Shown: positions 1-64,000 of the stretch, piece after piece
Layout of the letters: each line of letters starts with the position of its first letter
Position numbering within the stretch: the stretch's first letter is position 1
Made by a program: the position numbers and the translations under genes
Assembly: GCA_028284705.1 (NCBI GenBank)
Contig: JANQRE010000007.1
Span: 62,001 to 126,000, forward strand
DNA: 64,000 bases
Direction of reading: 5' to 3'
Source of the DNA: Paracoccaceae bacterium
Lineage (GTDB): Bacteria; Pseudomonadota; Alphaproteobacteria; Rhodobacterales; Rhodobacteraceae
The notes under the pieces: generated by a model
The model's database searches: none
Told to the model about the DNA's origin: nothing
The model's input: only the letters and a program-made list of their open reading frames with translations

Positions 1-96
1 CCCGATGACGGTCAGGTCGCGACCTATCCCGCGCGCGTTGAAAATGGACGCATCCTGCTCGATGCGGCATTCCTTGCGTCACGCTCGGCGGCATGA
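1..96 (+). CDS. nirD: nitrite reductase small subunit, C-terminal end (partial)
   Basis: The window opens inside a reading frame of 31 codons that ends in TGA at 94-96. The residues visible (ending VATYPARVENGRILL plus a short tail) resemble the C-terminus of NirD, the Rieske-like small subunit of NADH-dependent assimilatory nitrite reductase. The stop overlaps the start of the nitrate reductase gene (ATGA), as expected for a nirB-nirD-nasA-cysG operon. The identification rests on only 31 residues plus context; the Rieske ligands lie outside the window. Confidence 0.55.
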   Translation, partial: PDDGQVATYPARVENGRILLDAAFLASRSAA

Positions 97-2669
97 GCAC
101 CAAGACCACATGCCCCTATTGTGGTGTCGGCTGCGGGGTGCTGGCCTCCCCGGACGGCAAGATCAAAGGCGATCCCGATCACCCGGCGAATTACGGCAGG
201 CTGTGTTCCAAGGGATCGGCGCTTGGCGAGACCATCGGCCTCGAAGGCCGACTTCTCAATCCGCAGATCGCGGGTCGTGATACCAGTTGGGATGACGCCC
301 TCGATCTGGTCTCAACCCGGTTTTCCGAGGCGATCCGCGAACACGGGCCGGACAGCGTGGCTTTCTACGTTTCGGGACAGCTTCTGACCGAAGACTACTA
401 CGTTGCGAACAAGCTGATGAAGGGCTTCATCGGCTCGGCGAATATTGACACGAATTCAAGGCTTTGCATGGCATCCTCGGTCGCTGGGCATAAGCGCGCC
501 TTTGGCACGGATACTGTTCCGGGCACCTATGAGGACCTCGAAGAGGCGGATCTGATTGTGCTCGTCGGGTCCAATCTCGCCTGGTGTCATCCGGTCTTGT
601 CTCAACGTATCGCGGCGGCGAAAGAGGCCCGACCGGCGATGCGTGTGATAAACATTGACCCGCGCCGCACGGCGACGTCTCATCTGGCGGATACGCATCT
701 GCAGATTGCCCCAGACGGCGATATCGCGCTTTTCAATGGGCTGCTTGCGTATCTTGCCGATACGGGCGCCATCGATCTGGAATATGTGGGAGCTCATGTA
801 TCCGGGTGCCGCGAGGCGATTGACGCAGCACGGGCCTCAGATGCGCTGAGCTGTGGTCTCAGCGTTGTGGAACTGCAAGCGTTCTACCGTCTCTGGGCGG
901 GTTCCGAGAAGGTCGTCACGGTCTATTCCCAAGGCGTCAACCAGTCGATCTGTGGTACTGACAAAGTCAACGCAATTTTGAATTGCCATCTTGCCACGGG
1001 TCGTATCGGCAAACCCGGATGTGGCCCCTTCAGTGTCACCGGTCAGCCCAACGCCATGGGCGGGCGCGAGGTTGGTGGTCTGGCCAACATGCTTGCCAAC
1101 CATCTCGACATTGAAAACGCTGATCATCGCGCGGTCGTTCAGGAGTTCTGGCAAAGCCCGACAATCTGCAGGAAGGCCGGTCTGAAAGCAGTCGATCTCT
1201 TCAAGGCCTGCTCTGATGGTCAGATCAAGGCCCTTTGGGTGATTTCAACAAACCCGGCGGTCAGTCTGCCGAATGCCAGCGAGGTCGCCGCGGGTATTTC
1301 AAATGTTCCATTCGTGGTTGTCTCCGACATCATGGCGGATACCGATACCGGCGCATTGGCCGACGTGCTTTTGCCCGCGACGGCATGGGGCGAAAAGGAC
1401 GGCACGGTCACAAATTCAGAGCGTCGCGTGTCACGGCAACGCGCGTTTCTGACCGCGCCGGGTGCGGCCCGACCTGATTGGAAAATTATCTGCGATGCCG
1501 CAGAGCGGATGGGTTGGGGGTCGTCATTTGATTACAAGAATCCCGCTGAGATTTTTGCCGAATATGTCACTCTGTCAGCGGCCGCCGGTGAGTTTGAGCG
1601 CGATCTCGATCTGAGCGTCTTCGCGGATGTTGATTACGCGGAACTCCTGCCAACCCAATGGCCGGAAACCGGCAAACGCTTTTTTGCGGATGGCGGTTTT
1701 TTCCACCCGGACGGCAAGGCCAAGATGATCAAAGTTGCGGTACCGGCTGGGCGGGAGGCCATCGGGTATCGCCTCAATACGGGGCGTATTCGTGATCAAT
1801 GGCACACTATGACGCGCACCGGAAAGTCTGCGCGTCTGTCACGCCATTTGGCTGAGCCATTTGTCGAGATACATCCCTCGGATGCGGACAGAATTGGAAT
1901 CGGAACCGCGGAGCTCGTCGAACTTTCGGCAGGTGGCGAGGGCACAGTTTTTCGTTCTCTGGTCACCGAAAATGTCGCTCGCGGCAATCTCTTTGCGCCG
2001 ATGCACTGGACCCGCCAACGCAGCCCCAATGCATGTGTAAATGCGAGTGTATCCTGTGGTGTTGACCCCTTCTCTGGGCAGCCGGCGCTAAAAGGCGGGC
2101 AGGTCAGTATTCGCCGTTTTGATGCGTCCTGGTTCGCGTATCTCGCGTCAGCGACGCCGATCACACCAGGGGGAGACTACTGCGCGGTCGCAAAAACGGA
2201 GACTGGATGGCAGGCGGAATTGGCTGGCGCCTCGACCGTGCCTGATTGGTCGAAACATCTCGGCACGCTTGCGGGAGAGGTGGGCGAAGATTTGATCATC
2301 CTCGACGATCACAATCGCAGCACGATCCGGATGGCATGTGTCACCGATGGTCTAGTGTCGCAGCTACTCTTTGTTGCTCCAAACCCTGTTGCTTTGTCGC
2401 GGTCCTACGCCATCGGGCAAATCGGCACGCGGGCCGTCGGGTTGTCGGCAATGGCAGGAATGCCCGGGGCCGAAGTGGCTGACCCAGGTCCAATTGTATG
2501 CGCGTGCATGTCCGTGGGTTCCAATACCTTGCGCTCTGCCATCGCAGACGGCGCGCGCGACGCGGACGCTTTGGGCGCATGCACCGGGGCAGGCACCATG
2601 TGTGGTTCCTGCAAACCGGAACTTCTGGCGATGATTGCGTCTGGTCCAGACCTGCTTGCTGCTGAGTGA
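93..2669 (+). CDS. nasA: assimilatory nitrate reductase catalytic subunit
   Basis: This cytoplasmic molybdoenzyme (858 aa) reduces nitrate to nitrite for nitrogen assimilation. The N-terminus carries the [4Fe-4S] ligands C7, C10, C14 and C38. C125 in the motif NSRLCMAS is the expected cysteine ligand of the bis-MGD molybdenum. The C-terminus ends in a BFD-type [2Fe-2S] domain (VCACM, then CTGAGTMCGSC), typical of NADH- or ferredoxin-linked NasA. No Tat signal is seen, which fits a cytoplasmic enzyme. ATG at 93 overlaps the preceding nirD stop by four bases, and siroheme synthase follows 16 bases downstream, so the three genes are probably cotranscribed. Length and motifs are those of an intact enzyme. 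Confidence 0.95.
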   Translation: MSTKTTCPYCGVGCGVLASPDGKIKGDPDHPANYGRLCSKGSALGETIGLEGRLLNPQIAGRDTSWDDALDLVSTRFSEAIREHGPDSVAFYVSGQLLTEDYYVANKLMKGFIGSANIDTNSRLCMASSVAGHKRAFGTDTVPGTYEDLEEADLIVLVGSNLAWCHPVLSQRIAAAKEARPAMRVINIDPRRTATSHLADTHLQIAPDGDIALFNGLLAYLADTGAIDLEYVGAHVSGCREAIDAARASDALSCGLSVVELQAFYRLWAGSEKVVTVYSQGVNQSICGTDKVNAILNCHLATGRIGKPGCGPFSVTGQPNAMGGREVGGLANMLANHLDIENADHRAVVQEFWQSPTICRKAGLKAVDLFKACSDGQIKALWVISTNPAVSLPNASEVAAGISNVPFVVVSDIMADTDTGALADVLLPATAWGEKDGTVTNSERRVSRQRAFLTAPGAARPDWKIICDAAERMGWGSSFDYKNPAEIFAEYVTLSAAAGEFERDLDLSVFADVDYAELLPTQWPETGKRFFADGGFFHPDGKAKMIKVAVPAGREAIGYRLNTGRIRDQWHTMTRTGKSARLSRHLAEPFVEIHPSDADRIGIGTAELVELSAGGEGTVFRSLVTENVARGNLFAPMHWTRQRSPNACVNASVSCGVDPFSGQPALKGGQVSIRRFDASWFAYLASATPITPGGDYCAVAKTETGWQAELAGASTVPDWSKHLGTLAGEVGEDLIILDDHNRSTIRMACVTDGLVSQLLFVAPNPVALSRSYAIGQIGTRAVGLSAMAGMPGAEVADPGPIVCACMSVGSNTLRSAIADGARDADALGACTGAGTMCGSCKPELLAMIASGPDLLAAE

Positions 2670-2685
2670 AACGAGGGAGGTTTCG

Positions 2686-3822
2686 ATGAAAACGTTCCCG
2701 ATGTTTCTGAACCTCGCCGGTCGCCGCGTGGTCATTGTCGGTGGCGGCGAGCAGGCGGCGCAGAAGTGCCGATTGATGTTGAAGACCGAAGCCCGCATCG
2801 AGATACGCGCGGTCGCGCTCGAGGCGGAATTGAGGGCTTTGTTCGAGGCGGGGCGCATCGTTTGGCACCCGGATGCCCTCACCGCAAACGCGTTCAAAAA
2901 TGCAGCTCTGGTCTTCATTGCTACCGGCTGCCCCGGTTTCGATGCGGCGGCGCATGGTCTTGCAAAAAGCGCCGGCGCATTGGTGAATGTCGTCGATCAG
3001 CCCGCACTCTGCGATGCGATCACGCCCTCCATCGTTGATCGCGACCCGGTTGTGGTTGCGATTGGAACTGAGGGCACGGCCCCGGTCCTTGCGCGCCAGA
3101 TCAAGAGCCGGATCGAGGAAATGCTGGAGCCTCGCCTTGGCGATCTTGCAGCATTGGCCGGTCGATTGCGCAACCTTGCCGCGCTGCGACTTGGACCGCG
3201 TGACCGGCGGGATTTGTGGTGCTGGGTGTTCGATGGTCCGATCCGGCGGCAACATGCGCGCGGCGCGGAGGCCCAGGCCGCGCGGGATCTGAAGCGAGCC
3301 ATCGAAACCGGTCAATGCGGCGCCGCGGTGCCGGCGCCTGTCGCGGTGGTTGGGGTCGGGCCGGGTTGCAGCGACTTGATCACGCTTCGTGGCGTCAAGC
3401 GAATGCAAGAGGCCGATATCATTTACCATGACCGTCTGGTCGATCCGCAAGTTCTCGAACTGGCGCGGCGGGACGCTGAACGTGTCGGTGTCGGGATGTC
3501 TCAAGGGTGCCAGCGCTGGCCGCAATCCAAGATCAATCAGGTTCTGATCAACGCCGCCCGGCGTGGACAGCGTGTCGTCATTCTGAAGTCTGGCAATCCC
3601 GGGGTGTTTGAGCAGGACTCCGAGGAGGTGGAGGCACTGAAGGCTGCCGGGATCGACTATGAGATCGTTCCTGGTGTCGTGGCTGCGCACGGTACCACGG
3701 CTAAGATCGGAGATGACCCGGCGAAGCGCGCATGTGATGGTAAATTGAGCCTGACCAGTGGACGGGCCGCGATCTGGAACTCGCAGGTGCGAAAACGGCG
3801 TAAGACTCCGGCGAGGCCCTAG
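2686..3822 (+). CDS. cysG: siroheme synthase CysG-like, truncated methyltransferase domain
   Basis: The bifunctional family makes siroheme for nitrite and sulfite reductases. Residues 1 to about 200 form the precorrin-2 dehydrogenase/ferrochelatase part: Rossmann motif VVIVGGGEQAAQK, then NVVDQPALCD and PSIVDRDPVVVAI. From about residue 215 a uroporphyrinogen-III methyltransferase (SUMT) domain begins (VAVVGVGPGCSDLITL), but the usual LKGGDPFVFGRGGEE motif reads LKSGNPGVFEQDSEE and the protein stops soon after LSLTSG, at 378 aa against about 460 for full CysG. The end is an unrelated basic tail. The start at 2686 is set by GAGGGAGG upstream. The stop (TAG) shares the palindrome CTAG with the stop of the convergent gene. 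The dehydrogenase half looks functional; the methyltransferase half is doubtful. Confidence 0.8.
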   Translation: MKTFPMFLNLAGRRVVIVGGGEQAAQKCRLMLKTEARIEIRAVALEAELRALFEAGRIVWHPDALTANAFKNAALVFIATGCPGFDAAAHGLAKSAGALVNVVDQPALCDAITPSIVDRDPVVVAIGTEGTAPVLARQIKSRIEEMLEPRLGDLAALAGRLRNLAALRLGPRDRRDLWCWVFDGPIRRQHARGAEAQAARDLKRAIETGQCGAAVPAPVAVVGVGPGCSDLITLRGVKRMQEADIIYHDRLVDPQVLELARRDAERVGVGMSQGCQRWPQSKINQVLINAARRGQRVVILKSGNPGVFEQDSEEVEALKAAGIDYEIVPGVVAAHGTTAKIGDDPAKRACDGKLSLTSGRAAIWNSQVRKRRKTPARP

Positions 3823-4847
3823 AAACTGAGCTGAACCTTGATCGCTTGCTGCCGGTCGGAAGCGAGTTCGAACGCCGCGACAGCGTCATTCATGGCAATC
3901 GAGTGCGTCACCAGAGGTTTCACATCGAGCCGCCCGGCTTGCATCATCTCGACAGCCGTTCGGAATTCGGCGTGGAAGCGAAATGATCCTTTCAACTGGA
4001 TTTCCTTCGCAGTCATCGCTTGCATGGGCAAGGTCATGTCGCCACCCAGACCGAGTTGGACGAGAGTAGCACCGGGCCGAAGTGCTGGGACAGCGCTGGC
4101 AACGGCCGCTGCGACGCCGCTGCATTCGAAATGTACGTTGAAATGACCTTTGTCGGCAGCGAAGTCGTCCAAGCGGTTCGACGCTTCCGCGACATTGATG
4201 GTGATATCAGCGCCGACCTTTTGTGCCATATCTAGCGTAAAGGCGGTGATATCCGTGGCGGCAATCTCGACGGCTCCGGCGGCGCGGGCCACAAGGACAG
4301 CAAGCAAGCCGATGGGGCCGCATCCAGTGACCAACACCCGTTTGCCCATCAGGTCGCCCGCCTGTTTCGCGGCATGAAGCACGACGGCCAGCGGCTCCGC
4401 CATTGCGGCTTCTTCGGCCGTAAGACCATCGGCAGGAACACATTGAGACGCGTCGGCGACGAGAAGTTCGCGAAACGCCCCCTGGATGTGGGGGAATGGC
4501 ATGGCGGATCCATAGAACCGCATGTTCAGACAGTGGTTCTGCAGTCCCTCGGCACAGAACTTGCAGACGCCGCAGGGCCGAGACGGGGAGACGGCCACCA
4601 ATTGGCCTTCTGTAAGTCCCTCCACATCCGCGCCAATAGAGACCACCCGACCGGAGACTTCATGGCCGAGGATCATCGGCTCCTTGATGCGGATCGTGCC
4701 GAACCCGCCATGGTTGTAGTAGTGCAGATCAGAGCCGCAAATCCCGCCGTTTTTCATCTTTATCAGAACCTGCCCGGGACCGGGCGTTGGATCGGGGCGG
4801 TCTTCGATGCGCAGGTCCTTGGCGGCGTGGGCGACGATGGTTTTCAT
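3819..4847 (-). CDS. zinc alcohol dehydrogenase, L-idonate 5-dehydrogenase-like
   Basis: Medium-chain zinc dehydrogenase of 342 aa. Catalytic zinc ligands are C37 (GGICGSD) and H62-E63 (GHE); structural zinc is bound by C92, C95, C98 and C106. A Rossmann GCGPIG motif follows near residue 175. Overall it most resembles L-idonate 5-dehydrogenase, which oxidises L-idonate to 5-ketogluconate, but related enzymes use sorbitol or other polyols, so the substrate is inferred. It lies 11 bases after the 2-hydroxyacid dehydrogenase gene, in the same minus-strand operon. A gluconate 5-dehydrogenase-like SDR on the facing strand supports an idonate/gluconate-type pathway. Confidence 0.85.
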   Translation of the reverse strand: MKTIVAHAAKDLRIEDRPDPTPGPGQVLIKMKNGGICGSDLHYYNHGGFGTIRIKEPMILGHEVSGRVVSIGADVEGLTEGQLVAVSPSRPCGVCKFCAEGLQNHCLNMRFYGSAMPFPHIQGAFRELLVADASQCVPADGLTAEEAAMAEPLAVVLHAAKQAGDLMGKRVLVTGCGPIGLLAVLVARAAGAVEIAATDITAFTLDMAQKVGADITINVAEASNRLDDFAADKGHFNVHFECSGVAAAVASAVPALRPGATLVQLGLGGDMTLPMQAMTAKEIQLKGSFRFHAEFRTAVEMMQAGRLDVKPLVTHSIAMNDAVAAFELASDRQQAIKVQLSF

Positions 4848-4858
4848 GGGGGCGGTCC

Positions 4859-5806
4859 TTAAAGAACGGGTGTGAGCAGGGGTTGGCCGGCAAAATGCGC
4901 CGTCAGGTTATCACGCATGAGCTGGCCCATCGCTTTGCGGGTCTCGATGGTGCCGGAGGCATGGTGGGGTTGCAGCAGAACATTGTCCAGTGAAAGGAAC
5001 TCAGGGTTGAGCGCCGGTTCGCCCTCAAAGACGTCGAGCGCCGCGGCGCCAAGTGCGCCGGATTTCAATGCCGCAATCAGCGCGTTCTCATCAATATTGG
5101 ATGCCCGCGAGATATTGATGATCATGCCCTCGGGGCCAACGGCATTGATGATTTCCGCATTCACGATATGGCGGGTCTTAGTAGAGGCCGCCAGTGTGAC
5201 GAACAGAAAATCAGCGTGCTTTGCCAGATCCAGCGGATCGGTCAGGAAGCTCCAGTCTGGGGCATAGTCCTTCGCCGCGATGTCGGAATAAGCGATATCC
5301 ATGCCGAAGCCCGCCAAACGCTTTCCGACTTCAAAGCCGATGCGGCCAAGGCCGAGGATGCCGGCTTTGCGCCCGAAGACGCGGCGCGTCAGGGGGTAGA
5401 GGCCTTTGGTGCCCCATGATCCATCCCGGACCCAGGCCTCGGCGCCAATCATGCCGCGGGACTGGCAGAGCATCATGGCGACGCCAAGGTCGGCCACATC
5501 GCCGGTCAGAACATCTGGCGTGTTGGTGACGCGAACCTGGTTCTCCTTGCAGGCGTCCAGATCGACCGCATCGAAGCCAACGCCGTAGACCGAGATCAGC
5601 TCCAGATTCGGGCAGGCTTCGATGATTTCCCGTTCTGCGCCGCGCTCGCCGCGCGTGGCAATTGCCCGGATGTTGGCCCCGTGTTGCGCGAGGAAAACGT
5701 CCGTGTCTTCAGCTTCAAAATAGCGTTTCATCTCAAAGGCTTCATCGAGCGGAATCTGGTCCCACTCAGGGTAGGGTCGCAATTGCAAAACGATGGGTTT
5801 GGACAC
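4859..5806 (-). CDS. D-isomer 2-hydroxyacid dehydrogenase
   Basis: NAD(P)-dependent 2-hydroxyacid dehydrogenase that interconverts 2-keto and D-2-hydroxy acids, comparable to glyoxylate/hydroxypyruvate or 2-ketogluconate reductases. The Rossmann motif GLGRIGFEVGKRL is clear. Catalytic residues appear in order: Arg in NISRASN, Glu in EGEPALN and His in LQPHHASGT. GTG at 5806, with AGGA about eight bases upstream, is preferred (315 aa) because an in-frame ATG at 5860 would lie on the operator repeats. It heads the minus-strand operon and is divergent from the SDR gene, with tandem LacI-type operators between, so repression is probably shared. Confidence 0.85.
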   Translation of the reverse strand: MSKPIVLQLRPYPEWDQIPLDEAFEMKRYFEAEDTDVFLAQHGANIRAIATRGERGAEREIIEACPNLELISVYGVGFDAVDLDACKENQVRVTNTPDVLTGDVADLGVAMMLCQSRGMIGAEAWVRDGSWGTKGLYPLTRRVFGRKAGILGLGRIGFEVGKRLAGFGMDIAYSDIAAKDYAPDWSFLTDPLDLAKHADFLFVTLAASTKTRHIVNAEIINAVGPEGMIINISRASNIDENALIAALKSGALGAAALDVFEGEPALNPEFLSLDNVLLQPHHASGTIETRKAMGQLMRDNLTAHFAGQPLLTPVL

Positions 5807-5831
5807 GGGCGAATCCTGTCTTGACAAACTT

Positions 5832-5859
5832 TGGTATCGGTAACATGTTATCGGTAACA
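5832..5859. promoter_or_regulatory. tandem LacI-type operators
   Basis: Two 14-bp elements lie head to tail: TGGTATCGGTAACA at 5832-5845 and TGTTATCGGTAACA at 5846-5859. Each is close to the palindrome TGTTACCGGTAACA, a LacI/GalR-family operator shape. They sit between the divergent 2-hydroxyacid dehydrogenase and SDR genes. Related sites occur at 8994 and 10093. The likely ligands are one or both of the LacI proteins encoded at 7898 and 9025. Confidence 0.7.
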
Positions 5860-5893
5860 ATTATCAGACGTCAATGGGCGGGAGCGCATCTTC

Positions 5894-6658
5894 ATGCAAA
5901 ATCTGTTTTCACTTGAAGGGCGCCGGGCTTTGGTCACCGGCTCGTCGCAGGGCATCGGTTTCGCACTTGCACGGGGACTTGCAAAGGCCGGAGCGGAGGT
6001 CGTTCTGAACGGGCGCGACCCGGGCAAGCTGAACGCCGCTGCAGAAACACTGCGAGGTGAGGGCGCAACGGTCCACACGGTGCCGTTTGATGCCACGGAC
6101 CACGATGGCGTACGTGCAGCAATCGATGCTTTCGAGGCCGAGACCGGCGCCATCGACATCCTTGTGAACAATGCAGGCATGCAGCACCGCACCGAGTTGG
6201 AGAACTTCCCGGCGGAGGCGTTCGAGAAGCTTCTCCAGACCAATATCGCCAGCGTCTTCCATGTGGGCCAGGCCGTTGCGCGGCACATGATCGGGCGCGG
6301 TGCGGGCAAGGTGATCAACATTGCCTCTGTGCAAACCGCGCTTGCCCGACCGGGCATCGCGCCCTACACGGCGACCAAGGGCGCGGTCGGCAATCTGACC
6401 AAAGGCATGGCGACCGATTGGGCCAAGCACGGCCTTCAATGCAACGCTATTGCACCGGGTTATTTTGACACTCCGCTGAATGCAGCGCTTGTGGCCGATC
6501 CTGAGTTTTCGGCCTGGTTAGAGAAACGCACGCCCGCGGGCCGCTGGGGAAAAGTTGAAGAGCTTGTCGGCGCGTGCGTTTTTCTAGCCTCAGACGCGTC
6601 GAGCTTCGTGAATGGCCACACGCTTTATGTCGATGGCGGCATAACAGCGTCGCTGTGA
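5894..6658 (+). CDS. SDR oxidoreductase, gluconate 5-dehydrogenase-like
   Basis: Short-chain dehydrogenase of 254 aa. It shows the cofactor motif TGSSQGIG, the NNAG motif, and the catalytic set: Ser in NIASVQT, then Tyr and Lys in YTATKGA. The C-terminus VNGHTLYVDGG is typical of the family. It resembles gluconate 5-dehydrogenase (IdnO), which reduces 5-ketogluconate to gluconate, so it may act after the idonate dehydrogenase-like enzyme on the facing strand. It is the first gene of a plus-strand operon, directly downstream of the tandem operators, and is followed 13 bases later by another dehydrogenase. Exact substrate is inferred. Confidence 0.85.
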   Translation: MQNLFSLEGRRALVTGSSQGIGFALARGLAKAGAEVVLNGRDPGKLNAAAETLRGEGATVHTVPFDATDHDGVRAAIDAFEAETGAIDILVNNAGMQHRTELENFPAEAFEKLLQTNIASVFHVGQAVARHMIGRGAGKVINIASVQTALARPGIAPYTATKGAVGNLTKGMATDWAKHGLQCNAIAPGYFDTPLNAALVADPEFSAWLEKRTPAGRWGKVEELVGACVFLASDASSFVNGHTLYVDGGITASL

Positions 6659-6671
6659 GGGGGCAGATCGG

Positions 6672-7559
6672 ATGAGCGAGAAGATTGCCCTGATCGGTGC
6701 TGGTGCCATGGGGGGTGCCATTGGCCAACGCTTTCTGGAGACCGGAAACGGCCTGAGGGTCTTTGATCTCAACGAGGATGCGATGGCCGCTCTGGTCGAG
6801 AAGGGTGGGGTGGCGACAGGCTCCGCTGCCGAGGCTGCGACGGGTGTGGATTTTGTGATCGTCAGCCTGAATTCATCACGCATCGTGGAACTTGCGGCCT
6901 TTGGAGAAAACGGCATCTCCGCCGGAGCATCCGAGGGGACGGTGATCATCGACATGTCCTCCATCGAACCGGATGCGACGCGCAGGCTCTCGAAGATGGC
7001 GTTCGAAAGGGGGCTCGCATGGGTGGACAGCCCGCTCTCCGGCGGTGCGCCCAAGGCGCTGACTGGTGAACTGACATTGATGGCGGGCGGCGACGCGCAG
7101 GATGTCGAACGGGCGCATCGGGCGTTGCAGCATGTGGCGTCCAACTACACGCATATGGGTCCATCCGGCGCTGGCCAGACGACGAAACTGATCAATCAGG
7201 TGCTCTGTGGGCTGGGGTTTCTAGCAGTGGCAGAGGCCACACAACTGGCGCTCGATGCGGGTGTGGATGCAGAGAAAATCCCACAGGCGTTGAAAGGTGG
7301 CCGCGCCGACAGTGCGCTTCTGCAGGAGTACCTTCCGCGTTTTGCCACCAAGGATTATCGCCGCACGGGTCGGATCGATAACATGGTGAAAGACCTCAAC
7401 GCGGTGAATGATCTGGCCCGCCAGACCGGCACCTCGATGCCGATGACAGCGCTTTGTGCCGAGATCCATCGGATGCTGACCGCAGCCGGTTTGGGCGGGG
7501 AAGATCAGGCCGCTGTCATGGAATTCTTCAAGGGCGCGAAAGAGGAGATTTCCGCATGA
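6672..7559 (+). CDS. 3-hydroxyisobutyrate dehydrogenase family (beta-hydroxyacid dehydrogenase)
   Basis: NAD(P)-dependent beta-hydroxyacid dehydrogenase of 295 aa. It has the N-terminal Rossmann signature LIGAGAMGGAIGQRF, the substrate-binding motif DSPLSGGAPKALTGEL, and the catalytic lysine in TKLINQVLCG. The family includes tartronate semialdehyde reductase and 3-hydroxyisobutyrate dehydrogenase. In this sugar-acid operon a role on a short hydroxy-acid or semialdehyde is likely. A good Shine-Dalgarno (GAGGGGG) precedes ATG 6672. Its stop overlaps the start of the next gene (ATGA), indicating translational coupling. Confidence 0.85.
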   Translation: MSEKIALIGAGAMGGAIGQRFLETGNGLRVFDLNEDAMAALVEKGGVATGSAAEAATGVDFVIVSLNSSRIVELAAFGENGISAGASEGTVIIDMSSIEPDATRRLSKMAFERGLAWVDSPLSGGAPKALTGELTLMAGGDAQDVERAHRALQHVASNYTHMGPSGAGQTTKLINQVLCGLGFLAVAEATQLALDAGVDAEKIPQALKGGRADSALLQEYLPRFATKDYRRTGRIDNMVKDLNAVNDLARQTGTSMPMTALCAEIHRMLTAAGLGGEDQAAVMEFFKGAKEEISA

Positions 7560-7888
7560 TTACCCGATTTGCGCTCTTCGAAGGCATGGTGAAAGACGGA
7601 AAAACGACGGAGTTTCGAGCCGCGGTGAAAGCGCGACTGATCCCACTTTGGCGACAATTTCCGGGCAATCTCGATGTGCGCGTGATGTTCGGTGAAGACC
7701 GCGACGAGGGGGCACCGGAATTTCCTCTGATCCTGGCGATCTCCTATCCCGACACGGCGACGATGGAGGCCGCTTTGCAAGCCCCTGCGCGCGCGCAATC
7801 GCGCGACGTTACCGGTGAGATCGTTGCAGAGTTCTTCGATGGTCGCATCCATCACCACGTCACCGAATGTCATGAGTTCAAAGCGTAG
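7556..7888 (+). CDS. small protein, possible dimeric alpha-beta barrel
   Basis: Protein of 110 aa without a recognised name. The alternation of a short strand (ITRFALFEGM), a helix rich in charged residues and further strands (LDVRVMFGE, PLILAISYP) suggests a dimeric ferredoxin-like barrel as in EthD/ABM or stress-response barrel proteins; this is inference from the pattern. The end HHHVTECHEF is histidine-rich and could bind metal. ATG at 7556 overlaps the previous stop. Position between a dehydrogenase and a LacI gene suggests an accessory role in the same pathway. Confidence 0.6.
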   Translation: MITRFALFEGMVKDGKTTEFRAAVKARLIPLWRQFPGNLDVRVMFGEDRDEGAPEFPLILAISYPDTATMEAALQAPARAQSRDVTGEIVAEFFDGRIHHHVTECHEFKA

Positions 7889-7897
7889 GGCCAAGCG

Positions 7898-8899
7898 GTG
7901 AGCGCACGGGTCACCATGCGCGATGTTGCGAGGGAAGTTGGTGTCTCGCCCATGACCGTCTCGCGTGCGCTGCGGGACGACAAGACTGTCAGCGCCGGGA
8001 CGCGGGCGCGCATCCAGCAGGTCGCGCGTGACATGGGCTATGTCTATGACACGACCGCGCAGGCCTTCCGCACCCAGAAAAGCGGCTTTGTGGCGGTGAC
8101 GCTTCCCTCAATCAACAATGCGAATTTTGCTGAGACCTTCCGTGGTCTCACCACGGGCTTAAGCGATACAGGTCTACAGCTTCTTCTGGCCAGCACGAAT
8201 TACCGGGTTGAGAATGAAGAGGATTTGGTGCGCCAACTCCTGACCCGCCAGCCTGAGGCGATGGTGTTGACCGGTGGTCATCACACGCAGGAAACGCGAC
8301 AGGTCTTGAGCGGGCGCGGCTTGCCCATCGTTGAGATTTGGGATTTGCCAGCTGAGCCTCTTGGCCACGTCGTTGGCTTCTCGAACGCGCAGGCCATGGC
8401 GGAGATCGTGCGACATTTGGTGGAAACCGGTCGGCGCAGGTTGGCGTTCATTGGCGCTTCAGCCGAAGCAGATCTGCGCGGCAGCGCGCGCCGTGATGGC
8501 GTTGTTGCCGAAGCGCGGCGGCTTGGTTTGCCGGAGGTTGCTCTGATTGAAGCGGGTCCGGCGCCGGTCTCGATGCGGCACGGCGCGCGTGCCATTGCGG
8601 AGTTGCGCGACAGGCTTGCCGATTTCGATGCGCTTGTCTGTGTCTCTGACCCGGTGGCGTTCGGGGCTCTTAGCGAATGCCGTCGTCTGGGCATGGATGT
8701 CCCGGGCGACATCGCCATCGCCGGGTTCGGGCATTTTGAGGTTGCTGCGATATCTGAACCGCGGATCACGACGGTGGCGGTACATGCCAATGAAATCGGC
8801 GTTCAGGTGGCGCGCATTCTCAAGGACGAGACCCGCCTCTATGGTCCGCCGATACGCGTGGATGTCGGCGTCGAACTTGTGCGCGGTGACACGACATGA
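7898..8899 (+). CDS. LacI/GalR-family repressor (first copy)
   Basis: Transcriptional regulator of 333 aa. The N-terminal helix-turn-helix (MRDVAREVGVSPMTVSRAL) includes the hinge-proximal family pattern, and a periplasmic-binding-protein-like sensor domain fills the rest (FVAVTLPSINNANFAETF, later GDIAIAGFGHFE). Start is GTG at 7898, nine bases after the previous stop, so it belongs to the plus-strand operon. It is clearly a paralogue of the next gene. It probably recognises the TGTTACCGGTAACA-like sites in this locus and responds to a sugar-acid intermediate. Confidence 0.9.
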   Translation: MSARVTMRDVAREVGVSPMTVSRALRDDKTVSAGTRARIQQVARDMGYVYDTTAQAFRTQKSGFVAVTLPSINNANFAETFRGLTTGLSDTGLQLLLASTNYRVENEEDLVRQLLTRQPEAMVLTGGHHTQETRQVLSGRGLPIVEIWDLPAEPLGHVVGFSNAQAMAEIVRHLVETGRRRLAFIGASAEADLRGSARRDGVVAEARRLGLPEVALIEAGPAPVSMRHGARAIAELRDRLADFDALVCVSDPVAFGALSECRRLGMDVPGDIAIAGFGHFEVAAISEPRITTVAVHANEIGVQVARILKDETRLYGPPIRVDVGVELVRGDTT

Positions 8900-8993
8900 C
8901 GCGTTGGCAGAGATATTAAAAGTCCGCGGAAACTTCAGGCCAGCGGCGGTCCGAAGATTGAACCCTTGAACCGGGTTTTGGCTTCCCGCATGT

Positions 8994-9007
8994 TGTGACC
9001 GATAACA
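8994..9007. promoter_or_regulatory. LacI-type operator before the second repressor
   Basis: TGTGACCGATAACA matches the operator seen upstream of the transporter (TGTGACCGGTAACA) at 13 of 14 positions. It lies in the 125-base space between the two LacI genes, so the second repressor is probably autoregulated or controlled by its neighbour. It overlaps a possible GTG start at 8995, one reason for choosing a later start. Confidence 0.55.
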
Positions 9008-9024
9008 TCAACTGCGGAGCGGCC

Positions 9025-10050
9025 TTGCCAGACTCACAAAAAACACCGGTGACGATGCGTGATGTCGCCCGCGCGGCGGGCGTGTCTCGCATGACAGTTT
9101 CGCGGGCATTGAAGGAAAATTCGCCCGTCTCACAGGAAACGCGCGACCGGATCCTGAAAGTCGTGCGGGAGATGAATTACGTGCCCGACCAGATGGCGGG
9201 CAGCCTGACCACCAAGCGCTCAGGCTTTGTGGCCGTGCTGGTGCCCTCGCTCAACAACCTCCATTTCGCGGAAACAGTGCAGGCCCTGACCGAAGAGCTG
9301 GAAGGGATCGGGCAGCAGATTTTGCTGGGCTACACGGATTACTCGGCGGAGCGGGAAGAGCAGTTGGTTGAAACTATGCTGCGCCGAAGGCCCGAGGCGA
9401 TCGTGCTCTCGTTTGACGGCCATTCGGACCGCACGGTGCAGCTGCTGAGCGATGCGAATGTTCCGGTGATTGAGCTTTGGGAGCGGCCCGAAAACCCGAT
9501 TGGGCGCACGATCGGGTTCTCCAACCGGGAGGCGGCGGCGGAGATGACGCGTGCGTTGATCGGGATGGGCTATCGCAACATCGCGTTTCTGGCTGAGGAT
9601 GATGATGATTGGACGCGGGGGGCCGCGAGGCGCGCCGGGTTCATCGAAGCGATGGAGGCAGCGGGGTTGTCAGCCCGCCGGGTTCTGCGCCTCGGAAAAC
9701 CGCCGCTCTCGATAGAAGATGGGGCGGCAGCTGCGCCGGTGTTGCTACGCGATTACCCCGATACGGACTGCGTTTTTTGCGTCTCGGACGCGCCGGCGTT
9801 CGGGATGTTATCGGCGCTCACCTCGATGGGAAAATCCGTGCCTGACGATATCGGCGTCGCAGGCTTTGGGAACTTTGAGGTCTCGCGGTTTTCGACACCT
9901 GCGATCACCACCGTCAAAGTCGATCCCAAACGTATCGGTCGGGCCACTGGACAGATGTTGGCGCAGCTCCTGGTCGGGGAGGGCGAAGTGATTCCCGAAC
10001 ATGTCGCGGTTACAGCCGAATTGAGCTTCCGCGGCAGCACAAAAGGCTGA
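9025..10050 (+). CDS. LacI/GalR-family repressor (second copy)
   Basis: Paralogue of the preceding regulator. The helix-turn-helix is MRDVARAAGVSRMTVSRAL and the sensor domain starts FVAVLVPSLNNLHFAETV; the end reads GVAGFGNFEVSRF. The frame is open from GTG 8995, but that codon lies inside an operator and has no ribosome site. TTG 9025 has GGAG six bases upstream and is chosen here; ATG 9055 is a third option. The gene ends about 100 bases before the ABC transporter operon, whose promoter region carries two perfect operator arms, so it may be the local repressor of uptake. Confidence 0.85.
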   Translation: MPDSQKTPVTMRDVARAAGVSRMTVSRALKENSPVSQETRDRILKVVREMNYVPDQMAGSLTTKRSGFVAVLVPSLNNLHFAETVQALTEELEGIGQQILLGYTDYSAEREEQLVETMLRRRPEAIVLSFDGHSDRTVQLLSDANVPVIELWERPENPIGRTIGFSNREAAAEMTRALIGMGYRNIAFLAEDDDDWTRGAARRAGFIEAMEAAGLSARRVLRLGKPPLSIEDGAAAAPVLLRDYPDTDCVFCVSDAPAFGMLSALTSMGKSVPDDIGVAGFGNFEVSRFSTPAITTVKVDPKRIGRATGQMLAQLLVGEGEVIPEHVAVTAELSFRGSTKG

Positions 10051-10092
10051 AATTCACAAATTCAATGGCTTAGCTCGCGAGAAACCCTCTTG

Positions 10093-10128
10093 TGTTACCG
10101 GTCACACATGCTAATGTGACCGGTAACA
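10093..10128. promoter_or_regulatory. paired LacI operators upstream of the ABC operon
   Basis: Two 14-bp sites, TGTTACCGGTCACA (10093-10106) and TGTGACCGGTAACA (10115-10128), are exact reverse complements of each other separated by eight bases. Each is itself nearly palindromic. Their centres are 22 bp apart, about two helical turns, which would place two dimers on one DNA face. The ATPase gene starts 25 bases downstream, so binding here should block transcription of the transporter operon. Confidence 0.75.
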
Positions 10129-10152
10129 ATTTCGCGGCAATGGGGAGCGAGG

Positions 10153-11241
10153 ATGCCGACGATCCATCTCGATAGTCTTGTGAAACGCTATGGCGAGGTT
10201 GAAGTCCTTCACGGGATCGATCTGGAAATGGCCGATAACGAGTTCACCGTGCTCGTCGGTCCTTCCGGCTGCGGCAAATCCACAACCCTGCGCATGGTGG
10301 CCGGTCTTGAGGATGTTTCCGACGGTGAAATTTACGTGGACGGAAACCCGGTGAGCCATCTCGAACCGAAAGAGCGCGATCTGGCGATGGTGTTCCAGGA
10401 TTACGCACTCTACCCGCATATGAATGTGGCGCAGAACATCTCTTTCGCGCTGCGTTTGGCCCGGCGTCCGAAGGCCGAGATCGATGCGAAAGTGAAAGAG
10501 GTCGCCGCAATGGTCGGCCTCACCGAGTTTCTGCACCGCAAACCCGGCGCGCTCTCCGGCGGGCAACGCCAACGGGTCGCGATGGCGCGTGCGCTGGCCA
10601 AGGACAGCGGTATCTTCCTCTTCGACGAACCGCTCTCCAACCTCGACGCGAAACTGCGCGGTCAGATGCGCGCGGAACTGGCGCTGATGAGCCAGCAGGT
10701 CGAGAAGAACATGATCTACGTCACCCATGACCAGATCGAGGCGATGACGCTCGCCGATCGGATCGTGGTCATGCATGGCGGGTACATCCAGCAGCAGGGC
10801 ACGCCGGAAGAGCTTTTCAAACGCCCCGCCAACAAGTTCGTTGCGGGTTTCCTCGGCATGCCGCCGATGAATTTCCTCAACGGTGAGATTGAGGATCGCG
10901 ATGGCCGCATCTTCATCCTCGGCGAAGGCTTTGCCATCGAGATCGAAGGCGAAAAGGCCGAGGCCGCGCGCAAGCACAATCACAAGCTGATCACGCTCGG
11001 CATCCGGCCTTCGGACCTGCGTTTTGATCCCGAAGCTCCGGCCGACAGATCTCTCTCACTCGATGTGATGGTCTCCGAATATATCGGCGCGCAATCGGTT
11101 CTGATCTGCCAATGCGGCAGCGAGAAAGTCACTGTCGAGTTGAATTCCGAGACGCCGGTCGCGCTCGGCACGGCCCTGAAATTCGCGGTCAATCCAAACG
11201 GGGTGCACCTGTTTGACCGCAAATCCGAATCCGCACTCTGA
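10153..11241 (+). CDS. sugar ABC transporter ATPase (UgpC/MalK type)
   Basis: ATP-hydrolysing subunit (362 aa) of a CUT1 carbohydrate importer. Walker A is GPSGCGKSTT, the Q-loop lies in MVFQDYALYPHM, the signature is LSGGQRQR, Walker B is GIFLFDEPLSNLD and the H-loop is YVTHDQIEAMT. The C-terminal third is the MalK-type OB regulatory domain (LGIRPSDLRFD). It is the first gene of the transporter operon, directly behind the operator pair, and the binding protein follows after 32 bases. Substrate cannot be read from the ATPase. Confidence 0.9.
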   Translation: MPTIHLDSLVKRYGEVEVLHGIDLEMADNEFTVLVGPSGCGKSTTLRMVAGLEDVSDGEIYVDGNPVSHLEPKERDLAMVFQDYALYPHMNVAQNISFALRLARRPKAEIDAKVKEVAAMVGLTEFLHRKPGALSGGQRQRVAMARALAKDSGIFLFDEPLSNLDAKLRGQMRAELALMSQQVEKNMIYVTHDQIEAMTLADRIVVMHGGYIQQQGTPEELFKRPANKFVAGFLGMPPMNFLNGEIEDRDGRIFILGEGFAIEIEGEKAEAARKHNHKLITLGIRPSDLRFDPEAPADRSLSLDVMVSEYIGAQSVLICQCGSEKVTVELNSETPVALGTALKFAVNPNGVHLFDRKSESAL

Positions 11242-11273
11242 CGCGGGTCAACATAATCTGAAGGGAGGACCTT

Positions 11274-12614
11274 ATGTTGAAATCGTTGAAATCCACTGTG
11301 ACGGCCTTGTCCGCCGCGGCGCTGATGGCAGGCACAGCCTTTGCCGATGCCCATGGCGGACCCTATGCCGAATATGCGGGCACCACGCTTGTGGTGAACT
11401 TCCCCGCCCACCCGCATTACGACGCGGTGATGAGAATTCTGCCGGAATTCACCAAGGAAACCGGCATTGAGGTCGAGGTCGACCAGCTGCCCTACTTGAA
11501 GATGCGCGAGCGTCAGACATTGGAGCTTGCGCAGGACGAAGGCGAATATGATCTGATCGCCTATGTGGTGTTCTCCAAGGCCGACTACGTCTATGCCGAC
11601 CAGCTGGAAAACCTGGCGAAATACGTCATGAACCCCAAGCTGTCTGACCCGGCCTATGACGCCGATGACCTGATCGATGGCTATGTCTACAACATCGGCT
11701 TTGCCGGTGGGAACAAAGGGTATCTCGAGGGCAAGACCGGCTCGCTCTTCGGTATTCCCTATGGCTCCGAGACGTCGATCCTGGGGTATCGCAAGGACAT
11801 CTTTGAGAAGCACGGTCTCGAAGTGCCCAAGACCTATGACGAGATGCTTGAGATCGCCTGCAAAATCCCCGAGCTGGAACCCGGCATGGGTGGCGTCGCC
11901 TCGCGCGCCGCGTCTGGCCACCACGCCTCTCACGCGTTCCTTTTGCACCTCGCACCGCTTGGTGGACGGGTCTTTGATGACGCCTGGAACCCGATCGTCA
12001 ACAACGAGGCCGGCGTGAAAGCCGCCAATGCGCTGAAGACCATCGTGGATTGCGGCCCGGAAGGCTCGAAGAACTTTGGCTTCGGCGAGGCCCTGGGTGC
12101 GTTCCTGAACGGCGACACCGCGATGTTCCTCGACACCACGGTTGTGGCGGGTCAGATCGACGATCCGAACAAGTCGCAAGTGGTCGGCAAGGTTGGCTGG
12201 GCGCTGCATCCCGAGGGTGTGCGTCGCGGTTCGCAAACCGGTGGTTTCGGCATCGGCATTCCGGCCAACGCCGAGAACAAGGAAGCCGCTTTCCTGCTGA
12301 TGCAGTGGCTGACGTCGAAGAAGGGCGACAAGCTGGTCGCGCTGGCGGGTGGCAACCCGAGCCGCTTCTCGACCCACGCGGATGCGGATGTGAACGCCAA
12401 GTTCCCGCATATGGCGACCTTCGGTGAAGCGCTGAAACACGCTGACCCGGATTGGCGTCCGATCATCCCGGTCTGGGGCAAGATCAATGCTGATCTCGGC
12501 ACGACGCTGTCGAAAGTGCTGACTGAGGATCTGGACATCCAGGAAGCCCTCGACGGTGTTGCCGAGCGCACCAAAGCCGTGATGGAAGAGGCCGGTTACT
12601 ACACCTGGCAGTAA
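11274..12614 (+). CDS. CUT1 sugar ABC transporter substrate-binding protein
   Basis: Periplasmic binding protein (446 aa) of the extracellular solute-binding family 1. A signal peptide is evident (MLKSLKSTVTALSAAALMAGTAFA cut into its basic start, hydrophobic core and AFA-DA cleavage site). Binding-lobe features include GIPYGSETSILGYRKD and the motif LMQWLTSKKGDKL near the C-terminus. The Shine-Dalgarno is AAGGGAGGA. It is followed by a strong stem-loop before the permease genes. Context (idonate/gluconate-type dehydrogenases, lactonase) suggests a polyol, sugar acid or oxidised sugar as ligand, but this is inference. Confidence 0.9.
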   Translation: MLKSLKSTVTALSAAALMAGTAFADAHGGPYAEYAGTTLVVNFPAHPHYDAVMRILPEFTKETGIEVEVDQLPYLKMRERQTLELAQDEGEYDLIAYVVFSKADYVYADQLENLAKYVMNPKLSDPAYDADDLIDGYVYNIGFAGGNKGYLEGKTGSLFGIPYGSETSILGYRKDIFEKHGLEVPKTYDEMLEIACKIPELEPGMGGVASRAASGHHASHAFLLHLAPLGGRVFDDAWNPIVNNEAGVKAANALKTIVDCGPEGSKNFGFGEALGAFLNGDTAMFLDTTVVAGQIDDPNKSQVVGKVGWALHPEGVRRGSQTGGFGIGIPANAENKEAAFLLMQWLTSKKGDKLVALAGGNPSRFSTHADADVNAKFPHMATFGEALKHADPDWRPIIPVWGKINADLGTTLSKVLTEDLDIQEALDGVAERTKAVMEEAGYYTWQ

Positions 12615-12624
12615 ACCCTCCCAG

Positions 12625-12655
12625 GGGTCGGGGCGCGATATGTGTGCCCCGGCCC
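12625..12655 (+). other. intercistronic stem-loop after binding-protein gene
   Basis: GGGTCGGGGC (12625-12634) pairs over ten positions, including one G-T pair, with GCCCCGGCCC (12646-12655), leaving an 11-base loop. It starts ten bases after the binding-protein stop and ends before the permease ribosome site. No T-run follows, so it is more likely an mRNA-stabilising or partial termination structure than a full terminator. Confidence 0.65.
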
Positions 12656-12688
12656 AACCCAATCCCCCACCCCTGACGGAGAGCCTGC

Positions 12689-13600
12689 ATGTCCATCGCC
12701 CGTGCAAATCGCCTGACGCCCTACATGTTCATGGCCCCCGCCGCGATCATCACGGCAATCGCGCTGCTCTACCCGCTGGGTTACATGGTCTGGGGCAGTT
12801 TTCGCGATTGGGACCCGAGCCAGACGATTGGCGAGTCCGAGTTTGTGGGGCTGAAGAATTACATCACCCTCTGGGGGGATCCGAATTTCCGCGAAAGCCT
12901 GTCAGTCACGCTGCGTTTTGCCTTCTTTGTGGTGACGTTTGAGATGGTGATCGGTGTCGGCCTCGCACTGCTGCTCGACCGCGATATCAGGGGCATGTCG
13001 GTCCTGCGCACCATGTTCATCCTGCCGATGATGATTGCACCGGTCGTGGTCGGCCTGATGTGGCGGTACATGTATCATCCCACGGTCGGCACCTTTAACC
13101 GAACGCTCGAATGGCTCGGCCTGCCGGATGTCGATTGGCTGGGCCAACACGCGCTGATGAGTGTGATCATCGCCGACATATGGCAGTGGACGCCCTTCAT
13201 CTTCATTCTTGCGCTGGCGGCGTTGCAATCCCTGCCGCGCTCCGCCCTGGAGGCCGCGCGTATTGACGGCGCCACAGCTTGGCAGCAGGTCTGGCATATC
13301 AAGCTGCCCCTCATGATGCCGGTTCTGATTGTCACCGGGCTTTTGCGTCTGATCGACGCCTTCAAAGTGCTTGAGGTGATCCTTGTGATGACCGAGGGCG
13401 GGCCGGGCCTCTCCACGGAAATCCTTGCGCTGCGCATTTCCCGCACGGCGACCGAGTTTCGCGAGTTGGGCGTCGCGGCGGCGATGTCGAACTACCTGCT
13501 GTTGCTGCTGCTGGCGCTCACGTTGGGGATGTTCGCCTTCACCCGCTGGCAAGAGGCCCGTGCCGCCAAAGTGCGCGCCGCCGCTGAGGAGGACACGTAA
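12689..13600 (+). CDS. CUT1 ABC transporter permease (MalF type)
   Basis: Inner-membrane permease of 303 aa with about six hydrophobic segments, the first at LTPYMFMAPAAIITAIALLY. The ATPase-contact EAA loop reads ALEAARIDGATAWQQVWHIKLPLM. The start ATG 12689 has GGAGAG upstream. Its TAA stop shares an A with the ATG of the second permease (TAATG), so the pair are translationally coupled. It should form a heterodimer with that protein. Confidence 0.9.
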   Translation: MSIARANRLTPYMFMAPAAIITAIALLYPLGYMVWGSFRDWDPSQTIGESEFVGLKNYITLWGDPNFRESLSVTLRFAFFVVTFEMVIGVGLALLLDRDIRGMSVLRTMFILPMMIAPVVVGLMWRYMYHPTVGTFNRTLEWLGLPDVDWLGQHALMSVIIADIWQWTPFIFILALAALQSLPRSALEAARIDGATAWQQVWHIKLPLMMPVLIVTGLLRLIDAFKVLEVILVMTEGGPGLSTEILALRISRTATEFRELGVAAAMSNYLLLLLLALTLGMFAFTRWQEARAAKVRAAAEEDT

Positions 13601-14535
13601 TGGCACAGCCCAATCAAACCGCCAACTCGGCCTTCTTCGTCCTGATCGCGGTTTTGGTTTTCATGTCGGTGGGGCCGGTCCTGCTGATGTTCGTGAATTC
13701 CTTTAAGCTGGACGTGGACATTATCTCGGGCACATCTGGCCTTTTGTTCCTGCCGACGATCCAGAACTATGAAACGGCCCTGTGCGATATCCTCTGGTAC
13801 GAACCGGAGCACATCGATTTCTGCTCGTTGAAATTCGGCGGTGCGTTCATCAATTCGCTGATCATCGCCCTGATCTCGACTGCGTTGACGCTCGTGATCG
13901 GCTGTATGGCGGCCTACGCGCTGGTGCGCTTTCGCTTCATGGGGCGCGACACGGTCTCCCTGACCACGCTGATGGTGCGCATGGTGCCGCCCGCTGTGCT
14001 GCTGGTGCCGGTTTTTGGCCTGTGGAACAACGAGTTCTGCCTCGATCGCGACGGTCTGATTGGCGGCGCCATCCGTGATGTCTTCGGGGGCAGGGGGGAT
14101 GTCTGCTTGGCCGGAACGCATACCGGGATCATCCTGATCTATGTGGCGATGAACCTGCCCTTCGTGATCTGGATTTTGCAAAGCTTCATCGTACAGGTGC
14201 CGCCAAGCCTCGAAGAGGCTGCCCGTGTCGATGGGGCAGGGCCGTTTCAGGTGTTCTTCAAAGTGGTTCTGCCGCTGATCAAACCGGGCCTCGCAGCGGC
14301 GGCGATCTTCACCTTCCGGATTGCATGGAATGAGTATCTACTGGCCTCCGCATTGTCGGACCGGAACACCAAAACGGTGCCGATCCTGATTGTGAACAAC
14401 ATGTCCGAGTTCAATGTGGAGTGGGGTGTGATCATGGCGACCGGCATGCTGCTTGCCATTCCGCCGATCATCTTCACCCTGCTGGCCTCGCGCCAGATCA
14501 TCACCGGCATGACCGCGGGCGCGGTGAAAGGGTGA
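13600..14535 (+). CDS. CUT1 ABC transporter permease (MalG type), with extra cysteine-containing loops
   Basis: Second membrane subunit, 311 aa. The EAA loop is SLEEAARVDGAGPFQVFFKVVLPL and the end (TLLASRQIITGMTAGAVKG) is typical of MalG-like permeases. Two loops look longer than usual: one after the first membrane segment (around CDILWYEPEHIDFCSL) and one after VFGLWNNEFCLDRDG (about 25 residues to GDVCLAG). Both hold cysteine pairs and would lie on the periplasmic side, so disulfides are possible. Otherwise the protein looks intact. Confidence 0.9.
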   Translation: MAQPNQTANSAFFVLIAVLVFMSVGPVLLMFVNSFKLDVDIISGTSGLLFLPTIQNYETALCDILWYEPEHIDFCSLKFGGAFINSLIIALISTALTLVIGCMAAYALVRFRFMGRDTVSLTTLMVRMVPPAVLLVPVFGLWNNEFCLDRDGLIGGAIRDVFGGRGDVCLAGTHTGIILIYVAMNLPFVIWILQSFIVQVPPSLEEAARVDGAGPFQVFFKVVLPLIKPGLAAAAIFTFRIAWNEYLLASALSDRNTKTVPILIVNNMSEFNVEWGVIMATGMLLAIPPIIFTLLASRQIITGMTAGAVKG

Positions 14536-14538
14536 GCC

Positions 14539-15297
14539 ATGTGGGAGTGGCTTCTCTCTCCCATAGACGCAAGCCGTGCGCATGAGGTTGAAGTGGCCAT
14601 TTCCTGGCATGCCCGTTTGATGGTGCTGGGCTGGGGCGTGATCGCTCCGGTTGCGGTGATCATCGCGCGGTTCTTCAAAGTGCTTCCCGGGCAGAACTGG
14701 CCGCAGGAACTGGATAGCCAGGTCTGGTGGCGCACCCATTGGATCGGTCAGACGATTGTGCTGCTGCTCTCGGTCATCGGGTTCGCACTCGTCTTACCGG
14801 GCGATCTCTCTAAAATGAGCCTCCACAACTGGCTCGGCTACGCGGTGCTCGCGGCGCTGATCCTGCAAGTGCTTCTGGGCATTTTTCGCGGCTCCAAAGG
14901 TGGACCGTCATCCCTTGCCGCCGATGGCAGTCCCCGGGGGCACCACTACGACATGACCCCTTGGCGTCATATGTTCGAAACCCTGCACAAATCCATCGGT
15001 TATGGCGTTCTGGTTTTGGCGATTGCCACCATCCTCAGTGGTCTGTGGAAAGCAAACGGGCCTATCTGGATGTGGCTTTCGCTCATGATTTGGTGGGCGG
15101 CGCTGGCGGTCATTTTTATCCGCTTGCAAAAGCGCGGCATGGCGGTCGATACCTATCAGGCGATCTGGGGCGATGACCCGGAACATCCGGGCAATCGTTT
15201 GCCACATCCCGGTTGGGGCGTTCGGCGCCTGAGCGATACAGAGCAAGGAGAGGACGATGTTCGGTATGATCGAGGGGACCGGCTTCGAGGTCATTGA
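14539..15297 (+). CDS. cytochrome b561-type membrane protein
   Basis: Membrane protein of 252 aa with about five hydrophobic helices. Four histidines at H24 (ISWHARLM), H67 (THWIGQ), H96 (LHNWLGY) and H150 (LHKSIGY) sit in or next to helices in the spacing of cytochrome b561, where two pairs bind two b hemes. Family members move electrons across the membrane, often to or from ascorbate-like reductants or iron. It starts three bases after the permease stop, and its last 13 codons overlap the start of the lactonase gene. Its presence in a sugar-uptake operon is unusual; a role in periplasmic oxidation is speculative. Confidence 0.75.
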   Translation: MWEWLLSPIDASRAHEVEVAISWHARLMVLGWGVIAPVAVIIARFFKVLPGQNWPQELDSQVWWRTHWIGQTIVLLLSVIGFALVLPGDLSKMSLHNWLGYAVLAALILQVLLGIFRGSKGGPSSLAADGSPRGHHYDMTPWRHMFETLHKSIGYGVLVLAIATILSGLWKANGPIWMWLSLMIWWAALAVIFIRLQKRGMAVDTYQAIWGDDPEHPGNRLPHPGWGVRRLSDTEQGEDDVRYDRGDRLRGH

Positions 15298-16189
15298 CCC
15301 GAGCTTCAACGAGTGCCTGATCGGCCATGCGCGGGTCGAACGTCTCTGGACGGGTGCGCGCTGGTCCGAAGGGCCGGTCTGGTTCGCCGCCGGGCGCTAT
15401 CTTCTTTGGTCTGATATTCCCAACAACCGGATGCTCAGGTTCGATGAAACGGACGGGTCGGTCTCCAGATTCCGCCAGCCGTCCAACAACTCCAATGGGA
15501 ACACGGTTGATCGTGAGAGCCGTTTGGTCACTTGCGAACACCTGACCCGCCGGGTCACCCGCACCGAGCATGACGGGTCCATCACCGTCATCGCAGACAG
15601 CTTCGACGGCAAGCGGCTCAACTCGCCGAATGACGTGGTGGTGAAATCCGATGGCTCAATCTGGTTCACTGATCCCAGTTACGGCATCCTGATGGATTAC
15701 GAAGGCGACCGCGCCGAGAGCGAGATCGGTGCCTGCCACGTCTATCGCGTCGATCCCACAGGTGAGATCAGCATTGTCGCCGATGATTACGTGAAGCCCA
15801 ACGGGCTTGCCTTCTCACCGGATGAATCCGAGCTCTACATCGCCGATACCGGCGCCACGCATACGTCCGGCGGTCCTGCCCATATCCGCAAACATAAAGT
15901 CGCTGATGACAACAGTTTGAGCGGCGGAGATGTCTTTGCCGATTGTACCGCTGGCCTCTTCGATGGCTTCCGGTGTGACACGGGCGGCCGCATTTGGACT
16001 TCCGCCGCCGATGGTGTGCATTGCCTTGCGCCCGATGGCATGCTGATCGGAAAGGTCCTGATCCCGGAACTTGTCGGCAATGTCTGCTTCGGCGGGCCGA
16101 AACTCAATCGGTTGTTCATCTGCGGGACGACATCGCTTTATTCCGTGTTTCTCAACGTGAACGGCGTGTCCCCGGTCGGAGGCGTATGA
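15257..16189 (+). CDS. SMP-30/gluconolactonase family protein
   Basis: Protein of 310 aa with the six-bladed propeller sequence of SMP-30/gluconolactonase/LRE enzymes, which hydrolyse sugar lactones using a divalent metal. Characteristic stretches are WSEGPVWFAAGRYLLWSDIP, RLNSPNDVVVKSDGSIWFTDP and KPNGLAFSPDESELYIADT; the Glu in WSEGP and the Asn/Asp of SPND and PNG are the metal ligands in this family. AAGGAGAGG precedes ATG 15257, supporting this start although it overlaps the upstream gene by 41 bases. It probably opens a lactone formed by oxidation of the transported sugar. Confidence 0.9.
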   Translation: MFGMIEGTGFEVIDPSFNECLIGHARVERLWTGARWSEGPVWFAAGRYLLWSDIPNNRMLRFDETDGSVSRFRQPSNNSNGNTVDRESRLVTCEHLTRRVTRTEHDGSITVIADSFDGKRLNSPNDVVVKSDGSIWFTDPSYGILMDYEGDRAESEIGACHVYRVDPTGEISIVADDYVKPNGLAFSPDESELYIADTGATHTSGGPAHIRKHKVADDNSLSGGDVFADCTAGLFDGFRCDTGGRIWTSAADGVHCLAPDGMLIGKVLIPELVGNVCFGGPKLNRLFICGTTSLYSVFLNVNGVSPVGGV

Positions 16190-16190
16190 A

Positions 16191-16601
16191 ATGTTTGTCG
16201 AACAGAGCCTGAAACTGACCCATCGCGCCGCCCTCGCCATGCTGGACGCCGCGGCGACACGTGCGGAGGAAATCGGGCAGCCGCAATGTATCGTCATCGT
16301 CGATGCCAGCGGCGAGACCTTGGCTCAACTTAGGATGACCGGCGCGAAATATCTCAGTCTGAAAAGTGCGCGGACGAAGGCCCGCACGGCGGCGAGCATC
16401 GGCGCGCCATCTGATGCCATCCCCGAAGCGTTCGGGCCGCCCATTGCAGCCGCCACCGGTGGCGACGTCACCCGGCTCGGCGGCGGACTTCCCATTCTGG
16501 TCGATGGGCATCTGGTCGGCGGCATTGGGATTGGGTCCGGCTCAGCAGAGCAGGATATTGACGTTGCGAGCGCGGCCTTGGCGGTTCTGGCCACGGAATA
16601 G
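16191..16601 (+). CDS. GlcG/HbpS family protein
   Basis: Small protein of 136 aa of the GlcG/HbpS (DUF336) family, with the typical SLKSARTKARTAAS helix and the glycine-rich GGLPILVDGHLVGGIGIGSGSAEQDIDVA segment. Members bind heme or sense cofactors, and many sit in operons for glycolate, diol or sugar oxidation; the biochemical role is poorly defined. It starts two bases after the lactonase stop and is the last gene of the operon. The ROK gene converges on it 27 bases downstream. No signal peptide is visible. Confidence 0.8.
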   Translation: MFVEQSLKLTHRAALAMLDAAATRAEEIGQPQCIVIVDASGETLAQLRMTGAKYLSLKSARTKARTAASIGAPSDAIPEAFGPPIAAATGGDVTRLGGGLPILVDGHLVGGIGIGSGSAEQDIDVASAALAVLATE

Positions 16602-16628
16602 AGCCACGATTGCTCATTCGGTATTTGC

Positions 16629-17807
16629 TTAACTGAGAAAGAACTTGGAGTGGATCGGAAGCAATGCTGCCCCAACAGAGCGCGCCGTTGCTCCGACGTG
16701 GCCCTCTGTGATGACTGGCCGGGTGATCCCGGTCAGGTCAATTCCCTGTAGGCCTTCCTGAGTGCATTCCGAAATCCGTGAGCGAATGTCGGTGGGCATG
16801 GCCCCGTCAATCAACACGGCTTCGACTTCAACGACCGATGCGATCGCCGCCGCAGCGATGGAGAGGTAGTGGCTGGTTTGGTCGATCCAGGGCGCCACCC
16901 ATTGCTCCATTTCAGACCAGTCTTCGAGTGATTGTCGCAATCTCGTGGGGTCGACCCCGTCTTGGCCAAGTTCGCTTTCCAGAACATGGAGAGATGCCAC
17001 ATTGAGAAGTTGTGTCACCCCGCCCTGGCCATCCGGCACGGGCAGTGGCCCAATCGCCGCAGCATTCCCGGTTCGACCCCAGCAGACCTTGCCGTTCAGC
17101 ACCAGTCCGGCGCCGACAAAAGACCCAACAAAAATGTAAGCAAAATCTGAGAACTCGTCGCCGCGGCCAAGCAAATGCTCCGCAACGCAAGCCGAGGTCG
17201 CATCGTTTTCGATGACGACTTCCAAGCCAGTCGCCTCTTTCACGGCATCGGCGATATCCAGGCCTTGCCATTGCCGCATGGCTTCTTCGGGGGCCTCGAC
17301 GATTTCAAGCCAGTTCCAAATCTCATTGGGTCGCGAAATGCCGATGCCTGCGATGCGATCCCTGACACGCGGATGAGTTGTCTCGATTTGGGCCAACCCA
17401 TCCTCAAGAAACTGGAAGACCTCGTCGATCTCCGGGAAGGGATATGTCGTCGTGATTGCCTCCAGCACTTTCCCGTGGAAGTTGACCAAGACCAATTCCG
17501 CCGAACGGCGCCCGATATTCAAGCCGAGCGACCGAACGCCTTCCGAATTCAATTGCATGGGCACGGAGGGCTTGCCCACCTTGCCCTTGATTGCAGCCCC
17601 TCGCGCAATCAATCCTTCCGCTTCGAGGGAGCGAATGATGTTTGATACAGTTTGTGCCGAGAGGCCGGTCTCACGGGCGATCGCGGCGCTGGGCATCGCG
17701 CCCTGCCGACGGATCAGGGACAATACCACGCGCACATTCCGGTCGCGTAGGCCAGACTGGTTGCCCTCGTTGTCAGAGCGGCGCGCGATGGTTTCATAGG
17801 ATGGCAA
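16629..17807 (-). CDS. ROK-family transcriptional repressor
   Basis: Regulator of 392 aa with an N-terminal winged helix (LRDRNVRVVLSLIRRQG, then AIARETGLSAQTVSNIIRSL) and a ROK sugar-kinase-like domain (IENDATSACVAEHLLG; FVGSFVGAGLVLNG). The usual ROK zinc cysteine cluster is not seen, as in many pure regulators. TTG 17807 is chosen because GGGGAGG lies eight bases upstream; the frame stays open to TTG 17873, which would overlap the operator. Divergent from a fructose/ribose-type ABC operon, with an inverted repeat between, it very likely represses that operon and responds to its sugar. Confidence 0.88.
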   Translation of the reverse strand: MPSYETIARRSDNEGNQSGLRDRNVRVVLSLIRRQGAMPSAAIARETGLSAQTVSNIIRSLEAEGLIARGAAIKGKVGKPSVPMQLNSEGVRSLGLNIGRRSAELVLVNFHGKVLEAITTTYPFPEIDEVFQFLEDGLAQIETTHPRVRDRIAGIGISRPNEIWNWLEIVEAPEEAMRQWQGLDIADAVKEATGLEVVIENDATSACVAEHLLGRGDEFSDFAYIFVGSFVGAGLVLNGKVCWGRTGNAAAIGPLPVPDGQGGVTQLLNVASLHVLESELGQDGVDPTRLRQSLEDWSEMEQWVAPWIDQTSHYLSIAAAAIASVVEVEAVLIDGAMPTDIRSRISECTQEGLQGIDLTGITRPVITEGHVGATARSVGAALLPIHSKFFLS

Positions 17808-17857
17808 TGCCAGTTCCTCCCCGATATCGCCAATTTTGACGCGCGAAAAGAACACTG

Positions 17858-17890
17858 TCAATTTATAAATCAATTTTATTTATTTATTGA
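17858..17890. promoter_or_regulatory. ROK-type operator (inverted repeat)
   Basis: TCAATTTATAAAT (17858-17870) and ATTTATTTATTGA (17878-17890) form an inverted repeat that matches at 12 of 13 positions, with a seven-base spacer. Centre spacing and AT-rich arms are like Mlc/NagC/XylR-type ROK operators. It lies in the 157-base space between the divergent ROK and binding-protein genes. Confidence 0.65.
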
Positions 17891-17964
17891 CGACGCACCA
17901 GAATCGCTATTTATTTGGGCAATCTCGGCGACAAGCCGTGACGAAATCCTTGGGAGGAAACACT

Positions 17965-18984
17965 ATGAAAAAACTGCTTCTCGGAGCCGCATTCGGCAGC
18001 TTTGCATTTGCTGGTGCGGCGATGGCCGACGGTCACGCAACAACCGTTTGCCTGATCACCAAAACCGACACCAACCCGTTTTTTGTGAAGATGAAGGAAG
18101 GTGCGACGGCTAAGGCGGAAGAGCTTGGAATGACCCTCAAAGCCTTCGCAGGTAAAGTTGATGGTGACCACGAAACGCAAGTGCAGGCGATTGAGACATG
18201 CATTGCGGATGGAGCGAAGGGTATCCTTCTGACCGCCTCCGACACGTCGTCCATCGTTCCGGCGGTTCAACAGGCGCGGGATGCCGGGCTCGTCGTGATT
18301 GCACTCGACACCCCGCTCAACCCCATTGATGCGGCCGATGCGACCTTCGCCACAGACAACTTCCTGGCTGGGGAACTGATCGGCAAATGGGCCGCGGGCA
18401 AGCTTGGCGATGACGCAGCAAACGCCAAAATCGGCATGCTGGACCTCGCAATCAGCCAGCCGACAGTTGGCGTTTTGCGCGACCAGGGCTTCTTGCAAGG
18501 CTTCGGCATCGATCTGGGAGACCCAACGAAATGGGGCGATGAGACCGATCCGCGGATCATCGGCAACGATGTGACGGCTGGCAATGAAGAGGGTGGTCGC
18601 AAGGCCATGGAGAATCTCCTCGCCCAAGACCCGGAGATCAACGTGGTCTACACCATCAACGAACCAGCCGCAGCCGGTGCCTATGAGGCGCTGAAGTCGA
18701 TTGGTCGTGAAAACGACGTTCTTATCGTCTCCGTCGATGGCGGCTGCCCCGGTGTGCAGAACGTGGCTGACGGTGTGATCGGGGCGACCTCCCAACAATA
18801 CCCGTTGTTGATGGCGTCGCTTGGCGTCGAAGCGGTCAAGAAGTGGGCTGACACCGGCGAGAAGCCTGCACCAACGCCCGGCAAGGACTTTTTCGACACC
18901 GGTGTATCGCTCGTAACTGATCAACCTGTCGATGGCGTCGAGTCGATTTCGGTCGCCGAGGGCAAGGACCTCTGCTGGGGTTAA
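17965..18984 (+). CDS. frcB: sugar ABC transporter substrate-binding protein (FrcB-like)
   Basis: Periplasmic binding protein of the ribose/xylose/fructose class, 339 aa. The signal peptide begins [19 protein letters not shown] and ends at MADGHA. Mature motifs include [39 protein letters not shown] and [17 protein letters not shown]. Strong GGGAGGA precedes ATG 17965; an upstream in-frame ATG at 17887 would add a non-signal leader. The gene order binding protein, permease, single-domain ATPase is that of frcBCA, and fructose is the likeliest ligand, although other sugars are possible. Confidence 0.85.
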
Positions 18985-18997
18985 GTCCAAAGCAAAC

Positions 18998-19024
18998 GTG
19001 AGGGGCGCGAGGCGTGCCTCTCAC
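18998..19024 (+). other. intercistronic stem-loop after frcB
   Basis: GTGAGGGGC (18998-19006) pairs with GCCTCTCAC (19016-19024) over nine positions with one G-T pair and a nine-base loop. It starts 14 bases after the frcB stop and 82 bases before frcC. No T-run follows. Likely a stabilising or attenuating structure favouring frcB expression. Confidence 0.6.
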
Positions 19025-19105
19025 ACTCAACAAAACCCAATTGTCGAGATCATTAGGTCTTGGAACGCTACTGGATTATAATCCAACCGCGGGAGGGGAA
19101 CAGCC

Positions 19106-20197
19106 ATGTCTGATACCAGCCGGAAAGATGCCAACTATGAAGCTGCCGCCAGCCGAAACGAAGAGGTTGCGGAGTTCGAGGACACGCACAAGGGCCTGAT
19201 CGGTCGCATCCAGCACACGCTCCACGTCAATCCGTCCTTGGTGCCGCTCATTGTGCTCCTCGCTTCGATTTTGATCTTCGGGATTTTGCTGGGATCGAGA
19301 TTCTTCTCTCCCTTCGCGCTTACACTGATTCTGCAACAGGTTGCGATTGTCGGGATCGTCGCCTCTGCCCAGTCACTCGTCATCTTGACGGCAGGCATTG
19401 ACCTGAGTGTCGGAGCAATCGCTGTGGTTTCTTCCGTGATCATGGGTCAGTTCACATTCCGCTACGGGCTGCCGGTGGAATTGTCGGTGCTTTGTGGTCT
19501 CGCGGTCGGAACGGCCATCGGCTATGCCAACGGCTGGCTCGTCGCCGTGATGAAACTCCCGCCCTTTATCGTCACGCTCGGCATGTGGCAGATCGTGCTG
19601 GCGGGCAATTTCCTCTATTCGGCAAATGAGACCATTCGTAGTCAGGAGATCGAGGCGAACGCGCCGCTCCTGCAATTCCTCGGCACCACTTTCAAGATCG
19701 GCGCGGATGCGGATGGTCGCGGCGGCGCGACATTCACCTACGGAGTCATTTTCATGGTGCTGCTGGTGCTGCTGCTGGCTTATGTGCTGCGCCACACCGC
19801 TTGGGGCCGACATGTCTATGCAGTCGGTGATGATCCGGATGCAGCTGAGCTTTCCGGCGTCAATGTCAAACGCACATTGATCTCGGTCTACGCGCTCGCC
19901 GGTCTGATCTGCGCCTTCGCAGGCTGGGCCTTGATCGGACGGATCGGATCGGTCTCGCCAACCAGCGGTCAGTTGCTCAATATCGAAAGCATCACCGCTG
20001 TTGTGATTGGCGGCATTTCTCTGTTCGGAGGCAGAGGCTCGATCCTTGGGACCTTCTTTGGCGCATTGATTGTGGGTGTCTTCACGCTGGGCCTGAGATT
20101 GGCCGGCGCAGATGCGCAATGGACCTTCCTCTTGATCGGTGTGCTCATCATTGCGGCTGTCGCGGTCGACCAGTGGATCAGAAAGGTATCAGCCTGA
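19106..20197 (+). CDS. frcC: sugar ABC transporter permease (FrcC-like)
   Basis: Inner-membrane permease of 363 aa of the BPD_transp_2 (RbsC) family, with a soluble N-terminus of about 45 residues and around ten hydrophobic segments. Family stretches include ILTAGIDLSVGAIAVVSS, LPPFIVTLGMWQIV and AVVIGGISLFGGRGSILGT. A GGGAGGGG ribosome site precedes ATG 19106. The stop TGA overlaps the ATG of the ATPase gene by one base. It forms the channel of the fructose/ribose-type importer. Confidence 0.9.
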   Translation: MSDTSRKDANYEAAASRNEEVAEFEDTHKGLIGRIQHTLHVNPSLVPLIVLLASILIFGILLGSRFFSPFALTLILQQVAIVGIVASAQSLVILTAGIDLSVGAIAVVSSVIMGQFTFRYGLPVELSVLCGLAVGTAIGYANGWLVAVMKLPPFIVTLGMWQIVLAGNFLYSANETIRSQEIEANAPLLQFLGTTFKIGADADGRGGATFTYGVIFMVLLVLLLAYVLRHTAWGRHVYAVGDDPDAAELSGVNVKRTLISVYALAGLICAFAGWALIGRIGSVSPTSGQLLNIESITAVVIGGISLFGGRGSILGTFFGALIVGVFTLGLRLAGADAQWTFLLIGVLIIAAVAVDQWIRKVSA

Positions 20198-20970
20198 TGG
20201 AACCTATTCTCAAAGGAAAGAACCTCGTCAAACGCTACGGCAAAGTCACCGCTCTGGACCATTGCGATTTCGAGCTCATGCCGGGCGAAATCCTCGCTGT
20301 GATCGGCGATAACGGGGCCGGGAAGTCGACGCTGATCAAGGCCGTGTCCGGCGCCGTGATCCCGGATGAAGGGGAGGTCTGGCTGGAGGGGCAGAAGGTC
20401 CATTTCTCCTCACCGATTGAGGCGCGGGAGCATGGCATCGAGACGGTCTATCAGACCCTCGCGATGTCACCGGCTTTGTCGATTGCCGACAACATGTTCA
20501 TGGGCCGCGAGCTGCGCAAACCGGGTTTCATGGGCAAATGGATGCGTCAGCTTGATCGACCAGCGATGGAGAAATTCGCCCGCGACAAGCTCAGCGAACT
20601 GGGCCTTATGACGATCCAGAACATCAATCAGGCGGTGGAGACGCTGTCAGGCGGCCAACGGCAAGGCGTCGCGGTGGCCCGGGCTGCGGCGTTCGGGTCG
20701 AAAGTGATTATTCTGGACGAGCCAACCGCGGCATTGGGTGTCAAGGAAAGCCGCCGCGTGCTGGAACTGATCCAAGACGTGAAATCACGTGGCATTCCCA
20801 TCATCCTGATCAGCCATAACATGCCGCATGTGTTTGAGGTGGCGGATCGCATTCATGTTCACAGGCTCGGCAAACGGCTCTGCGTCATCAATCCCAAAGA
20901 GCATTCGATGTCGGATGCGGTTGCTTACATGACCGGCGCAAAGCTGCCTGAAGAGCCCGCTGCTGCGTGA
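20197..20970 (+). CDS. frcA: sugar ABC transporter ATPase (FrcA-like, single domain)
   Basis: ATPase of 257 aa with one nucleotide-binding domain: Walker A GDNGAGKSTL, signature LSGGQRQG, Walker B VIILDEPTAALG and the switch histidine in LISHNMPHVF. Ribose importers usually have a double-domain ATPase of about 500 aa; the single-domain form is typical of FrcA, which supports the frc assignment. The start overlaps the frcC stop. No sugar kinase gene follows, so any kinase step must be encoded elsewhere. Confidence 0.88.
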   Translation: MEPILKGKNLVKRYGKVTALDHCDFELMPGEILAVIGDNGAGKSTLIKAVSGAVIPDEGEVWLEGQKVHFSSPIEAREHGIETVYQTLAMSPALSIADNMFMGRELRKPGFMGKWMRQLDRPAMEKFARDKLSELGLMTIQNINQAVETLSGGQRQGVAVARAAAFGSKVIILDEPTAALGVKESRRVLELIQDVKSRGIPIILISHNMPHVFEVADRIHVHRLGKRLCVINPKEHSMSDAVAYMTGAKLPEEPAAA

Positions 20971-21225
20971 ACATACCTTGCGGGGTATCGCAGTGATGCC
21001 CGCAAATTTGAGCTCATGTGGCGGCTGCGGTTCTTTTTTGCCGCCGGGCTTATTCCTTAACAACGGCAGCCTTCCGTAACGAAGAACGGTATTTGGCTAC
21101 GACCTGTGGAGTGCCGAGGTGGCGAGTATTTCTTCATTCCGTCCATGACGGCGTTGCGCATGATTGCGATGGGGATTGTCGATCCGACCTGATCAATGAC
21201 CGTGGGCTAGCCCGGGTGGTCGGGC
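20971..21225. other. intergenic region with a possible gene remnant
   Basis: The space between frcA and the convergent mannosidase gene holds no intact gene. On the plus strand the segment ending in TGA at 21190-21192 reads GEYFFIPSMTALRMIAMGI-VDPT, which looks like real protein sequence but has no usable start and is out of frame with what precedes it. It may be the tail of a decayed gene. A GC-rich inverted repeat lies near 21018-21045. No other signal was found. Confidence 0.3.
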
Positions 21226-24200
21226 TCAGGGCGCGCGTTTGCCCTGTTCAGCGCCACGCTCTGACAGGGTCAGGTGAACGCTGACAATCTCAAACGGCTT
21301 TAGATCCACTGATATCTCTCGACCGCGCACCTCCAGATCCGAAATCCTGGTCTCAAAAAAGTCGACCAAAGACGCGCTTTCCACGTCTTTCGCAAGCTCG
21401 ATGGTTGAGGAGGTCGCCTGTCCCAAACACTCAAAAAGGCGAAGAACGATGCCGGGCCCACTATCGGCGGGCTTCAGTGTCTCGACGATGATGTTGGGGG
21501 CGCCGGACCTCACAAATGGACCGGCTTCAGCAGGTCCATCAGGCTTGGCTTCAAGATATCTCACCGACCTGTTCAGCGCATAAGCTTCGTGGTTCAAACG
21601 CACGCGGTTCTCATCCACGCCAGCTAGGAGAGAGTAGGTGAAGTCATGCCGCCCCTGATCTGCGTTCGGGTCAGGCGAGGTGGCCGATTTGATGAGCGTC
21701 AGACGGATCGTGTCCTCCCGAACGTCGTACCCGTATTTGCAATCGTTCAGCACGGCGACGGAATAATCGGCGTCGCTTAGCTGTGCCCATTTCTGTGCAG
21801 GCACTTCAAAACGTGCCGCATCAAAGGATGTATCGCGGGAGGTGGAACGCTCGACGACGCCCCATTGCACATCAAACTGCGCAACAGGGGCGGAGACGGA
21901 TGTCGGAAAAGCCGCTTTCAGTAGCGTATGACGCTCGTGCCAGTCGATCTCACAGACGAAATCGATGCGATTGGAATGCGCTGTGAGTTGCACCGTCTGC
22001 GTGATTGTGCTGGAGCGCCACTGCGTCGTGATCCGGACGCTCGCAAGCAGCGGCCCGCGTTCAATGATCTCGAACTCGGTTGGACCGGAAACAACCTCCA
22101 TTCGATCTTCGAAGAAGGGATCAATGTCCCATGCGTCCCAGCAGTTTGGTCGGTCCTCAAACGCCTGTAGTATATTCCCCGTGCATCGCTCTTTGAGAAC
22201 GTCGCGCCTGGTGGATTTGTCGAAAACGCGACTGAGTTGTCCGTTTTGCGCAATTTCTACCCGCAAATCCCCGTTTTCCAGAATCGCACCGTCCTCCGAG
22301 GCCTGACAGGTCACAGGAGCGGATGGCATGACTGCGTCTGACAAGGGCGTGACGGAATAGGCAGGGAGTGGATCGAACAACGCGAGCGTTCCGTTTTCGA
22401 CCTGTTGCCCGGTATCCAATGACTGGTCTTCCAGCAGGACAACCCTCGGTCCCGCGATTGGCGACGTATTGGCGATGCAGGGTGTATTCCCGCCGAGGTG
22501 TTGCGCAGCTTCCCGAGCTGCAGTCTGCACGATACCTGCAATTCGTTTGAAGTCTCGCCGCGCGTCTTCGAAAACCGCTGGAACGGACGTGCCGGTGACG
22601 ATGTCGTGGAACTGGTTGAGGCAGAGCAGCTTCCACGCTTCCGTCAAATCCGGCGTCAATCCTGCCATGGCGGATAAAGCTTCCGCCTCATGCAACGCGC
22701 GTTCTGCGAAGCGATTTGCGCGCTTGATCCAGCCTTGGGAGGTGAGAACGCCACGATGGCCTTCCATGTAATGCTCGCCATTCCAAACGGGCAGGTCTTC
22801 AGCTCTCTGCACAAGTTCTTCGAAGGTTTCACGAACGGTGCTCATCTTGAACTGCGGCATTCCAGGCATGTTCTTGAATGCGCGCGCCTTCGCCAAGAGC
22901 TCCTCTGTCGGGCCACCGCCGCCGTCACCATATCCAAAACAAATTGGCAGCGTTTTCAGGCCGTTGGGGATTGATGGATCAGTCACGGTCCCCAGAACCT
23001 CTGCTCCACTGAGATCACTTTTGTAGTTTGTCGGAAAAGGCAGATATTGCACGTCACGCGGTGTGGTCAGGATATGGGCCAGCACGCGGCTGCCATCCAA
23101 CCCTTCCCACTGATGCGTCGACCAGGGGACCTTATTCAACTGGTTCCAGTTGAGCTTGTTGGTCACGAACCATTTCAGGCCAGCATGTCGCATCAGTTGT
23201 GGGATTTGCGCGGGAAACCCGAATGTATCGGGCAGCCAGAGAACCGGCGTTTCGACCTCCCCGAAGTTTTCGCGGAAATAGCCGCGCCCGAGCGTTAATT
23301 GCCGCACCAGGGCTTCCGGCCCGGGGATGTTGAGGTCGGGTTCGACCCACATACCCCCCATCACCTCCCAACGTCCCTCCGCCACGCGGGCCTTGATCTG
23401 TTCAAACAGCGCCGGATAGTCCTTTTTCGTCATCGCATAAAGCTGGGGCTGTGAGTGTGAGAAGCGGTAGTCCGGGTCTTCCTCCATCAACCGCAGCACG
23501 TTGGAATAGGTGCGCGCATTTTTCAGGCGGATTTGGTTCACGGGCCAAAGGTAGGCGATGTCCATATGCGCATGCCCAATGCCGTGCAGCACCTTGTCGA
23601 GCGGCGCGCCAGCCGCCGCGATTCCGTCTTCCAGTATCGCCATTGCCGGACCGACGCTTTCATAAAGCGCCTCACCCATGGGATCGCGGGTGTCTAAGTG
23701 CCGAAACGCGGTATCCAGCGCCTCCAACAGGCCATGATAGGGTGCGCTATCATGATCCAAGACACTCAGCGTGTCGCGGGCGGTGCTGGCGAGATTGTAG
23801 AACTCCAAAAGCTCTGGGTCACGCTCGACCAATTCCGGCTTGCCCATAAAGAGCTTCGCCTTGCTCGTCGGATCGGGCGGCCAACCGGCGAGCCCGGTCC
23901 AACCATGGAGTGAGATGACATGAGGGTCGCCATCGGCCAGATCGGTGCTCAGCGGTATCGTATGGTGATAGCGGTCGGCGGAGGCCACGGGTAGCGTATC
24001 GATGTATACCAGGGCCTCCGGGTGGTTGAAGATATCCCCCATCACGCCAAGCGGCAGGTGCAGCGCGATCTGATCGGCCCGCCAGCCGGGGGGCACCGTG
24101 AAGGTGCTTTTCATCACGAAATTCAGGTCAGCGTGCCCCCAATAGCTCTCCGGCTGAATTTCTTCCCAATGGGTTGGATCGGCGCAGATCGGCGCATCCA

Positions 24201-24327
24201 CCATGGCCTCCGACAGCGCGAGCATCTTAAACGGCGCCAGCGCTTCGCTTCGCCGGTGGATATAGGGCGCGATCAGCGCCAACCGCGCTGAAATCTTCTC
24301 TTCCGTGAAGGGCCAACGCCCGGCCAT
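21226..24327 (-). CDS. alpha-mannosidase, glycoside hydrolase family 38
   Basis: Enzyme of 1033 aa that releases alpha-mannose from glycans or glycosides. The zinc motif GHAHMDIAYLW places H254 and D256 as metal ligands, and D367 in WLPDTFGFPAQI is the expected nucleophile. The later motif LCLNQFHDIVTGTS and a long C-terminal beta-rich region complete the GH38 architecture. No signal peptide is seen, so it acts in the cytoplasm on imported substrate. ATG 24327 follows the ATPase stop by six bases, so it is the last gene of the transporter operon. Similar bacterial GH38 enzymes act on mannosides from algal or fungal glycans; the substrate here is unknown. Confidence 0.93.
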   Translation of the reverse strand: MAGRWPFTEEKISARLALIAPYIHRRSEALAPFKMLALSEAMVDAPICADPTHWEEIQPESYWGHADLNFVMKSTFTVPPGWRADQIALHLPLGVMGDIFNHPEALVYIDTLPVASADRYHHTIPLSTDLADGDPHVISLHGWTGLAGWPPDPTSKAKLFMGKPELVERDPELLEFYNLASTARDTLSVLDHDSAPYHGLLEALDTAFRHLDTRDPMGEALYESVGPAMAILEDGIAAAGAPLDKVLHGIGHAHMDIAYLWPVNQIRLKNARTYSNVLRLMEEDPDYRFSHSQPQLYAMTKKDYPALFEQIKARVAEGRWEVMGGMWVEPDLNIPGPEALVRQLTLGRGYFRENFGEVETPVLWLPDTFGFPAQIPQLMRHAGLKWFVTNKLNWNQLNKVPWSTHQWEGLDGSRVLAHILTTPRDVQYLPFPTNYKSDLSGAEVLGTVTDPSIPNGLKTLPICFGYGDGGGGPTEELLAKARAFKNMPGMPQFKMSTVRETFEELVQRAEDLPVWNGEHYMEGHRGVLTSQGWIKRANRFAERALHEAEALSAMAGLTPDLTEAWKLLCLNQFHDIVTGTSVPAVFEDARRDFKRIAGIVQTAAREAAQHLGGNTPCIANTSPIAGPRVVLLEDQSLDTGQQVENGTLALFDPLPAYSVTPLSDAVMPSAPVTCQASEDGAILENGDLRVEIAQNGQLSRVFDKSTRRDVLKERCTGNILQAFEDRPNCWDAWDIDPFFEDRMEVVSGPTEFEIIERGPLLASVRITTQWRSSTITQTVQLTAHSNRIDFVCEIDWHERHTLLKAAFPTSVSAPVAQFDVQWGVVERSTSRDTSFDAARFEVPAQKWAQLSDADYSVAVLNDCKYGYDVREDTIRLTLIKSATSPDPNADQGRHDFTYSLLAGVDENRVRLNHEAYALNRSVRYLEAKPDGPAEAGPFVRSGAPNIIVETLKPADSGPGIVLRLFECLGQATSSTIELAKDVESASLVDFFETRISDLEVRGREISVDLKPFEIVSVHLTLSERGAEQGKRAP

Positions 24328-24333
24328 TTGTTG

Positions 24334-26076
24334 CTACACCCGTGCCAGATCGAAACCGGCGACATCGCCTCGGTACACGGCAGAGGCACGTTCGACCTGC
24401 GCCTGCAGCTTCTCGACATCGTGCTCGCCTCGCCCATCGCCCCAGGAACGCTCCAGATCGGGCCAGGGGATCGAGTCGATCAGAAGCTGCGTGTAGGGGT
24501 GCTGTGGCTGGCCGATCACTTCTTTCGGCGGCCCGGCTTCAACCACATGGCCCTTGTAGAGCACCATCACGTAATCGCTGACATGATAGGCCGTGGCGAG
24601 GTCATGGGTGATGTAGAGGATCGAGATGCCGTATTTGTCCTTCAGATCGTAGATGTTGGACAGGATCGTCGCGCGTAAGCTGGCATCGACCATAGACACC
24701 GGCTCATCGGCGATCAGAAGTTTAGGCGACAGCATCAGCGCGCGGGCGACGATCAGGCGTTGTCTCTGCCCACCGGAGAGCTGGTGTGGGTAGCGCGACA
24801 GCACCAGATCGGGGTCCAGCCCCACAGCGGCGCAGGCCTCCTCCATTGCTTGTTGGGTATGCGCCTCCGATTGCGCGAGCCCAAACTGCTTGAACGGGAA
24901 TTTCAGCGCGTGATTGACACGGTAGAACGGGTTGAAGCAGGCGTAGGGGTCCTGAAACACCGCCTGCACATTCTTGCGAAACTCCAGCGATTGCGCGGCG
25001 GACATCTTCTGAACGTCCTGCCCTTCATAGAGCACACGACCCTGGCTCGGTGGATTGAACCCAAGCATGATCGACCCCATCGTTGACTTGCCCGACCCGG
25101 ACTGACCGACGATGGAGATGATCTGAGGCGTGTCGCCTTGCAGCGCGAAGGACATCGGGTGCAGTGCTGTCACCGCGCCGTAGTCTTTGCGCACGTTCTC
25201 GAACCTGAGCAACGGCTCTTGGCTGTCCCGTTTTGGCGCATCGGCATTGCGATCTGGATTGAGAAAACTGTCTCCGCCAACAAGAGGGACCGAGGAAATC
25301 AGGTCCTGCGTATAGGGATGTTTCGGAGCTTCGATGATCTGCTTCACCGTGCCGTGCTCGACCAACTCACCGTCTTTCAACACGGCCAGTTCATCGACGG
25401 ATTGCGCCATCAACCCCATGTCGTGACCGATCAGGATCAGACCCGATCCGATCTGTTCCTGAATGTCCTTCAGTGTCTGCATGACCTGCCGTTGGGTGAC
25501 GACATCAAGGGCGGAGGTCGGCTCATCAGCAATGATCAGGTCAGGGTTCAGGATGATCCCAAGCGCGATGCAGACCCGCTGTTTCATACCGCCGGAGAGC
25601 TCATGCGGGAACAACTCGCCCGTATGCGCGGGCAGCCCGACCGACGCCAAAGCCGCGTCCGAGCGCTGCTTCAACGCGGTGCGATCCATATTGCCCTCAT
25701 GGGCAATGATCGCGTCCCACATCTGGGGCTCGACCCGCATCACCGGGTTCAAAGAGTTCATCGCGCCCTGCGGGATATAGGCGATCCGGCTGAGCCGGGT
25801 CTTACGCATCTCCTCTTCGGATAGCGCCAGCACATCCATGCCCGCGAGATCGATGCTACCAGAGGCCACACGCCCCGGCTCCGCCAGCATCTGCATCACG
25901 GCCAGCGCGGTCGTGGTCTTGCCCGATCCACTTTCGCCGATGAAGCCGACCCGGCGGCCTTTCTGGATCGTCAGGTCGAGGTTCTTAACCGCTTGCACAA
26001 CACCCTTGGGGGTCGGGAACTCGATGGAGATATCGCGCAGCGTGAGAACTGGTTTGTCGAGCGTTTCTTCGGTCAT
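24334..26076 (-). CDS. oligopeptide-type ABC transporter, fused double ATPase
   Basis: Protein of 580 aa with two complete nucleotide-binding domains of the DppD and DppF types. Domain 1 has GESGSGKTTTALAV and IADEPTSALDVVT; domain 2 has GQSGSGKSTMGS, LSGGQRQR and IADEPVSMVDAS. Both end in the oligopeptide C-terminal segment (HPYTQDLISSVP and HPYTQLLIDSIP). ATG 26076 has GGAGGGG upstream and is preferred to ATG 26154. It powers the two permeases encoded upstream. Transporters of this class in some bacteria carry manno-oligosaccharides rather than peptides, which the adjoining mannosidase supports. Confidence 0.92.
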   Translation of the reverse strand: MTEETLDKPVLTLRDISIEFPTPKGVVQAVKNLDLTIQKGRRVGFIGESGSGKTTTALAVMQMLAEPGRVASGSIDLAGMDVLALSEEEMRKTRLSRIAYIPQGAMNSLNPVMRVEPQMWDAIIAHEGNMDRTALKQRSDAALASVGLPAHTGELFPHELSGGMKQRVCIALGIILNPDLIIADEPTSALDVVTQRQVMQTLKDIQEQIGSGLILIGHDMGLMAQSVDELAVLKDGELVEHGTVKQIIEAPKHPYTQDLISSVPLVGGDSFLNPDRNADAPKRDSQEPLLRFENVRKDYGAVTALHPMSFALQGDTPQIISIVGQSGSGKSTMGSIMLGFNPPSQGRVLYEGQDVQKMSAAQSLEFRKNVQAVFQDPYACFNPFYRVNHALKFPFKQFGLAQSEAHTQQAMEEACAAVGLDPDLVLSRYPHQLSGGQRQRLIVARALMLSPKLLIADEPVSMVDASLRATILSNIYDLKDKYGISILYITHDLATAYHVSDYVMVLYKGHVVEAGPPKEVIGQPQHPYTQLLIDSIPWPDLERSWGDGRGEHDVEKLQAQVERASAVYRGDVAGFDLARV

Positions 26077-26147
26077 GGAGACCCCTCCACTTGATTTGGC
26101 AACGGGGCGCGAACGCGCATTGCCTTGCAATACGCTGCCTCGCGCTC

Positions 26148-26168
26148 GGCGCATTTAGGAAATGCGCC
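26148..26168 (-). other. perfect stem-loop between permease and ATPase genes
   Basis: GGCGCATTT (26148-26156) and AAATGCGCC (26160-26168) form a perfect nine-base stem with a three-base loop. It begins three bases beyond the permease stop in the direction of transcription and lies in the 94-base gap before the double-ATPase gene. No T-run follows in that direction. It may protect upstream mRNA or reduce ATPase expression. Confidence 0.6.
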
Positions 26169-26170
26169 AG

Positions 26171-27094
26171 TCATGACAATTTCCTCAAGCGCGGGTTGGA
26201 GACCTCATCAAGCCCCAGATTGATCAGGAGAAGCCCGATGAACATTGTCGCCAGCAGCAAGGTTGGAATGCCCCACCACCACCAGAGGTTCTGGATCAGC
26301 GCGCCTGCGTTGATGGCTTCGTAGATCGTCCGGCCCAAGGTCGGAATGCGCTGCGGTCCGAGGCCCAAGACCTCCAGACCGACAGCTGTGACGATGGACG
26401 TGGTCACGTTCGCGATGAACGACCCGAAGAGGTAGGGCACGAGGTTCGGCAGCATCTCATTGAACATGATGTGGCTTGTCGAGGCGCCAGAAAGTTGGGC
26501 CATCTGCACATAGCCCGATTGCTTCATCGACAGCACCTGCGCCCGGATCAGGCGGGTTGGCGATTGCCAGACGAAGCCGGCGATCAGAAGCGCCATCAAG
26601 GTGAGCGTGACGTCTCCGAACGCCGACTGGAACACCACAAGGATCAAGAGCGGCGGAATGGTGATCATCACATCGGCCAGCACGCGGATCGTGTCATCCG
26701 TCCGGCCTCCGAGGAACCCGGCGGAGAAGCCCAGGAAAATCCCGATGGACATGCCGATGAGCGACGCCAAAAGCCCTACGAACAATGTGTTCGGTGCGCC
26801 GATGATGATCAGCGCCAGCATGTCGCGGCCACCGCCGTCGGTGCCGAGCGGATGGTCCAGAACACCGGATTGACCGCGGATGTTTTCAAACCCAATCGGC
26901 GGCAATTTCAGCGGTGCGGAGCCGGTAAAGACCAGTTCCGGGTCCCAGAGCACCCGCCCGATCAGACCAAGCGCGATGATGCCCAGAAGCAGGCCCACGC
27001 CCCAGATCAGTTTCGGGTTCATCCACGGATTGTCGAAACGCTTCAGGCGTCTGAGTTGCCGTTTTTCGGCACGGGTCATCGAGGTTTCAGCCAT
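26171..27094 (-). CDS. oligopeptide-type ABC permease (DppC type)
   Basis: Inner-membrane permease of 307 aa. A cytoplasmic N-terminus with basic residues (EKRQLRRLKRFDNPW) precedes about six membrane segments. The family stretch HPLGTDGGGRDMLALIIIGA is the DppC signature, followed by the EAA-like loop (YVQMAQLSGASTSHIMFNEMLPN). ATG 27094 overlaps the stop of the other permease (TAATG). It pairs with that protein to form the channel. Confidence 0.9.
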   Translation of the reverse strand: MAETSMTRAEKRQLRRLKRFDNPWMNPKLIWGVGLLLGIIALGLIGRVLWDPELVFTGSAPLKLPPIGFENIRGQSGVLDHPLGTDGGGRDMLALIIIGAPNTLFVGLLASLIGMSIGIFLGFSAGFLGGRTDDTIRVLADVMITIPPLLILVVFQSAFGDVTLTLMALLIAGFVWQSPTRLIRAQVLSMKQSGYVQMAQLSGASTSHIMFNEMLPNLVPYLFGSFIANVTTSIVTAVGLEVLGLGPQRIPTLGRTIYEAINAGALIQNLWWWWGIPTLLLATMFIGLLLINLGLDEVSNPRLRKLS

Positions 27095-28104
27095 TACGCA
27101 GCCTCATGTCTGATGCGCGGATCAATGAACGGGTAGAGCAGATCGACGAGGAAGACCGAGAGCGCGGTCATAAGAATGATCACATAGGAGACCCCCTGGA
27201 TGACCGGGAAATCCTGATTAAGGATCGCGTCGTAGAGGAGCTTGCCCATCCCGTTATAGGCAAAGATGCGCTCCACCAGCACTTGGCCTGCGATCAGCAA
27301 TCCGATCTTCAGAGCGAAGGCCGTGATCTGCGGCAGGATCGCGTTGCGGATCATATAGCGGTAGAGGATGTAGCGGGGGCGTAACCCTTTGGCCTCGGCC
27401 AGTTTCACATAATCCTCGCCTTGCACGGTGATCATGAGGCCACGCATGCCTAGCGCCCAGAAACCGAAGGTCACAATGACAATGGACAGTGCTGGCAGGA
27501 AGCCGTGATAAAGCACCGAGGAGACGAAGCTCCACGTCCAGCCGGGCTCCACGAAGATCGAATAGGCACCGGTCAGGGGGAACCACTGCAGTTTGGCGGC
27601 GAAGATCCACATCAGGAGGAGACCGGAGAGGATCGGTGGAATTGATGTAAAGACCATCGCCGCCGGGATCGCCACGCGGACAAGCTTCGGCGATCGGTCC
27701 CAGACCATCAGCGCGCCTAAGAGATTGCCGATGAAAAACGTGATGATGAGGGAGAGGATCATCAGCCCCAAAGTCCATGGCAGCGCGTTGAGGATCAGGG
27801 TAGAAACGGGTGTCGGAAAGGCCGCGGTAGAGAGGCCAAAGTCAAAGACCAGTGCGCCCGTAAGATACTTGAGGTATTGAACAATCAGCGGTTGATCAAT
27901 GCCCATATTGGCGCGGAGTTGCGCCAGAATTTCTTCCGAATTGGCCACGGCTCCGGCACCTGCGGCCATCCGGCCAAGGGCGATCTCGGCGGGGTCCACG
28001 GGGCTGAGACGCGGGATGATCCAGATGATCGTTGCAGCGATCAGGATCGTCAGCACCAGTGTCACAAGCCGGTTGATCAGATAGTCGCGCGGTATGCGTC
28101 CCAT
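27094..28104 (-). CDS. oligopeptide-type ABC permease (DppB type)
   Basis: Inner-membrane permease of 336 aa. The first helix (NRLVTLVLTILIAATIIWIIPRL) and the sequence VDPAEIALGR are typical of DppB, as is the EAA loop VKLAEAKGLRPRYILYRYMIRN. ATG 28104 is chosen because GGGGAGG lies seven bases upstream and the codon overlaps the preceding TGA. GTG 28107 is the alternative. Cotranscribed with the dioxygenase upstream and the second permease downstream. Confidence 0.9.
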   Translation of the reverse strand: MGRIPRDYLINRLVTLVLTILIAATIIWIIPRLSPVDPAEIALGRMAAGAGAVANSEEILAQLRANMGIDQPLIVQYLKYLTGALVFDFGLSTAAFPTPVSTLILNALPWTLGLMILSLIITFFIGNLLGALMVWDRSPKLVRVAIPAAMVFTSIPPILSGLLLMWIFAAKLQWFPLTGAYSIFVEPGWTWSFVSSVLYHGFLPALSIVIVTFGFWALGMRGLMITVQGEDYVKLAEAKGLRPRYILYRYMIRNAILPQITAFALKIGLLIAGQVLVERIFAYNGMGKLLYDAILNQDFPVIQGVSYVIILMTALSVFLVDLLYPFIDPRIRHEAA

Positions 28105-28871
28105 CACGCAGCCTCCCCAGCTTTCGTTCGGCTGATATTGTGGTTCCAGCCGCGTAGAACGAGGCGTTCGTCAGGATGGCTGTTGCCCTCTTCAATGCTA
28201 TCGGTCCCGGCATATAGCTGGCACAGCACGGTCTTACGCACCGCGTCCGAGCGGTTCGGCATCGATCCATGCAGAGTAAAATAGTGGAAAAAGATCACGT
28301 CACCGGCCTCGGCCTCAACGATGGTGGCGTCTTCAATCGGGTATTGGTCCAGAACATCGTTTTGACGCCGTCCATCGGCACCCTCAATCCGGCCCAGTTT
28401 GTGAGACCCGGGATAGACGCGCAGGCAGCCCATCTCGTCGGTCGCATCGCTGACATGGATGATGCCTGCGATCATGCTGTCGTTCTCGGTCGGGAAGTAG
28501 GGCCAGTCCTGATGCATCGGGAACGGCGATCCAGCCTCGGCAGGCTTCTGGAAAAGTTTTGAGTGGTGCAGCAGGATGTCGTTACCGATGATCTCTTCAA
28601 CCACATCCAGAAAGCGTTCGTTGAGAAACGCGTTCAGCCATGTGCGGGAGTATTTCTGCACGTTATGCGTATGGAAAATCTTGTCCCCGGCCTGAGCGAT
28701 TTTTGCGGTTTCGCCGCCATCCCAGGTCGCATCTACCACGTCGCCGCTGGAAAGAAGCTGCGAAACGATCTGGTCGAAATCCTTGGCCAGTGCGCTCATT
28801 TCATCGGGCTGAAACAGGCCCTTGGCATGATAGAACCCGTGCTCTTCGAAAAACGTCTTGATGTCCGACAT
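28104..28871 (-). CDS. phytanoyl-CoA dioxygenase family (Fe/2-oxoglutarate), copy 1
   Basis: Non-heme iron dioxygenase of 255 aa that should hydroxylate or demethylate a small substrate using O2 and 2-oxoglutarate. The iron triad is H120 and D122 (MHQDWPYF) and H201 (TLHGSMPNRS), with R212 as the probable 2-oxoglutarate anchor. AAGGAC precedes ATG 28871. It lies between the binding protein and permease genes of the peptide-type transporter, an unusual place for an enzyme. A second family member is encoded at 31407-32231, so two oxidative steps, or two forms of substrate, are likely. Confidence 0.88.
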   Translation of the reverse strand: MSDIKTFFEEHGFYHAKGLFQPDEMSALAKDFDQIVSQLLSSGDVVDATWDGGETAKIAQAGDKIFHTHNVQKYSRTWLNAFLNERFLDVVEEIIGNDILLHHSKLFQKPAEAGSPFPMHQDWPYFPTENDSMIAGIIHVSDATDEMGCLRVYPGSHKLGRIEGADGRRQNDVLDQYPIEDATIVEAEAGDVIFFHYFTLHGSMPNRSDAVRKTVLCQLYAGTDSIEEGNSHPDERLVLRGWNHNISRTKAGEAA

Positions 28872-28911
28872 CGGGACAGTCCTTTGGGTTAGGCCTTGCG
28901 GCATTTGAGAG

Positions 28912-28941
28912 CGGGTGGCGCGCGACAACCGGCGCCACCCG
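28912..28941 (-). other. perfect stem-loop after binding-protein gene
   Basis: CGGGTGGCGC (28912-28921) and GCGCCACCCG (28932-28941) form a perfect ten-base stem with a ten-base loop, starting nine bases after the binding-protein stop in the direction of transcription. No T-run follows. As in the other transporter operons here, it should raise the level of binding protein relative to downstream products. Confidence 0.7.
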
Positions 28942-28950
28942 AAGGGCAGG

Positions 28951-30681
28951 TCAGCCTGCCGGTTCCAGATTGTGAATGATCTGGTGCGTGTGGTTCCACC
29001 AGAAGAACGGGTGGTTGTAGTAGTTCTCAGACGTCGGCCAGCCCGTCCAATAGGTGGTGTTCATCGGCAGAAGTTTCGCCGATTGCACGAGCGGCACAAA
29101 CGGAGTGCCCGCATCGAGATGCTTGTAGGCCTCCGCCACCAGACCGGGGATTTCAGGATCGCCCAGGGCACGGTTGCCAATGTCGTCGACAATCGCCGAG
29201 TAGGCTTCCGCCTCCGGGCCATCCCAGCGCGATGTGTTGTTGAAGCCCGGCGAGCGTTCGCCCACTGGAACCACGTCTTTGGCGGTATAGCGACCCATCG
29301 ACGCCCAGGGTTCGTTCACCGAGCCGCAAGAGAGCCAGCTATAGGACATCTCATAGGCGCCGAACGGCAGCACTTCGCCCCAGAACACGCCATTCTCCAC
29401 GGGCACGGATTTCGCATCAATCCCGGCGCGCTGCATTTGCTCGACGATCAGGTCGATGGTTTTGGTGTATTCGATGGAGGCCGAATTGACGTGAATATTC
29501 ACCGACAGGGTTTCCCCGTCCTTGGTGTAATAGTCACCATCCTTCACCCAGCCTTCGCCCTCGATCAGGGCTGCAGCCGCATCGACATCGGCCTTGGCAG
29601 GCAGTTCAAAGCCTGCCTCGACCACGGCGTCGATGAACGGCGCCATCGAGCCATATTCAGCAAACATCGTGCGCGACGCGGTGGTCGCCCCTTCAAGTGC
29701 CACGTTCACAATCTGGTTGCGGTCTATGATATGGGCCACAGCCTTGCGCATATTGGCATTGTCCCAAGGCGCGACGGTGGTGTTGATTTCCAATTGCCGC
29801 GCGCAGGGGTCAGCGGCCGCATAGGGATAGTCGTCATACCAGGCGATCACATTGGGGTTCTGCGCTTTGATCGCCTCGAATGTTCCGATGGAGACGTTCT
29901 GCGAGGCGTCCAACTGGTTTGAGACCATCAGCTGCGCGCGGCTTTCCTCGCCGCCACTTTCCAGAAAGATCACGCGTTTGGGTTCGGGCAGGTCCATGAA
30001 CCCGGTCTTGGCCCCCCACCAATCATCGTTGCGATCCCAGATCGCGCGGTTCGATGTAGCCGAGGTAAAGGTGTAAGGCCCGGTGCCAATAGGTGGATTG
30101 AAAGTGAAGGTCGCAGCATTCTCACCATTCCAGACATGCTCCGGCATGATCAGGAACGAGCCGAAGATCCGCACGCCGAAATTCTCCACAATGAAGCGGG
30201 GGTTCGGATTGTTGAGCGTGAACTTGACCGTCAGGTCATCCACTTTCTCAACCGAGGCCACTTGCGCCTTGATGGTGCTGGCCTCACGGCTGGAGATTTC
30301 GTCATTGGTCAGGGCGAGGTTTGTGGTGAAGAGCACGTCATCGGCGTTGAACGCCTCGCCATCGGACCATTCCACACCCTCGCGCAGCTTGACCGTCCAG
30401 ACCTTGCCATCCTCCTCGGACGTCGCCTCAGTGGCCAGCCACGGATCGAGTTCGCCGGTGCCGTAGTTCAGGATGAAGAGCGGCTCCCACATGGTCTGGT
30501 GCGCGCCATGCATCCGCTTGGTGCCGGGTGTCATCCAGTTGAAGTTCTCGGGGTCCTGAATGGTGCGATCGAGGTCGAAAATGACCGTCTCTTCGCGCGA
30601 TACGTCCTGCGCGAAGGCCGCACCGGACACAGCCGCAAACGCCAGAACAGACGCCGCCAGAAGTGGTTTCGAAATTCTCAT
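28951..30681 (-). CDS. ABC transporter substrate-binding protein, family 5
   Basis: Periplasmic binding protein of 576 aa, the size of oligopeptide/nickel-type (SBP_bac_5) proteins. The signal peptide MRISKPLLAASVLAFAAVS ends at GAAFA-QD. Typical stretches are WEPLFILNYGTGELDPWLA, VKLREGVEWSDGEAFNADDV and PIGTGPYTF. Family 5 proteins bind peptides, but also cello-, xylo- and manno-oligosaccharides in some organisms. Neighbouring mannosidase suggests a mannose-containing ligand; this is inference. Confidence 0.9.
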   Translation of the reverse strand: MRISKPLLAASVLAFAAVSGAAFAQDVSREETVIFDLDRTIQDPENFNWMTPGTKRMHGAHQTMWEPLFILNYGTGELDPWLATEATSEEDGKVWTVKLREGVEWSDGEAFNADDVLFTTNLALTNDEISSREASTIKAQVASVEKVDDLTVKFTLNNPNPRFIVENFGVRIFGSFLIMPEHVWNGENAATFTFNPPIGTGPYTFTSATSNRAIWDRNDDWWGAKTGFMDLPEPKRVIFLESGGEESRAQLMVSNQLDASQNVSIGTFEAIKAQNPNVIAWYDDYPYAAADPCARQLEINTTVAPWDNANMRKAVAHIIDRNQIVNVALEGATTASRTMFAEYGSMAPFIDAVVEAGFELPAKADVDAAAALIEGEGWVKDGDYYTKDGETLSVNIHVNSASIEYTKTIDLIVEQMQRAGIDAKSVPVENGVFWGEVLPFGAYEMSYSWLSCGSVNEPWASMGRYTAKDVVPVGERSPGFNNTSRWDGPEAEAYSAIVDDIGNRALGDPEIPGLVAEAYKHLDAGTPFVPLVQSAKLLPMNTTYWTGWPTSENYYNHPFFWWNHTHQIIHNLEPAG

Positions 30682-30725
30682 ATTTTTCCTCCCAATTTGG
30701 TCGGGCCTCTCCGCCCGTTTGTTCG

Positions 30726-31406
30726 TTATCGAACGTAGTCCATCACCAGAACGCGAGTGCGCTCCGGCAGGTTTTCACGAGCCAGTTCCGTCGTTGCGCC
30801 AAAGGCGAAATCGACATCCTCCTCCTTGAAATGGCTCAGGAAACTTTCAATCCACATGGTGTTGCGGGGCTTGTAGGTGAGCGTGCGGAAATGCATCGGG
30901 ATCACTAGCTTGGGCCGTGTCCTATGCATCATCTCCATCAGGTCGGGTAATTCCAGCGTCAGATACCCGCCCGCAAGTGCGAACAGCACATCGGTGCCTT
31001 CAAAGAACGCCTGCTGCGCATCGGTCAGCGGATTGCCGACATCGCCCATATGGGCAAATTTGATGCCGTCGAGCGTGAAGCGATACATCCCGTTCTGGCC
31101 CGGCACTTCATGCTCAGGATGGTGATCCCACTCGGCTGCTTCGATGGCGGTGATCTCGACTCCGTCTGCCGTCGCGGACCCGCCGTTTTGCGCCACGGTC
31201 AACGCGTTCACAACGGTTGGATCACCTGCAATCAGATCGGCGCGGCAATGGGCGCTGTCATCGTCTGAAGAAATCAGCACCAAATCGGCTTCGTCAGTGA
31301 TCGGGGCATAGCCCACGCCTTCCGGCGTATAGGGATCAGTAATCACCCGTGGCCCCTGATCGGGGTGCAGGCCGAAGGCTGCATGTCCATACCACGTGAT
31401 TTTCAT
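30726..31406 (-). CDS. metallo-beta-lactamase-fold protein with altered metal motif
   Basis: Protein of 226 aa resembling the UPF0173/UlaG-like branch of the metallo-beta-lactamase fold: it starts MKITWYGHAAFGL, has ITDPYTPEG, AHMGDVGN (H119, D121) and IPMHFRT (H172). The HxHxDH motif that should follow DLVLIS reads SDDDSAH (residues 48-53 region), so only the last histidine is kept. Either the metal site is remodelled with aspartates or the protein is not a classical hydrolase. It lies directly after the second dioxygenase gene (TGA immediately followed by ATG), so it belongs to the same pathway. UlaG-type relatives open sugar lactones. Confidence 0.8.
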   Translation of the reverse strand: MKITWYGHAAFGLHPDQGPRVITDPYTPEGVGYAPITDEADLVLISSDDDSAHCRADLIAGDPTVVNALTVAQNGGSATADGVEITAIEAAEWDHHPEHEVPGQNGMYRFTLDGIKFAHMGDVGNPLTDAQQAFFEGTDVLFALAGGYLTLELPDLMEMMHRTRPKLVIPMHFRTLTYKPRNTMWIESFLSHFKEEDVDFAFGATTELARENLPERTRVLVMDYVR

Positions 31407-32231
31407 TCAGTTATTTCCCACAACATGAGGCGATGAGGTCTTGGTGATGTCGTTGTTCTCGGGGCGTGGGTGGGTTTTCCATGACCCCGCTTCCCCGCGG
31501 CACAAAATCGCCTCAACGCCATTGGCCCAGGCCTCGTCGGTAATCTGCACTTCTGAGGGGCAATAGCGGAGTGTGAACCCACAGCGGCGGCGATCACTCT
31601 TATTGGCGAGTGAGCCGTGAACCAGCATGTCGGCGTGCATGGAAATCTGCCCGGCTTTCAGTGTGTTGCTAAAGGGCTCGCCCAGCGCCTCGGCATTGGC
31701 AGTTTCCTTGTGGAAGACGGCCTCATCACCGGTCTGCTGGACCTTCATCGCCCCCTGATTGTGGGTGCCCGGGATGAACCGCATGGCGGAATTGGCCTCA
31801 TCTGCATCGTCGATGGCGAGCCAGACGGTGACGGTGCGGGCGGGGCTGAGGGACCAGAAAGAGGCGTCCTGATGCCAGGGCACAGCCTTGGGGTCATGCG
31901 GTTTCTTCGACAGAATCGCTGTAGCCCAACACAAGATGTCTGGGCCAATCAGGTCCTCCACATGATCAAGAATACGGGCGTCGGTGGCGATATCCCAAAG
32001 CCCGGACAGGCGCGCCTGATAACAGTTGATACCGTAAGCCCCGTCCGGCCCCATGTCGTTCATGAGACCATCGATGTAGCTGCGAATTTGGTTGATTTCG
32101 GAGGTGGAGAAGATGTCGAACGGCTGAACGAAGCCCTTTTCGTTATACTGGGCAATCTGTTCCTGCGTCAGTTTCTTGGGATCAGCATTCTGCACGGGCC
32201 GAAAACCCAAATCCTGCGGCGAATCCAACAT
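31407..32231 (-). CDS. phytanoyl-CoA dioxygenase family (Fe/2-oxoglutarate), copy 2
   Basis: Second dioxygenase of the locus, 274 aa. The iron ligands are H120 and D122 (PWHQDASFW) and H205 (MLVHGSLAN), followed by basic residues (SDRRRCGFTLRY) that would hold 2-oxoglutarate. It is only distantly similar to copy 1, so the two probably act on different positions or intermediates rather than being a recent duplication. It is the first gene of the eight-gene minus-strand operon and is divergent from the AraC regulator. Confidence 0.88.
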   Translation of the reverse strand: MLDSPQDLGFRPVQNADPKKLTQEQIAQYNEKGFVQPFDIFSTSEINQIRSYIDGLMNDMGPDGAYGINCYQARLSGLWDIATDARILDHVEDLIGPDILCWATAILSKKPHDPKAVPWHQDASFWSLSPARTVTVWLAIDDADEANSAMRFIPGTHNQGAMKVQQTGDEAVFHKETANAEALGEPFSNTLKAGQISMHADMLVHGSLANKSDRRRCGFTLRYCPSEVQITDEAWANGVEAILCRGEAGSWKTHPRPENNDITKTSSPHVVGNN

Positions 32232-32291
32232 CGCGATGTCCTCCCTGGCGTTTATCCTTATCTCTGGGGTTCTCAGAGTCAGTGGCGCAAA

Positions 32292-32323
32292 TTGACTTTA
32301 TTTTGCACTATTTTGATATTTTG
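32292..32323 (+). promoter_or_regulatory. probable promoter and operator between dioxygenase and araC
   Basis: TTGACT (32292-32297) and GATATT (32315-32320) are separated by 17 bases, a plausible sigma-70 promoter for the AraC-type gene. The same stretch holds three copies of TATTTTG at 32299, 32309 and 32317, spaced by 10 and 8 bases, which could be binding half-sites for that regulator. The region is much richer in A and T than its surroundings. Confidence 0.5.
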
Positions 32324-32360
32324 TGTTTCAAGGCGGATATTCCTTCGCTAATTTTGCTGC

Positions 32361-33227
32361 ATGCGCAAAACAACCTTTTTGATCGATACCTACCTGACAC
32401 CCGACGAAGCGTTTCATTTCGCCCGTAAGGGGCTTGCGCGTCGCTACCCGGATCGCGCCCATGATCACGACTATTTTGAGGTGTTTTTGATCGAGAGCGG
32501 TCGCACGGAGCATTGGATAAATGGTGAGACGCAAACCCTGGAGCCCGGCCAAATGGCGTTCATCAGACCGGATGATGTGCATGCGTTTTGTGCGGACCGA
32601 AAACTCGGCTGCCAGATCATCAATGTGATGTTTCGACGGGAGACCGCCGCGCATCTTGCAGATCGCTATGGCGATACGGTCGGCGGCCGCTTTTTTGACG
32701 CCAGAGGATCACAACCGGAGATGCATACGCTTGGGCCGGTGCGCTTTTCCCGGGCCGTTGCTGTGGCCGAGCAGTTGCAAACGTCGGATCGATCTCTTGC
32801 GCGCATCGAGGAGTTTCTTCTGTTTCTCGTTAACCGGGTGGCGCATGCGACCAGTGGTCTGAATGCCTCGACACCGCGGTGGTTTGCGGAAGCCTCCAGC
32901 GCAGCCCTGTCTCCGGAAGTCTTTCGGCAAGGTGCCTCCGGTTTCATCCGCGCAGCGGGGCGAAGTCACGAACATGTCTGCCGAACCTGCAAGGCCGTGA
33001 CCGGACTGACCCCGTCCGAATATGTGAACCGCATCCGCATCGACTATGCCGCTCAACTGTTTCGCAGCACCGAAGAGTCGATTGAAGATGTTATCGAGAA
33101 CTGCGGGTTCGAGAATGTCAGCTACTTCTATCGGCTTTTCCGGAACCAGATGGGAACCACCCCGCGCGCCTATCGCCAAGCCAATCAGCGAGATCCGTTT
33201 CAGCAGATCGGTCTGCCGAAGTCATAA
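32361..33227 (+). CDS. AraC-family transcriptional regulator
   Basis: Regulator of 288 aa. The N-terminal cupin (HDHDYFEVFLIESGRTEHWI; LEPGQMAFIRPDDVHAF) should bind a sugar or similar ligand. The C-terminal double helix-turn-helix has the AraC signature (TPSEYVNRIRIDYAAQLF, then IEDVIENCGFENVSYFYRLF and GTTPRAYR). The layout resembles MelR/RhaR-like sugar regulators. No clear Shine-Dalgarno precedes ATG 32361. Divergent orientation suggests that it activates the dioxygenase/transporter/mannosidase operon. Confidence 0.9.
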   Translation: MRKTTFLIDTYLTPDEAFHFARKGLARRYPDRAHDHDYFEVFLIESGRTEHWINGETQTLEPGQMAFIRPDDVHAFCADRKLGCQIINVMFRRETAAHLADRYGDTVGGRFFDARGSQPEMHTLGPVRFSRAVAVAEQLQTSDRSLARIEEFLLFLVNRVAHATSGLNASTPRWFAEASSAALSPEVFRQGASGFIRAAGRSHEHVCRTCKAVTGLTPSEYVNRIRIDYAAQLFRSTEESIEDVIENCGFENVSYFYRLFRNQMGTTPRAYRQANQRDPFQQIGLPKS

Positions 33228-33395
33228 GGTCCCCGCTGTGGGACACTGCAGATGGGTAAAAAGTCCCTATTTTCAGGCATTTCGCAAAACACTAGGTAGT
33301 CGATGGTGGCTTCCCACGCAGTCGGAACGAGCGACCGTAGGACCCAATTGTTGTGCGCTTTGGACATGTCCAACGCAACAACAGGAGTCCTTACC

Positions 33396-33680
33396 ATGCC
33401 CCCTGAAGCCCTTTCGATACTGGCTGTTTATTATGCATGTGCCCATTTAATGAGCACATCTATTTCCCCTGCGCCCCAGGTCCAGGCCTGCAGCGCCAGC
33501 TATGAAGTCACCAAGACCCTCTTTCTGTCACGGGATGAGTTGCACGTCTTGACCTCCGCAGACGCCAAAACGCGGCGCCAGCTCAGCGAGCTTGCCTTCA
33601 TGCGTTTCAAGGCTTGGGAAGCTGACAATCCCGAGACCGTCGAGCGTCTGAAAGCGTACTATCTCGGCGTCGCCGTTTGA
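33396..33680 (+). CDS. small hypothetical protein
   Basis: Protein of 94 aa with no recognised domain. An AGGAG site lies about ten bases upstream of ATG 33396, which supports translation from here. The first 30 residues are mildly hydrophobic (LSILAVYYACAHLMSTS), and the rest is helical and charged (LSRDELHVLTSADAKTRRQLSELAFMRF). Two cysteines occur at positions 14 and about 32. It stands alone between araC and tRNA-Gly. Function unknown. Confidence 0.5.
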   Translation: MPPEALSILAVYYACAHLMSTSISPAPQVQACSASYEVTKTLFLSRDELHVLTSADAKTRRQLSELAFMRFKAWEADNPETVERLKAYYLGVAV

Positions 33681-33988
33681 CGGACGACATCCCGACCACA
33701 TGCTCCGGGTCCAGGGGCTGGGCCTCCGCTGTCGCTTGCCCGTCACCGAAGCGTCAACTGAGCGCCGCTATCTGGCCGGCCCTGACTGGGGTCAATTGAG
33801 AAGAAGTCCGGCGCGACTTGATAGACACGCCGATCAAGCTGCACTCGTGCTGGCGTCTTGCCGGAACCAAATGGCAAGTTTTCCGCGCTTCAGCTGATCC
33901 CAAAAAATGTGGCGCACCAAATCAAAGCCGCGATGCAATTCATTGCTTGACGCCAAAACCCCCATAAAATAAAGCCTGAATCCTCCGA
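33681..33988. other. non-coding stretch with probable tRNA-Gly promoter
   Basis: No convincing gene is seen in these 308 bases. Near the end, TTGACG at 33947-33952 is followed after about 16 to 17 bases by an A/T-rich hexamer around 33969-33975, in the right place to drive the tRNA-Gly that begins at 33989. The rest shows no repeat or structure that I can support. Confidence 0.4.
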
Positions 33989-34062
33989 GCGGGTATGGTG
34001 AAATGGTATCATAAGAGCCTTCCAAGCTTAAGGTGCGGGTTCGATTCCCGCTACCCGCTCCA
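33989..34062 (+). tRNA. tRNA-Gly (anticodon TCC)
   Basis: A complete cloverleaf can be drawn: acceptor arms GCGGGTA and TACCCGC, the D-arm around GGTGAAATGGTATCA, anticodon loop CTTCCAA giving TCC, and T-arm GCGGG-TTCGATT-CCCGC. The 3' CCA is encoded (34060-34062). The anticodon stem closes with one weak A-A pair. The type VI-like cassette begins 27 bases downstream on the other strand. Confidence 0.93.
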
Positions 34063-34088
34063 GAAATCTCCCACCAATCTCCGGTCAG

Positions 34089-34790
34089 TCAACGCCAGCT
34101 ATTTTGGCTCAGGATCGGGCCTGCAATTTCCTTTGGAGACGGGCCGGTACCAGGACCATCAACACCAATGCCGCGGCGCTCGTCCTGTGCATAGCGCTCA
34201 AAGAATGGGCGCAGCGCTTTGAACGGGGTTTCGGCAAGGGAAATCAGCATGCCGTTGAGGTTGTGCACGTCCTGTTCGGTTCGCGTAAGCACGTCGTCGA
34301 GCATCTCCAGACCCCGTTCATCGCCGAGCGAGACCAGATAAACCGCGTAATACCATTCGGGGTCGTCGCGCGTTGCGATGCGCGCGTCCTCGAACTGCGG
34401 GTCGAGCTGTTCGCGTCGGTCTATGCTGTAATCCATCAAAGGGTAGAAATAAACGCGCGGCACGAGATCGTCGCGGGAGATGCGATCATAAAGCTCAGCC
34501 AATTCCGCGCGGATGCTGTCTCGACTTGCGTCGTCAACCACCAGACTGGCCGACAGGATCGTTTTCACCTGCTCGGGGTCGGTGCTGGATTTTACATTGC
34601 TCATGGCGTGCCCCAGAAATCCGGCAAGACAAGCAGGATCGAGTGTCGGGTCATCGCCGGCATAGACGGCCTTTTGCTCAATGCCGCGGGCAAGCGAGAG
34701 GAATTCGGGCGCGTCGAGCGGGGTGGCCGCAATCTCGCTGGCGATCTCCATCGGGCAGGTCGCGTTGATCGTGTCCATATAGTCGGCCAT
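34089..34790 (-). CDS. hypothetical protein, putative immunity partner
   Basis: Acidic, soluble, mostly helical protein of 233 aa without a recognised domain. The C-terminal part (ERGLEMLDDVLTRTEQDVHNL, then TPFKALRPFFERYAQDE) looks like helical-repeat sequence. ATG 34790 has AGGAG nine bases upstream, and that site lies inside the end of the metalloprotease gene, four bases before the ATG, so the two are coupled. It is the third gene after a DUF4123 adaptor and a toxin-like metalloprotease, the usual position of a type VI immunity protein. No signal peptide is seen; an immunity role is inference. Confidence 0.6.
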   Translation of the reverse strand: MADYMDTINATCPMEIASEIAATPLDAPEFLSLARGIEQKAVYAGDDPTLDPACLAGFLGHAMSNVKSSTDPEQVKTILSASLVVDDASRDSIRAELAELYDRISRDDLVPRVYFYPLMDYSIDRREQLDPQFEDARIATRDDPEWYYAVYLVSLGDERGLEMLDDVLTRTEQDVHNLNGMLISLAETPFKALRPFFERYAQDERRGIGVDGPGTGPSPKEIAGPILSQNSWR

Positions 34791-34794
34791 TGGG

Positions 34795-36114
34795 TCAGCT
34801 CCTGCGTACTTTTTTCCATTGACGGTAGCGCACTTCGATCCGGTTTGCACCGCGCTGCGACACCGGGCCCTTATAGCCCATCAGGTTCCACTCATCCGCC
34901 GGGATCACATTGCTGCCACCGAGTGTGGCGCGTTGCCAGGCCGGGAACTCGTCCCCGTCAGTGTCATGCAAGGGATGGGACAGGTCCAGACAGTGCCCCA
35001 ACTCATGGGCCATGGTGTTATATGCACCGTTCGTGTCGTGATCGAAGAAACTATAGCCGGACCGGCCAGTGCCGACACCACCCGGCACCCGACCCAGAAC
35101 GCCGGAATGTGAACCGGAACTGACATAGAAGAGCAGCCGGTAGGGGGAGGTCATCGGTTTCTTCGCCTTGGCGGCGGCAGGCACCACAAGCGCATCCAGC
35201 GCGATATTGTTTGTTCGGGAGCTGTCATAACTCGAGGCAGGGTCTTTGACGGCGATATCGCCCTTATCCTTGAGGTTCACCGTCAGTCGGAAATCGCGAT
35301 AGACATTGTTGATGTAGCTCTCCAGATCGGCCAGCACGTAGCTTGCTGATCGCGAATGCGCAGTGACGACGCTGGCCACATCGATGTCAATCGAAGCGGG
35401 GCTTGCGCACCAGACATGGATGTAACCGAGCGTGTTGCCATTGCAGAGCACCTCGATTGAGCACTCGCCCGCCGATTTCCCTTTGATCTTGAACGGAACA
35501 TTCGAGCCCGACACGCTCGATGTATTCACATCTGCCACGGCTGCATTGTCGGATTTAAACGTGACATTGCCAATGCAGGCAGCGCCGGAATGGCCCGCGA
35601 ATGCGATGCGCACTTCGGTCTCTTCGTTCTTTCCGACCGAAACCCAGGCGGCGCCGTCGCGCTTTTCCTTGTTGCCGGGGATCGACTTCGCCTTGGTCGG
35701 CGGGATCCAGTATTCATCTGCGCCCGCATTGGCGACCTGGTTGGTTGTGTCGTCATAGCCGAAATAGACGGTCTGGGTCGCCGGTTTCGCGAATGTACTG
35801 ACCTGTGGGCAGCAGGTGGCCGCAGGGCTTGGCGGCACCGAGGGTTGCGACGGTTGGGTGGGTGGGCCGCTTGGGGCAGGGGCGGGCGAGTTCCCGCTTG
35901 GCGGTGGTGTCGGGGATTGTCCGCTTGGTGGAGGAGAGGGTTGTGTCGGCGGTGTCTGTTGCACCGATGGTGGCGGGGTGGATTGATTTGGGCTCGGTGT
36001 TGTGGACTGGTTTGGCGGTGTCGACTGATTGGGTGGTGTTGATTGGTTCGGGCTTGAGCTTGACTCCCGGGAGACAGGTTCAGGCATCGGGCGGTTGGGG
36101 GATCGGCGCATCAT
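34795..36114 (-). CDS. metzincin-like metalloprotease, putative type VI effector
   Basis: Protein of 439 aa in three parts. Residues 1-100 are a Pro/Ser/Gln-rich linker with PPNQST repeats. Residues 101-240 are beta-rich, with cysteines and an Ig-like segment (AVADVNTSSVSG, FKIKGKSAGECSIEVLC). Residues 250-439 form a zinc protease: HELGHCLDLSH (H370, H374, H380, E371 as base) with a Met-turn at NLMGY (M412), as in metzincins, but Asp replaces the usual glycine. There is no signal peptide, so export must use another route. It starts seven bases after the DUF4123 gene, whose products load type VI effectors. ATG 36111 is an alternative start. Confidence 0.75.
   Translation of the reverse strand: MMRRSPNRPMPEPVSRESSSSPNQSTPPNQSTPPNQSTTPSPNQSTPPPSVQQTPPTQPSPPPSGQSPTPPPSGNSPAPAPSGPPTQPSQPSVPPSPAATCCPQVSTFAKPATQTVYFGYDDTTNQVANAGADEYWIPPTKAKSIPGNKEKRDGAAWVSVGKNEETEVRIAFAGHSGAACIGNVTFKSDNAAVADVNTSSVSGSNVPFKIKGKSAGECSIEVLCNGNTLGYIHVWCASPASIDIDVASVVTAHSRSASYVLADLESYINNVYRDFRLTVNLKDKGDIAVKDPASSYDSSRTNNIALDALVVPAAAKAKKPMTSPYRLLFYVSSGSHSGVLGRVPGGVGTGRSGYSFFDHDTNGAYNTMAHELGHCLDLSHPLHDTDGDEFPAWQRATLGGSNVIPADEWNLMGYKGPVSQRGANRIEVRYRQWKKVRRS
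35815..36054 (-). repeat. coding repeat: Pro/Ser/Gln-rich linker
   Basis: This segment encodes residues 21-100 of the metalloprotease. It contains four PNQST units (SPNQST, PPNQST, PPNQST, SPNQST) followed by PPPSG-type units. At the DNA level it is a degenerate run of GGTGGT/GATTGG units prone to slippage. It probably forms a flexible tether. Confidence 0.7.
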
Positions 36115-36121
36115 GGCAACA

Positions 36122-37180
36122 TCACACTCTTTCAGCTTCAACAACATCCAGCTCGGCAATCCGAGCACAGATTAAATCATATTTCTGATCTTCATCGACT
36201 TTCGCGTGGCAAATATCCCTAAGGCGTCCGGTTTCGTCTTCGTCTTCAAACGGGAAGCCGAGAAACAGGTCCTGAATGGTCAATTCCCGCAGGATGGGTA
36301 GTGCCAGAAGACCGTAGCCTTGCAAACGCAGCAGGCTGTCGAGGATCGCCGTAAGGCTCTGTTCCTCCGCGCTGTCATCGATCAGATCAGGATGGGTTTC
36401 GGCGATCTCCTCCCTGAGTTGTCGTGCGAAGGGGCGCAGGACAGCGCGGCGCAGCGCCTGATATTCCGCCTGACTCAGGTGGCTCGTCGCCGGGTCCGCA
36501 AGAACGTCCGCAAGGAGCGCCTTATCCGGCACGACACGTGTCCAGAGATCGCCCACGCTGTCGCGGGCCAGGATCGCCTCGATCCAATCCGTGTCCGTGA
36601 CGCTAAAGAACAGGCGGCACCGGTCGCTCGCATTCGAAAGAGCGGTGAAATAATCGGCGGCGATACCGGATTCCCAATAGCGCAGGAACCAGGTCTTGCC
36701 GGTCCGGTCCTTCTGCATCACGAGGCTTGCCAAATGTCCTGCCAACGTCGGGTGATCGGCGCTTGAGCGCAAGAGTATCCCGGCATCGGCGTCCCAAAGC
36801 GCCCAAGGTGTGGGCTCATCGCCGATCTTCGTGAAGAATGCGCGCAGAAGCGCTGCATCTTCCGTCAGTTCCACCAACCAGGGGCCGATCTCGGCCAACT
36901 CATCATCCTGCATGCCGCTGAGAAGGGCGGTGTGCGGCAAGCCACTTGTCGCAAGGATTTCAGGGAGTTGCGGGATTTTCGTGCCGTCCAGAACTGCCGA
37001 CAAGCGGCTCTCTGCCTTTCCGATCTCCAAGGGTTCCCGCATGGCCTCAGGGAACGTCAGCACCGGATCGGCACCCAGTTGTGCGTCGAGCGGTTCAATA
37101 CCTTTGAGCGTCTGGACCTGCAGCCCTGGCGCGTTTGCAGCCTCCAGCGCGGAACCAGGCAGTATCTCGGTCTTTTCCAT
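36122..37180 (-). CDS. DUF4123-type protein, putative type VI effector adaptor
   Basis: Protein of 352 aa with the features of DUF4123 (Tap/TEC) adaptors, which hold a cognate effector and load it on VgrG: PWLVELTEDAALLRAFF near residue 100, then TPWALWDADAGILLRSSADHPTLAGHLASLV and the characteristic KTWFLRYWESG. The C-terminal 100 residues are helical and acidic. ATG 37180 is chosen; an upstream in-frame ATG at 37246 adds an implausible leader. It heads a three-gene minus-strand cassette. No VgrG, Hcp or other type VI structural gene is in the window. Confidence 0.7.
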   Translation of the reverse strand: MEKTEILPGSALEAANAPGLQVQTLKGIEPLDAQLGADPVLTFPEAMREPLEIGKAESRLSAVLDGTKIPQLPEILATSGLPHTALLSGMQDDELAEIGPWLVELTEDAALLRAFFTKIGDEPTPWALWDADAGILLRSSADHPTLAGHLASLVMQKDRTGKTWFLRYWESGIAADYFTALSNASDRCRLFFSVTDTDWIEAILARDSVGDLWTRVVPDKALLADVLADPATSHLSQAEYQALRRAVLRPFARQLREEIAETHPDLIDDSAEEQSLTAILDSLLRLQGYGLLALPILRELTIQDLFLGFPFEDEDETGRLRDICHAKVDEDQKYDLICARIAELDVVEAERV

Positions 37181-37335
37181 CAATCGGCACTCGGAAACGA
37201 GGTATATTAATCCGCACGCCACTGTAGCACGGATTAACCAACACACAAATTACGGGCCTCGATTGCGTCAATGGGAAGGCTTGCGAGCGCCTTCCGCCTC
37301 GGATATGGCAAATCTTCAGGGGAGACGCGACACTT

Positions 37336-39123
37336 ATGGCAGACCAAAACCCGGACACAGCGGAGCGCGAAAAATCAAAGCGGATCAGTGCTTTGACCGC
37401 CCTCTGGCCGTTTATGCGGCCCTATCGCGGTCTCCTTGCTCTGGCCGTGATTGCGCTCACCTTGACCGCGGCGGTATCGCTTGTCCTGCCCATGGCGGTG
37501 CGGCGGGTCGTGGATGGCTTCAACTCCGAAGAGGCGGGGCTGCTGGATCAGTATTTCGGGGCAGCGCTCGGCATCGCAGCACTCCTCGCGATCGGGACGG
37601 GTTTACGCTACTACCTTGTGACCCGGCTTGGGGAGCGCGTGGTGGCAGACATCCGCAAAGCGGTGTTTGACAAAACCATCGGTATGAGCCCGGCTTTTTT
37701 CGAAAAAATCCAGACAGGTGAGGTGCTTAGCCGGATCACAACCGACACGACCTTGATCCTGTCGGTAATCAGTTCTTCGGTCTCCATCGCGCTGCGCAAC
37801 CTGCTGATCCTGATGGGTGGCATGGCGATGATGCTTTTGACCTCGCCGAAACTCACCTCTCTTGTGCTGCTGATCGTACCGGTGGTCATTGTGCCGATCA
37901 TCGTGCTCGGGCGCCGGTTGCGCGTCCTGAGCCGTGAAAATCAGGACCATATCGCAGCGAGTTCCGGCAATGCCTCCGAAGCGCTTTTGTCGGTGCAAAC
38001 CGTGCAGGCCTTCACCCATGAAGGTCCAAGTCGGCGTCTATTCGGTGACTTCACCGAGAAATCCTTTGATGCTGCGCGCAGACGGATCGGTACGCGGTCC
38101 GTCATGACCGTGATCGTCATTTTCTTGGTTTTCAGTGGCATTGTTGGCGTGCTCTGGGTCGGGGCGCGCGACGTGCGGGCTGACGTGATGACACCCGGCG
38201 AACTGGTGCAATTCGTAATCTACGCGATCCTTGTGGCCGGCGGTGTGGCGGCGCTTTCCGAGATTTGGGGCGAGTTGCAACGCGCGGCTGGTGCGACGGA
38301 GCGTCTTGTGGAATTGCTCACCGCCGAGGAGATGGTCACCGATCCGGCCAACCCAAGCCCGATTGGTCGGTTGAGTGGTGCGGTGTCCTTTGAGAATGTC
38401 ACCTTCCATTATCCCGCAAGGCCCAGCATCGCGGCCTTGGATGGGGTCAGTTTCGACGTGAACCCCGGCGAAACGGTGGCTTTGGTTGGCCCGTCCGGCG
38501 CAGGCAAAACGACCATCATCCAACTGCTTCTGCGCTTCTATGACCCCGATGCGGGCACGATAAAAGTGGATGACACGGCTCTGACCAACCTCGCTCGCGC
38601 CGACTTCCGCAAATCCATCGCGCTTGTCCCGCAAGACCCGGTGATCTTCGCAACCTCCGCGCGTGAGAACATCCGCTTCGGTCGCCCCGAGGCCACGGAT
38701 GCAGAAGTGGAAGCCGCCGCTAAGGCCGCAGCAGCCCATGATTTCCTGACCGCTCTGCCGGATGGCTATGAGAGCTATGTCGGTGAGCGTGGCATCATGC
38801 TCTCGGGCGGCCAGAAGCAACGCATCGCCATCGCACGCGCCATCCTGCGCGACGCGCCGATCCTGCTGCTCGATGAGGCCACTTCAGCGCTCGATGCCGA
38901 AAGCGAAGCCGCCGTGCAAAGCGCCGTTGAGGCGCTCAGCAAGGATCGCACGACGCTTGTCGTGGCGCATCGTCTTGCGACCGTAAAGAAAGCTGACCGG
39001 ATCATCGTCTTTGAAGAAGGACGGATCGTGGCCACGGGCACCCATGACGCGCTGGTCGCGGAAGGCGGCCTCTATGAGCGCCTTGCACGGCTGCAATTCG
39101 CCACCGGGCTCGCGGCAGAGTAG
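37336..39123 (+). CDS. ABC exporter, MsbA-like half-transporter
   Basis: Protein of 595 aa with an N-terminal six-helix membrane domain (from LTALWPFMRPYRGLLALAV) and a C-terminal ATPase: Walker A GPSGAGKTTI, Q-loop LVPQDPVIF, signature LSGGQKQR, Walker B ILLLDEATSALD and H-loop VAHRLATV. It would act as a homodimer in the inner membrane, exporting a lipid or hydrophobic compound; the family includes lipid A flippases, but the substrate is not known. GGGGAGAC precedes ATG 37336. It stands alone, divergent from the DUF4123 gene. Confidence 0.9.
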   Translation: MADQNPDTAEREKSKRISALTALWPFMRPYRGLLALAVIALTLTAAVSLVLPMAVRRVVDGFNSEEAGLLDQYFGAALGIAALLAIGTGLRYYLVTRLGERVVADIRKAVFDKTIGMSPAFFEKIQTGEVLSRITTDTTLILSVISSSVSIALRNLLILMGGMAMMLLTSPKLTSLVLLIVPVVIVPIIVLGRRLRVLSRENQDHIAASSGNASEALLSVQTVQAFTHEGPSRRLFGDFTEKSFDAARRRIGTRSVMTVIVIFLVFSGIVGVLWVGARDVRADVMTPGELVQFVIYAILVAGGVAALSEIWGELQRAAGATERLVELLTAEEMVTDPANPSPIGRLSGAVSFENVTFHYPARPSIAALDGVSFDVNPGETVALVGPSGAGKTTIIQLLLRFYDPDAGTIKVDDTALTNLARADFRKSIALVPQDPVIFATSARENIRFGRPEATDAEVEAAAKAAAAHDFLTALPDGYESYVGERGIMLSGGQKQRIAIARAILRDAPILLLDEATSALDAESEAAVQSAVEALSKDRTTLVVAHRLATVKKADRIIVFEEGRIVATGTHDALVAEGGLYERLARLQFATGLAAE

Positions 39124-39210
39124 GGGAACTGTCCCGCTCTTTCCCCGTTGCAATCGAGACGCGTTCCGTTCCATCCTCCGCGCAACAAAAGCAAGTCATG
39201 GGAGAGGATC

Positions 39211-39636
39211 ATGGGACTTTGGAATTTCGTAAAATCTGCGGGTAAATCGCTGTTTGGCTCGGCTGAGGCCGCGCAACCCGACGCGGAAACGCTGCAAAAG
39301 GAAATCGCCGATCTTGGCCTTGATGCGTCGGGTCTCGATATCTCGGTTGAGGGCGACAAAGTGAAGGTCGCAGGCAGCGCGGTGTCCCAGGAGGTCAAGG
39401 AGAAGGTCATCCTTGCGGTCGGCAATGTCGAAGGCGTCGCGGCGGTGGAGGACGATGCCGGGGGTGGCGATCCGGTGTTCCACACGGTTGAGAAGGGCGA
39501 CACGCTCTGGGCGATTGCTGAAGCGACCATGGGCAACGGGTCAAAATATCAGGAGATTTTCGAGGCGAACAAGCCGATGCTGACCCATCCTGACAAAATC
39601 TATCCCGGTCAGGTTCTGCGCATCCCGCAAGCCTGA
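39211..39636 (+). CDS. BON-LysM protein (YgaU/Kbp-like)
   Basis: Protein of 141 aa. It has a short N-terminus (MGLWNFVKSAGKSLFG), a BON domain (about residues 30-85) and a C-terminal LysM motif (HTVEKGDTLWAIAEATMG to YPGQVLRIPQ). This two-domain layout is that of E. coli YgaU/Kbp, a cytoplasmic potassium-binding protein induced by salt stress. No signal peptide is seen. The start at 39211 has GGAGAGG upstream. A good terminator follows 20 bases after the stop. Confidence 0.88.
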   Translation: MGLWNFVKSAGKSLFGSAEAAQPDAETLQKEIADLGLDASGLDISVEGDKVKVAGSAVSQEVKEKVILAVGNVEGVAAVEDDAGGGDPVFHTVEKGDTLWAIAEATMGNGSKYQEIFEANKPMLTHPDKIYPGQVLRIPQA

Positions 39637-39655
39637 TTTTGGCAGAAGAAATCGG

Positions 39656-39682
39656 AAAGGGCGCTCGACAGGCGCCCTTTTT
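39656..39682 (+). terminator. rho-independent terminator after the LysM gene
   Basis: AAAGGGCGC (39656-39664) pairs with GCGCCCTTT (39672-39680) around a seven-base loop, and the T-run TTTTT covers 39678-39682. It is a classical terminator 20 bases after the LysM stop. Confidence 0.9.
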
Positions 39683-39779
39683 CATGAGTTTCGCTGCGTC
39701 AGACTTGCCAGCGCGGCGATTACTCACCATGTTTTTCGGCACGGAATAAAGGGCGAAAAGCCTTCAGGGAGGAATATCG

Positions 39780-41681
39780 ATGAGTTTTTCGGGGCTTGCG
39801 GATCGCGACGCAATTGAGGCGGAAGCAAAATGGGAGGACCGCGATCTTCCCGGTACCATCCATTCGATGCTGGAGGATGTGAAGAACCGGTTTCCCAGTA
39901 GACCCGCTTTCTCATACCAACTGACCTCCGGGCCGAATGATGCCAAGGAGACGCTCAACTGGCAGGAGATTTACGACAGCGCCTGCCAATCGGCGAACCT
40001 CTTTCGGGACCTCGGCGTGGGCGAAAGCGATGTGGTCGCTTATGTGCTGCCGAACGCCTCTGAGACCATTCACACACTGATGGGCGGCATGATCGCGGGC
40101 ATTGTGAACCCGATCAATCCGCTGCTTGAGCCGGAGCAGATCTCGGCGATCCTGCGGGAGACGAATGCGAAAGTCGTGGTGACGCTGCGCCCGTTCCCGA
40201 AAACCGATCTGGCTCAGAAAGTGGCCGAGGCGGTGAAGGATGCGCCCAACGTCACCCATATTCTTGAAGTCGACTTGCTGCGGTATCTGACGGGTCTGAA
40301 GAAGTTCATCGTCCCACTGATCCGCCCGAAGGTTGGCATCACGCACCACGCAACAGTGCTGAATTTCAACGCCGAGATGGAAAAGCGCTCGAAGACGCTG
40401 CAATTCGAGGACAGCAAAGGCGATCGCGTTGCCGCGTATTTCCACACTGGCGGAACGACCGGCATGCCGAAGGTCGCTCAGCACAAATATTCTGGTATGG
40501 TTTATAACGGCTGGCTCGGCCACAAACTGCTCTTCACCGAAGAAGATGTCATCATGTGCCCGCTGCCGCTGTTCCATGTCTTCGCCGTTCATGTGATCTG
40601 GATGGCGATGGTTCGCTCCGGTGCTCACGTGGTCTTCCCAACCCCGCAAGGCTATCGCGGCGATGGCGTGTTCGACAATTTCTGGAAGCTGATCGAACGC
40701 TACAAGGTGACCTTCATGATCACTGTACCGACCGCGATCTCCGCGCTGATGCAGCGTCCGGTTGATGCAGATATCTCGTCGCTGAAACAGGCGTTCTCTG
40801 GTTCCTCGCCGCTTCCGGTCGAGCTCTACAAACGGTTCGAGAAAGCCTGCGATGTGAACATCACCGAAGGCTACGGCCTGACCGAAGCCACCTGCCTTGT
40901 CTCGATCAACCCGCCCGATGGCGAGAAGAAGATCGGCTCTATCGGTATTCCGTTCCCCTATTGCGAGGTGACTATCCGCGCGGTTGTGGATGGGAAAGAA
41001 TGTGGCACCGACGAGATTGGCGAGATTTGCGTCTCCAACCCAGGCGTATTCGCCGGTAGCACTTATACCGAAGCCGACAAAAACGCCGATCTCTACTATC
41101 CCGCCGAGGGGTCAAACGAGCCGAAATACTTGCGCACAGGCGATCTGGGGCGCCTGGATGCGGACGGTTACCTCTGGATCACCGGTCGCGCGAAAGACCT
41201 GATTATTCGCGGCGGCCACAATATCGATCCCGCGGAAATTGAAGAAGCTTTGGCCGGACACCCGGACGTGGCCTTCGCCGGCGCGATTGGCCAGCCTGAC
41301 GCGCATTCGGGTGAAATCCCTTGCGTTTATGTGGAGCTTGTGGATGGTGCCACCACCACAACCGACGAGTTGATGGCCTATTGCAAAGAACACGTGCATG
41401 AACGTGCCGCACATCCGAAATATATCGAGCTGATGGATGAACTGCCCAAAACCGCGGTCGGGAAAATCTTCAAACCCGATCTGCGCAAATCGGCGATTAC
41501 GCGGATTTATAATGCAGCGCTCTCTGATGCCGGGCAGGATGCGCGTGTGGTGTCGGTCGTCGAAGACAAGAAACGTGGGTTGGTGGCCCATGTGGTCCTG
41601 AACAACTCCTCGGAGGAGGATGTCGGCAAAACCCTTGGCGATTTTACCCGACCCTGGGAGCCGGTGAAACACGCCGCTTAA
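39780..41681 (+). CDS. acyl-CoA synthetase (AMP-forming)
   Basis: ANL-superfamily ligase of 633 aa that adenylates a carboxylic acid and transfers it to CoA. The P-loop is YFHTGGTTGMPK, then EGYGLTEAT (A5), RTGDLGRLDADGYLWITGRAKDLIIRGG (A7-A8) and the catalytic lysine in TAVGKIFKPDL (A10). The C-terminal extension of about 40 residues after the A10 motif is slightly longer than usual. The acid cannot be inferred; a fatty or aromatic acid is possible. The gene is monocistronic, between two terminators. Confidence 0.9.
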   Translation: MSFSGLADRDAIEAEAKWEDRDLPGTIHSMLEDVKNRFPSRPAFSYQLTSGPNDAKETLNWQEIYDSACQSANLFRDLGVGESDVVAYVLPNASETIHTLMGGMIAGIVNPINPLLEPEQISAILRETNAKVVVTLRPFPKTDLAQKVAEAVKDAPNVTHILEVDLLRYLTGLKKFIVPLIRPKVGITHHATVLNFNAEMEKRSKTLQFEDSKGDRVAAYFHTGGTTGMPKVAQHKYSGMVYNGWLGHKLLFTEEDVIMCPLPLFHVFAVHVIWMAMVRSGAHVVFPTPQGYRGDGVFDNFWKLIERYKVTFMITVPTAISALMQRPVDADISSLKQAFSGSSPLPVELYKRFEKACDVNITEGYGLTEATCLVSINPPDGEKKIGSIGIPFPYCEVTIRAVVDGKECGTDEIGEICVSNPGVFAGSTYTEADKNADLYYPAEGSNEPKYLRTGDLGRLDADGYLWITGRAKDLIIRGGHNIDPAEIEEALAGHPDVAFAGAIGQPDAHSGEIPCVYVELVDGATTTTDELMAYCKEHVHERAAHPKYIELMDELPKTAVGKIFKPDLRKSAITRIYNAALSDAGQDARVVSVVEDKKRGLVAHVVLNNSSEEDVGKTLGDFTRPWEPVKHAA

Positions 41682-41683
41682 AG

Positions 41684-41706
41684 AAGGGCCCTGCGGGGCC
41701 CTTTTT
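41684..41706. terminator. bidirectional rho-independent terminator
   Basis: AAGGGCCC (41684-41691) pairs with GGGCCCTT (41696-41703) around the loop TGCG, with TTTTT at 41702-41706 and A-rich sequence on the other side. It lies between the acyl-CoA synthetase and the convergent histidine kinase gene and may serve both. Confidence 0.88.
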
Positions 41707-43256
41707 CATGCGGCACCGAACGTAATCCGAACGGTTGCACCCCCGTTGTCGTTGTTTTCGATAGTGATCTTGCCATCGAACTGATCGACGATCTCTGCAC
41801 AGATCGCGAGGCCGAGGCCCGTGCCCCCTTGTTCGCGTTTGGTGGTGAAGAAAGGCTTGGCGGCCTGTCTTGCGTTGGCGTCCGTCAGGCCGCTGCCATT
41901 GTCCGTCACCGAAAGAACTCGTGCGTCTGGCGCGTAATCCAGAGTGACCTCGGTCGCGTCATGCTCTTGTGCATTCTCAAAAAGGTGGCGCAGACAAATC
42001 TCCAGCGCGTCCTGGCTGATCGGAAGCGGTGTATCCTGGCCAATTGCCGTGAGCTTGAGAGCTGGAAAATCCGGCGCGAGCGCCGAGACCGCTTTGCTCA
42101 GGGTCGCTGGATTGCCATCGAACGCCACGCGCCCACGCGCCATCTCCCGCATGCGCAGCAGGAGTTGATCCATCCGCGCGGCATCGGTTTTGATTGCAGC
42201 AGCGAGCTTCTCTCGGCGCGCATCATCGACATTGTCGCCTTCCAGCAGTTCCGCAGCGCCCATGATCGAGGTCACTGGTGATTTCAGCTCATGGGTCGCG
42301 TGTTTGGTGTAGCTTTCCAAAGCTGCGGATTGCTTGCGCAGGGACGTGCCCATATCCATTATGCTCTGCCCAAGGCTCGCAATTTCCTTCACGCCGTAAT
42401 TCTGTAGCTTCTCGCGCGTCGTGCCTTTCGCGATGTCCGCTGCTTGATCCGCGAGCCCGCTCAAGGGGCGGGTGAGGAACCGCCAAAGGAACAACCCGAT
42501 CAGCACTGCCGAGAGGGTCACGGCGGCAAAGAGCCAGGCGAAGGTATTGCGCTGTTGGAAGAGGTATTTGTTGAGGTTCGAAGGCGTGCGCGACAGGTAA
42601 ACTGCTCCGACAACCCGGTCCGACACAATGACCGGATGGGCGACGAAGACACGGAATTTCGTGTCTCGGCTGATCGAACGGATGGAGTGGTTTTGATACT
42701 CTTCGCTGCGCCAGCGCGCGGCGGAGGCGATCTCCCCAGACAAGGCGCGAGCGACCTCCTCCACATGGGACAGATTGCCGGCCTCCTTGCCTGTGCGCGC
42801 GATGATCTGGCCGGTGTGATCGAGCGCGTGGAACCCCACCAGCGTGGTCTTCTGCGCATCCTCAGCAATGCGCGCCAGCGGCCCTCGGATGGCCGCATGC
42901 GGTCCTGTGACAGGTGTTTGAGACGCAACCGGGTCCGCGCGCGGCGGCAGGATTGCGCCGCTACTGGCGACGAGGTTCGGATCAATCGGGTGAAAGTTCT
43001 TTAAGGTGCGCTCCCGGGCTGCGTCGCTGATCGGCGTGCCGATATCAGGATTGCGCTCAATCGCGGCAAAGGCGCGGGCATAGATGGCGCTGTAGATCGC
43101 CGCTTGGGAATGCAAATTGGCCTCTGTCTCGCGAACGAACTGGTTGGAGGTCACCCGCGCACCCATGAGCGCCGCGATGGGCAGGAGGACCAGCACCCCG
43201 GCCACGACCGCGATCAGAAGTCCAAGGGAGGGCCGCCATTTCTTCGGGACTTTCAC
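41706..43256 (-). CDS. sensor histidine kinase (CreC-like)
   Basis: Membrane kinase of 516 aa. An N-terminal helix (LGLLIAVVAGVLVLLPIAAL) and a second near residue 245 (AWLFAAVTLSAVLIGLFLW) bracket a periplasmic sensor of about 200 residues. Then come HAMP, the H-box HATHELKSPVTSI, the N-box LFENAQEHDA and ATP motifs DNGSGL and GGTGLGLAI. GTG 43256 is chosen because it overlaps the response-regulator stop (GTGA); TTG 43265 is possible. Layout and partner resemble CreBC. The signal is unknown. Confidence 0.88.
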   Translation of the reverse strand: MKVPKKWRPSLGLLIAVVAGVLVLLPIAALMGARVTSNQFVRETEANLHSQAAIYSAIYARAFAAIERNPDIGTPISDAARERTLKNFHPIDPNLVASSGAILPPRADPVASQTPVTGPHAAIRGPLARIAEDAQKTTLVGFHALDHTGQIIARTGKEAGNLSHVEEVARALSGEIASAARWRSEEYQNHSIRSISRDTKFRVFVAHPVIVSDRVVGAVYLSRTPSNLNKYLFQQRNTFAWLFAAVTLSAVLIGLFLWRFLTRPLSGLADQAADIAKGTTREKLQNYGVKEIASLGQSIMDMGTSLRKQSAALESYTKHATHELKSPVTSIMGAAELLEGDNVDDARREKLAAAIKTDAARMDQLLLRMREMARGRVAFDGNPATLSKAVSALAPDFPALKLTAIGQDTPLPISQDALEICLRHLFENAQEHDATEVTLDYAPDARVLSVTDNGSGLTDANARQAAKPFFTTKREQGGTGLGLAICAEIVDQFDGKITIENNDNGGATVRITFGAA

Positions 43257-43936
43257 GAGGTGCAATCGCCAATCCTGAGACCGACCCCGTGGATCGTCCG
43301 GATCAGGTCGCTAAAGCCAAGATCCTTCGCCTTCTTGCGCAGATTGCGCACATGGCTGTCCACGGTTCGATCCGACAGAGAGGGGTTGTAACCGTAGACA
43401 CCCTCGATCAGCGCATTGCGCGACAATACTCTGTCCGAGGCATCCGCAAGCAGACGCAACAAGGAGAACTCGACCGCCGTAAGTTCCAATGCCTGCCCGC
43501 CGAGGGAGGCTTCGTGGCTCAGCGGGTTCAGCACCAGCTCGCCATGCTCGACCGGTTTGCTTGCTTCGCGTCCTTGCGCCCGGGCGAGGATGGCCTTGAT
43601 CCGCAGCACCAGCTCGCGCGGGCTAAAGGGCTTCGTCACATAATCATCGCCGCCGAGTTGAAACCCCAGCACCCGGTCGATCTCCTCGTCGCGCGCGGTC
43701 AGAAACAGCACCGGCACGGCACTGAATTCCCGCAAGGCCTTGCAGGTCTCGAACCCGTCGAGTTCCGGCATGCCGATATCGAGCACTGCCAGATCGGATG
43801 GTCGCCGTCTCTGCTCGGTTAACGCAGCGCGCCCGTTTGAGGCTTCGCTCACCCGCATACCTGCATCCTCCAGCGCCATGCGCAGGACAGATCGGATCGA
43901 GGCGTCGTCATCCACAACAAGGATCGAATGGGCCAT
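43253..43936 (-). CDS. OmpR-family response regulator (CreB-like)
   Basis: Regulator of 227 aa. The receiver domain carries the acidic pair D10-D11, phospho-acceptor D53 (VLDIGMPELDG), a conserved Thr (FLTARDE) and Lys (YVTKPFSPREL). The C-terminal winged helix (LTAVEFSLLRLLADASDRVLSR; RTVDSHVRNLRKK; IRTIHGVGLRI) binds DNA. ATG 43936 has GGGGAG eight bases upstream. It is cotranscribed with the kinase; no target genes can be deduced from the window. Confidence 0.92.
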   Translation of the reverse strand: MAHSILVVDDDASIRSVLRMALEDAGMRVSEASNGRAALTEQRRRPSDLAVLDIGMPELDGFETCKALREFSAVPVLFLTARDEEIDRVLGFQLGGDDYVTKPFSPRELVLRIKAILARAQGREASKPVEHGELVLNPLSHEASLGGQALELTAVEFSLLRLLADASDRVLSRNALIEGVYGYNPSLSDRTVDSHVRNLRKKAKDLGFSDLIRTIHGVGLRIGDCTS

Positions 43937-44139
43937 TAGCTCGTCTCCCCGCATCCAGTGTTACGAATTTGGCCGCAGGGTGTCACGTGCTGCATATCGG
44001 TCCCTTCTGTCTGTCGTGCCCGAAATAGGTGCAAACTCGTGCAAAGGGTTGGGTGCATTTGTGCAGGAGTCGTGCAAATCCGCGAATTCTGCGGGTGTTT
44101 GCAGTCTGAAATGGGATAGGTGCTCGGAGAGTTCGGCGG

Positions 44140-44214
44140 TGGTGCTGTGAGAGAGGATTGAACTCTCGACCTCACCCTTACCAAGGGTGTGCTCTACCAC
44201 TGAGCTACCACAGC
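44140..44214 (-). tRNA. tRNA-Thr (anticodon GGT)
   Basis: Read on the minus strand, the acceptor arms GCTGTGG and TCACAGC pair, the anticodon stem CACCC/GGGTG closes the loop TTGGTAA with anticodon GGT, and the T-arm is GAGAG-TTCAATC-CTCTC. Discriminator A and CCA are encoded (44140-44142 on the plus strand). The structure is complete. Confidence 0.95.
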
Positions 44215-44306
44215 ATCGCCACCATCGTGCGCGGCTGGATACGATCAAATTCCCTATCTTGCAAGGGGTAACTGGACGCAAAAACGCAGGCGGGGTATGA
44301 GGGCAC

Positions 44307-44468
44307 ATGGTGGCGAAATCCTCGGGCAATGGGCGCAAGAAAGGCGGCGAAAAGCCGTCAACACGCGAAGATCGCTTGAAGGCGGCGTTGAAGGCGAATA
44401 TGGGCCGCAGGAAGGCTCAGGCGCGTGCGCGAGCGGCGTCTACGAACGACAAAAACGACAACGCATAA
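44307..44468 (+). CDS. small basic protein upstream of murA
   Basis: Short gene of 53 codons. The product is strongly basic and helical ([27 protein letters not shown]) after a glycine/lysine-rich start. GAGGG lies five bases before ATG 44307. It ends 11 bases before murA, so the two are probably cotranscribed. I recall similar short Arg/Ala-rich proteins before murA in related bacteria, but cannot check it here. It could bind nucleic acid; function unknown. Confidence 0.7.
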
Positions 44469-44479
44469 GGCGGACAGGC

Positions 44480-45745
44480 ATGGACAAGATTGTGGTGACG
44501 GGCAACGGCCCGCTGAACGGAGACATTCCAATAGCGGGGGCCAAGAATGCCTGCCTGACGCTGATGCCTGCGACCCTGCTCAGCGACGAACCGTTGACCC
44601 TCACCAATGCGCCGCGTCTGTCAGATATCCAGACGATGACCGCGCTTTTGAGCTCGCTTGGGGCCGAGGTCTCCAGTCTGCAGGGTGGTCAGGTTCTGGC
44701 GATGTCGAGCCATGATATCGACAACCACACCGCCGATTACGACATCGTGCGTAAAATGCGCGCCTCGATCCTGGTTCTGGGCCCGATGCTGGCCCGCGAA
44801 GGCCATGCGATCGTGTCTCTTCCAGGCGGTTGTGCAATTGGCGCGCGCCCGGTGGATTTACACCTCAAGGCTCTGGAAGCCATGGGCGCGGATTTGGATC
44901 TTAAGGACGGTTACGTGCATGCCCGAGCCAAGGGTGGTCTGAAGGGCGCGGTGGTGGAGTTTCCGTTTGTCTCTGTCGGTGCGACGGAGAATGCGCTGAT
45001 GGCCGCGACGCTCGCCAAGGGCACAAGTGTTCTCAAAAACGCGGCGCGTGAGCCGGAGATCGTCGATCTCGCCGAATGCCTCATCAAGATGGGCGCTCAG
45101 ATTTCCGGTCATGGCACGTCTGACATCACGGTTCAGGGCGTAGATCGGCTGCATGGCGCAACGCATCCCGTGGTCACCGACCGCATAGAACTTGGCACCT
45201 ATATGCTGGCCCCGGTCATCACGGGCGGCGAGGTCGAATGCATCGGCGGGAAACGAGAGCTTGTCGGGGCCTTTTGTGACAAACTGGAAGAGGCTGGCGT
45301 TGATATCATTGAGACCAATCGCGGCCTGACGGTGAAACGTGCGAATGGTCAGGTCAATGCGGTGAATGTCACTACGGAACCCTTCCCGGGCTTTCCAACC
45401 GATCTGCAGGCGCAAATGATGGCGCTTTTATGCACGGCGGACGGCACGTCGGTGCTTGAAGAGAAGATTTTTGAGAACCGTTTCATGCACGCACCGGAAC
45501 TGATCCGCATGGGGGCCGATATCGAGGTTCATGGCGGCACGGCGACCGTGAAAGGCGTGGAACGTCTCAAAGGCGCGCCTGTCATGGCGACCGACTTGCG
45601 GGCTTCGGTATCCCTGATCCTCGCCGGGTTGGCGGCAGAAGGCGATACCGTGGTCAGCCGTGTCTACCATCTCGACCGCGGTTACGAACGGGTGGAAGAA
45701 AAGCTCCGCGCTTGCGGCGCCATCATCGAGCGCGTGCCGGAATGA
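44480..45745 (+). CDS. murA: UDP-N-acetylglucosamine 1-carboxyvinyltransferase
   Basis: Cytoplasmic enzyme (421 aa) for the first committed step of peptidoglycan synthesis, transferring enolpyruvate from PEP to UDP-GlcNAc; target of fosfomycin. K22-N23 (AGAKNACL) and the catalytic C118 ([16 protein letters not shown]) are present, so it should be fosfomycin-sensitive at the active site. Length and the C-terminus ([16 protein letters not shown]) are normal. Start ATG 44480. Its stop overlaps the next gene (ATGA). Confidence 0.97.
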
Positions 45746-46209
45746 GCGAGGATGCCAGCTTCGCGGATGGGGCAGGGCGCCCGCTGCGGCTGGTGGCCGC
45801 CGATGCCGATGATCTGAAAATTGTCTCCTCGCTTTTGCAGGATGCTGTCTTTGCAGGCGAGGATGTGACGTGGCAAGCGTCAAAGCGCCGGTTTGCGATG
45901 CTGGTCAATCGGTTCCGCTGGGAAGACCGCGTGGCGTTGAAGAACCCAGAGCGGGTACGCAGCATGCTGGTGATCGAAGATGTCACGGGCGTGCGCAGTC
46001 AAGGCTTTGATCACAAAGCAAAAGATGTGGTTCTGTCGCTCCTCTCCGTCGATTGGAAAGCCGGTGAGGATGGCGCCGGGCAAGTGGTGCTGACGCTCGC
46101 AGGTGATGGCGGTCTGGCAATTCAGACGGAGTGCATCAATGTCGCCCTGCGTGATGTGACGCGCCCCTATGCGGCTCCTTCGGGGAAACGTCCTGAGCAC
46201 CCCGAATGA
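45742..46209 (+). CDS. DUF2948 family protein
   Basis: Protein of 155 aa of an uncharacterised alphaproteobacterial family (DUF2948), recognised from [33 protein letters not shown] and [19 protein letters not shown]. It overlaps the murA stop by four bases (ATGA) and is followed by an overlapping GNAT gene. Conserved position next to murA and hisD suggests a housekeeping role, but nothing more specific can be said. Confidence 0.85.
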
Positions 46210-46706
46210 CCCGGGAACTGCGCTGGCTTGGGCCGGATGAACTCCGACCGTGGAGCGATCTGCGATCTGAGGCGCTGCGTCTCTATCCGTCTTCATTCCT
46301 GACCACGATTGAGGAGTTCGAAGCGCGTTCAGACGCAGAGGTGCAAGCACAACTTGCGCAAGGCAAGACGCTCGGCGGGTTTTTGGCGGGCCAACTGCAA
46401 GGTGCAGCGGCTTATCTGCGTCGCACTGGCCCAACAACCGAGCACCGTGCGGAGATCGGCGCGGTCTATGTGCGAAAGGACGCACGTCGGACCGGTCTGG
46501 CGGCAGCAATGATGGCGCAGATCGAGGCGCGCGCCAAAACGGAAGGCGTCAGCCAACTGGAGCTGAATGTCGAAACCCGCAACGCGGGCGCAATCGGATT
46601 TTACGAGAAACTCGGCTACCAACGCTTCGGTGTTTTCCCGGGTATCGTAAAAACCGAGGCTGGATTGAGCGACGACTATTTCTATGTGAAAACGCTCGAG
46701 GCTTGA
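46206..46706 (+). CDS. GNAT family N-acetyltransferase
   Basis: Acetyltransferase of 166 aa. The acetyl-CoA-binding core is VYVRKDARRTGLAAAMMAQIEA, followed by QLELNVETRNAGAIGFYEKLGYQRFG, which is typical of GNAT enzymes of the RimI-like kind. It starts four bases before the previous stop (ATGA). The acceptor (protein, amino acid or small amine) is unknown. Confidence 0.88.
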   Translation: MTRELRWLGPDELRPWSDLRSEALRLYPSSFLTTIEEFEARSDAEVQAQLAQGKTLGGFLAGQLQGAAAYLRRTGPTTEHRAEIGAVYVRKDARRTGLAAAMMAQIEARAKTEGVSQLELNVETRNAGAIGFYEKLGYQRFGVFPGIVKTEAGLSDDYFYVKTLEA

Positions 46707-46737
46707 GGCCTCGCCGCGCTGCGGCTATGGAAGCCGA

Positions 46738-48042
46738 ATGGCCAGACACTTGCACATCACCGATCCGGATTTCGAAGCGAAATTCACCGATCTTCTGAAC
46801 ATGAAGCGCGAGGACGCGCCCGATGTCGATGCGGTCGTGGCCCAGATCATTGGGGATGTGCGCGCCCGTGGCGACGCGGCAGTAATCGAACTCACAGAGA
46901 AATTTGACCGCCTCTCGCTAACGCCCCAGAGCATGGCGTTTTCAGCTGCGGAAATTGACGCGGAAATCGCAAAAGTTCCGAGTGAGGAGCGCGCTGCGCT
47001 GGAACTCGCAGCCGACCGCATTCGCGCCTATCACGAACGCCAAAAGCCCGAAGATGAGAGCTGGACGGGCCCGCACGGGGAGATACTTGGGTGGCGCTGG
47101 ACCCCCGTGGATGCGGCAGGCCTCTATGTCCCCGGCGGTTTGGCGAGCTATCCCTCCTCGGTTTTGATGAACGCGATCCCGGCAGCTGTCGCCGGCGTCT
47201 CCCGTCTCGCAATTTGCGCCCCCACGCCCGCCGGGACTTGCAACCCGCTGGTCCTGTTTGCCGCGAGACTTTCGGGCGTGGACGAGATATTCCGGATCGG
47301 CGGCGCCCAGGCGATTGCGGCGCTGGCCTATGGCACCGATACGATCCGTCCGGTCGATGTGATCACGGGCCCCGGCAATGCCTTTGTCGCGGCGGCGAAG
47401 CGGCGGGTGTTCGGCAAGGTCGGGATCGATATGATCGCGGGGCCCTCCGAGATCCTGGTGATTGCCGACAAGCACAATGACCCCGACTGGATTGCCGTTG
47501 ATTTGATGAGCCAGGCGGAACACGATGCCTCTGCCCAGTCGATCCTGATCACCGATGATGCGGCGTTTGGGCAGGCCGTTAGCGATGCGGTGGATCGCCA
47601 ATTGCAGAGCCTGGAGCGGCGCGAGATCGCAGGCGCAAGCTGGCGGGATTTCGGCGCGGTGATCGTGATCGACGATCTTGAACAGGCTGTTGAACTGACC
47701 GACCGGATCGCCCCGGAGCACCTCGAGATTGCAACGGCGAATGCCGAAGCTCTGGCGGATGAGATCACCCATGCCGGGGCCATCTTCATCGGCGCTTACA
47801 CGCCAGAGGCCATCGGCGACTATATCGGCGGCCCGAACCATGTGTTGCCGACAGCACGCTCGGCCCGGTTCTCTTCTGGCCTGTCCGTTCTGGATTTCAT
47901 GAAACGCACGACGCTCTCTCGCATGACGCCCGAGGCTTTGAAAGCCATTGGTCCCGCTGCGGAAACGCTTGCAATCTCCGAGGGGCTCGAGGCACATGGT
48001 CTGAGCGTCCGCGCCCGTCTGAACCGCCTGAATGAGTCCTGA
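46738..48042 (+). CDS. hisD: histidinol dehydrogenase
   Basis: Zinc enzyme (434 aa) catalysing the last two steps of histidine synthesis, from histidinol to histidine with two NAD. Diagnostic segments are AGLYVPGGLASYPSSVLMNA, GTDTIRPVDVITGPGNAFV, DLMSQAEHDASAQSILIT with the zinc ligands Gln and His, and RIAPEHLEI with the catalytic Glu-His pair. ATG 46738 gives normal length. It is followed after four bases by a UPF0262 gene, as is common in Rhodobacteraceae. Confidence 0.97.
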   Translation: MARHLHITDPDFEAKFTDLLNMKREDAPDVDAVVAQIIGDVRARGDAAVIELTEKFDRLSLTPQSMAFSAAEIDAEIAKVPSEERAALELAADRIRAYHERQKPEDESWTGPHGEILGWRWTPVDAAGLYVPGGLASYPSSVLMNAIPAAVAGVSRLAICAPTPAGTCNPLVLFAARLSGVDEIFRIGGAQAIAALAYGTDTIRPVDVITGPGNAFVAAAKRRVFGKVGIDMIAGPSEILVIADKHNDPDWIAVDLMSQAEHDASAQSILITDDAAFGQAVSDAVDRQLQSLERREIAGASWRDFGAVIVIDDLEQAVELTDRIAPEHLEIATANAEALADEITHAGAIFIGAYTPEAIGDYIGGPNHVLPTARSARFSSGLSVLDFMKRTTLSRMTPEALKAIGPAAETLAISEGLEAHGLSVRARLNRLNES

Positions 48043-48046
48043 GTAA

Positions 48047-48520
48047 ATGTCCCGTCTTGTTGCCGTTGAAATTGATGATGCTGGTCTGCCGACGCCCACG
48101 CCCGAGATCGAGCAGGAACGCAAGGTTGCGATCTTTGATCTGTTGGAAGACAACAGTTTCTCCCTGCCGCGCGTCGAGGGGGAGGAACAGGGGCCGTTCA
48201 AGCTGAACCTCTCGATCAAAGAGCGCAGGCTGGTTTTCGACATTACCAGCGAGGCGGATGAGAAGGTCGCGGAATTCCACCTCTCGCTCGGGCCGTTCCG
48301 GCAGGTTGTGAAGGACTATTTCCAGATTTGCGAAAGCTATTTCGATGCGGTGAAGAAACTGCCGCCCAGCCAGATCGAGGCCATCGATATGGGGCGGCGC
48401 GGCATTCACAATGAAGGCGCGCGCGTGCTTCAGGAACGGCTTGAAGGCAAGGCGGAGATCGATATCGACACCTCCCGCCGTCTCTTCACCCTCATCTGCG
48501 TTTTGCATTTCGGCGGGTGA
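48047..48520 (+). CDS. UPF0262 family protein
   Basis: Protein of 157 aa of the uncharacterised UPF0262 family, recognised from PTPEIEQERKVAIFDLLEDNSF, LVFDITSEADEKVAEFHLSLGPFRQVVKDYF and the helical C-terminus ending LICVLHFGG. It is soluble. Invariably found near hisD in related bacteria by my recall. It ends at the start of the phosphatase gene. Function unknown. Confidence 0.9.
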   Translation: MSRLVAVEIDDAGLPTPTPEIEQERKVAIFDLLEDNSFSLPRVEGEEQGPFKLNLSIKERRLVFDITSEADEKVAEFHLSLGPFRQVVKDYFQICESYFDAVKKLPPSQIEAIDMGRRGIHNEGARVLQERLEGKAEIDIDTSRRLFTLICVLHFGG

Positions 48521-48525
48521 GGGCG

Positions 48526-48981
48526 ATGCCAGCAGACCTTCCAGCGTCCGTGTTGTTCTGCTGCGATCACAACGCCGTCCGCTCGCCAATGGCCGAAGGC
48601 ATGATGAAAAAGTTCTACGGCACGACGATGTATGTGCAGTCGGCGGGCGTGAAGGGGGACCTCGACATTGACGGTTTTTCCATTGCCGTCTGTGAGGAAC
48701 TGGGCGTCGAGCTGAGCCGCCACCGGTCGCGATCCTTCGAGGAAATGCAGGAATGGGGGGATGATCTGTCAGGTTTCGATCTGATCGTGGCGCTGAGCCC
48801 AGCGAGCCAGCGTCAGGCTCTGGAACTGACGCGCTACTACCATCTCGATGTGGAGTATTGGCCCATCTTAGACCCTACCGGCCTCGGCGAAGGCCGCGAA
48901 GAAAAGTTGAACTCGTACCGGCAGGCGCGAGATCAGATCAAGGATCGTATCGTACAAAGGTTTGGGCCCCCGCAGGGGTGA
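48526..48981 (+). CDS. low-molecular-weight phosphatase family protein
   Basis: Protein of 151 aa of the LMW protein-tyrosine phosphatase/arsenate reductase fold. The P-loop CDHNAVRSPMAEG has the CX5RS motif and the general acid Asp lies in WPILDPTGLG. Both phosphatase and arsenate reductase activities occur in this family; no redox cysteine pair is obvious, so a phosphatase is likelier. ATG 48526 is chosen; GTG 48517 overlaps the previous stop and is the alternative. In related genomes infA usually follows, but here the puc genes intervene. Confidence 0.85.
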   Translation: MPADLPASVLFCCDHNAVRSPMAEGMMKKFYGTTMYVQSAGVKGDLDIDGFSIAVCEELGVELSRHRSRSFEEMQEWGDDLSGFDLIVALSPASQRQALELTRYYHLDVEYWPILDPTGLGEGREEKLNSYRQARDQIKDRIVQRFGPPQG

Positions 48982-48999
48982 GGAGGCCCGGACCCAGAC

Positions 49000-49605
49000 T
49001 TATACGCGGTTGTGCATCATCAGCGTCGGCATGTTCATCGCTTCCGACAGGATCGGGCGCGAGCGCGTCACTGATTTCTTGCGTGGTTTGGTCGAGAGCG
49101 ACTTGGTCATGAAGAGCTTGCCGCCGGAATAGACCGAATTGCGGCGCTTCTTCTCAGAGAGGAGCTTCATGCCGAACGCGCTTGAGAACCGCGTGCGATA
49201 GCGGCCCGAGCCCGGCACCATGTCGCTGGAGAAATAGCGCGGATGATCGGTCAGAACGGACAGGAAATACCGCTTGCTTGGTGTCTCGGTCACATAAGCA
49301 TTCTCATTGGCGACGCCCGCATCGACAGGACCGGCGGCATCAGCGATTTCGATCGCTGTCTTGGCGGCCCCGATTGGATTGAACGGTGCGCGTACCACCA
49401 GCATCGAGCGTTTGGCATCGAGATGGGAGGCATAGGTCTCAGCGGCATTGCTGTCGACCCGCGCCGCGCGCATCGCGTCGGCAGCCCCGTTTCCAGCAGC
49501 AATCACATCGATATTGGCGTCCGGGAAACCCAACTCCATCAGTTGCGCCGCCACCTGGCCCGCGGTATCGGCCCCGTCATAGAGCCTTGAAACGACTGTA
49601 GTCAT
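49000..49605 (-). CDS. hypothetical protein at the end of the puc operon
   Basis: Protein of 201 aa. The N-terminal part (MTTVVSRLYDGADTAGQVAAQLMELGFPDANIDVI) resembles the general-stress YflT/17M type domain that begins many small soluble proteins. The C-terminal 70 residues are basic with many Ser, Lys and Arg. ATG 49605 has AAGGAG seven bases upstream. It lies 84 bases after pucC on the same strand and may be cotranscribed with pucBAC. Not a known photosynthesis gene; function unknown. Confidence 0.65.
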   Translation of the reverse strand: MTTVVSRLYDGADTAGQVAAQLMELGFPDANIDVIAAGNGAADAMRAARVDSNAAETYASHLDAKRSMLVVRAPFNPIGAAKTAIEIADAAGPVDAGVANENAYVTETPSKRYFLSVLTDHPRYFSSDMVPGSGRYRTRFSSAFGMKLLSEKKRRNSVYSGGKLFMTKSLSTKPRKKSVTRSRPILSEAMNMPTLMMHNRV

Positions 49606-49689
49606 GTCTTCTCCTTCACATATCAGGTGCCCCGAAAGAGGCACGTGCAGAAGGCAACCGGTTCGAGTCCCGGCAAAAGTCGGTTACCG

Positions 49690-51099
49690 TCATTGATGAA
49701 CATAGACCTCTTTGTCGTGTGATCTATGCTTTTTTCGTCTCAACAGGTGCATCGCGAAGAGTGCGGCGATGAGCAACACGATCTCCAGCGAGAAAACAGG
49801 GGTGTAAGGCGTCTCCGGGCGGAAGTGTTCCGCGCCGGGCAGGCTGACGATGATGTCGCGGATCACACCACCAAGAGCGACTGCGATCCCGGCAGCTGTG
49901 GCTTGCACCGCGCCCCACGCGCCAAGCGCCAGACCGATCTGCTCACGTGGCGCTGCGCGCATCGTGGCCGTCAGCGTTCCATGACCAAAAAGACCTGCGC
50001 CAAACCCAGCGAGAAGGGTGCCGGCAACAAATAGGGCTGGCATTTGGGTCGGAGCAGAGAGCACGATGGCGATGAAGGCGGGCACGCCAACGGCGGCCCC
50101 GAGCCAGGCCATGGTGAGCGGGTCCATGCCTGCGGAAAGCTTGCGCGAGGCATAGGCGAAGCCAACAAGGCTGCCCGCCGCCAGCACTGCCGTCAGACGC
50201 GTTGTGGTGGCCACGGACAGGGACAGGACCTGACCGCCATAGGGCTCCAGCAACACATCCGCCATGGCGAACCCGGCTGTGCCGAGGCCGATCACAACCA
50301 GAAGCAACAGGATGGTGTTGCCACGGGCGAGCTGGCCCCAAGCCTCTCGAAATTCCGGTTTAGGAGCCGCGCGACGAGCGCGTTCGCGATCCCGCGGTTC
50401 CTGTTTCCACAAGGCGGCAAGGTTCAGCGCGATTGTGACGACAGCGGCACCCTGCACGACCCGGATCAGGCGACCGGGCGTATAATTCTCCAAAAGCATG
50501 CCGAAGATGATGGCGCTCGCGATCATGCCCACAAGCATCATCACATACATAAGCCCGACGACATTGGGTTGGTCCTCCTCCTTCACCAGATCTGTGGCGA
50601 GCGCGAGACCGACGGTCTGGACCATATGAACACCGGCGCCGACCAGAAGGAAGGCGAGCGCGGCGCTCGAATAGCCGATCCAGCGCGGTGCATCGACGGC
50701 CTCTCCATAGCCAGAGAGCACCAGAAGCGCGAAGGGCATGATGGCGAAGCCACCAAACTGCAACATCGTGCCTTTCCAGATATATGGCACGCGCCGCCAG
50801 CCCAGAGCCGATCTATGGATATCAGATTTGAACCCGATCAGCGCGCGAAACGGCGCGAAGATCAGTGGTAGGGAGATCATTACAGCGACAATTGAGGCAG
50901 GTACGGACAACTCGACAATCATCACGCGGTTTAATGTGCCCACCAGCAGCACAAGGGCCATTCCGACCGTCACTTGAAACAAGGAGAGCCTCAGAAGGCG
51001 CGAAAGGGGGAGGTCATCGGTCGCCACATCGGCAAAGGGCATGTATTTCGGCCCGAGCCGTCCGATCGTCTGCAAAGCGAATTTGCGATACCCGATCAT
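49690..51099 (-). CDS. pucC: light-harvesting 2 assembly protein PucC
   Basis: Membrane protein of 469 aa with about twelve hydrophobic helices, of the PucC/LhaA/BCH2 branch of the major facilitator family. It guides assembly of the LH2 antenna, probably by delivering bacteriochlorophyll. The N-terminus MIGYRKFALQTIGRLGPKYMPFADVA and GFKSDIHRSALGWRRVPYIWKGTMLQFGG are characteristic. ATG 51099 with GGAAAG upstream fits known PucC starts better than the GTG at 51171. It lies downstream of pucA, separated by a hairpin-rich 149-base spacer. Confidence 0.93.
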   Translation of the reverse strand: MIGYRKFALQTIGRLGPKYMPFADVATDDLPLSRLLRLSLFQVTVGMALVLLVGTLNRVMIVELSVPASIVAVMISLPLIFAPFRALIGFKSDIHRSALGWRRVPYIWKGTMLQFGGFAIMPFALLVLSGYGEAVDAPRWIGYSSAALAFLLVGAGVHMVQTVGLALATDLVKEEDQPNVVGLMYVMMLVGMIASAIIFGMLLENYTPGRLIRVVQGAAVVTIALNLAALWKQEPRDRERARRAAPKPEFREAWGQLARGNTILLLLVVIGLGTAGFAMADVLLEPYGGQVLSLSVATTTRLTAVLAAGSLVGFAYASRKLSAGMDPLTMAWLGAAVGVPAFIAIVLSAPTQMPALFVAGTLLAGFGAGLFGHGTLTATMRAAPREQIGLALGAWGAVQATAAGIAVALGGVIRDIIVSLPGAEHFRPETPYTPVFSLEIVLLIAALFAMHLLRRKKHRSHDKEVYVHQ

Positions 51100-51154
51100 A
51101 TGCGAGCGGTCTTTCCAGTCGTGAGGACTGCATCCCCTGAATTTGTATTGAGAG

Positions 51155-51211
51155 GTGCGCGGCTTTCGCACGCAACGCTCTCAGTTCCCGGCACCTGTGC
51201 TGATCGTTGCG
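51155..51211 (-). other. hairpins between pucA and pucC
   Basis: Two stems lie in the pucA-pucC spacer: GTGCG/CGCAC at 51155-51159 and 51167-51171, and CGCAACG/CGTTGCG at 51171-51177 and 51205-51211. In purple bacteria the puc mRNA is cut and the pucBA part is stabilised by such structures, so that the antenna peptides far outnumber PucC. The same function is likely here. Confidence 0.55.
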
Positions 51212-51248
51212 ACCACCACGGGCAATTTTGTCATGTTGCGCAGCCTGG

Positions 51249-51566
51249 CTAGACGCCGTCGTCCACAACAAGTCGGGCAGTGCGCCCGTCAGGTAGAATG
51301 ACCGTCATTCCATCATGCGCGGTAGCCGAGGCGTCCAAATACATGGTGCCCCCCTCCACATCTGCACTTGCTGGAAGGATAGTCTGTTCCGTTTCCAATG
51401 CGGCGGAGCTTGAGCCAAGCTCATTGCCGGACAGGAAATCCGACACCCAGGTCGTATTGCTGAGCACGGCGACGTGCACGGCAAACGATCCAACGGCAAC
51501 AGCGCTCAGAAAGATCGGAACACCGACCGTTGGTTTCACGACAAGCCAGATTTTCGAGTTGTTCAT
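51249..51566 (-). CDS. pucA: light-harvesting 2 alpha polypeptide, long C-terminus
   Basis: Antenna peptide of 105 aa. Residues 1-47 align without gaps with LH2 alpha chains (MNNSKIWLVVKPTVGVP, then a hydrophobic helix): H31 binds bacteriochlorophyll and SNTTW (36-40) follows. At positions 44 and 45 it has Phe-Leu, where B850-type antennas have Tyr-Trp or Tyr-Tyr. Residues 48-105 form an Ala/Thr/Asp-rich extension, about twice the usual length; long extensions are known in some Rhodovulum alpha chains. ATG 51566 has AAGGAG upstream and lies 13 bases after pucB. Confidence 0.93.
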   Translation of the reverse strand: MNNSKIWLVVKPTVGVPIFLSAVAVGSFAVHVAVLSNTTWVSDFLSGNELGSSSAALETEQTILPASADVEGGTMYLDASATAHDGMTVILPDGRTARLVVDDGV

Positions 51567-51579
51567 CTCTTAAATCTCC

Positions 51580-51735
51580 TTATCCGAGCCAAGGTGTGGA
51601 AATGGCGACGAGGATATGTGCCACGAGGGCAATCAATCCAAAGACGCGCGTGCCGTCGATGAGATAGCTATGTACCTCTTCGGCTTCACTTTGGGTCAGA
51701 CCTGTCGGCCAGACCTTTTCAGGATCACCAGACAT
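51580..51735 (-). CDS. pucB: light-harvesting 2 beta polypeptide
   Basis: Small gene of 51 codons. The product has the LH2 beta pattern: an acidic N-terminus with [19 protein letters not shown] (H22 near the B800 site; R30 can bond the B800 acetyl group) and a membrane helix with the B850 ligand H40 ([10 protein letters not shown]) ending STPWLG. Together with the adjoining pucA and pucC this leaves no doubt about identity. It is the first gene of the operon. No ideal Shine-Dalgarno is seen, although GAGGGA lies eight bases upstream. Confidence 0.95.
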
Positions 51736-51853
51736 ATGAGTCCCTCACCTTCGGTAGTGAACGCCACCTGCACCAAGACAAGAGTTGCCAGAGTCGCAAG
51801 GCGACGTGACACTCTCCACCGCACATGTGCGACAAAGAGTACCGACCTCAGTG

Positions 51854-51897
51854 TGTCACTTTTGATTTACACTATCAACTGTAAAATAAAGCGGACA
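51854..51897. promoter_or_regulatory. two PpsR/CrtJ-type sites upstream of pucB
   Basis: TGTCACTTTTGATTTACA (51854-51871) and TGTAAAATAAAGCGGACA (51880-51897) both fit the TGT-N12-ACA palindrome bound by the aerobic photosynthesis repressor PpsR/CrtJ. Their centres are 26 bp apart. They lie 119 to 162 bases upstream of pucB, in the 343-base gap between pucB and infA, where cooperative binding would repress puc under oxygen or light. Confidence 0.75.
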
Positions 51898-52078
51898 CAC
51901 GCCTCGTCGCTCAGCGAACAAGCGCTATGCCCAAAATTGTCGCATGAGAATTGAGGCTTTGAGGTCGAATCCGATGTCAAATCTGCGTTTGACCCTCGGC
52001 TTTCGCTTGAAAACAAAGCAAAACAAGCGCATGTAAGCCGCGCTTGCAGGATCGCAAGCGAGTCAAACAGGAGAAAAC

Positions 52079-52297
52079 ATGGCCAAGGAAGAACTGCTCG
52101 AATTCCCCGGTGTCGTGAAGGAACTCCTGCCCAATGCGACGTTTCGGGTCGAGCTGGAAAACGGCCATGAGATCATCGCACACACGGCAGGCAAGATGCG
52201 CAAGAATCGCATCCGTGTCCTCGCGGGCGACAAGGTTCAGGTCGAGATGACCCCCTATGATCTGACGAAAGGTCGGATCAACTACCGCTTCAAGTGA
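52079..52297 (+). CDS. infA: translation initiation factor IF-1
   Basis: Protein of 72 aa with the S1/OB-fold of IF-1 ([46 protein letters not shown] broken here only for description). It occupies the ribosomal A-site during initiation. AGGAG lies a few bases before ATG 52079. The stop overlaps the start of maf (GTGA). In related bacteria it follows the hisD/UPF0262/phosphatase genes directly; here about 3.1 kb of opposite-strand puc DNA separates them. Confidence 0.97.
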
Positions 52298-52887
52298 GCA
52301 AACCCAAGTCGGACCTCAAACTGGTTTTGGGGTCCGGGTCTCCCCGACGATTGGAACTTTTGGCGCAACTTGGGCTGGTGCCATCCGACATCCGTCCTCC
52401 GGATATTGACGAGACACCTCTGAAAGGCGAGGTGCCACGTGCCTATTGCAATCGCATTACTGCGGCCAAGATCGCCGCGATCCCTGCCGGGGAGGATGAG
52501 GTCGTGCTTTGCGCTGACACGACGGTTGCGCTCGGGCGGCGCATCTTGGGCAAGCCCGCGGACGCGGGGGAGGCCGCCGAGTTTCTGATCAAACTGTCGG
52601 GTCGCCGCCATCAGGTGATCACCGCCATTGCGGTGAAGCGCGGGGATCAGGTCTGGCAGCGCGATGTGGTGACCTCGGTGAAAATGAAACGCCTGAGCGA
52701 CGAGGAACTGAACGGATATCTCGCCACCGGTGACTGGCAGGGCAAGGCAGGTGCCTATGCGATCCAGGGTCCGGCGGGGGCTTTCATTCCATGGATTCAG
52801 GGCTCGTTCTCCGCTGTCATGGGCTTGCCCGTGGCGGAGACGGCGACGCTCCTGCGCGCGGCGGGATTGCCGATCGGGGAGCCATGA
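52294..52887 (+). CDS. maf: Maf-like nucleotide pyrophosphatase
   Basis: Protein of 197 aa of the Maf/HAM1-like family, which hydrolyses non-canonical or TTP/UTP nucleotides and affects septum formation. The substrate loop [10 protein letters not shown], the catalytic Asp in [17 protein letters not shown] and the motif [10 protein letters not shown] are present. Start is GTG 52294, overlapping the infA stop. The C-terminus overlaps the next start (ATGA). Confidence 0.93.
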
Positions 52888-53897
52888 AGGGATATCAGAT
52901 CATCCTCGACGAATGGCGTGGCCGTGAAGCTGCGGCGCTGATGCTGGATGGACAGTTGGACGATCTGCTCATCGCCCCTGATGGGGACGCCTCGCCAGCG
53001 CCGGGGGCCATCTATCGCGCGATTGCGGATCGGCCCCTGAAAGGTCAGGGCGGCATGATGATGCGTCTGCCGGACGGTGAGACGGCGCTCTTTCGCAACG
53101 CGAAGGGTCTGAAATCGGGCGAGGCGCTTTTGGTTCAGGTTGTGAGTTTCCCCGAGGAAGGCAAAGCCGCCACGGTAACCGACCGTCTGGTCTTCAAAGG
53201 CCGCATGGCAATCGTCACCCCGGGGGCCGCCGGCATCAATGTCTCTCGCTCCGTTCGGGACGAGGAGGAGCGCGTGCGCCTGCGTGCCGCGGCGCACACG
53301 GAGGCCGCCGAGGCAAGCCCGCATGGCGTGATCATCCGCTCCGAGGCCGCACATGAAGAGAGTGACGCGATAAGTCTCGAGGTCGACGATCTGATTGCAC
53401 TTGCCGATCAGGTCCTGGCCGATCCCGGCACGCGGCCCGAATTGCTGCTGGATGCGCCAGGACCCCATGATCTCGCGTGGCGGGACTGGCCGAAGGCTCC
53501 GGTCGCGCAAGGATTTGAAGATCATGGCGTGCTGGATGCGCTGGAGGCCTTGTCTTCGACCGAGGTCCCTCTGTCCTCGGGGTCGATTTTCATCGAACCA
53601 ACCCGTGCTCTCGTCGCCATCGACGTCAATACCGGCGGGGACTTCTCTCCTGCCGCCGGGCTCAAGGCCAATATCGACGCCGCCCGCGCCCTGCCACGCC
53701 AGTTGCGGTTGCGCGGGTTGGGTGGGCAGATCGTTATGGACCTCGCCCCGATGCCCAAAAAAGATCGCAAGCAGTTCGAACAGGTCTTGCGCGCCGCATT
53801 TCGAAAAGACTCAATCGAAACCGCCCTTGTCGGTTGGACGCCGCTGGGCCATTTTGAACTGCAACGCAAACGCGAACGCCTTCCGCTGGAGTTGTGA
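52884..53897 (+). CDS. ribonuclease E/G family protein, short form
   Basis: Endoribonuclease-related protein of 337 aa. The catalytic core is recognisable: [20 protein letters not shown] and [16 protein letters not shown] carry the two magnesium-binding aspartates of RNase E/G. It is shorter than RNase G (about 490 aa) and lacks the CPxCxG zinc-link region, as is usual for the second, compact RNase G-like protein of Rhodobacterales. Located between maf and yacG, overlapping maf by four bases. A role in rRNA or tRNA processing is likely. Confidence 0.85.
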
Positions 53898-53901
53898 TTA
53901 A

Positions 53902-54084
53902 ATGTCCTGTCCGATCTGCAAGAAAGACGCGAAAGAGAAATACCGCCCGTTTTGTTCCAAGCGCTGCGCGGATATCGATCTTGGAAAGTGGATGACGGGT
54001 CAATATGCCGTGCCGAGCGAGCGCCAGGATGACCAGAACGAGTTGGTCGACGCCATCGAAGAAGCGGCCAAAAAACTGCACTAG
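53902..54084 (+). CDS. yacG: DNA gyrase inhibitor YacG
   Basis: Small zinc protein of 60 aa. C3 and C6 (CPIC) with C18 and C22 (FCSKRC) form the zinc site, followed by DIDLGKWMTGQYAVP, the YacG signature. E. coli YacG binds GyrB and blocks DNA binding. Starts four bases after the RNase gene and ends 79 bases before tRNA-Phe. Lies at the end of the housekeeping operon. Confidence 0.93.
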   Translation: MSCPICKKDAKEKYRPFCSKRCADIDLGKWMTGQYAVPSERQDDQNELVDAIEEAAKKLH

Positions 54085-54163
54085 CTTTTTTCGCGCAAAC
54101 CCTCTGGACAGGGCTGGGAGCCTGTCATAGAACGCTCTGGCTCGCGAAGACGCAAACTCCGGT

Positions 54164-54238
54164 GCCCGGGTAGCTCAGTGGTAGAGCAGTGGATTGAAAA
54201 TCCTCGTGTCGGTAGTTCAATTCTACCCCTGGGCACCA
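54164..54238 (+). tRNA. tRNA-Phe (anticodon GAA)
   Basis: Acceptor arms GCCCGGG and CCTGGGC pair (one G-T), the D-arm is GCTCAGTGGTAGAGC, the anticodon loop TTGAAAA gives GAA, and the T-arm is GGTAG-TTCAATT-CTACC. Discriminator A and encoded CCA end at 54238. It follows yacG in the same direction. Confidence 0.95.
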
Positions 54239-54649
54239 CAAAAACCCTCAAAAACAAAGACCTAATGGATGACCGGCGGTGCCCTTCAGGCCTGAAGCGG
54301 GTCTACACATATCTTGCACGAACCGACGCGTTTTTCGAGAAGCTGGCGGTATGCCGGCAAAAACTCAAGGCTATGGGCCGCACAGATCACGTTAACAGAG
54401 GTCCAGAAACCGCTCCGACAACGAAGCCAGTCGATTGGTGTAAACTCATCGAACTTCACCAATTTGGGGATCCAACGCTTCTTGAGCAGCTACGATCCTA
54501 CCTCTTTCGATGATTTTGAACGCGAGTTGTCGAGGTTTTTGGGCCGTGCGAAGACGAAGGTCACACCAAGCGACGTATTGGAAAAAAAGCGACCCGAGAC
54601 AGGATTGGTCCGTCTGCGTTGAAAAGTAATTTGCGATCCAGCCAAAGCT
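54239..54649. other. region after tRNA-Phe with broken small frames
   Basis: No intact gene is convincing. One plus-strand frame from ATG 54265 to 54513 could encode 82 residues (begins MDDRRCPSGLKRVYTYL), and another continues past it in a shifted frame to 54622 with protein-like sequence (SFDDFERELSRFLGRAKTKV). The pair might be a frameshifted short gene or chance. No integrase, repeat of the tRNA end, or terminator was found. Confidence 0.3.
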
Positions 54650-55243
54650 TCATGTTTTCACGCTACGCGCGGTTTCCAGAGGACGAGCTTCGAGGCGTGC
54701 TCGAATATCTTCGTCGAGAGGCGTCTCGAAGGAGTTCAGAATGAACCCGAGTGTCGAATAGAATCCAACCGTCGCCATCAGATCGAAAACCGCGAGTTTA
54801 CCAAAGCTGTTGACCAACGATGTGAGCGTTTCCTCTTTGATGCGGTGCTCAGCAAAAAGCTCATCGACCGCTTTGCAAATAACGGCGTCTTTGCCGGTCA
54901 TGTCCCCCAAAGGGCCGCGCACAGAGAGAATTCTGGCGTCAGAGAGGCCGCGGCGGCGTGCGCGGTCGATATGCTGTGACCATTCGTAGTGTGACCCCAG
55001 GCGATGACCGGTCCGAAGAATGACAATCTCAAGGTCGTCCTGAGCCAGTGCGGAGCCATTGACGATATGCTCTCGCAAGTCAGCCCAGGCGCGCAGCAGG
55101 GCAGGGTGATGCGCCATGGTGCGATAGACGTTCAGCCTGCCCGCAAAGCCGGGTAGCATATCGGCCAACTCGGAGGGCCATTTATGGTCTTTCAACGGCT
55201 CAAATTTGGTTCCATCACCGGGTTCGCTGGCACTAGACGACAT
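54650..55243 (-). CDS. carboxymuconolactone decarboxylase/AhpD-like protein
   Basis: Protein of 197 aa with the all-helical AhpD/CMD fold: LPGFAGRLNVYRTMAHHPALLRAWADLREHI, then ILRTGHRLGSHYEWSQHIDRARRRGLSD. The CxxC pair of AhpD peroxidases is absent, and the motif GSHYEWSQH is kept, so it is not a thiol peroxidase; many such proteins are decarboxylase-like or of unknown activity. ATG 55243 lies inside the end of the glutamate-synthase-like gene (11-base overlap), so the two are coupled. Confidence 0.82.
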   Translation of the reverse strand: MSSSASEPGDGTKFEPLKDHKWPSELADMLPGFAGRLNVYRTMAHHPALLRAWADLREHIVNGSALAQDDLEIVILRTGHRLGSHYEWSQHIDRARRRGLSDARILSVRGPLGDMTGKDAVICKAVDELFAEHRIKEETLTSLVNSFGKLAVFDLMATVGFYSTLGFILNSFETPLDEDIRARLEARPLETARSVKT

Positions 55244-56828
55244 CAAAAGGCTCGAAACTGCTCGACCGCGCGCGGTTCCAGCGCGTGAGATAACCGAAGT
55301 CATCCTCCTCATCACGCAGAAGAAAACCGTCGGGCAGATAGGGATAAACCTCTTCGCCCGTCACCATATCCCTGTCGCTTTCACGCATCAGCAAGTGGTG
55401 CGGACGGAAATTACCGGGATGGGCCAGGCCGGCCGCGCCCGTCATCTCGGCCAACGCTTTGAGAGTGTTCTGATGGAACCGGAAGACGCGTTCCGATTTT
55501 CGCGGGACATTGAGGGCGCGCTGGCGCAGTTTGTCCTGAGTGGCGACACCGACAGGGCAATGATTGGTATGACAGGCCTGCGCTTGAATGCAGCCAATAG
55601 CAAACATGAAACCGCGGGCGGAATTGGCCCAATCGGCGCCGAGTGCCAGGGCCTTGGCGATATCGAAAGACGTGACGAGCTTGCCCGAAGCGCCGAGCTT
55701 GAGACGGTCCCTTAGCCCTGCACCGCGCAGGGTGTTGTGGGCGAAGGTGAGCCCCTCGACGAGTGGCATACCCATATGATTGGCGAACTCCAGAGGTGCC
55801 GCGCCGGTGCCACCCTCCTTGCCGTCGATGACAATGAAATCGGGAACGATGTCGGTTTCCAGCATCGCCTTGACCATGCACATGAATTCCCGGCGGTGAC
55901 CGATGCAGAGCTTGAACCCCACCGGTTTGCCGTCAGCATTGTCGCGCAGGGTTTTGATGAACTGCATTATCTCTAGCGGTGTCGAGAACTCGGGATGGGC
56001 GGCGGGCGAGAAGCAATCCTGCCCCATGGGCACACCGCGCGCCTCGGCAATCTCGGGTGAGATTTTGGACGCTGGCAACACACCACCATGGCCAGGCTTG
56101 GCGCCCTGGCTCAGCTTCAACTCGATCAATTTGACCTGAGGGTTGGATGCTTGGTCGCGGAATTTCTCGGGGTCGAAACGGCCCGCGGGCGTGCGGCAGC
56201 CGAAATAGCCCGAGCCGACCTCGTAGATCAGATCGCCGCCACCTTCGCGGTGATAGCGGCTGATCCCGCCCTCGCCAGTGTCATGGGCGAAGCCACCTTT
56301 CTTGGCGCCGGTGTTCAGCGCAAGGATCGCGTTGGCCGAAAGCGCGCCAAAGGACATCGCCGAGATATTGTAGATCGAGGCCGCATAAGGCTTCGCGCAA
56401 TCAGGCCCGCCAATCTCAACGCGGAAATCATGGCTGTCGAGATGTCGGGGAACTGCGAAATGGGTGATCCATTCATAACCTGAATCGTAGACCCGCTGGC
56501 GGGTGCCGAAGGGGCGTTTATCCTCTACGCCTTTGGCACGCTGATAGACGATGGAGCGCTTGTTGCGGGAAAATGGCTCCTCATCCTGGTCACTTTCGAT
56601 GAGGTATTGGCGGATCTCAGGGCGGATACCTTCGAACATGAAGCGCATATGCCCAATGACGGGGTAGTTCCTCAGGATCGCATGGCCGGGTTGAGTGACA
56701 TCGTAGATGCCAAGCGCCGTCAAGCCGCCAAAAAGCAGAAGACCCAGCAGAAACCAGGGCGACCAGATCAGGCCGATGATGCTGAGGAGAGTGAGAACAG
56801 CTGAGCCTGCAAAAGCGAAGAACCGCAT
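55233..56828 (-). CDS. FMN-binding glutamate synthase family protein, membrane-anchored
   Basis: Protein of 531 aa matching the FMN/Fe-S synthase half of glutamate synthase (GltB central and C-terminal part), without the amidotransferase domain. Two hydrophobic segments at residues 5-45 anchor it. FMN motifs are AMSFGALSANAILALN, ELKLSQGAKPGHGG and IVIDGKEGGTGAAPLEF; the iron-sulfur cysteines lie in GCIQAQACHTNHCPVG. Proteins of this type transfer amino groups or oxidise amines, some acting on methylated amines. Downstream of an aminotransferase in the same operon. Confidence 0.9.
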   Translation of the reverse strand: MRFFAFAGSAVLTLLSIIGLIWSPWFLLGLLLFGGLTALGIYDVTQPGHAILRNYPVIGHMRFMFEGIRPEIRQYLIESDQDEEPFSRNKRSIVYQRAKGVEDKRPFGTRQRVYDSGYEWITHFAVPRHLDSHDFRVEIGGPDCAKPYAASIYNISAMSFGALSANAILALNTGAKKGGFAHDTGEGGISRYHREGGGDLIYEVGSGYFGCRTPAGRFDPEKFRDQASNPQVKLIELKLSQGAKPGHGGVLPASKISPEIAEARGVPMGQDCFSPAAHPEFSTPLEIMQFIKTLRDNADGKPVGFKLCIGHRREFMCMVKAMLETDIVPDFIVIDGKEGGTGAAPLEFANHMGMPLVEGLTFAHNTLRGAGLRDRLKLGASGKLVTSFDIAKALALGADWANSARGFMFAIGCIQAQACHTNHCPVGVATQDKLRQRALNVPRKSERVFRFHQNTLKALAEMTGAAGLAHPGNFRPHHLLMRESDRDMVTGEEVYPYLPDGFLLRDEEDDFGYLTRWNRARSSSFEPFDVV

Positions 56829-56852
56829 ATATGCCCCTCCCCGGACGTGGAT

Positions 56853-58172
56853 TCAGATGACGGCTGCGATTGCGCGGTCCAGCTTATCGGTCAACTCGTC
56901 GATCTGATCATCTTCTATGATGAAGGGCGGTGCCAGGAGGATGTGATCACCGCGTCGCCCATCGATGGTGCCAGACATCGGGTAGCAGATCAGCCCCTCG
57001 GCGAAGGCGGCCTTTTTGATCTTGGCAGCGACGCCGCGAGAGGGATCAAACGGCTCTTTGGTATTTCGGTCCTGAACCAGTTCGATGCCGCGGAACAGGC
57101 CGCGACCGCGGATGTCCCCGACATGCTGGTGCTGACCGAAGCGCTGTTCGAGCCGTGCCTTCAGTGTCTCGCTCTGTGTTTGCACCCGTGCGATCAGGCC
57201 ACGCTCGAGAATGGCGCCCACCACGGCAAGCCCGGCGGCGGCGGCGGTCGGGTGCCCGATATAGGTGTGACCGTGCTGGAAGAAACCCGAGCCATTGGCG
57301 ATGGCGTCGTAGATATCCGATGTGCAAAGCATCGCACCGATGGGCTGATAGCCCGCACCGAGACCCTTGGCGATACAAGCAATATCTGGCGCGATACCGT
57401 CCTGTTCGCAGGCAAAGAGGCTGCCCGTCCGGCCCATGCCGCACATCACCTCATCCAGGATCAGAAGCACGCCATACTTATCGCAAATCTCACGGATGCG
57501 TTTGAAATAACCCGGGGCAGGGGCCAGCGCGCCCGCGGTCGCGCCCACGACGGGTTCGGCCACGAAGGCCATGACGGTCTCCGGGCCGAGCTGCAGGATC
57601 TCGTCCTCCAGCGCCTGCGCGGCGCGCAGACCGTAGTCCTCCAGGCTCTCATCATCGCGGCGATAGCGATATTCGTAGCAGGGGTCGATATGGCTGACCT
57701 CAAGCAAGAGCGGGCCAAATTGCTGGCGGCGCCACTCATTGCCGCCCGCGCTGAGCGCGCCGATGGTATTTCCATGATAGCTTTGTTTGCGGGCGATGAG
57801 GCGGCTGCGCTGCGGCTCGCCCTTCTCCACCCAATATTGCCGGGCGAGTTTGATGGCGGCCTCGGTCGCCTCGGAACCCCCCGAAACCAGGTAGACCCGG
57901 TCGAGATCGCCGGGCGCATGCTCGATCAGGAGATCTGCGAGGGCTTCGGCAGGCTCGGAAGTGAGAAATCCGGTATGGGCGAATGCGAGCTGGTCCAACT
58001 GTGCTTTGATCGCCTCGGTCACCGTTTTGTCGCCATGACCGAGACAACTGACGGCAGCCCCGCCGGAGCCGTCGAGATACCGCTTCCCGGTGCTGTCAAT
58101 CAGATAGCAGCCCTCACCGCCGACCGCTGTCGGGGGCGAAGTATGACAATGGCGAGCGAAGATATGAGACAT
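56853..58172 (-). CDS. class III aminotransferase
   Basis: PLP enzyme of 439 aa. The family signature is LLILDEVMCGMGRTGSLFACEQDGIAPDIACIAKGLGAGYQPIGA with the Schiff-base lysine in AKGLGAG (described here in fragments: DEVMCGMGRTG and IAKGLGAG). YHGNTIGALSAGG is the PLP phosphate region. ATG 58172 is preferred to 58244. It could act on an amino acid, diamine or beta-amino acid. It lies 24 bases before the glutamate-synthase-like gene. Confidence 0.9.
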   Translation of the reverse strand: MSHIFARHCHTSPPTAVGGEGCYLIDSTGKRYLDGSGGAAVSCLGHGDKTVTEAIKAQLDQLAFAHTGFLTSEPAEALADLLIEHAPGDLDRVYLVSGGSEATEAAIKLARQYWVEKGEPQRSRLIARKQSYHGNTIGALSAGGNEWRRQQFGPLLLEVSHIDPCYEYRYRRDDESLEDYGLRAAQALEDEILQLGPETVMAFVAEPVVGATAGALAPAPGYFKRIREICDKYGVLLILDEVMCGMGRTGSLFACEQDGIAPDIACIAKGLGAGYQPIGAMLCTSDIYDAIANGSGFFQHGHTYIGHPTAAAAGLAVVGAILERGLIARVQTQSETLKARLEQRFGQHQHVGDIRGRGLFRGIELVQDRNTKEPFDPSRGVAAKIKKAAFAEGLICYPMSGTIDGRRGDHILLAPPFIIEDDQIDELTDKLDRAIAAVI

Positions 58173-58303
58173 TGGGCAACCCCATCTGGCAGCGATTTGC
58201 GTTGAGCTATGGGGACAGAGTGCCTCAAATCCGGCGCGCAGCAAAGTTTTGCGATGTCCGAGCGACCGGGACGCTGTGAAATCCAGCGCCCCGGCGAGGT
58301 GTT

Positions 58304-59758
58304 TTATTCGGCTGCGATCTGCATCTCGGCCGCGATTGCGTCTGCCAGTGCAGCCTCGAAAATCGCGAGGCCTTCTTCGATGATCGCGTCAGAGGCCGTC
58401 AGCGGCACCATGATGCGCACCGCATTGCCGTGCATCCCGCAAGCCAGCAGGATCAGGCCGCGCTTCAGCGCATGGGAGATCACCGATTTGGTGAAAGCGG
58501 CATCCGGTGTCGCGGTGTCGAAATCGGTGACAAATTCAACTGCCAGCATGGCGCCGAGCCCACGGATGTCCCACATCCGGTAGGGGGCGGTGCGGGCGCC
58601 GATCTCGGCGAAGCGTGCGCGGAAGCTTTCGCCAAGTGCTGTGGAGCGGGCCAGCAGGCCTTCGTTTTCGATCGCCTCGATGGCCGAGAGCGCCGCGGCA
58701 CAGGCGACCGGGTTGCCACCATAGGTGCCACCCAGACCGCCGGGCTCCAGCGCGTCCATCACATCGGCGCGACCGATCACACCAGCTATCGGATAACCGC
58801 CTGCCATGGATTTCGCGACCGTGATGAGGTCCGGTGTCACGCCGGAATGCTCGATGGCAAACCATGTACCGGTGCGACCGAAACCAGCCTGAATCTCGTC
58901 GGAAATCAACAGGATGCCATGCTTGTCGCAGATCGCGCGCAGGGCGGCCCACATCTCAACCGGGACGGGGTGATAGCCACCCTCGCCAAGCACGGGTTCT
59001 AGTATGATCGCCGCGACACGAGACGGATCGGCATCGGTCAGGAACAGGGTTTCAAGCGCGTTGAGCGCATCAGTGGCTGTAACACCGGTGCGCGCATCGG
59101 GGAACGGCGCGCGGAAGATATCCGCCGGGAAGGGACCAACATCTTTTTTGTAGGGCGCGACCTTGCCTGTCAGGCCCAGGGTCATCAGCGTGCGCCCATG
59201 ATAGCCGCCGGAAAACGCGATGATGCCGGGGCGACCGGTATGGGCGCGGGCGATCTTCACAGCGTTCTCCACGGCCTCGGCACCGGTGGTGACCAAGAGG
59301 GTCTTCTTGTCGAAATCGCCCGGAGCCAGCGCGTTCAGTTTTTCGGCGAGCGCGACATAGGGCTCATAGGGCACAACCTGGAAGGAGGTGTGGGTGTAAA
59401 GGTCTTCCTGCGCCTTGGCGGCAGCCACGACGTCGGGGTGACGGTGGCCTGTGTTCAGGACAGCGATACCGCCCGCGAAGTCGACATAACGATTGCCTTC
59501 GACGTCCCAAAGCTCGGCATTCTCGGCACGCGCGGCAAAGATCGGTGCGGCAGAGGCGACGCCCCGCGGCACCGCTGCTTCGCGACGCGCCAGAAGGGCG
59601 GCATTGGTGTTCGCCGGGGTTGCGGCAACGGTGGCCTCAACAGCGCTCTCAGGCGCCTTGGTGGTGCGGGTGACTTTCGCCTTGCGAGGGGTTTTGGATT
59701 TTGTGGAAGCTGCTTTGCTGCGCTTCGCAACTGCGGTTGTTTTGGTTTTCCTGGTCAT
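58304..59758 (-). CDS. gabT: 4-aminobutyrate aminotransferase-like, with basic N-terminal tail
   Basis: PLP enzyme of 484 aa. From about residue 50 the sequence follows GABA aminotransferase (RREAAVPRGVASAAPIF, TGAEAVENAVKIARA, DEIQAGFGRTGTWFAIEHSG, with the PLP lysine in VAKSMAGGYP). GabT normally starts at the RREAAV region, but here the first 45 residues are a Lys/Thr/Ala tail (RKTKTTAVAKRSKAASTKSK and onwards), like histone H1. ATG 59758 has GGAG six bases upstream; 59770 is possible. Converts GABA to succinate semialdehyde; related diamines may be substrates. Confidence 0.88.
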   Translation of the reverse strand: MTRKTKTTAVAKRSKAASTKSKTPRKAKVTRTTKAPESAVEATVAATPANTNAALLARREAAVPRGVASAAPIFAARAENAELWDVEGNRYVDFAGGIAVLNTGHRHPDVVAAAKAQEDLYTHTSFQVVPYEPYVALAEKLNALAPGDFDKKTLLVTTGAEAVENAVKIARAHTGRPGIIAFSGGYHGRTLMTLGLTGKVAPYKKDVGPFPADIFRAPFPDARTGVTATDALNALETLFLTDADPSRVAAIILEPVLGEGGYHPVPVEMWAALRAICDKHGILLISDEIQAGFGRTGTWFAIEHSGVTPDLITVAKSMAGGYPIAGVIGRADVMDALEPGGLGGTYGGNPVACAAALSAIEAIENEGLLARSTALGESFRARFAEIGARTAPYRMWDIRGLGAMLAVEFVTDFDTATPDAAFTKSVISHALKRGLILLACGMHGNAVRIMVPLTASDAIIEEGLAIFEAALADAIAAEMQIAAE

Positions 59759-59796
59759 CTGGATCTCCATCGGACAGGGTATGTGTGATAAAAATT

Positions 59797-59824
59797 CTCA
59801 TACAGCGATTAGAATACTTGTCAA
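59797..59824 (-). promoter_or_regulatory. probable gabT promoter
   Basis: On the minus strand TTGACA (59824-59819) and TATGAG (59802-59797) are separated by 16 bases. The -35 lies in an inverted repeat, TGTCA at 59819-59823 and TGACA at 59836-59840, which could bind the divergent cupin regulator. Confidence 0.45.
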
Positions 59825-59894
59825 CTATGGTTTCATGACACTTAGCAAAACGCCGCCTATACATGGCTTACAGGGGCGGCGCGGCCGAATTTAG

Positions 59895-59923
59895 TTGACG
59901 ACACTCCTAAGCCGGTGATTAAA
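59895..59923 (+). promoter_or_regulatory. probable promoter of the cupin regulator
   Basis: TTGACG (59895-59900) and ATTAAA (59918-59923) are separated by 17 bases, 35 bases before the regulator start. The 200-base divergent region is AT-richer than its surroundings. Confidence 0.45.
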
Positions 59924-59958
59924 ATATCAATCAGAAGATAGAAATATACGGAAATCAG

Positions 59959-60528
59959 ATGGATATTGGCGGGAGACTGCGCGCGGTGAGAGAAACGAGA
60001 CGCCTGTCGCAACGCGATCTGGCCACCCGCGCCGGGCTCACCAGCGGCGCGATCTCGCTAATCGAGCAAAACAAAAGCAGCCCGTCCGTATCTTCCCTGA
60101 AAGCGCTCCTCGATGCGATTCCGATGACCATGTCGGAGTTTTTTGCCGAAGTCGAAAACACCGGCCCGCCACAATATTTCTATGGCGTGAGCGAGTTCAT
60201 TGAATTGTCGCCGCAGGAGATCGGGTTGAGCGATGCAGCCGCGCGCCTGTCCTTGCGGCAATTGGGCAATGCGTCCGAGCACAGCCTGCAGATGCTGCAC
60301 GAGAACTACCCACCAGGCACGGATACCGGCCCGGACATGCTAAGCCATGAGGGCGAAGAGGCGGGGATCGTCGTCTCTGGCGTCATTGAAATCACCGTTG
60401 ATGATCAGGTGCGTGTGCTGAACCCAGGAGAGGGATATTTGTTCGACAGCCGGTTGCCGCACCGGTTCCGCAATATCGGCGATAAGGAGTGTGTCGTGAT
60501 CAGCGCCTGCACACCGCCGACCTTCTAG
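59959..60528 (+). CDS. XRE-cupin transcriptional regulator (PuuR-like)
   Basis: Regulator of 189 aa with an N-terminal helix-turn-helix (LRAVRETRRLSQRDLATRAGLTSGAISLIEQN, given in two parts: RLSQRDLATRAGL and GAISLIEQNK) and a C-terminal cupin (HEGEEAGIVVSGVIEITV; LFDSRLPHRFRNIGD). PuuR, which controls putrescine use in E. coli, has this architecture. Divergent from gabT and upstream of a TRAP transporter, it probably responds to a polyamine, GABA or related amino acid. Confidence 0.88.
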   Translation: MDIGGRLRAVRETRRLSQRDLATRAGLTSGAISLIEQNKSSPSVSSLKALLDAIPMTMSEFFAEVENTGPPQYFYGVSEFIELSPQEIGLSDAAARLSLRQLGNASEHSLQMLHENYPPGTDTGPDMLSHEGEEAGIVVSGVIEITVDDQVRVLNPGEGYLFDSRLPHRFRNIGDKECVVISACTPPTF

Positions 60529-60622
60529 AGTTTGTAATATGTACGCGGAGGTCCTAAGCTTCCGAGTCGTCGCCCGGCTGCAAAAGCCGTGAAATCGTTG
60601 ATTAAAAAATGGGAGAACTGTC

Positions 60623-61582
60623 ATGAAATACGTCAAACTTGGTGCGTTTTTGTCTGCCGCTGTACTGGCTGGACATGCCGCACCCGCGCAGGAGCGCTTC
60701 ATCACGATCGGGACCGGCGGTCAGACCGGTGTGTACTTCGTGGTGGGCCAGTCGATCTGTCGTCTGGTGAACCGCGGCTCTACCGATCACGGCCTGAAAT
60801 GCACCGCGCCCTCGACCGGCGGCTCGATTGCAAACATCAATGCGATCGCGGCGGGCGACATGGATATGGGCGTGGCCCAGTCCGACTGGCAATACCACGC
60901 CTATAACGGGACGTCACAGTTCGAGGGCAGCAAGATGGACGACCTGCGCGCCGTCTTTTCGGTGCATGGTGAACCCTTTACGGTTGTGGCTCGCACAGAT
61001 AGCGGCGCCACCGATTTCGACAGCCTCTTTGGCAAGCGTGTGAATGTCGGCAACCCGGGCTCGGGCCAGCGCGGCACCATGGAAGTTGTGCTTGGTGCGA
61101 TGGGCAAGAGCATCGATGACTTCTCTCTTGCCTCCGAGCTGAAATCCGCGGAGCAATCCGCCGCCTTGGGCGACAACAAGGTGGATGCGATTGTCTTTAC
61201 CGCGGGTCACCCGAACGGCTCGATCCAGGAAGCGACGACCACCACCGATGCGAAGCTGATCCCGGTGACGGGCCCGGCCATCGACAAGCTCGTTGCGGAT
61301 AACCCTTACTACGCCAAGGCCACCGTGCCGGGCGGTATGTACAAGGGCAATGACGAGGATGTCGAAACCTTCGGCGTGAAAGCGACCTTCGTGACCAAGG
61401 CCAGCGTGCCGGACGATGTTGTTTATCAGGTCGTGAAAGCGGTGTTTGACAACTTTGACCGCTTCAAAGGTCTGCACCCGGCCTTTGCGACCCTCAAGGA
61501 AGAGGACATGATCTCCGGCGGTCTGAGCGCGCCGCTGCATCCCGGTGCCGAGAAATACTACAAAGAGCGCGGCTGGATGTAA
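60623..61582 (+). CDS. TAXI-family TRAP transporter binding protein
   Basis: Periplasmic binding protein of 319 aa. The signal peptide MKYVKLGAFLSAAVLAGHA ends at APA-QE. The TAXI signature FITIGTGGQTGVYFVVGQSICRLVN (in parts: ITIGTGGQTGVYF) and STGGSIANINAIAAGDMDMGVAQSDW are clear, as is NPGSGQRGTMEVVL. TAXI proteins bind dicarboxylates or glutamate-like amino acids. GGGAGAA precedes ATG 60623. The ligand here is inferred to be an amine-related acid from the genes beside it. Confidence 0.92.
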   Translation: MKYVKLGAFLSAAVLAGHAAPAQERFITIGTGGQTGVYFVVGQSICRLVNRGSTDHGLKCTAPSTGGSIANINAIAAGDMDMGVAQSDWQYHAYNGTSQFEGSKMDDLRAVFSVHGEPFTVVARTDSGATDFDSLFGKRVNVGNPGSGQRGTMEVVLGAMGKSIDDFSLASELKSAEQSAALGDNKVDAIVFTAGHPNGSIQEATTTTDAKLIPVTGPAIDKLVADNPYYAKATVPGGMYKGNDEDVETFGVKATFVTKASVPDDVVYQVVKAVFDNFDRFKGLHPAFATLKEEDMISGGLSAPLHPGAEKYYKERGWM

Positions 61583-61605
61583 GCCAAGCCCTGACGTGAC
61601 CAGGA

Positions 61606-61628
61606 GCGGTCCCGGATGCCGGGGCCGC
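61606..61628 (+). other. stem-loop after TAXI binding-protein gene
   Basis: GCGGTCCCGG (61606-61615) pairs over ten positions, with one T-G pair, with CCGGGGCCGC (61619-61628), leaving a three-base loop ATG. It lies 24 bases after the binding-protein stop and 64 bases before the permease gene. No T-run follows. Probably an mRNA-stabilising structure. Confidence 0.68.
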
Positions 61629-61692
61629 CTCCAAATGCCAGAACGGCCCGACGGAGTTTATCCAGTCGAACAAAACACACGGGGGACGTGCG

Positions 61693-64000
61693 ATGACCAA
61701 CGAGGATCAGACCCAAGCCGCAGCAGTGGAAAACGAGGCAGCGGGGAAGGGTTCGCTCAGCCAGTCCGAACTTGACGAACTTGTCGCCTCCTCTGACACC
61801 GGCGGGCGCAGCCCGTCCGCCCCGGTTGCCAAATTTATCACCATTGTTGCGATCATCTGGTCGCTGTTTCAGCTCTGGATTGCCTCGCCACTGCCTTTCA
61901 TGTTGGGCTTTGGGGTCTTTAACGACACGGAAGCACGGTCCTTCCATCTCGCATTCGCCCTGTTTCTCGCCTATGCCGCTTATCCCGCTGCGCGCACCCC
62001 GTTCCAACTGATCTTGGGCTTGGGTATTCCCCTGCTTCTGGCCTTCCTCTTTGTCACCGGCAGCGGTGGCCTTGCCGAGGGTTGGTGGATCATCGTAGTC
62101 GCAGCCCTTGTGGTTGCAGCGATCCTTCTGGGTTCGCCCAAGGAGTGGGTGCCACCTTGGGAATGGGCGCTCGGCATCGCCGGTGCCGTGACCGCGCTCT
62201 ATATCTATTTCGCCTATGATGGCATCGCGACCCGCGTCGGTGCACCTATCACCCAGGACCTCGTGATTAGTGTGATCGGCCTGATCCTGCTTCTGGAGGC
62301 CACCCGCCGCGCCCTTGGCCCGGCCCTGACCATCGTTGCCTCCGTTTTCCTCGCCTACACCTTCCTCGGGCCCGCCATGCCATCGATCATCGCCCACAGT
62401 GCGAAATCCCTGGGCGTTGTGGCCAACCACCAATGGATTACCACCGAGGGCGTCTTCGGTATCGCGCTGGGCGTGTCGACCTCTTTCGTCTTCCTTTTTG
62501 TGCTCTTCGGCTCGCTTCTCGATAAGGCGGGCGCGGGCAACTACTTCATCCAAGTCGCCTTCAGCCTCATGGGCCACATGCGCGGTGGTCCGGCCAAGGC
62601 TGCTGTCGTGTCTTCGGCCATGACCGGGCTGATTTCCGGCTCCTCAATCGCCAACGTGGTTACCACCGGGACGTTCACCATCCCGCTGATGAAGCGTGTG
62701 GGCTTCAACTCTGAAAAGGCTGGCGCGGTCGAGGTTGCCTCCTCCGTCAATGGCCAGATCATGCCGCCCGTCATGGGTGCTGCCGCGTTCCTGATGGTCG
62801 AATATGTGGGCATCCCCTATTTCGATGTGGTCAAACACGCCTTCCTACCGGCTGTCATTTCCTACATCGCGCTGGTTTACATCGTGCATCTCGAAGCGAT
62901 GAAGGCGAATATGCAGGGCCTTCCACGCGCGGTGGAGCCCAAGCCTCTGGTGGCCTGGCTGATCAGCCTCGCGTTTACCATCGCTGTGATCTGTGGCTTG
63001 TCCTTTGCGGTCTACTACACGATGGGCTGGATCCGCCCTGCATTCGGGGCCGCTGCACCTTGGATCGTGTTCATCGGATTGACCGTGGTCTATGTCGGAC
63101 TGCTTTACGTGTCGTCGAAGCAACCGCGGCTGAAAATGGAGGACCCGAACGCGCCGATCACCAAGCTGCCGCCACCGGGTCCGACCATTCGCGCTGGTCT
63201 GCATTTCCTCTTGCCGGTCGTGGTGCTCGTCTGGGCTTTGATGGTTGACCGCAAATCCCCGGGGCTGTCGGCCTTCTGGGCAGCCTCTTTCATGGTCTTC
63301 ATTCTCGTCACCCAACGCCCGATCGAGGCGATCTTCCGGGGCGAGGGAAATGTCGGTGGCGCGATCTCGAACGGGGCCCGCGAGCTTCTGGAAGGTCTCG
63401 AAGCCGGTGCGCGCAACATGATCGGCATCGGCATCGCCACGGCAACCGCGGGCATCATCGTTGGCGCGGTCAGCCAAACCGGCGTCGGCTCAGCGCTCGC
63501 CGATGTGGTCGAGGTGCTCTCGGGCGGCAATATTCTGGCGATCCTTGTGCTCACCGCAATCCTGTCACTGATCCTCGGCATGGGCCTGCCGACCACGGCA
63601 AACTATATCGTGGTCTCGGCGCTTCTGGCTCCGGTGATTGTCACGCTGGGTCAGCAAAATGGATTGATCGTGCCGCTTATCGCGGTGCACCTCTTCGTGT
63701 TCTATTTCGGGATCATGGCGGACGTGACGCCTCCGGTTGGTCTGGCGAGCTTCGCAGCGGCCGCGGTCTCCGGTGGCGATCCGATCCGCACCGGGGTCGT
63801 GGCGTTCTTCTACTCGCTTCGGACTGCGGCCCTTCCCTTCCTCTTCATCTTCAACACCGAGCTTCTGCTGATCAATGTGGGATGGGGGCAGGGGATATTC
63901 GTCTTCATAACGGCGACCATAGCGATGCTGCTTTTCGCGGCGGCGACCCAAGGCTGGTTCCTGGCACGCAACCGCTTCTATGAGACCATCGCGCTTCTGC
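61693..64000 (+). CDS. TAXI-family TRAP transporter fused permease (partial, runs off window)
   Basis: Large inner-membrane permease; 769 codons are visible and the frame is open at the window end. After a polar N-terminus (MTNEDQTQAAAVENEA) come many hydrophobic helices, with the DctM-type motifs SSAMTGLISGSSIANVVTTG, AVEVASSVNGQIMPPVMG and LILGMGLPTTANYIV. TAXI permeases are fused four- plus twelve-helix proteins. Sodium- or proton-driven uptake is expected, with the binding protein encoded just upstream. Ribosome site is weak; ATG 61693 is the first in frame. Only the C-terminus is missing. Confidence 0.9.
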   Translation, partial: MTNEDQTQAAAVENEAAGKGSLSQSELDELVASSDTGGRSPSAPVAKFITIVAIIWSLFQLWIASPLPFMLGFGVFNDTEARSFHLAFALFLAYAAYPAARTPFQLILGLGIPLLLAFLFVTGSGGLAEGWWIIVVAALVVAAILLGSPKEWVPPWEWALGIAGAVTALYIYFAYDGIATRVGAPITQDLVISVIGLILLLEATRRALGPALTIVASVFLAYTFLGPAMPSIIAHSAKSLGVVANHQWITTEGVFGIALGVSTSFVFLFVLFGSLLDKAGAGNYFIQVAFSLMGHMRGGPAKAAVVSSAMTGLISGSSIANVVTTGTFTIPLMKRVGFNSEKAGAVEVASSVNGQIMPPVMGAAAFLMVEYVGIPYFDVVKHAFLPAVISYIALVYIVHLEAMKANMQGLPRAVEPKPLVAWLISLAFTIAVICGLSFAVYYTMGWIRPAFGAAAPWIVFIGLTVVYVGLLYVSSKQPRLKMEDPNAPITKLPPPGPTIRAGLHFLLPVVVLVWALMVDRKSPGLSAFWAASFMVFILVTQRPIEAIFRGEGNVGGAISNGARELLEGLEAGARNMIGIGIATATAGIIVGAVSQTGVGSALADVVEVLSGGNILAILVLTAILSLILGMGLPTTANYIVVSALLAPVIVTLGQQNGLIVPLIAVHLFVFYFGIMADVTPPVGLASFAAAAVSGGDPIRTGVVAFFYSLRTAALPFLFIFNTELLLINVGWGQGIFVFITATIAMLLFAAATQGWFLARNRFYETIALL

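Follow-up and report, generated by a model that had tools for sequence, protein, structure and literature searches.

The window (the whole stretch of DNA analysed, 64,000 nucleotides from a Paracoccaceae bacterium, a marine aerobic phototroph) carries a puc operon whose LH2 alpha chain has phenylalanine at residue 44 and leucine at residue 45, which raises the question of the wavelength at which an antenna built from it would absorb. We consider it about 85% probable that pucBA, the sole peripheral antenna found, forms an LH2 ring free of hydrogen-bond donors to its acetyl groups, with a red band at ~803–810 nm as in the LH4-like/B806 antennas. The original observation is right, and its prediction of a blue-shifted antenna is probable. 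An antenna of this type (LH4-like/B806, F44L45) is already described, and because marine aerobic phototrophs are known to carry blue-shifted antennas, the colour by itself is nothing unusual. The features on which the argument draws are collected in Table 1.

Table 1. Features of the puc operon, in positions of the window.
Feature	Position	Strand	Basis or remark
orf4, 201 aa, downstream of pucC	49000..49605	minus	N-terminal domain predicted to fold, C-terminal part basic
pucC, PUCC-family protein, 469 aa	49690..51099	minus	PUCC profile, 509 bits
pucA, LH2 alpha chain, 105 aa, V41-F44-L45	51249..51566	minus	translation, Pfam LHC, phmmer
Alpha C-terminal tail, residues 48–105	51252..51425	minus	translation, alignment of relatives
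Tail hairpin MTVILPDGRTARLVV, residues 87–101	51264..51308	minus	alignment, AlphaFold
Phe44 and Leu45 codons (B850 antennas: Tyr44, Trp/Tyr45 there)	51432..51437	minus	read from sequence
Val41 codon, third tuning site (LH3 Tyr41; PucD Val41)	51444..51446	minus	sequence and alignments
pucB, LH2 beta chain, 51 aa	51580..51735	minus	directly upstream of pucA
PpsR/CrtJ-type box TGT-N12-ACA	51854..51871	.	upstream of pucB
Second PpsR/CrtJ-type box	51880..51897	.	26 bp from first box

The pucA interval translates on the minus strand into 105 residues with no internal stop, among them H31, W40, V41, F44 and L45, and its plus-strand frame is interrupted by stops. An LH2 alpha chain with Phe44-Leu45 had been proposed here without a strand, and the minus-strand translation bears this out. 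Residues 3–41 match the Pfam LHC family (E 5.7e-12; 46.1 bits, above the cut-off of 23), and in phmmer alignments with two LH2 alpha chains of solved structure (7pbw, 7ze3) the chain runs gap-free from residue 1 to 48 or 51, so that the residue numbering holds and the earlier ungapped placing of residues 44 and 45 by way of H31 and W40 stands. The His31 ligand, the shared operon with pucB and pucC and the LHC match above cut-off identify pucA as an LH2 alpha chain. It agrees with the LH4-like/B806 type in F44L45, in Val41 as found in PucD (no C3-acetyl donor) and in being the sole peripheral antenna; it shares F44-L45 with LH3 but has Val41 in place of the Tyr41 that donates to the alpha-bound BChl, and the Tyr44 and Trp/Tyr45 of classic B800-850 antennas are replaced by Phe44 and Leu45. 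The call is not due to chance, as pucB and pucC flank the gene and V41-F44-L45 is found in 108 of 119 unique long-tail alpha chains, a set that contains the window's own. Matches of residues 51–88 to TAL effector repeats in the PDB were discounted as artefacts of composition, no stretch of the region passing alone.

The genome (98.71% complete, 50 contigs) holds four LHC-family matches, namely the puc LH2 pair and a second pair that adjoins reaction-centre genes on contig C35 and was read as LH1. A second pucA with Tyr-Tyr, named in the original prediction as a finding that would speak against it, was looked for among these four matches and is absent, since they comprise only the puc and LH1 pairs. 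Phe44-Leu45 and the lack of any other pucA among the genome's matches support a blue-shifted LH2, as far as colour can be predicted from sequence; the sequence itself, the single copy, the operon, the residues and the relatives are direct observations.

The genes run in the order pucB-pucA-pucC-orf4, with all four reading frames open; the pucC start was taken as the ATG of MIGYRKF, and a GTG upstream at 51171 is a possible alternative. TGT-N12-ACA boxes in the whole 64-kb window are near chance (10 vs. 7.82 expected). At least two such boxes stand within 400 bases upstream of pucB in 61 of 75 relatives' loci, with 48 spacings of 26, the figure for base-shuffled controls being 0.4%. Tandem PpsR-type boxes upstream of puc are described for Rhodobacter in the excerpted literature, and the puc operon of Dinoroseobacter shibae (Dshi_2897–Dshi_2900, four genes by number) was raised in a ppsR mutant (PMC10890935, in excerpt). 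If the operon were silent, or the complex missing from the membranes, the residues would have no spectral consequence, and the apparently decayed puc remnants of one relative (G568) illustrate such a fate; with four open frames, conserved boxes and gene order, and LH1 and reaction-centre genes present on contig C35, however, this is very improbable for the window. No sigma-70-like promoter was found by consensus in 49500–52200, and the idea that an RNA hairpin between pucA and pucC marks a processing site was rejected (z −0.34; 66 of 200 shuffled sequences fold equally well). The window's pucB also passes the NCBIfam LH1-beta model (66.8 bits vs. a cut-off of 61), so automatic annotation may name this LH2 pucB as pufB.

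The wavelength expected of such a ring follows from published comparisons of C3-acetyl hydrogen bonds with colour, in which two bonds give ~850 nm, one gives ~825 nm (LH3, through Tyr41) and none gives ~800 nm (PucD, 803 nm; PMC9618040, in excerpt), Val replacing Tyr41 in PucD (PMC6988754, in excerpt). In the window's antenna the normal histidine ligand would be kept and the C3-acetyl groups of the 850-type bacteriochlorophylls would be left without a hydrogen-bond donor, Phe44 and Leu45 replacing both of the usual donors and Val41 offering no substitute of the kind that LH3 has. The missing bonds would raise site energies and lower coupling, and because of these two effects the red band would move to ~803–810 nm and merge with B800 (High-800 type); both the spectrum and its physical cause are extrapolated from what solved structures and measured spectra show in other species. 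The original prediction had allowed 805–830 nm. It is supported, and residue 41, which it left out of account, parts the 820 nm LH3 (Tyr41) from the ~803 nm form (Val41) and allows the range to be narrowed to ~803–810 nm.

The likeness to the B806 type, which had also been put forward, agrees with a 2025 review (PMC12654162, in excerpt) that assigns F44L45 to a group of LH4-like antennas from Roseobacter, Roseicyclus mahoneyensis and D. shibae and lists peripheral bands at 804–806 nm for D. shibae (804), R. litoralis, and R. mahoneyensis (806). The window shares with these systems (R. mahoneyensis, Roseobacter denitrificans/litoralis, D. shibae) both F44L45 and the presence of only one peripheral antenna, according to the excerpted review. 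Roseicyclus (Roseibacterium) elongatum is listed at 802 nm with an 850 shoulder. The alpha chain of R. mahoneyensis DSM 16097 (L056) has S27, V41, F44 and L45 and the same kind of tail as the window's chain, to which it is 66% identical. The chain at locus L020, which we take to be D. shibae, is V41-F44-L45. A literature search for spectra of the named relatives found no paper.

With Val41, the window's chain matches the bond-free pattern rather than LH3. PucD-LH2 of Rhodopseudomonas palustris (7ze3, 803 nm) shares V41 and F44 with it and has no donor at 41, 44 or 45; it reads W40-V41-A-K-F44-M45, differing in M45, in its length of 59 aa and in having no long tail, and PucD is one of several R. 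palustris LH2 pairs, with a gamma polypeptide (PMC9618040, in excerpt). The excerpted text of the PucD paper gives Met-44 and Phe-45, and the 7ze3 chain aligns as F44-M45. The classic B800-850 antenna of Rhodobacter sphaeroides (7pbw) shares the transmembrane part, His31 and Ser27, but has Y44-Y45 and a short tail, and none of the ten genomes with classic alpha chains gave an orf4 match. The B800-820 antenna (LH3) of Rhodoblastus acidophilus 7050 (1ijd, 53 aa) reads W40-Y41-A-A-F44-L45, which confirms the earlier statement that LH3 has Phe-Leu. That shared pair would suit an LH3-like antenna with a separate 820–830 nm band, as would Ser27 in the window's chain and the 826 nm absorption of an R. 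sphaeroides F44-L45 mutant that likewise has no Tyr41 (7pbw). However, the sole LH3 bond comes from Tyr41, where the window has Val41, and R. mahoneyensis, identical at residues 27, 41, 44 and 45, has its listed band at 806 nm, which makes an LH3-like antenna unlikely.

The donor-free reading does leave one discrepancy. The R. sphaeroides F44-L45 double mutant, without both bonds, absorbs at 826 nm at 77 K and not at 803 nm (PMC9618040, PMC6988754, both in excerpt), and its remaining Ser27 bond has been pointed out (PMC9618040, in excerpt). The window's chain has Ser27, and so has each of the 109 F44 chains in the census, including that of R. mahoneyensis; given the 826 nm mutant and Ser27 in an antenna listed at 806 nm, bond counting leaves the last 20 nm unexplained, and Ser27 does not account for them either. 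Residues 41 and 43 are candidates, residue 41 being Val in the window and in PucD and Leu in R. sphaeroides. The abstract of a 2011 study on the High-800 LH2 of Roseobacter denitrificans reportedly points to the environment of the C13-1 keto group and to a serine.

The alpha chain continues into a tail of 58 residues, which among relatives is variable in the middle and conserved near its end around V-x-V-x-L-P-D-G, Asp93-Gly94 being common to all 69 aligned chains, of which the window's is one. The matched solved LH2 alpha chains, at 48–71 residues, have no room for an LPDG tail. AlphaFold places helices at residues 12–36 and 39–46 of pucA (mean pLDDT 67.8, pTM 0.30), has low confidence at 57–71 and gives a weak tail hairpin with strands at 87–90 and 96–99 (block pLDDT ~60–74). 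Pfam returned LHC for every one of the 69 chains and, beyond that, weak matches in 1–9 of them, with no family for the tail and no PepSY domain, which its pattern had suggested; no description of a conserved tail ending in an LPDG hairpin was found in the literature searched. The tail goes with clade and not with colour, as 10 of the 11 long-tail Tyr44 chains also have the DG tail. By established LH2 topology the tail would sit on the periplasmic side, close to the acetyl groups, and so long and conserved a tail might, as might pucB, supply another donor that replaces the lost bonds and keeps absorption at ~850 nm. This is scarcely credible, given that R. mahoneyensis absorbs at its listed wavelength with the same kind of tail and that pucB ends in STPWLG, TTPWLG or ATPWLG in 143 of 145 F44 and 18 of 18 Y44 loci (duplicates counted), its last six residues failing to separate the two classes.

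Alpha-chain matches occur in 38 of 295 sampled family genomes and 59 of 390 of the order, in 12 of 13 genomes in the genus of G581 (whose chain is that of R. mahoneyensis) and in 7 of 21 in the window's own genus, itself included; plasmid records searched with the alpha chain gave no match. The profile scan of named genomes retained the best 80 of 269 relatives, so that closer relatives are over-represented in the named set. An alpha chain could be read at 176 of 181 loci (132 unique); L041, L043, L061, L153 and L186 are without one, L041 having been excluded though one reading gave a classic Tyr44-Tyr45 chain, and a spurious ORF at L084 was dropped. Beside V41-F44-L45, the long-tail chains comprise five Y41-Y44-L45, four Y41-Y44-V45 and two V41-Y44-L45, with no Y41-F44; L168, whose tail is without DG, was placed among them by hand. 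L037 has V41-F44-L45 with a short tail, and the remaining 12 unique chains are short or alanine-rich, and in them Tyr, His or Trp comes after Tyr44. L041, L045, L181 and L182 are second LH2 alpha chains of classic genomes, with Ala/Pro/Glu-rich extensions and lengths of up to 263 aa, presumably like Puc2A of R. sphaeroides.

Tyr41 and Tyr44 stand together in the same kind of chain at L035, L036, L038, L092, L110, L116, L132, L137 and L168, and at L092, L110 and L116 there is a two-residue insertion before Trp. Roseicyclus marinus and Roseibacterium persicicum are among the relatives that have both tyrosines, and Tateyamaria pelophila has only Tyr44. On a pucC tree of 119 loci (quick build, SH-aLRT support, several of the Tyr44 rows partial), the best tree needs nine changes to account for the 11 long-tail Tyr44 rows, and the starred branches demand at least six; with shuffled labels the mean was 10.7, and a count this low came up in 25 of 500 cases. 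Across six independent pairs, residue 41 moved with residue 44 in 5.5 on average and never in the opposite direction (sign test p 0.03–0.06). L132 and L052 are 92% identical over codons 1–35 and 58% over 36–47, and L035 and L038 are 78% and 97% identical over the same stretches, so what has changed around codons 36–47 looks like a cassette, whether by recombination or convergence. Tyr41 with Tyr44 would give two donors that bypass residue 45, with absorption predicted at 825–850 nm. No description of a repeated Phe44/Tyr44 change, with residue 41 mostly following, was found in the literature searched. Residue 41, and not just 44 and 45, is thereby brought in as separating 820 nm from ~805 nm forms, and the natural Val41-Phe44 and Tyr41-Tyr44 pairs could serve as a test of bacterial LH2 tuning.

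The fourth gene, orf4, searched for with the window's protein, was found on the same strand at 67 of 80 named loci, on the other strand at five and not at eight, one of which has just 4 bases left after pucC. Parsed starts of 66 same-strand copies lie within ~140 bases of the pucC stop, one further start, at 1,131, being a misread. Of the 295 family genomes, 36 gave a match to its profile. These comprise every one of the 34 with the long-tail LH2 type, to which G207 was assigned despite its short tail, and two of the 257 without a pucA match, one of them matched weakly; none of the four with classic alpha chains only is among them. Because puc-linked copies went into the profile, it may have overlooked distant copies elsewhere. 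In 33 of the 34 genomes orf4 occurs within 3 kb of pucA; the nearby one in G235 is the second of two adjacent copies. In a second genome set orf4 accompanied the long-tail type in 18 of 18 cases, whatever residue 44 was, and the classic types in none of ten, four of which are shared with the first set. G568 has only pieces of orf4, one with a stop; together with a short pucA match they make up locus L186 (G568:C3:114641–115195), which looks like a decayed puc operon.

The first 105 residues of Orf4 are predicted to fold (pLDDT mostly >90), and the basic remainder is not. Across the 52 relatives parsed, 25 of the 47 intervals between repeat cores measure 26 residues and 37 measure 22–28 (shuffled sequences: 0.2 intervals of 22–28 per set); two or three cores are present in 32 of these relatives, one clear core in the window's copy. 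No family scored above the Pfam or NCBIfam cut-offs, the window's copy matched no solved structure by sequence, the profile gave one chance-level match to solved structures (E 0.89), and fold matches to CutA and PII proteins were middling. A YflT-, PII- or CutA-like protein is at most a candidate identity. A literature search for orf4 found no paper, which is weak evidence. Orf4 may serve as a strap or assembly factor; given its link to the long-tail LH2 type and the lack of any assigned family, it is a candidate missing antenna part. It is possible, though we hold this only tentatively, that pucB, long-tail pucA, pucC and a dedicated Orf4 strap form a separate build of LH2 with a repeatedly switched colour cassette. 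The single repeat core of the window's copy counts somewhat against this build. The basic C-terminal part of Orf4, made up of 26-residue repeats in most relatives, would then strap the cytoplasmic face of the ring, in a role comparable to that of the R. palustris gamma ribbon, perhaps holding extra pigments or fixing ring size, and residues 37–46 would switch between V41-F44 (~805 nm) and Y41-Y44 (predicted 825–850 nm).

The history of the operon may differ from that of its genome. The housekeeping gene hisD is closest to the window's own genus (77–81% in eight genomes vs. 73–78% in twelve others), whereas pucA is nearer another genus (86% vs. 53–64% in its own). As the puc operon is less like its own genus than hisD is, horizontal acquisition of 49690–51735 is suggested by these identities and may have taken place; transfer of photosynthesis genes in the window's family has been described (PMC6052148, in excerpt). 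On the pucC tree the seven own-genus rows do not group, requiring five changes, at least four by starred branches, and this non-grouping is a property of the whole genus and not of the window alone.
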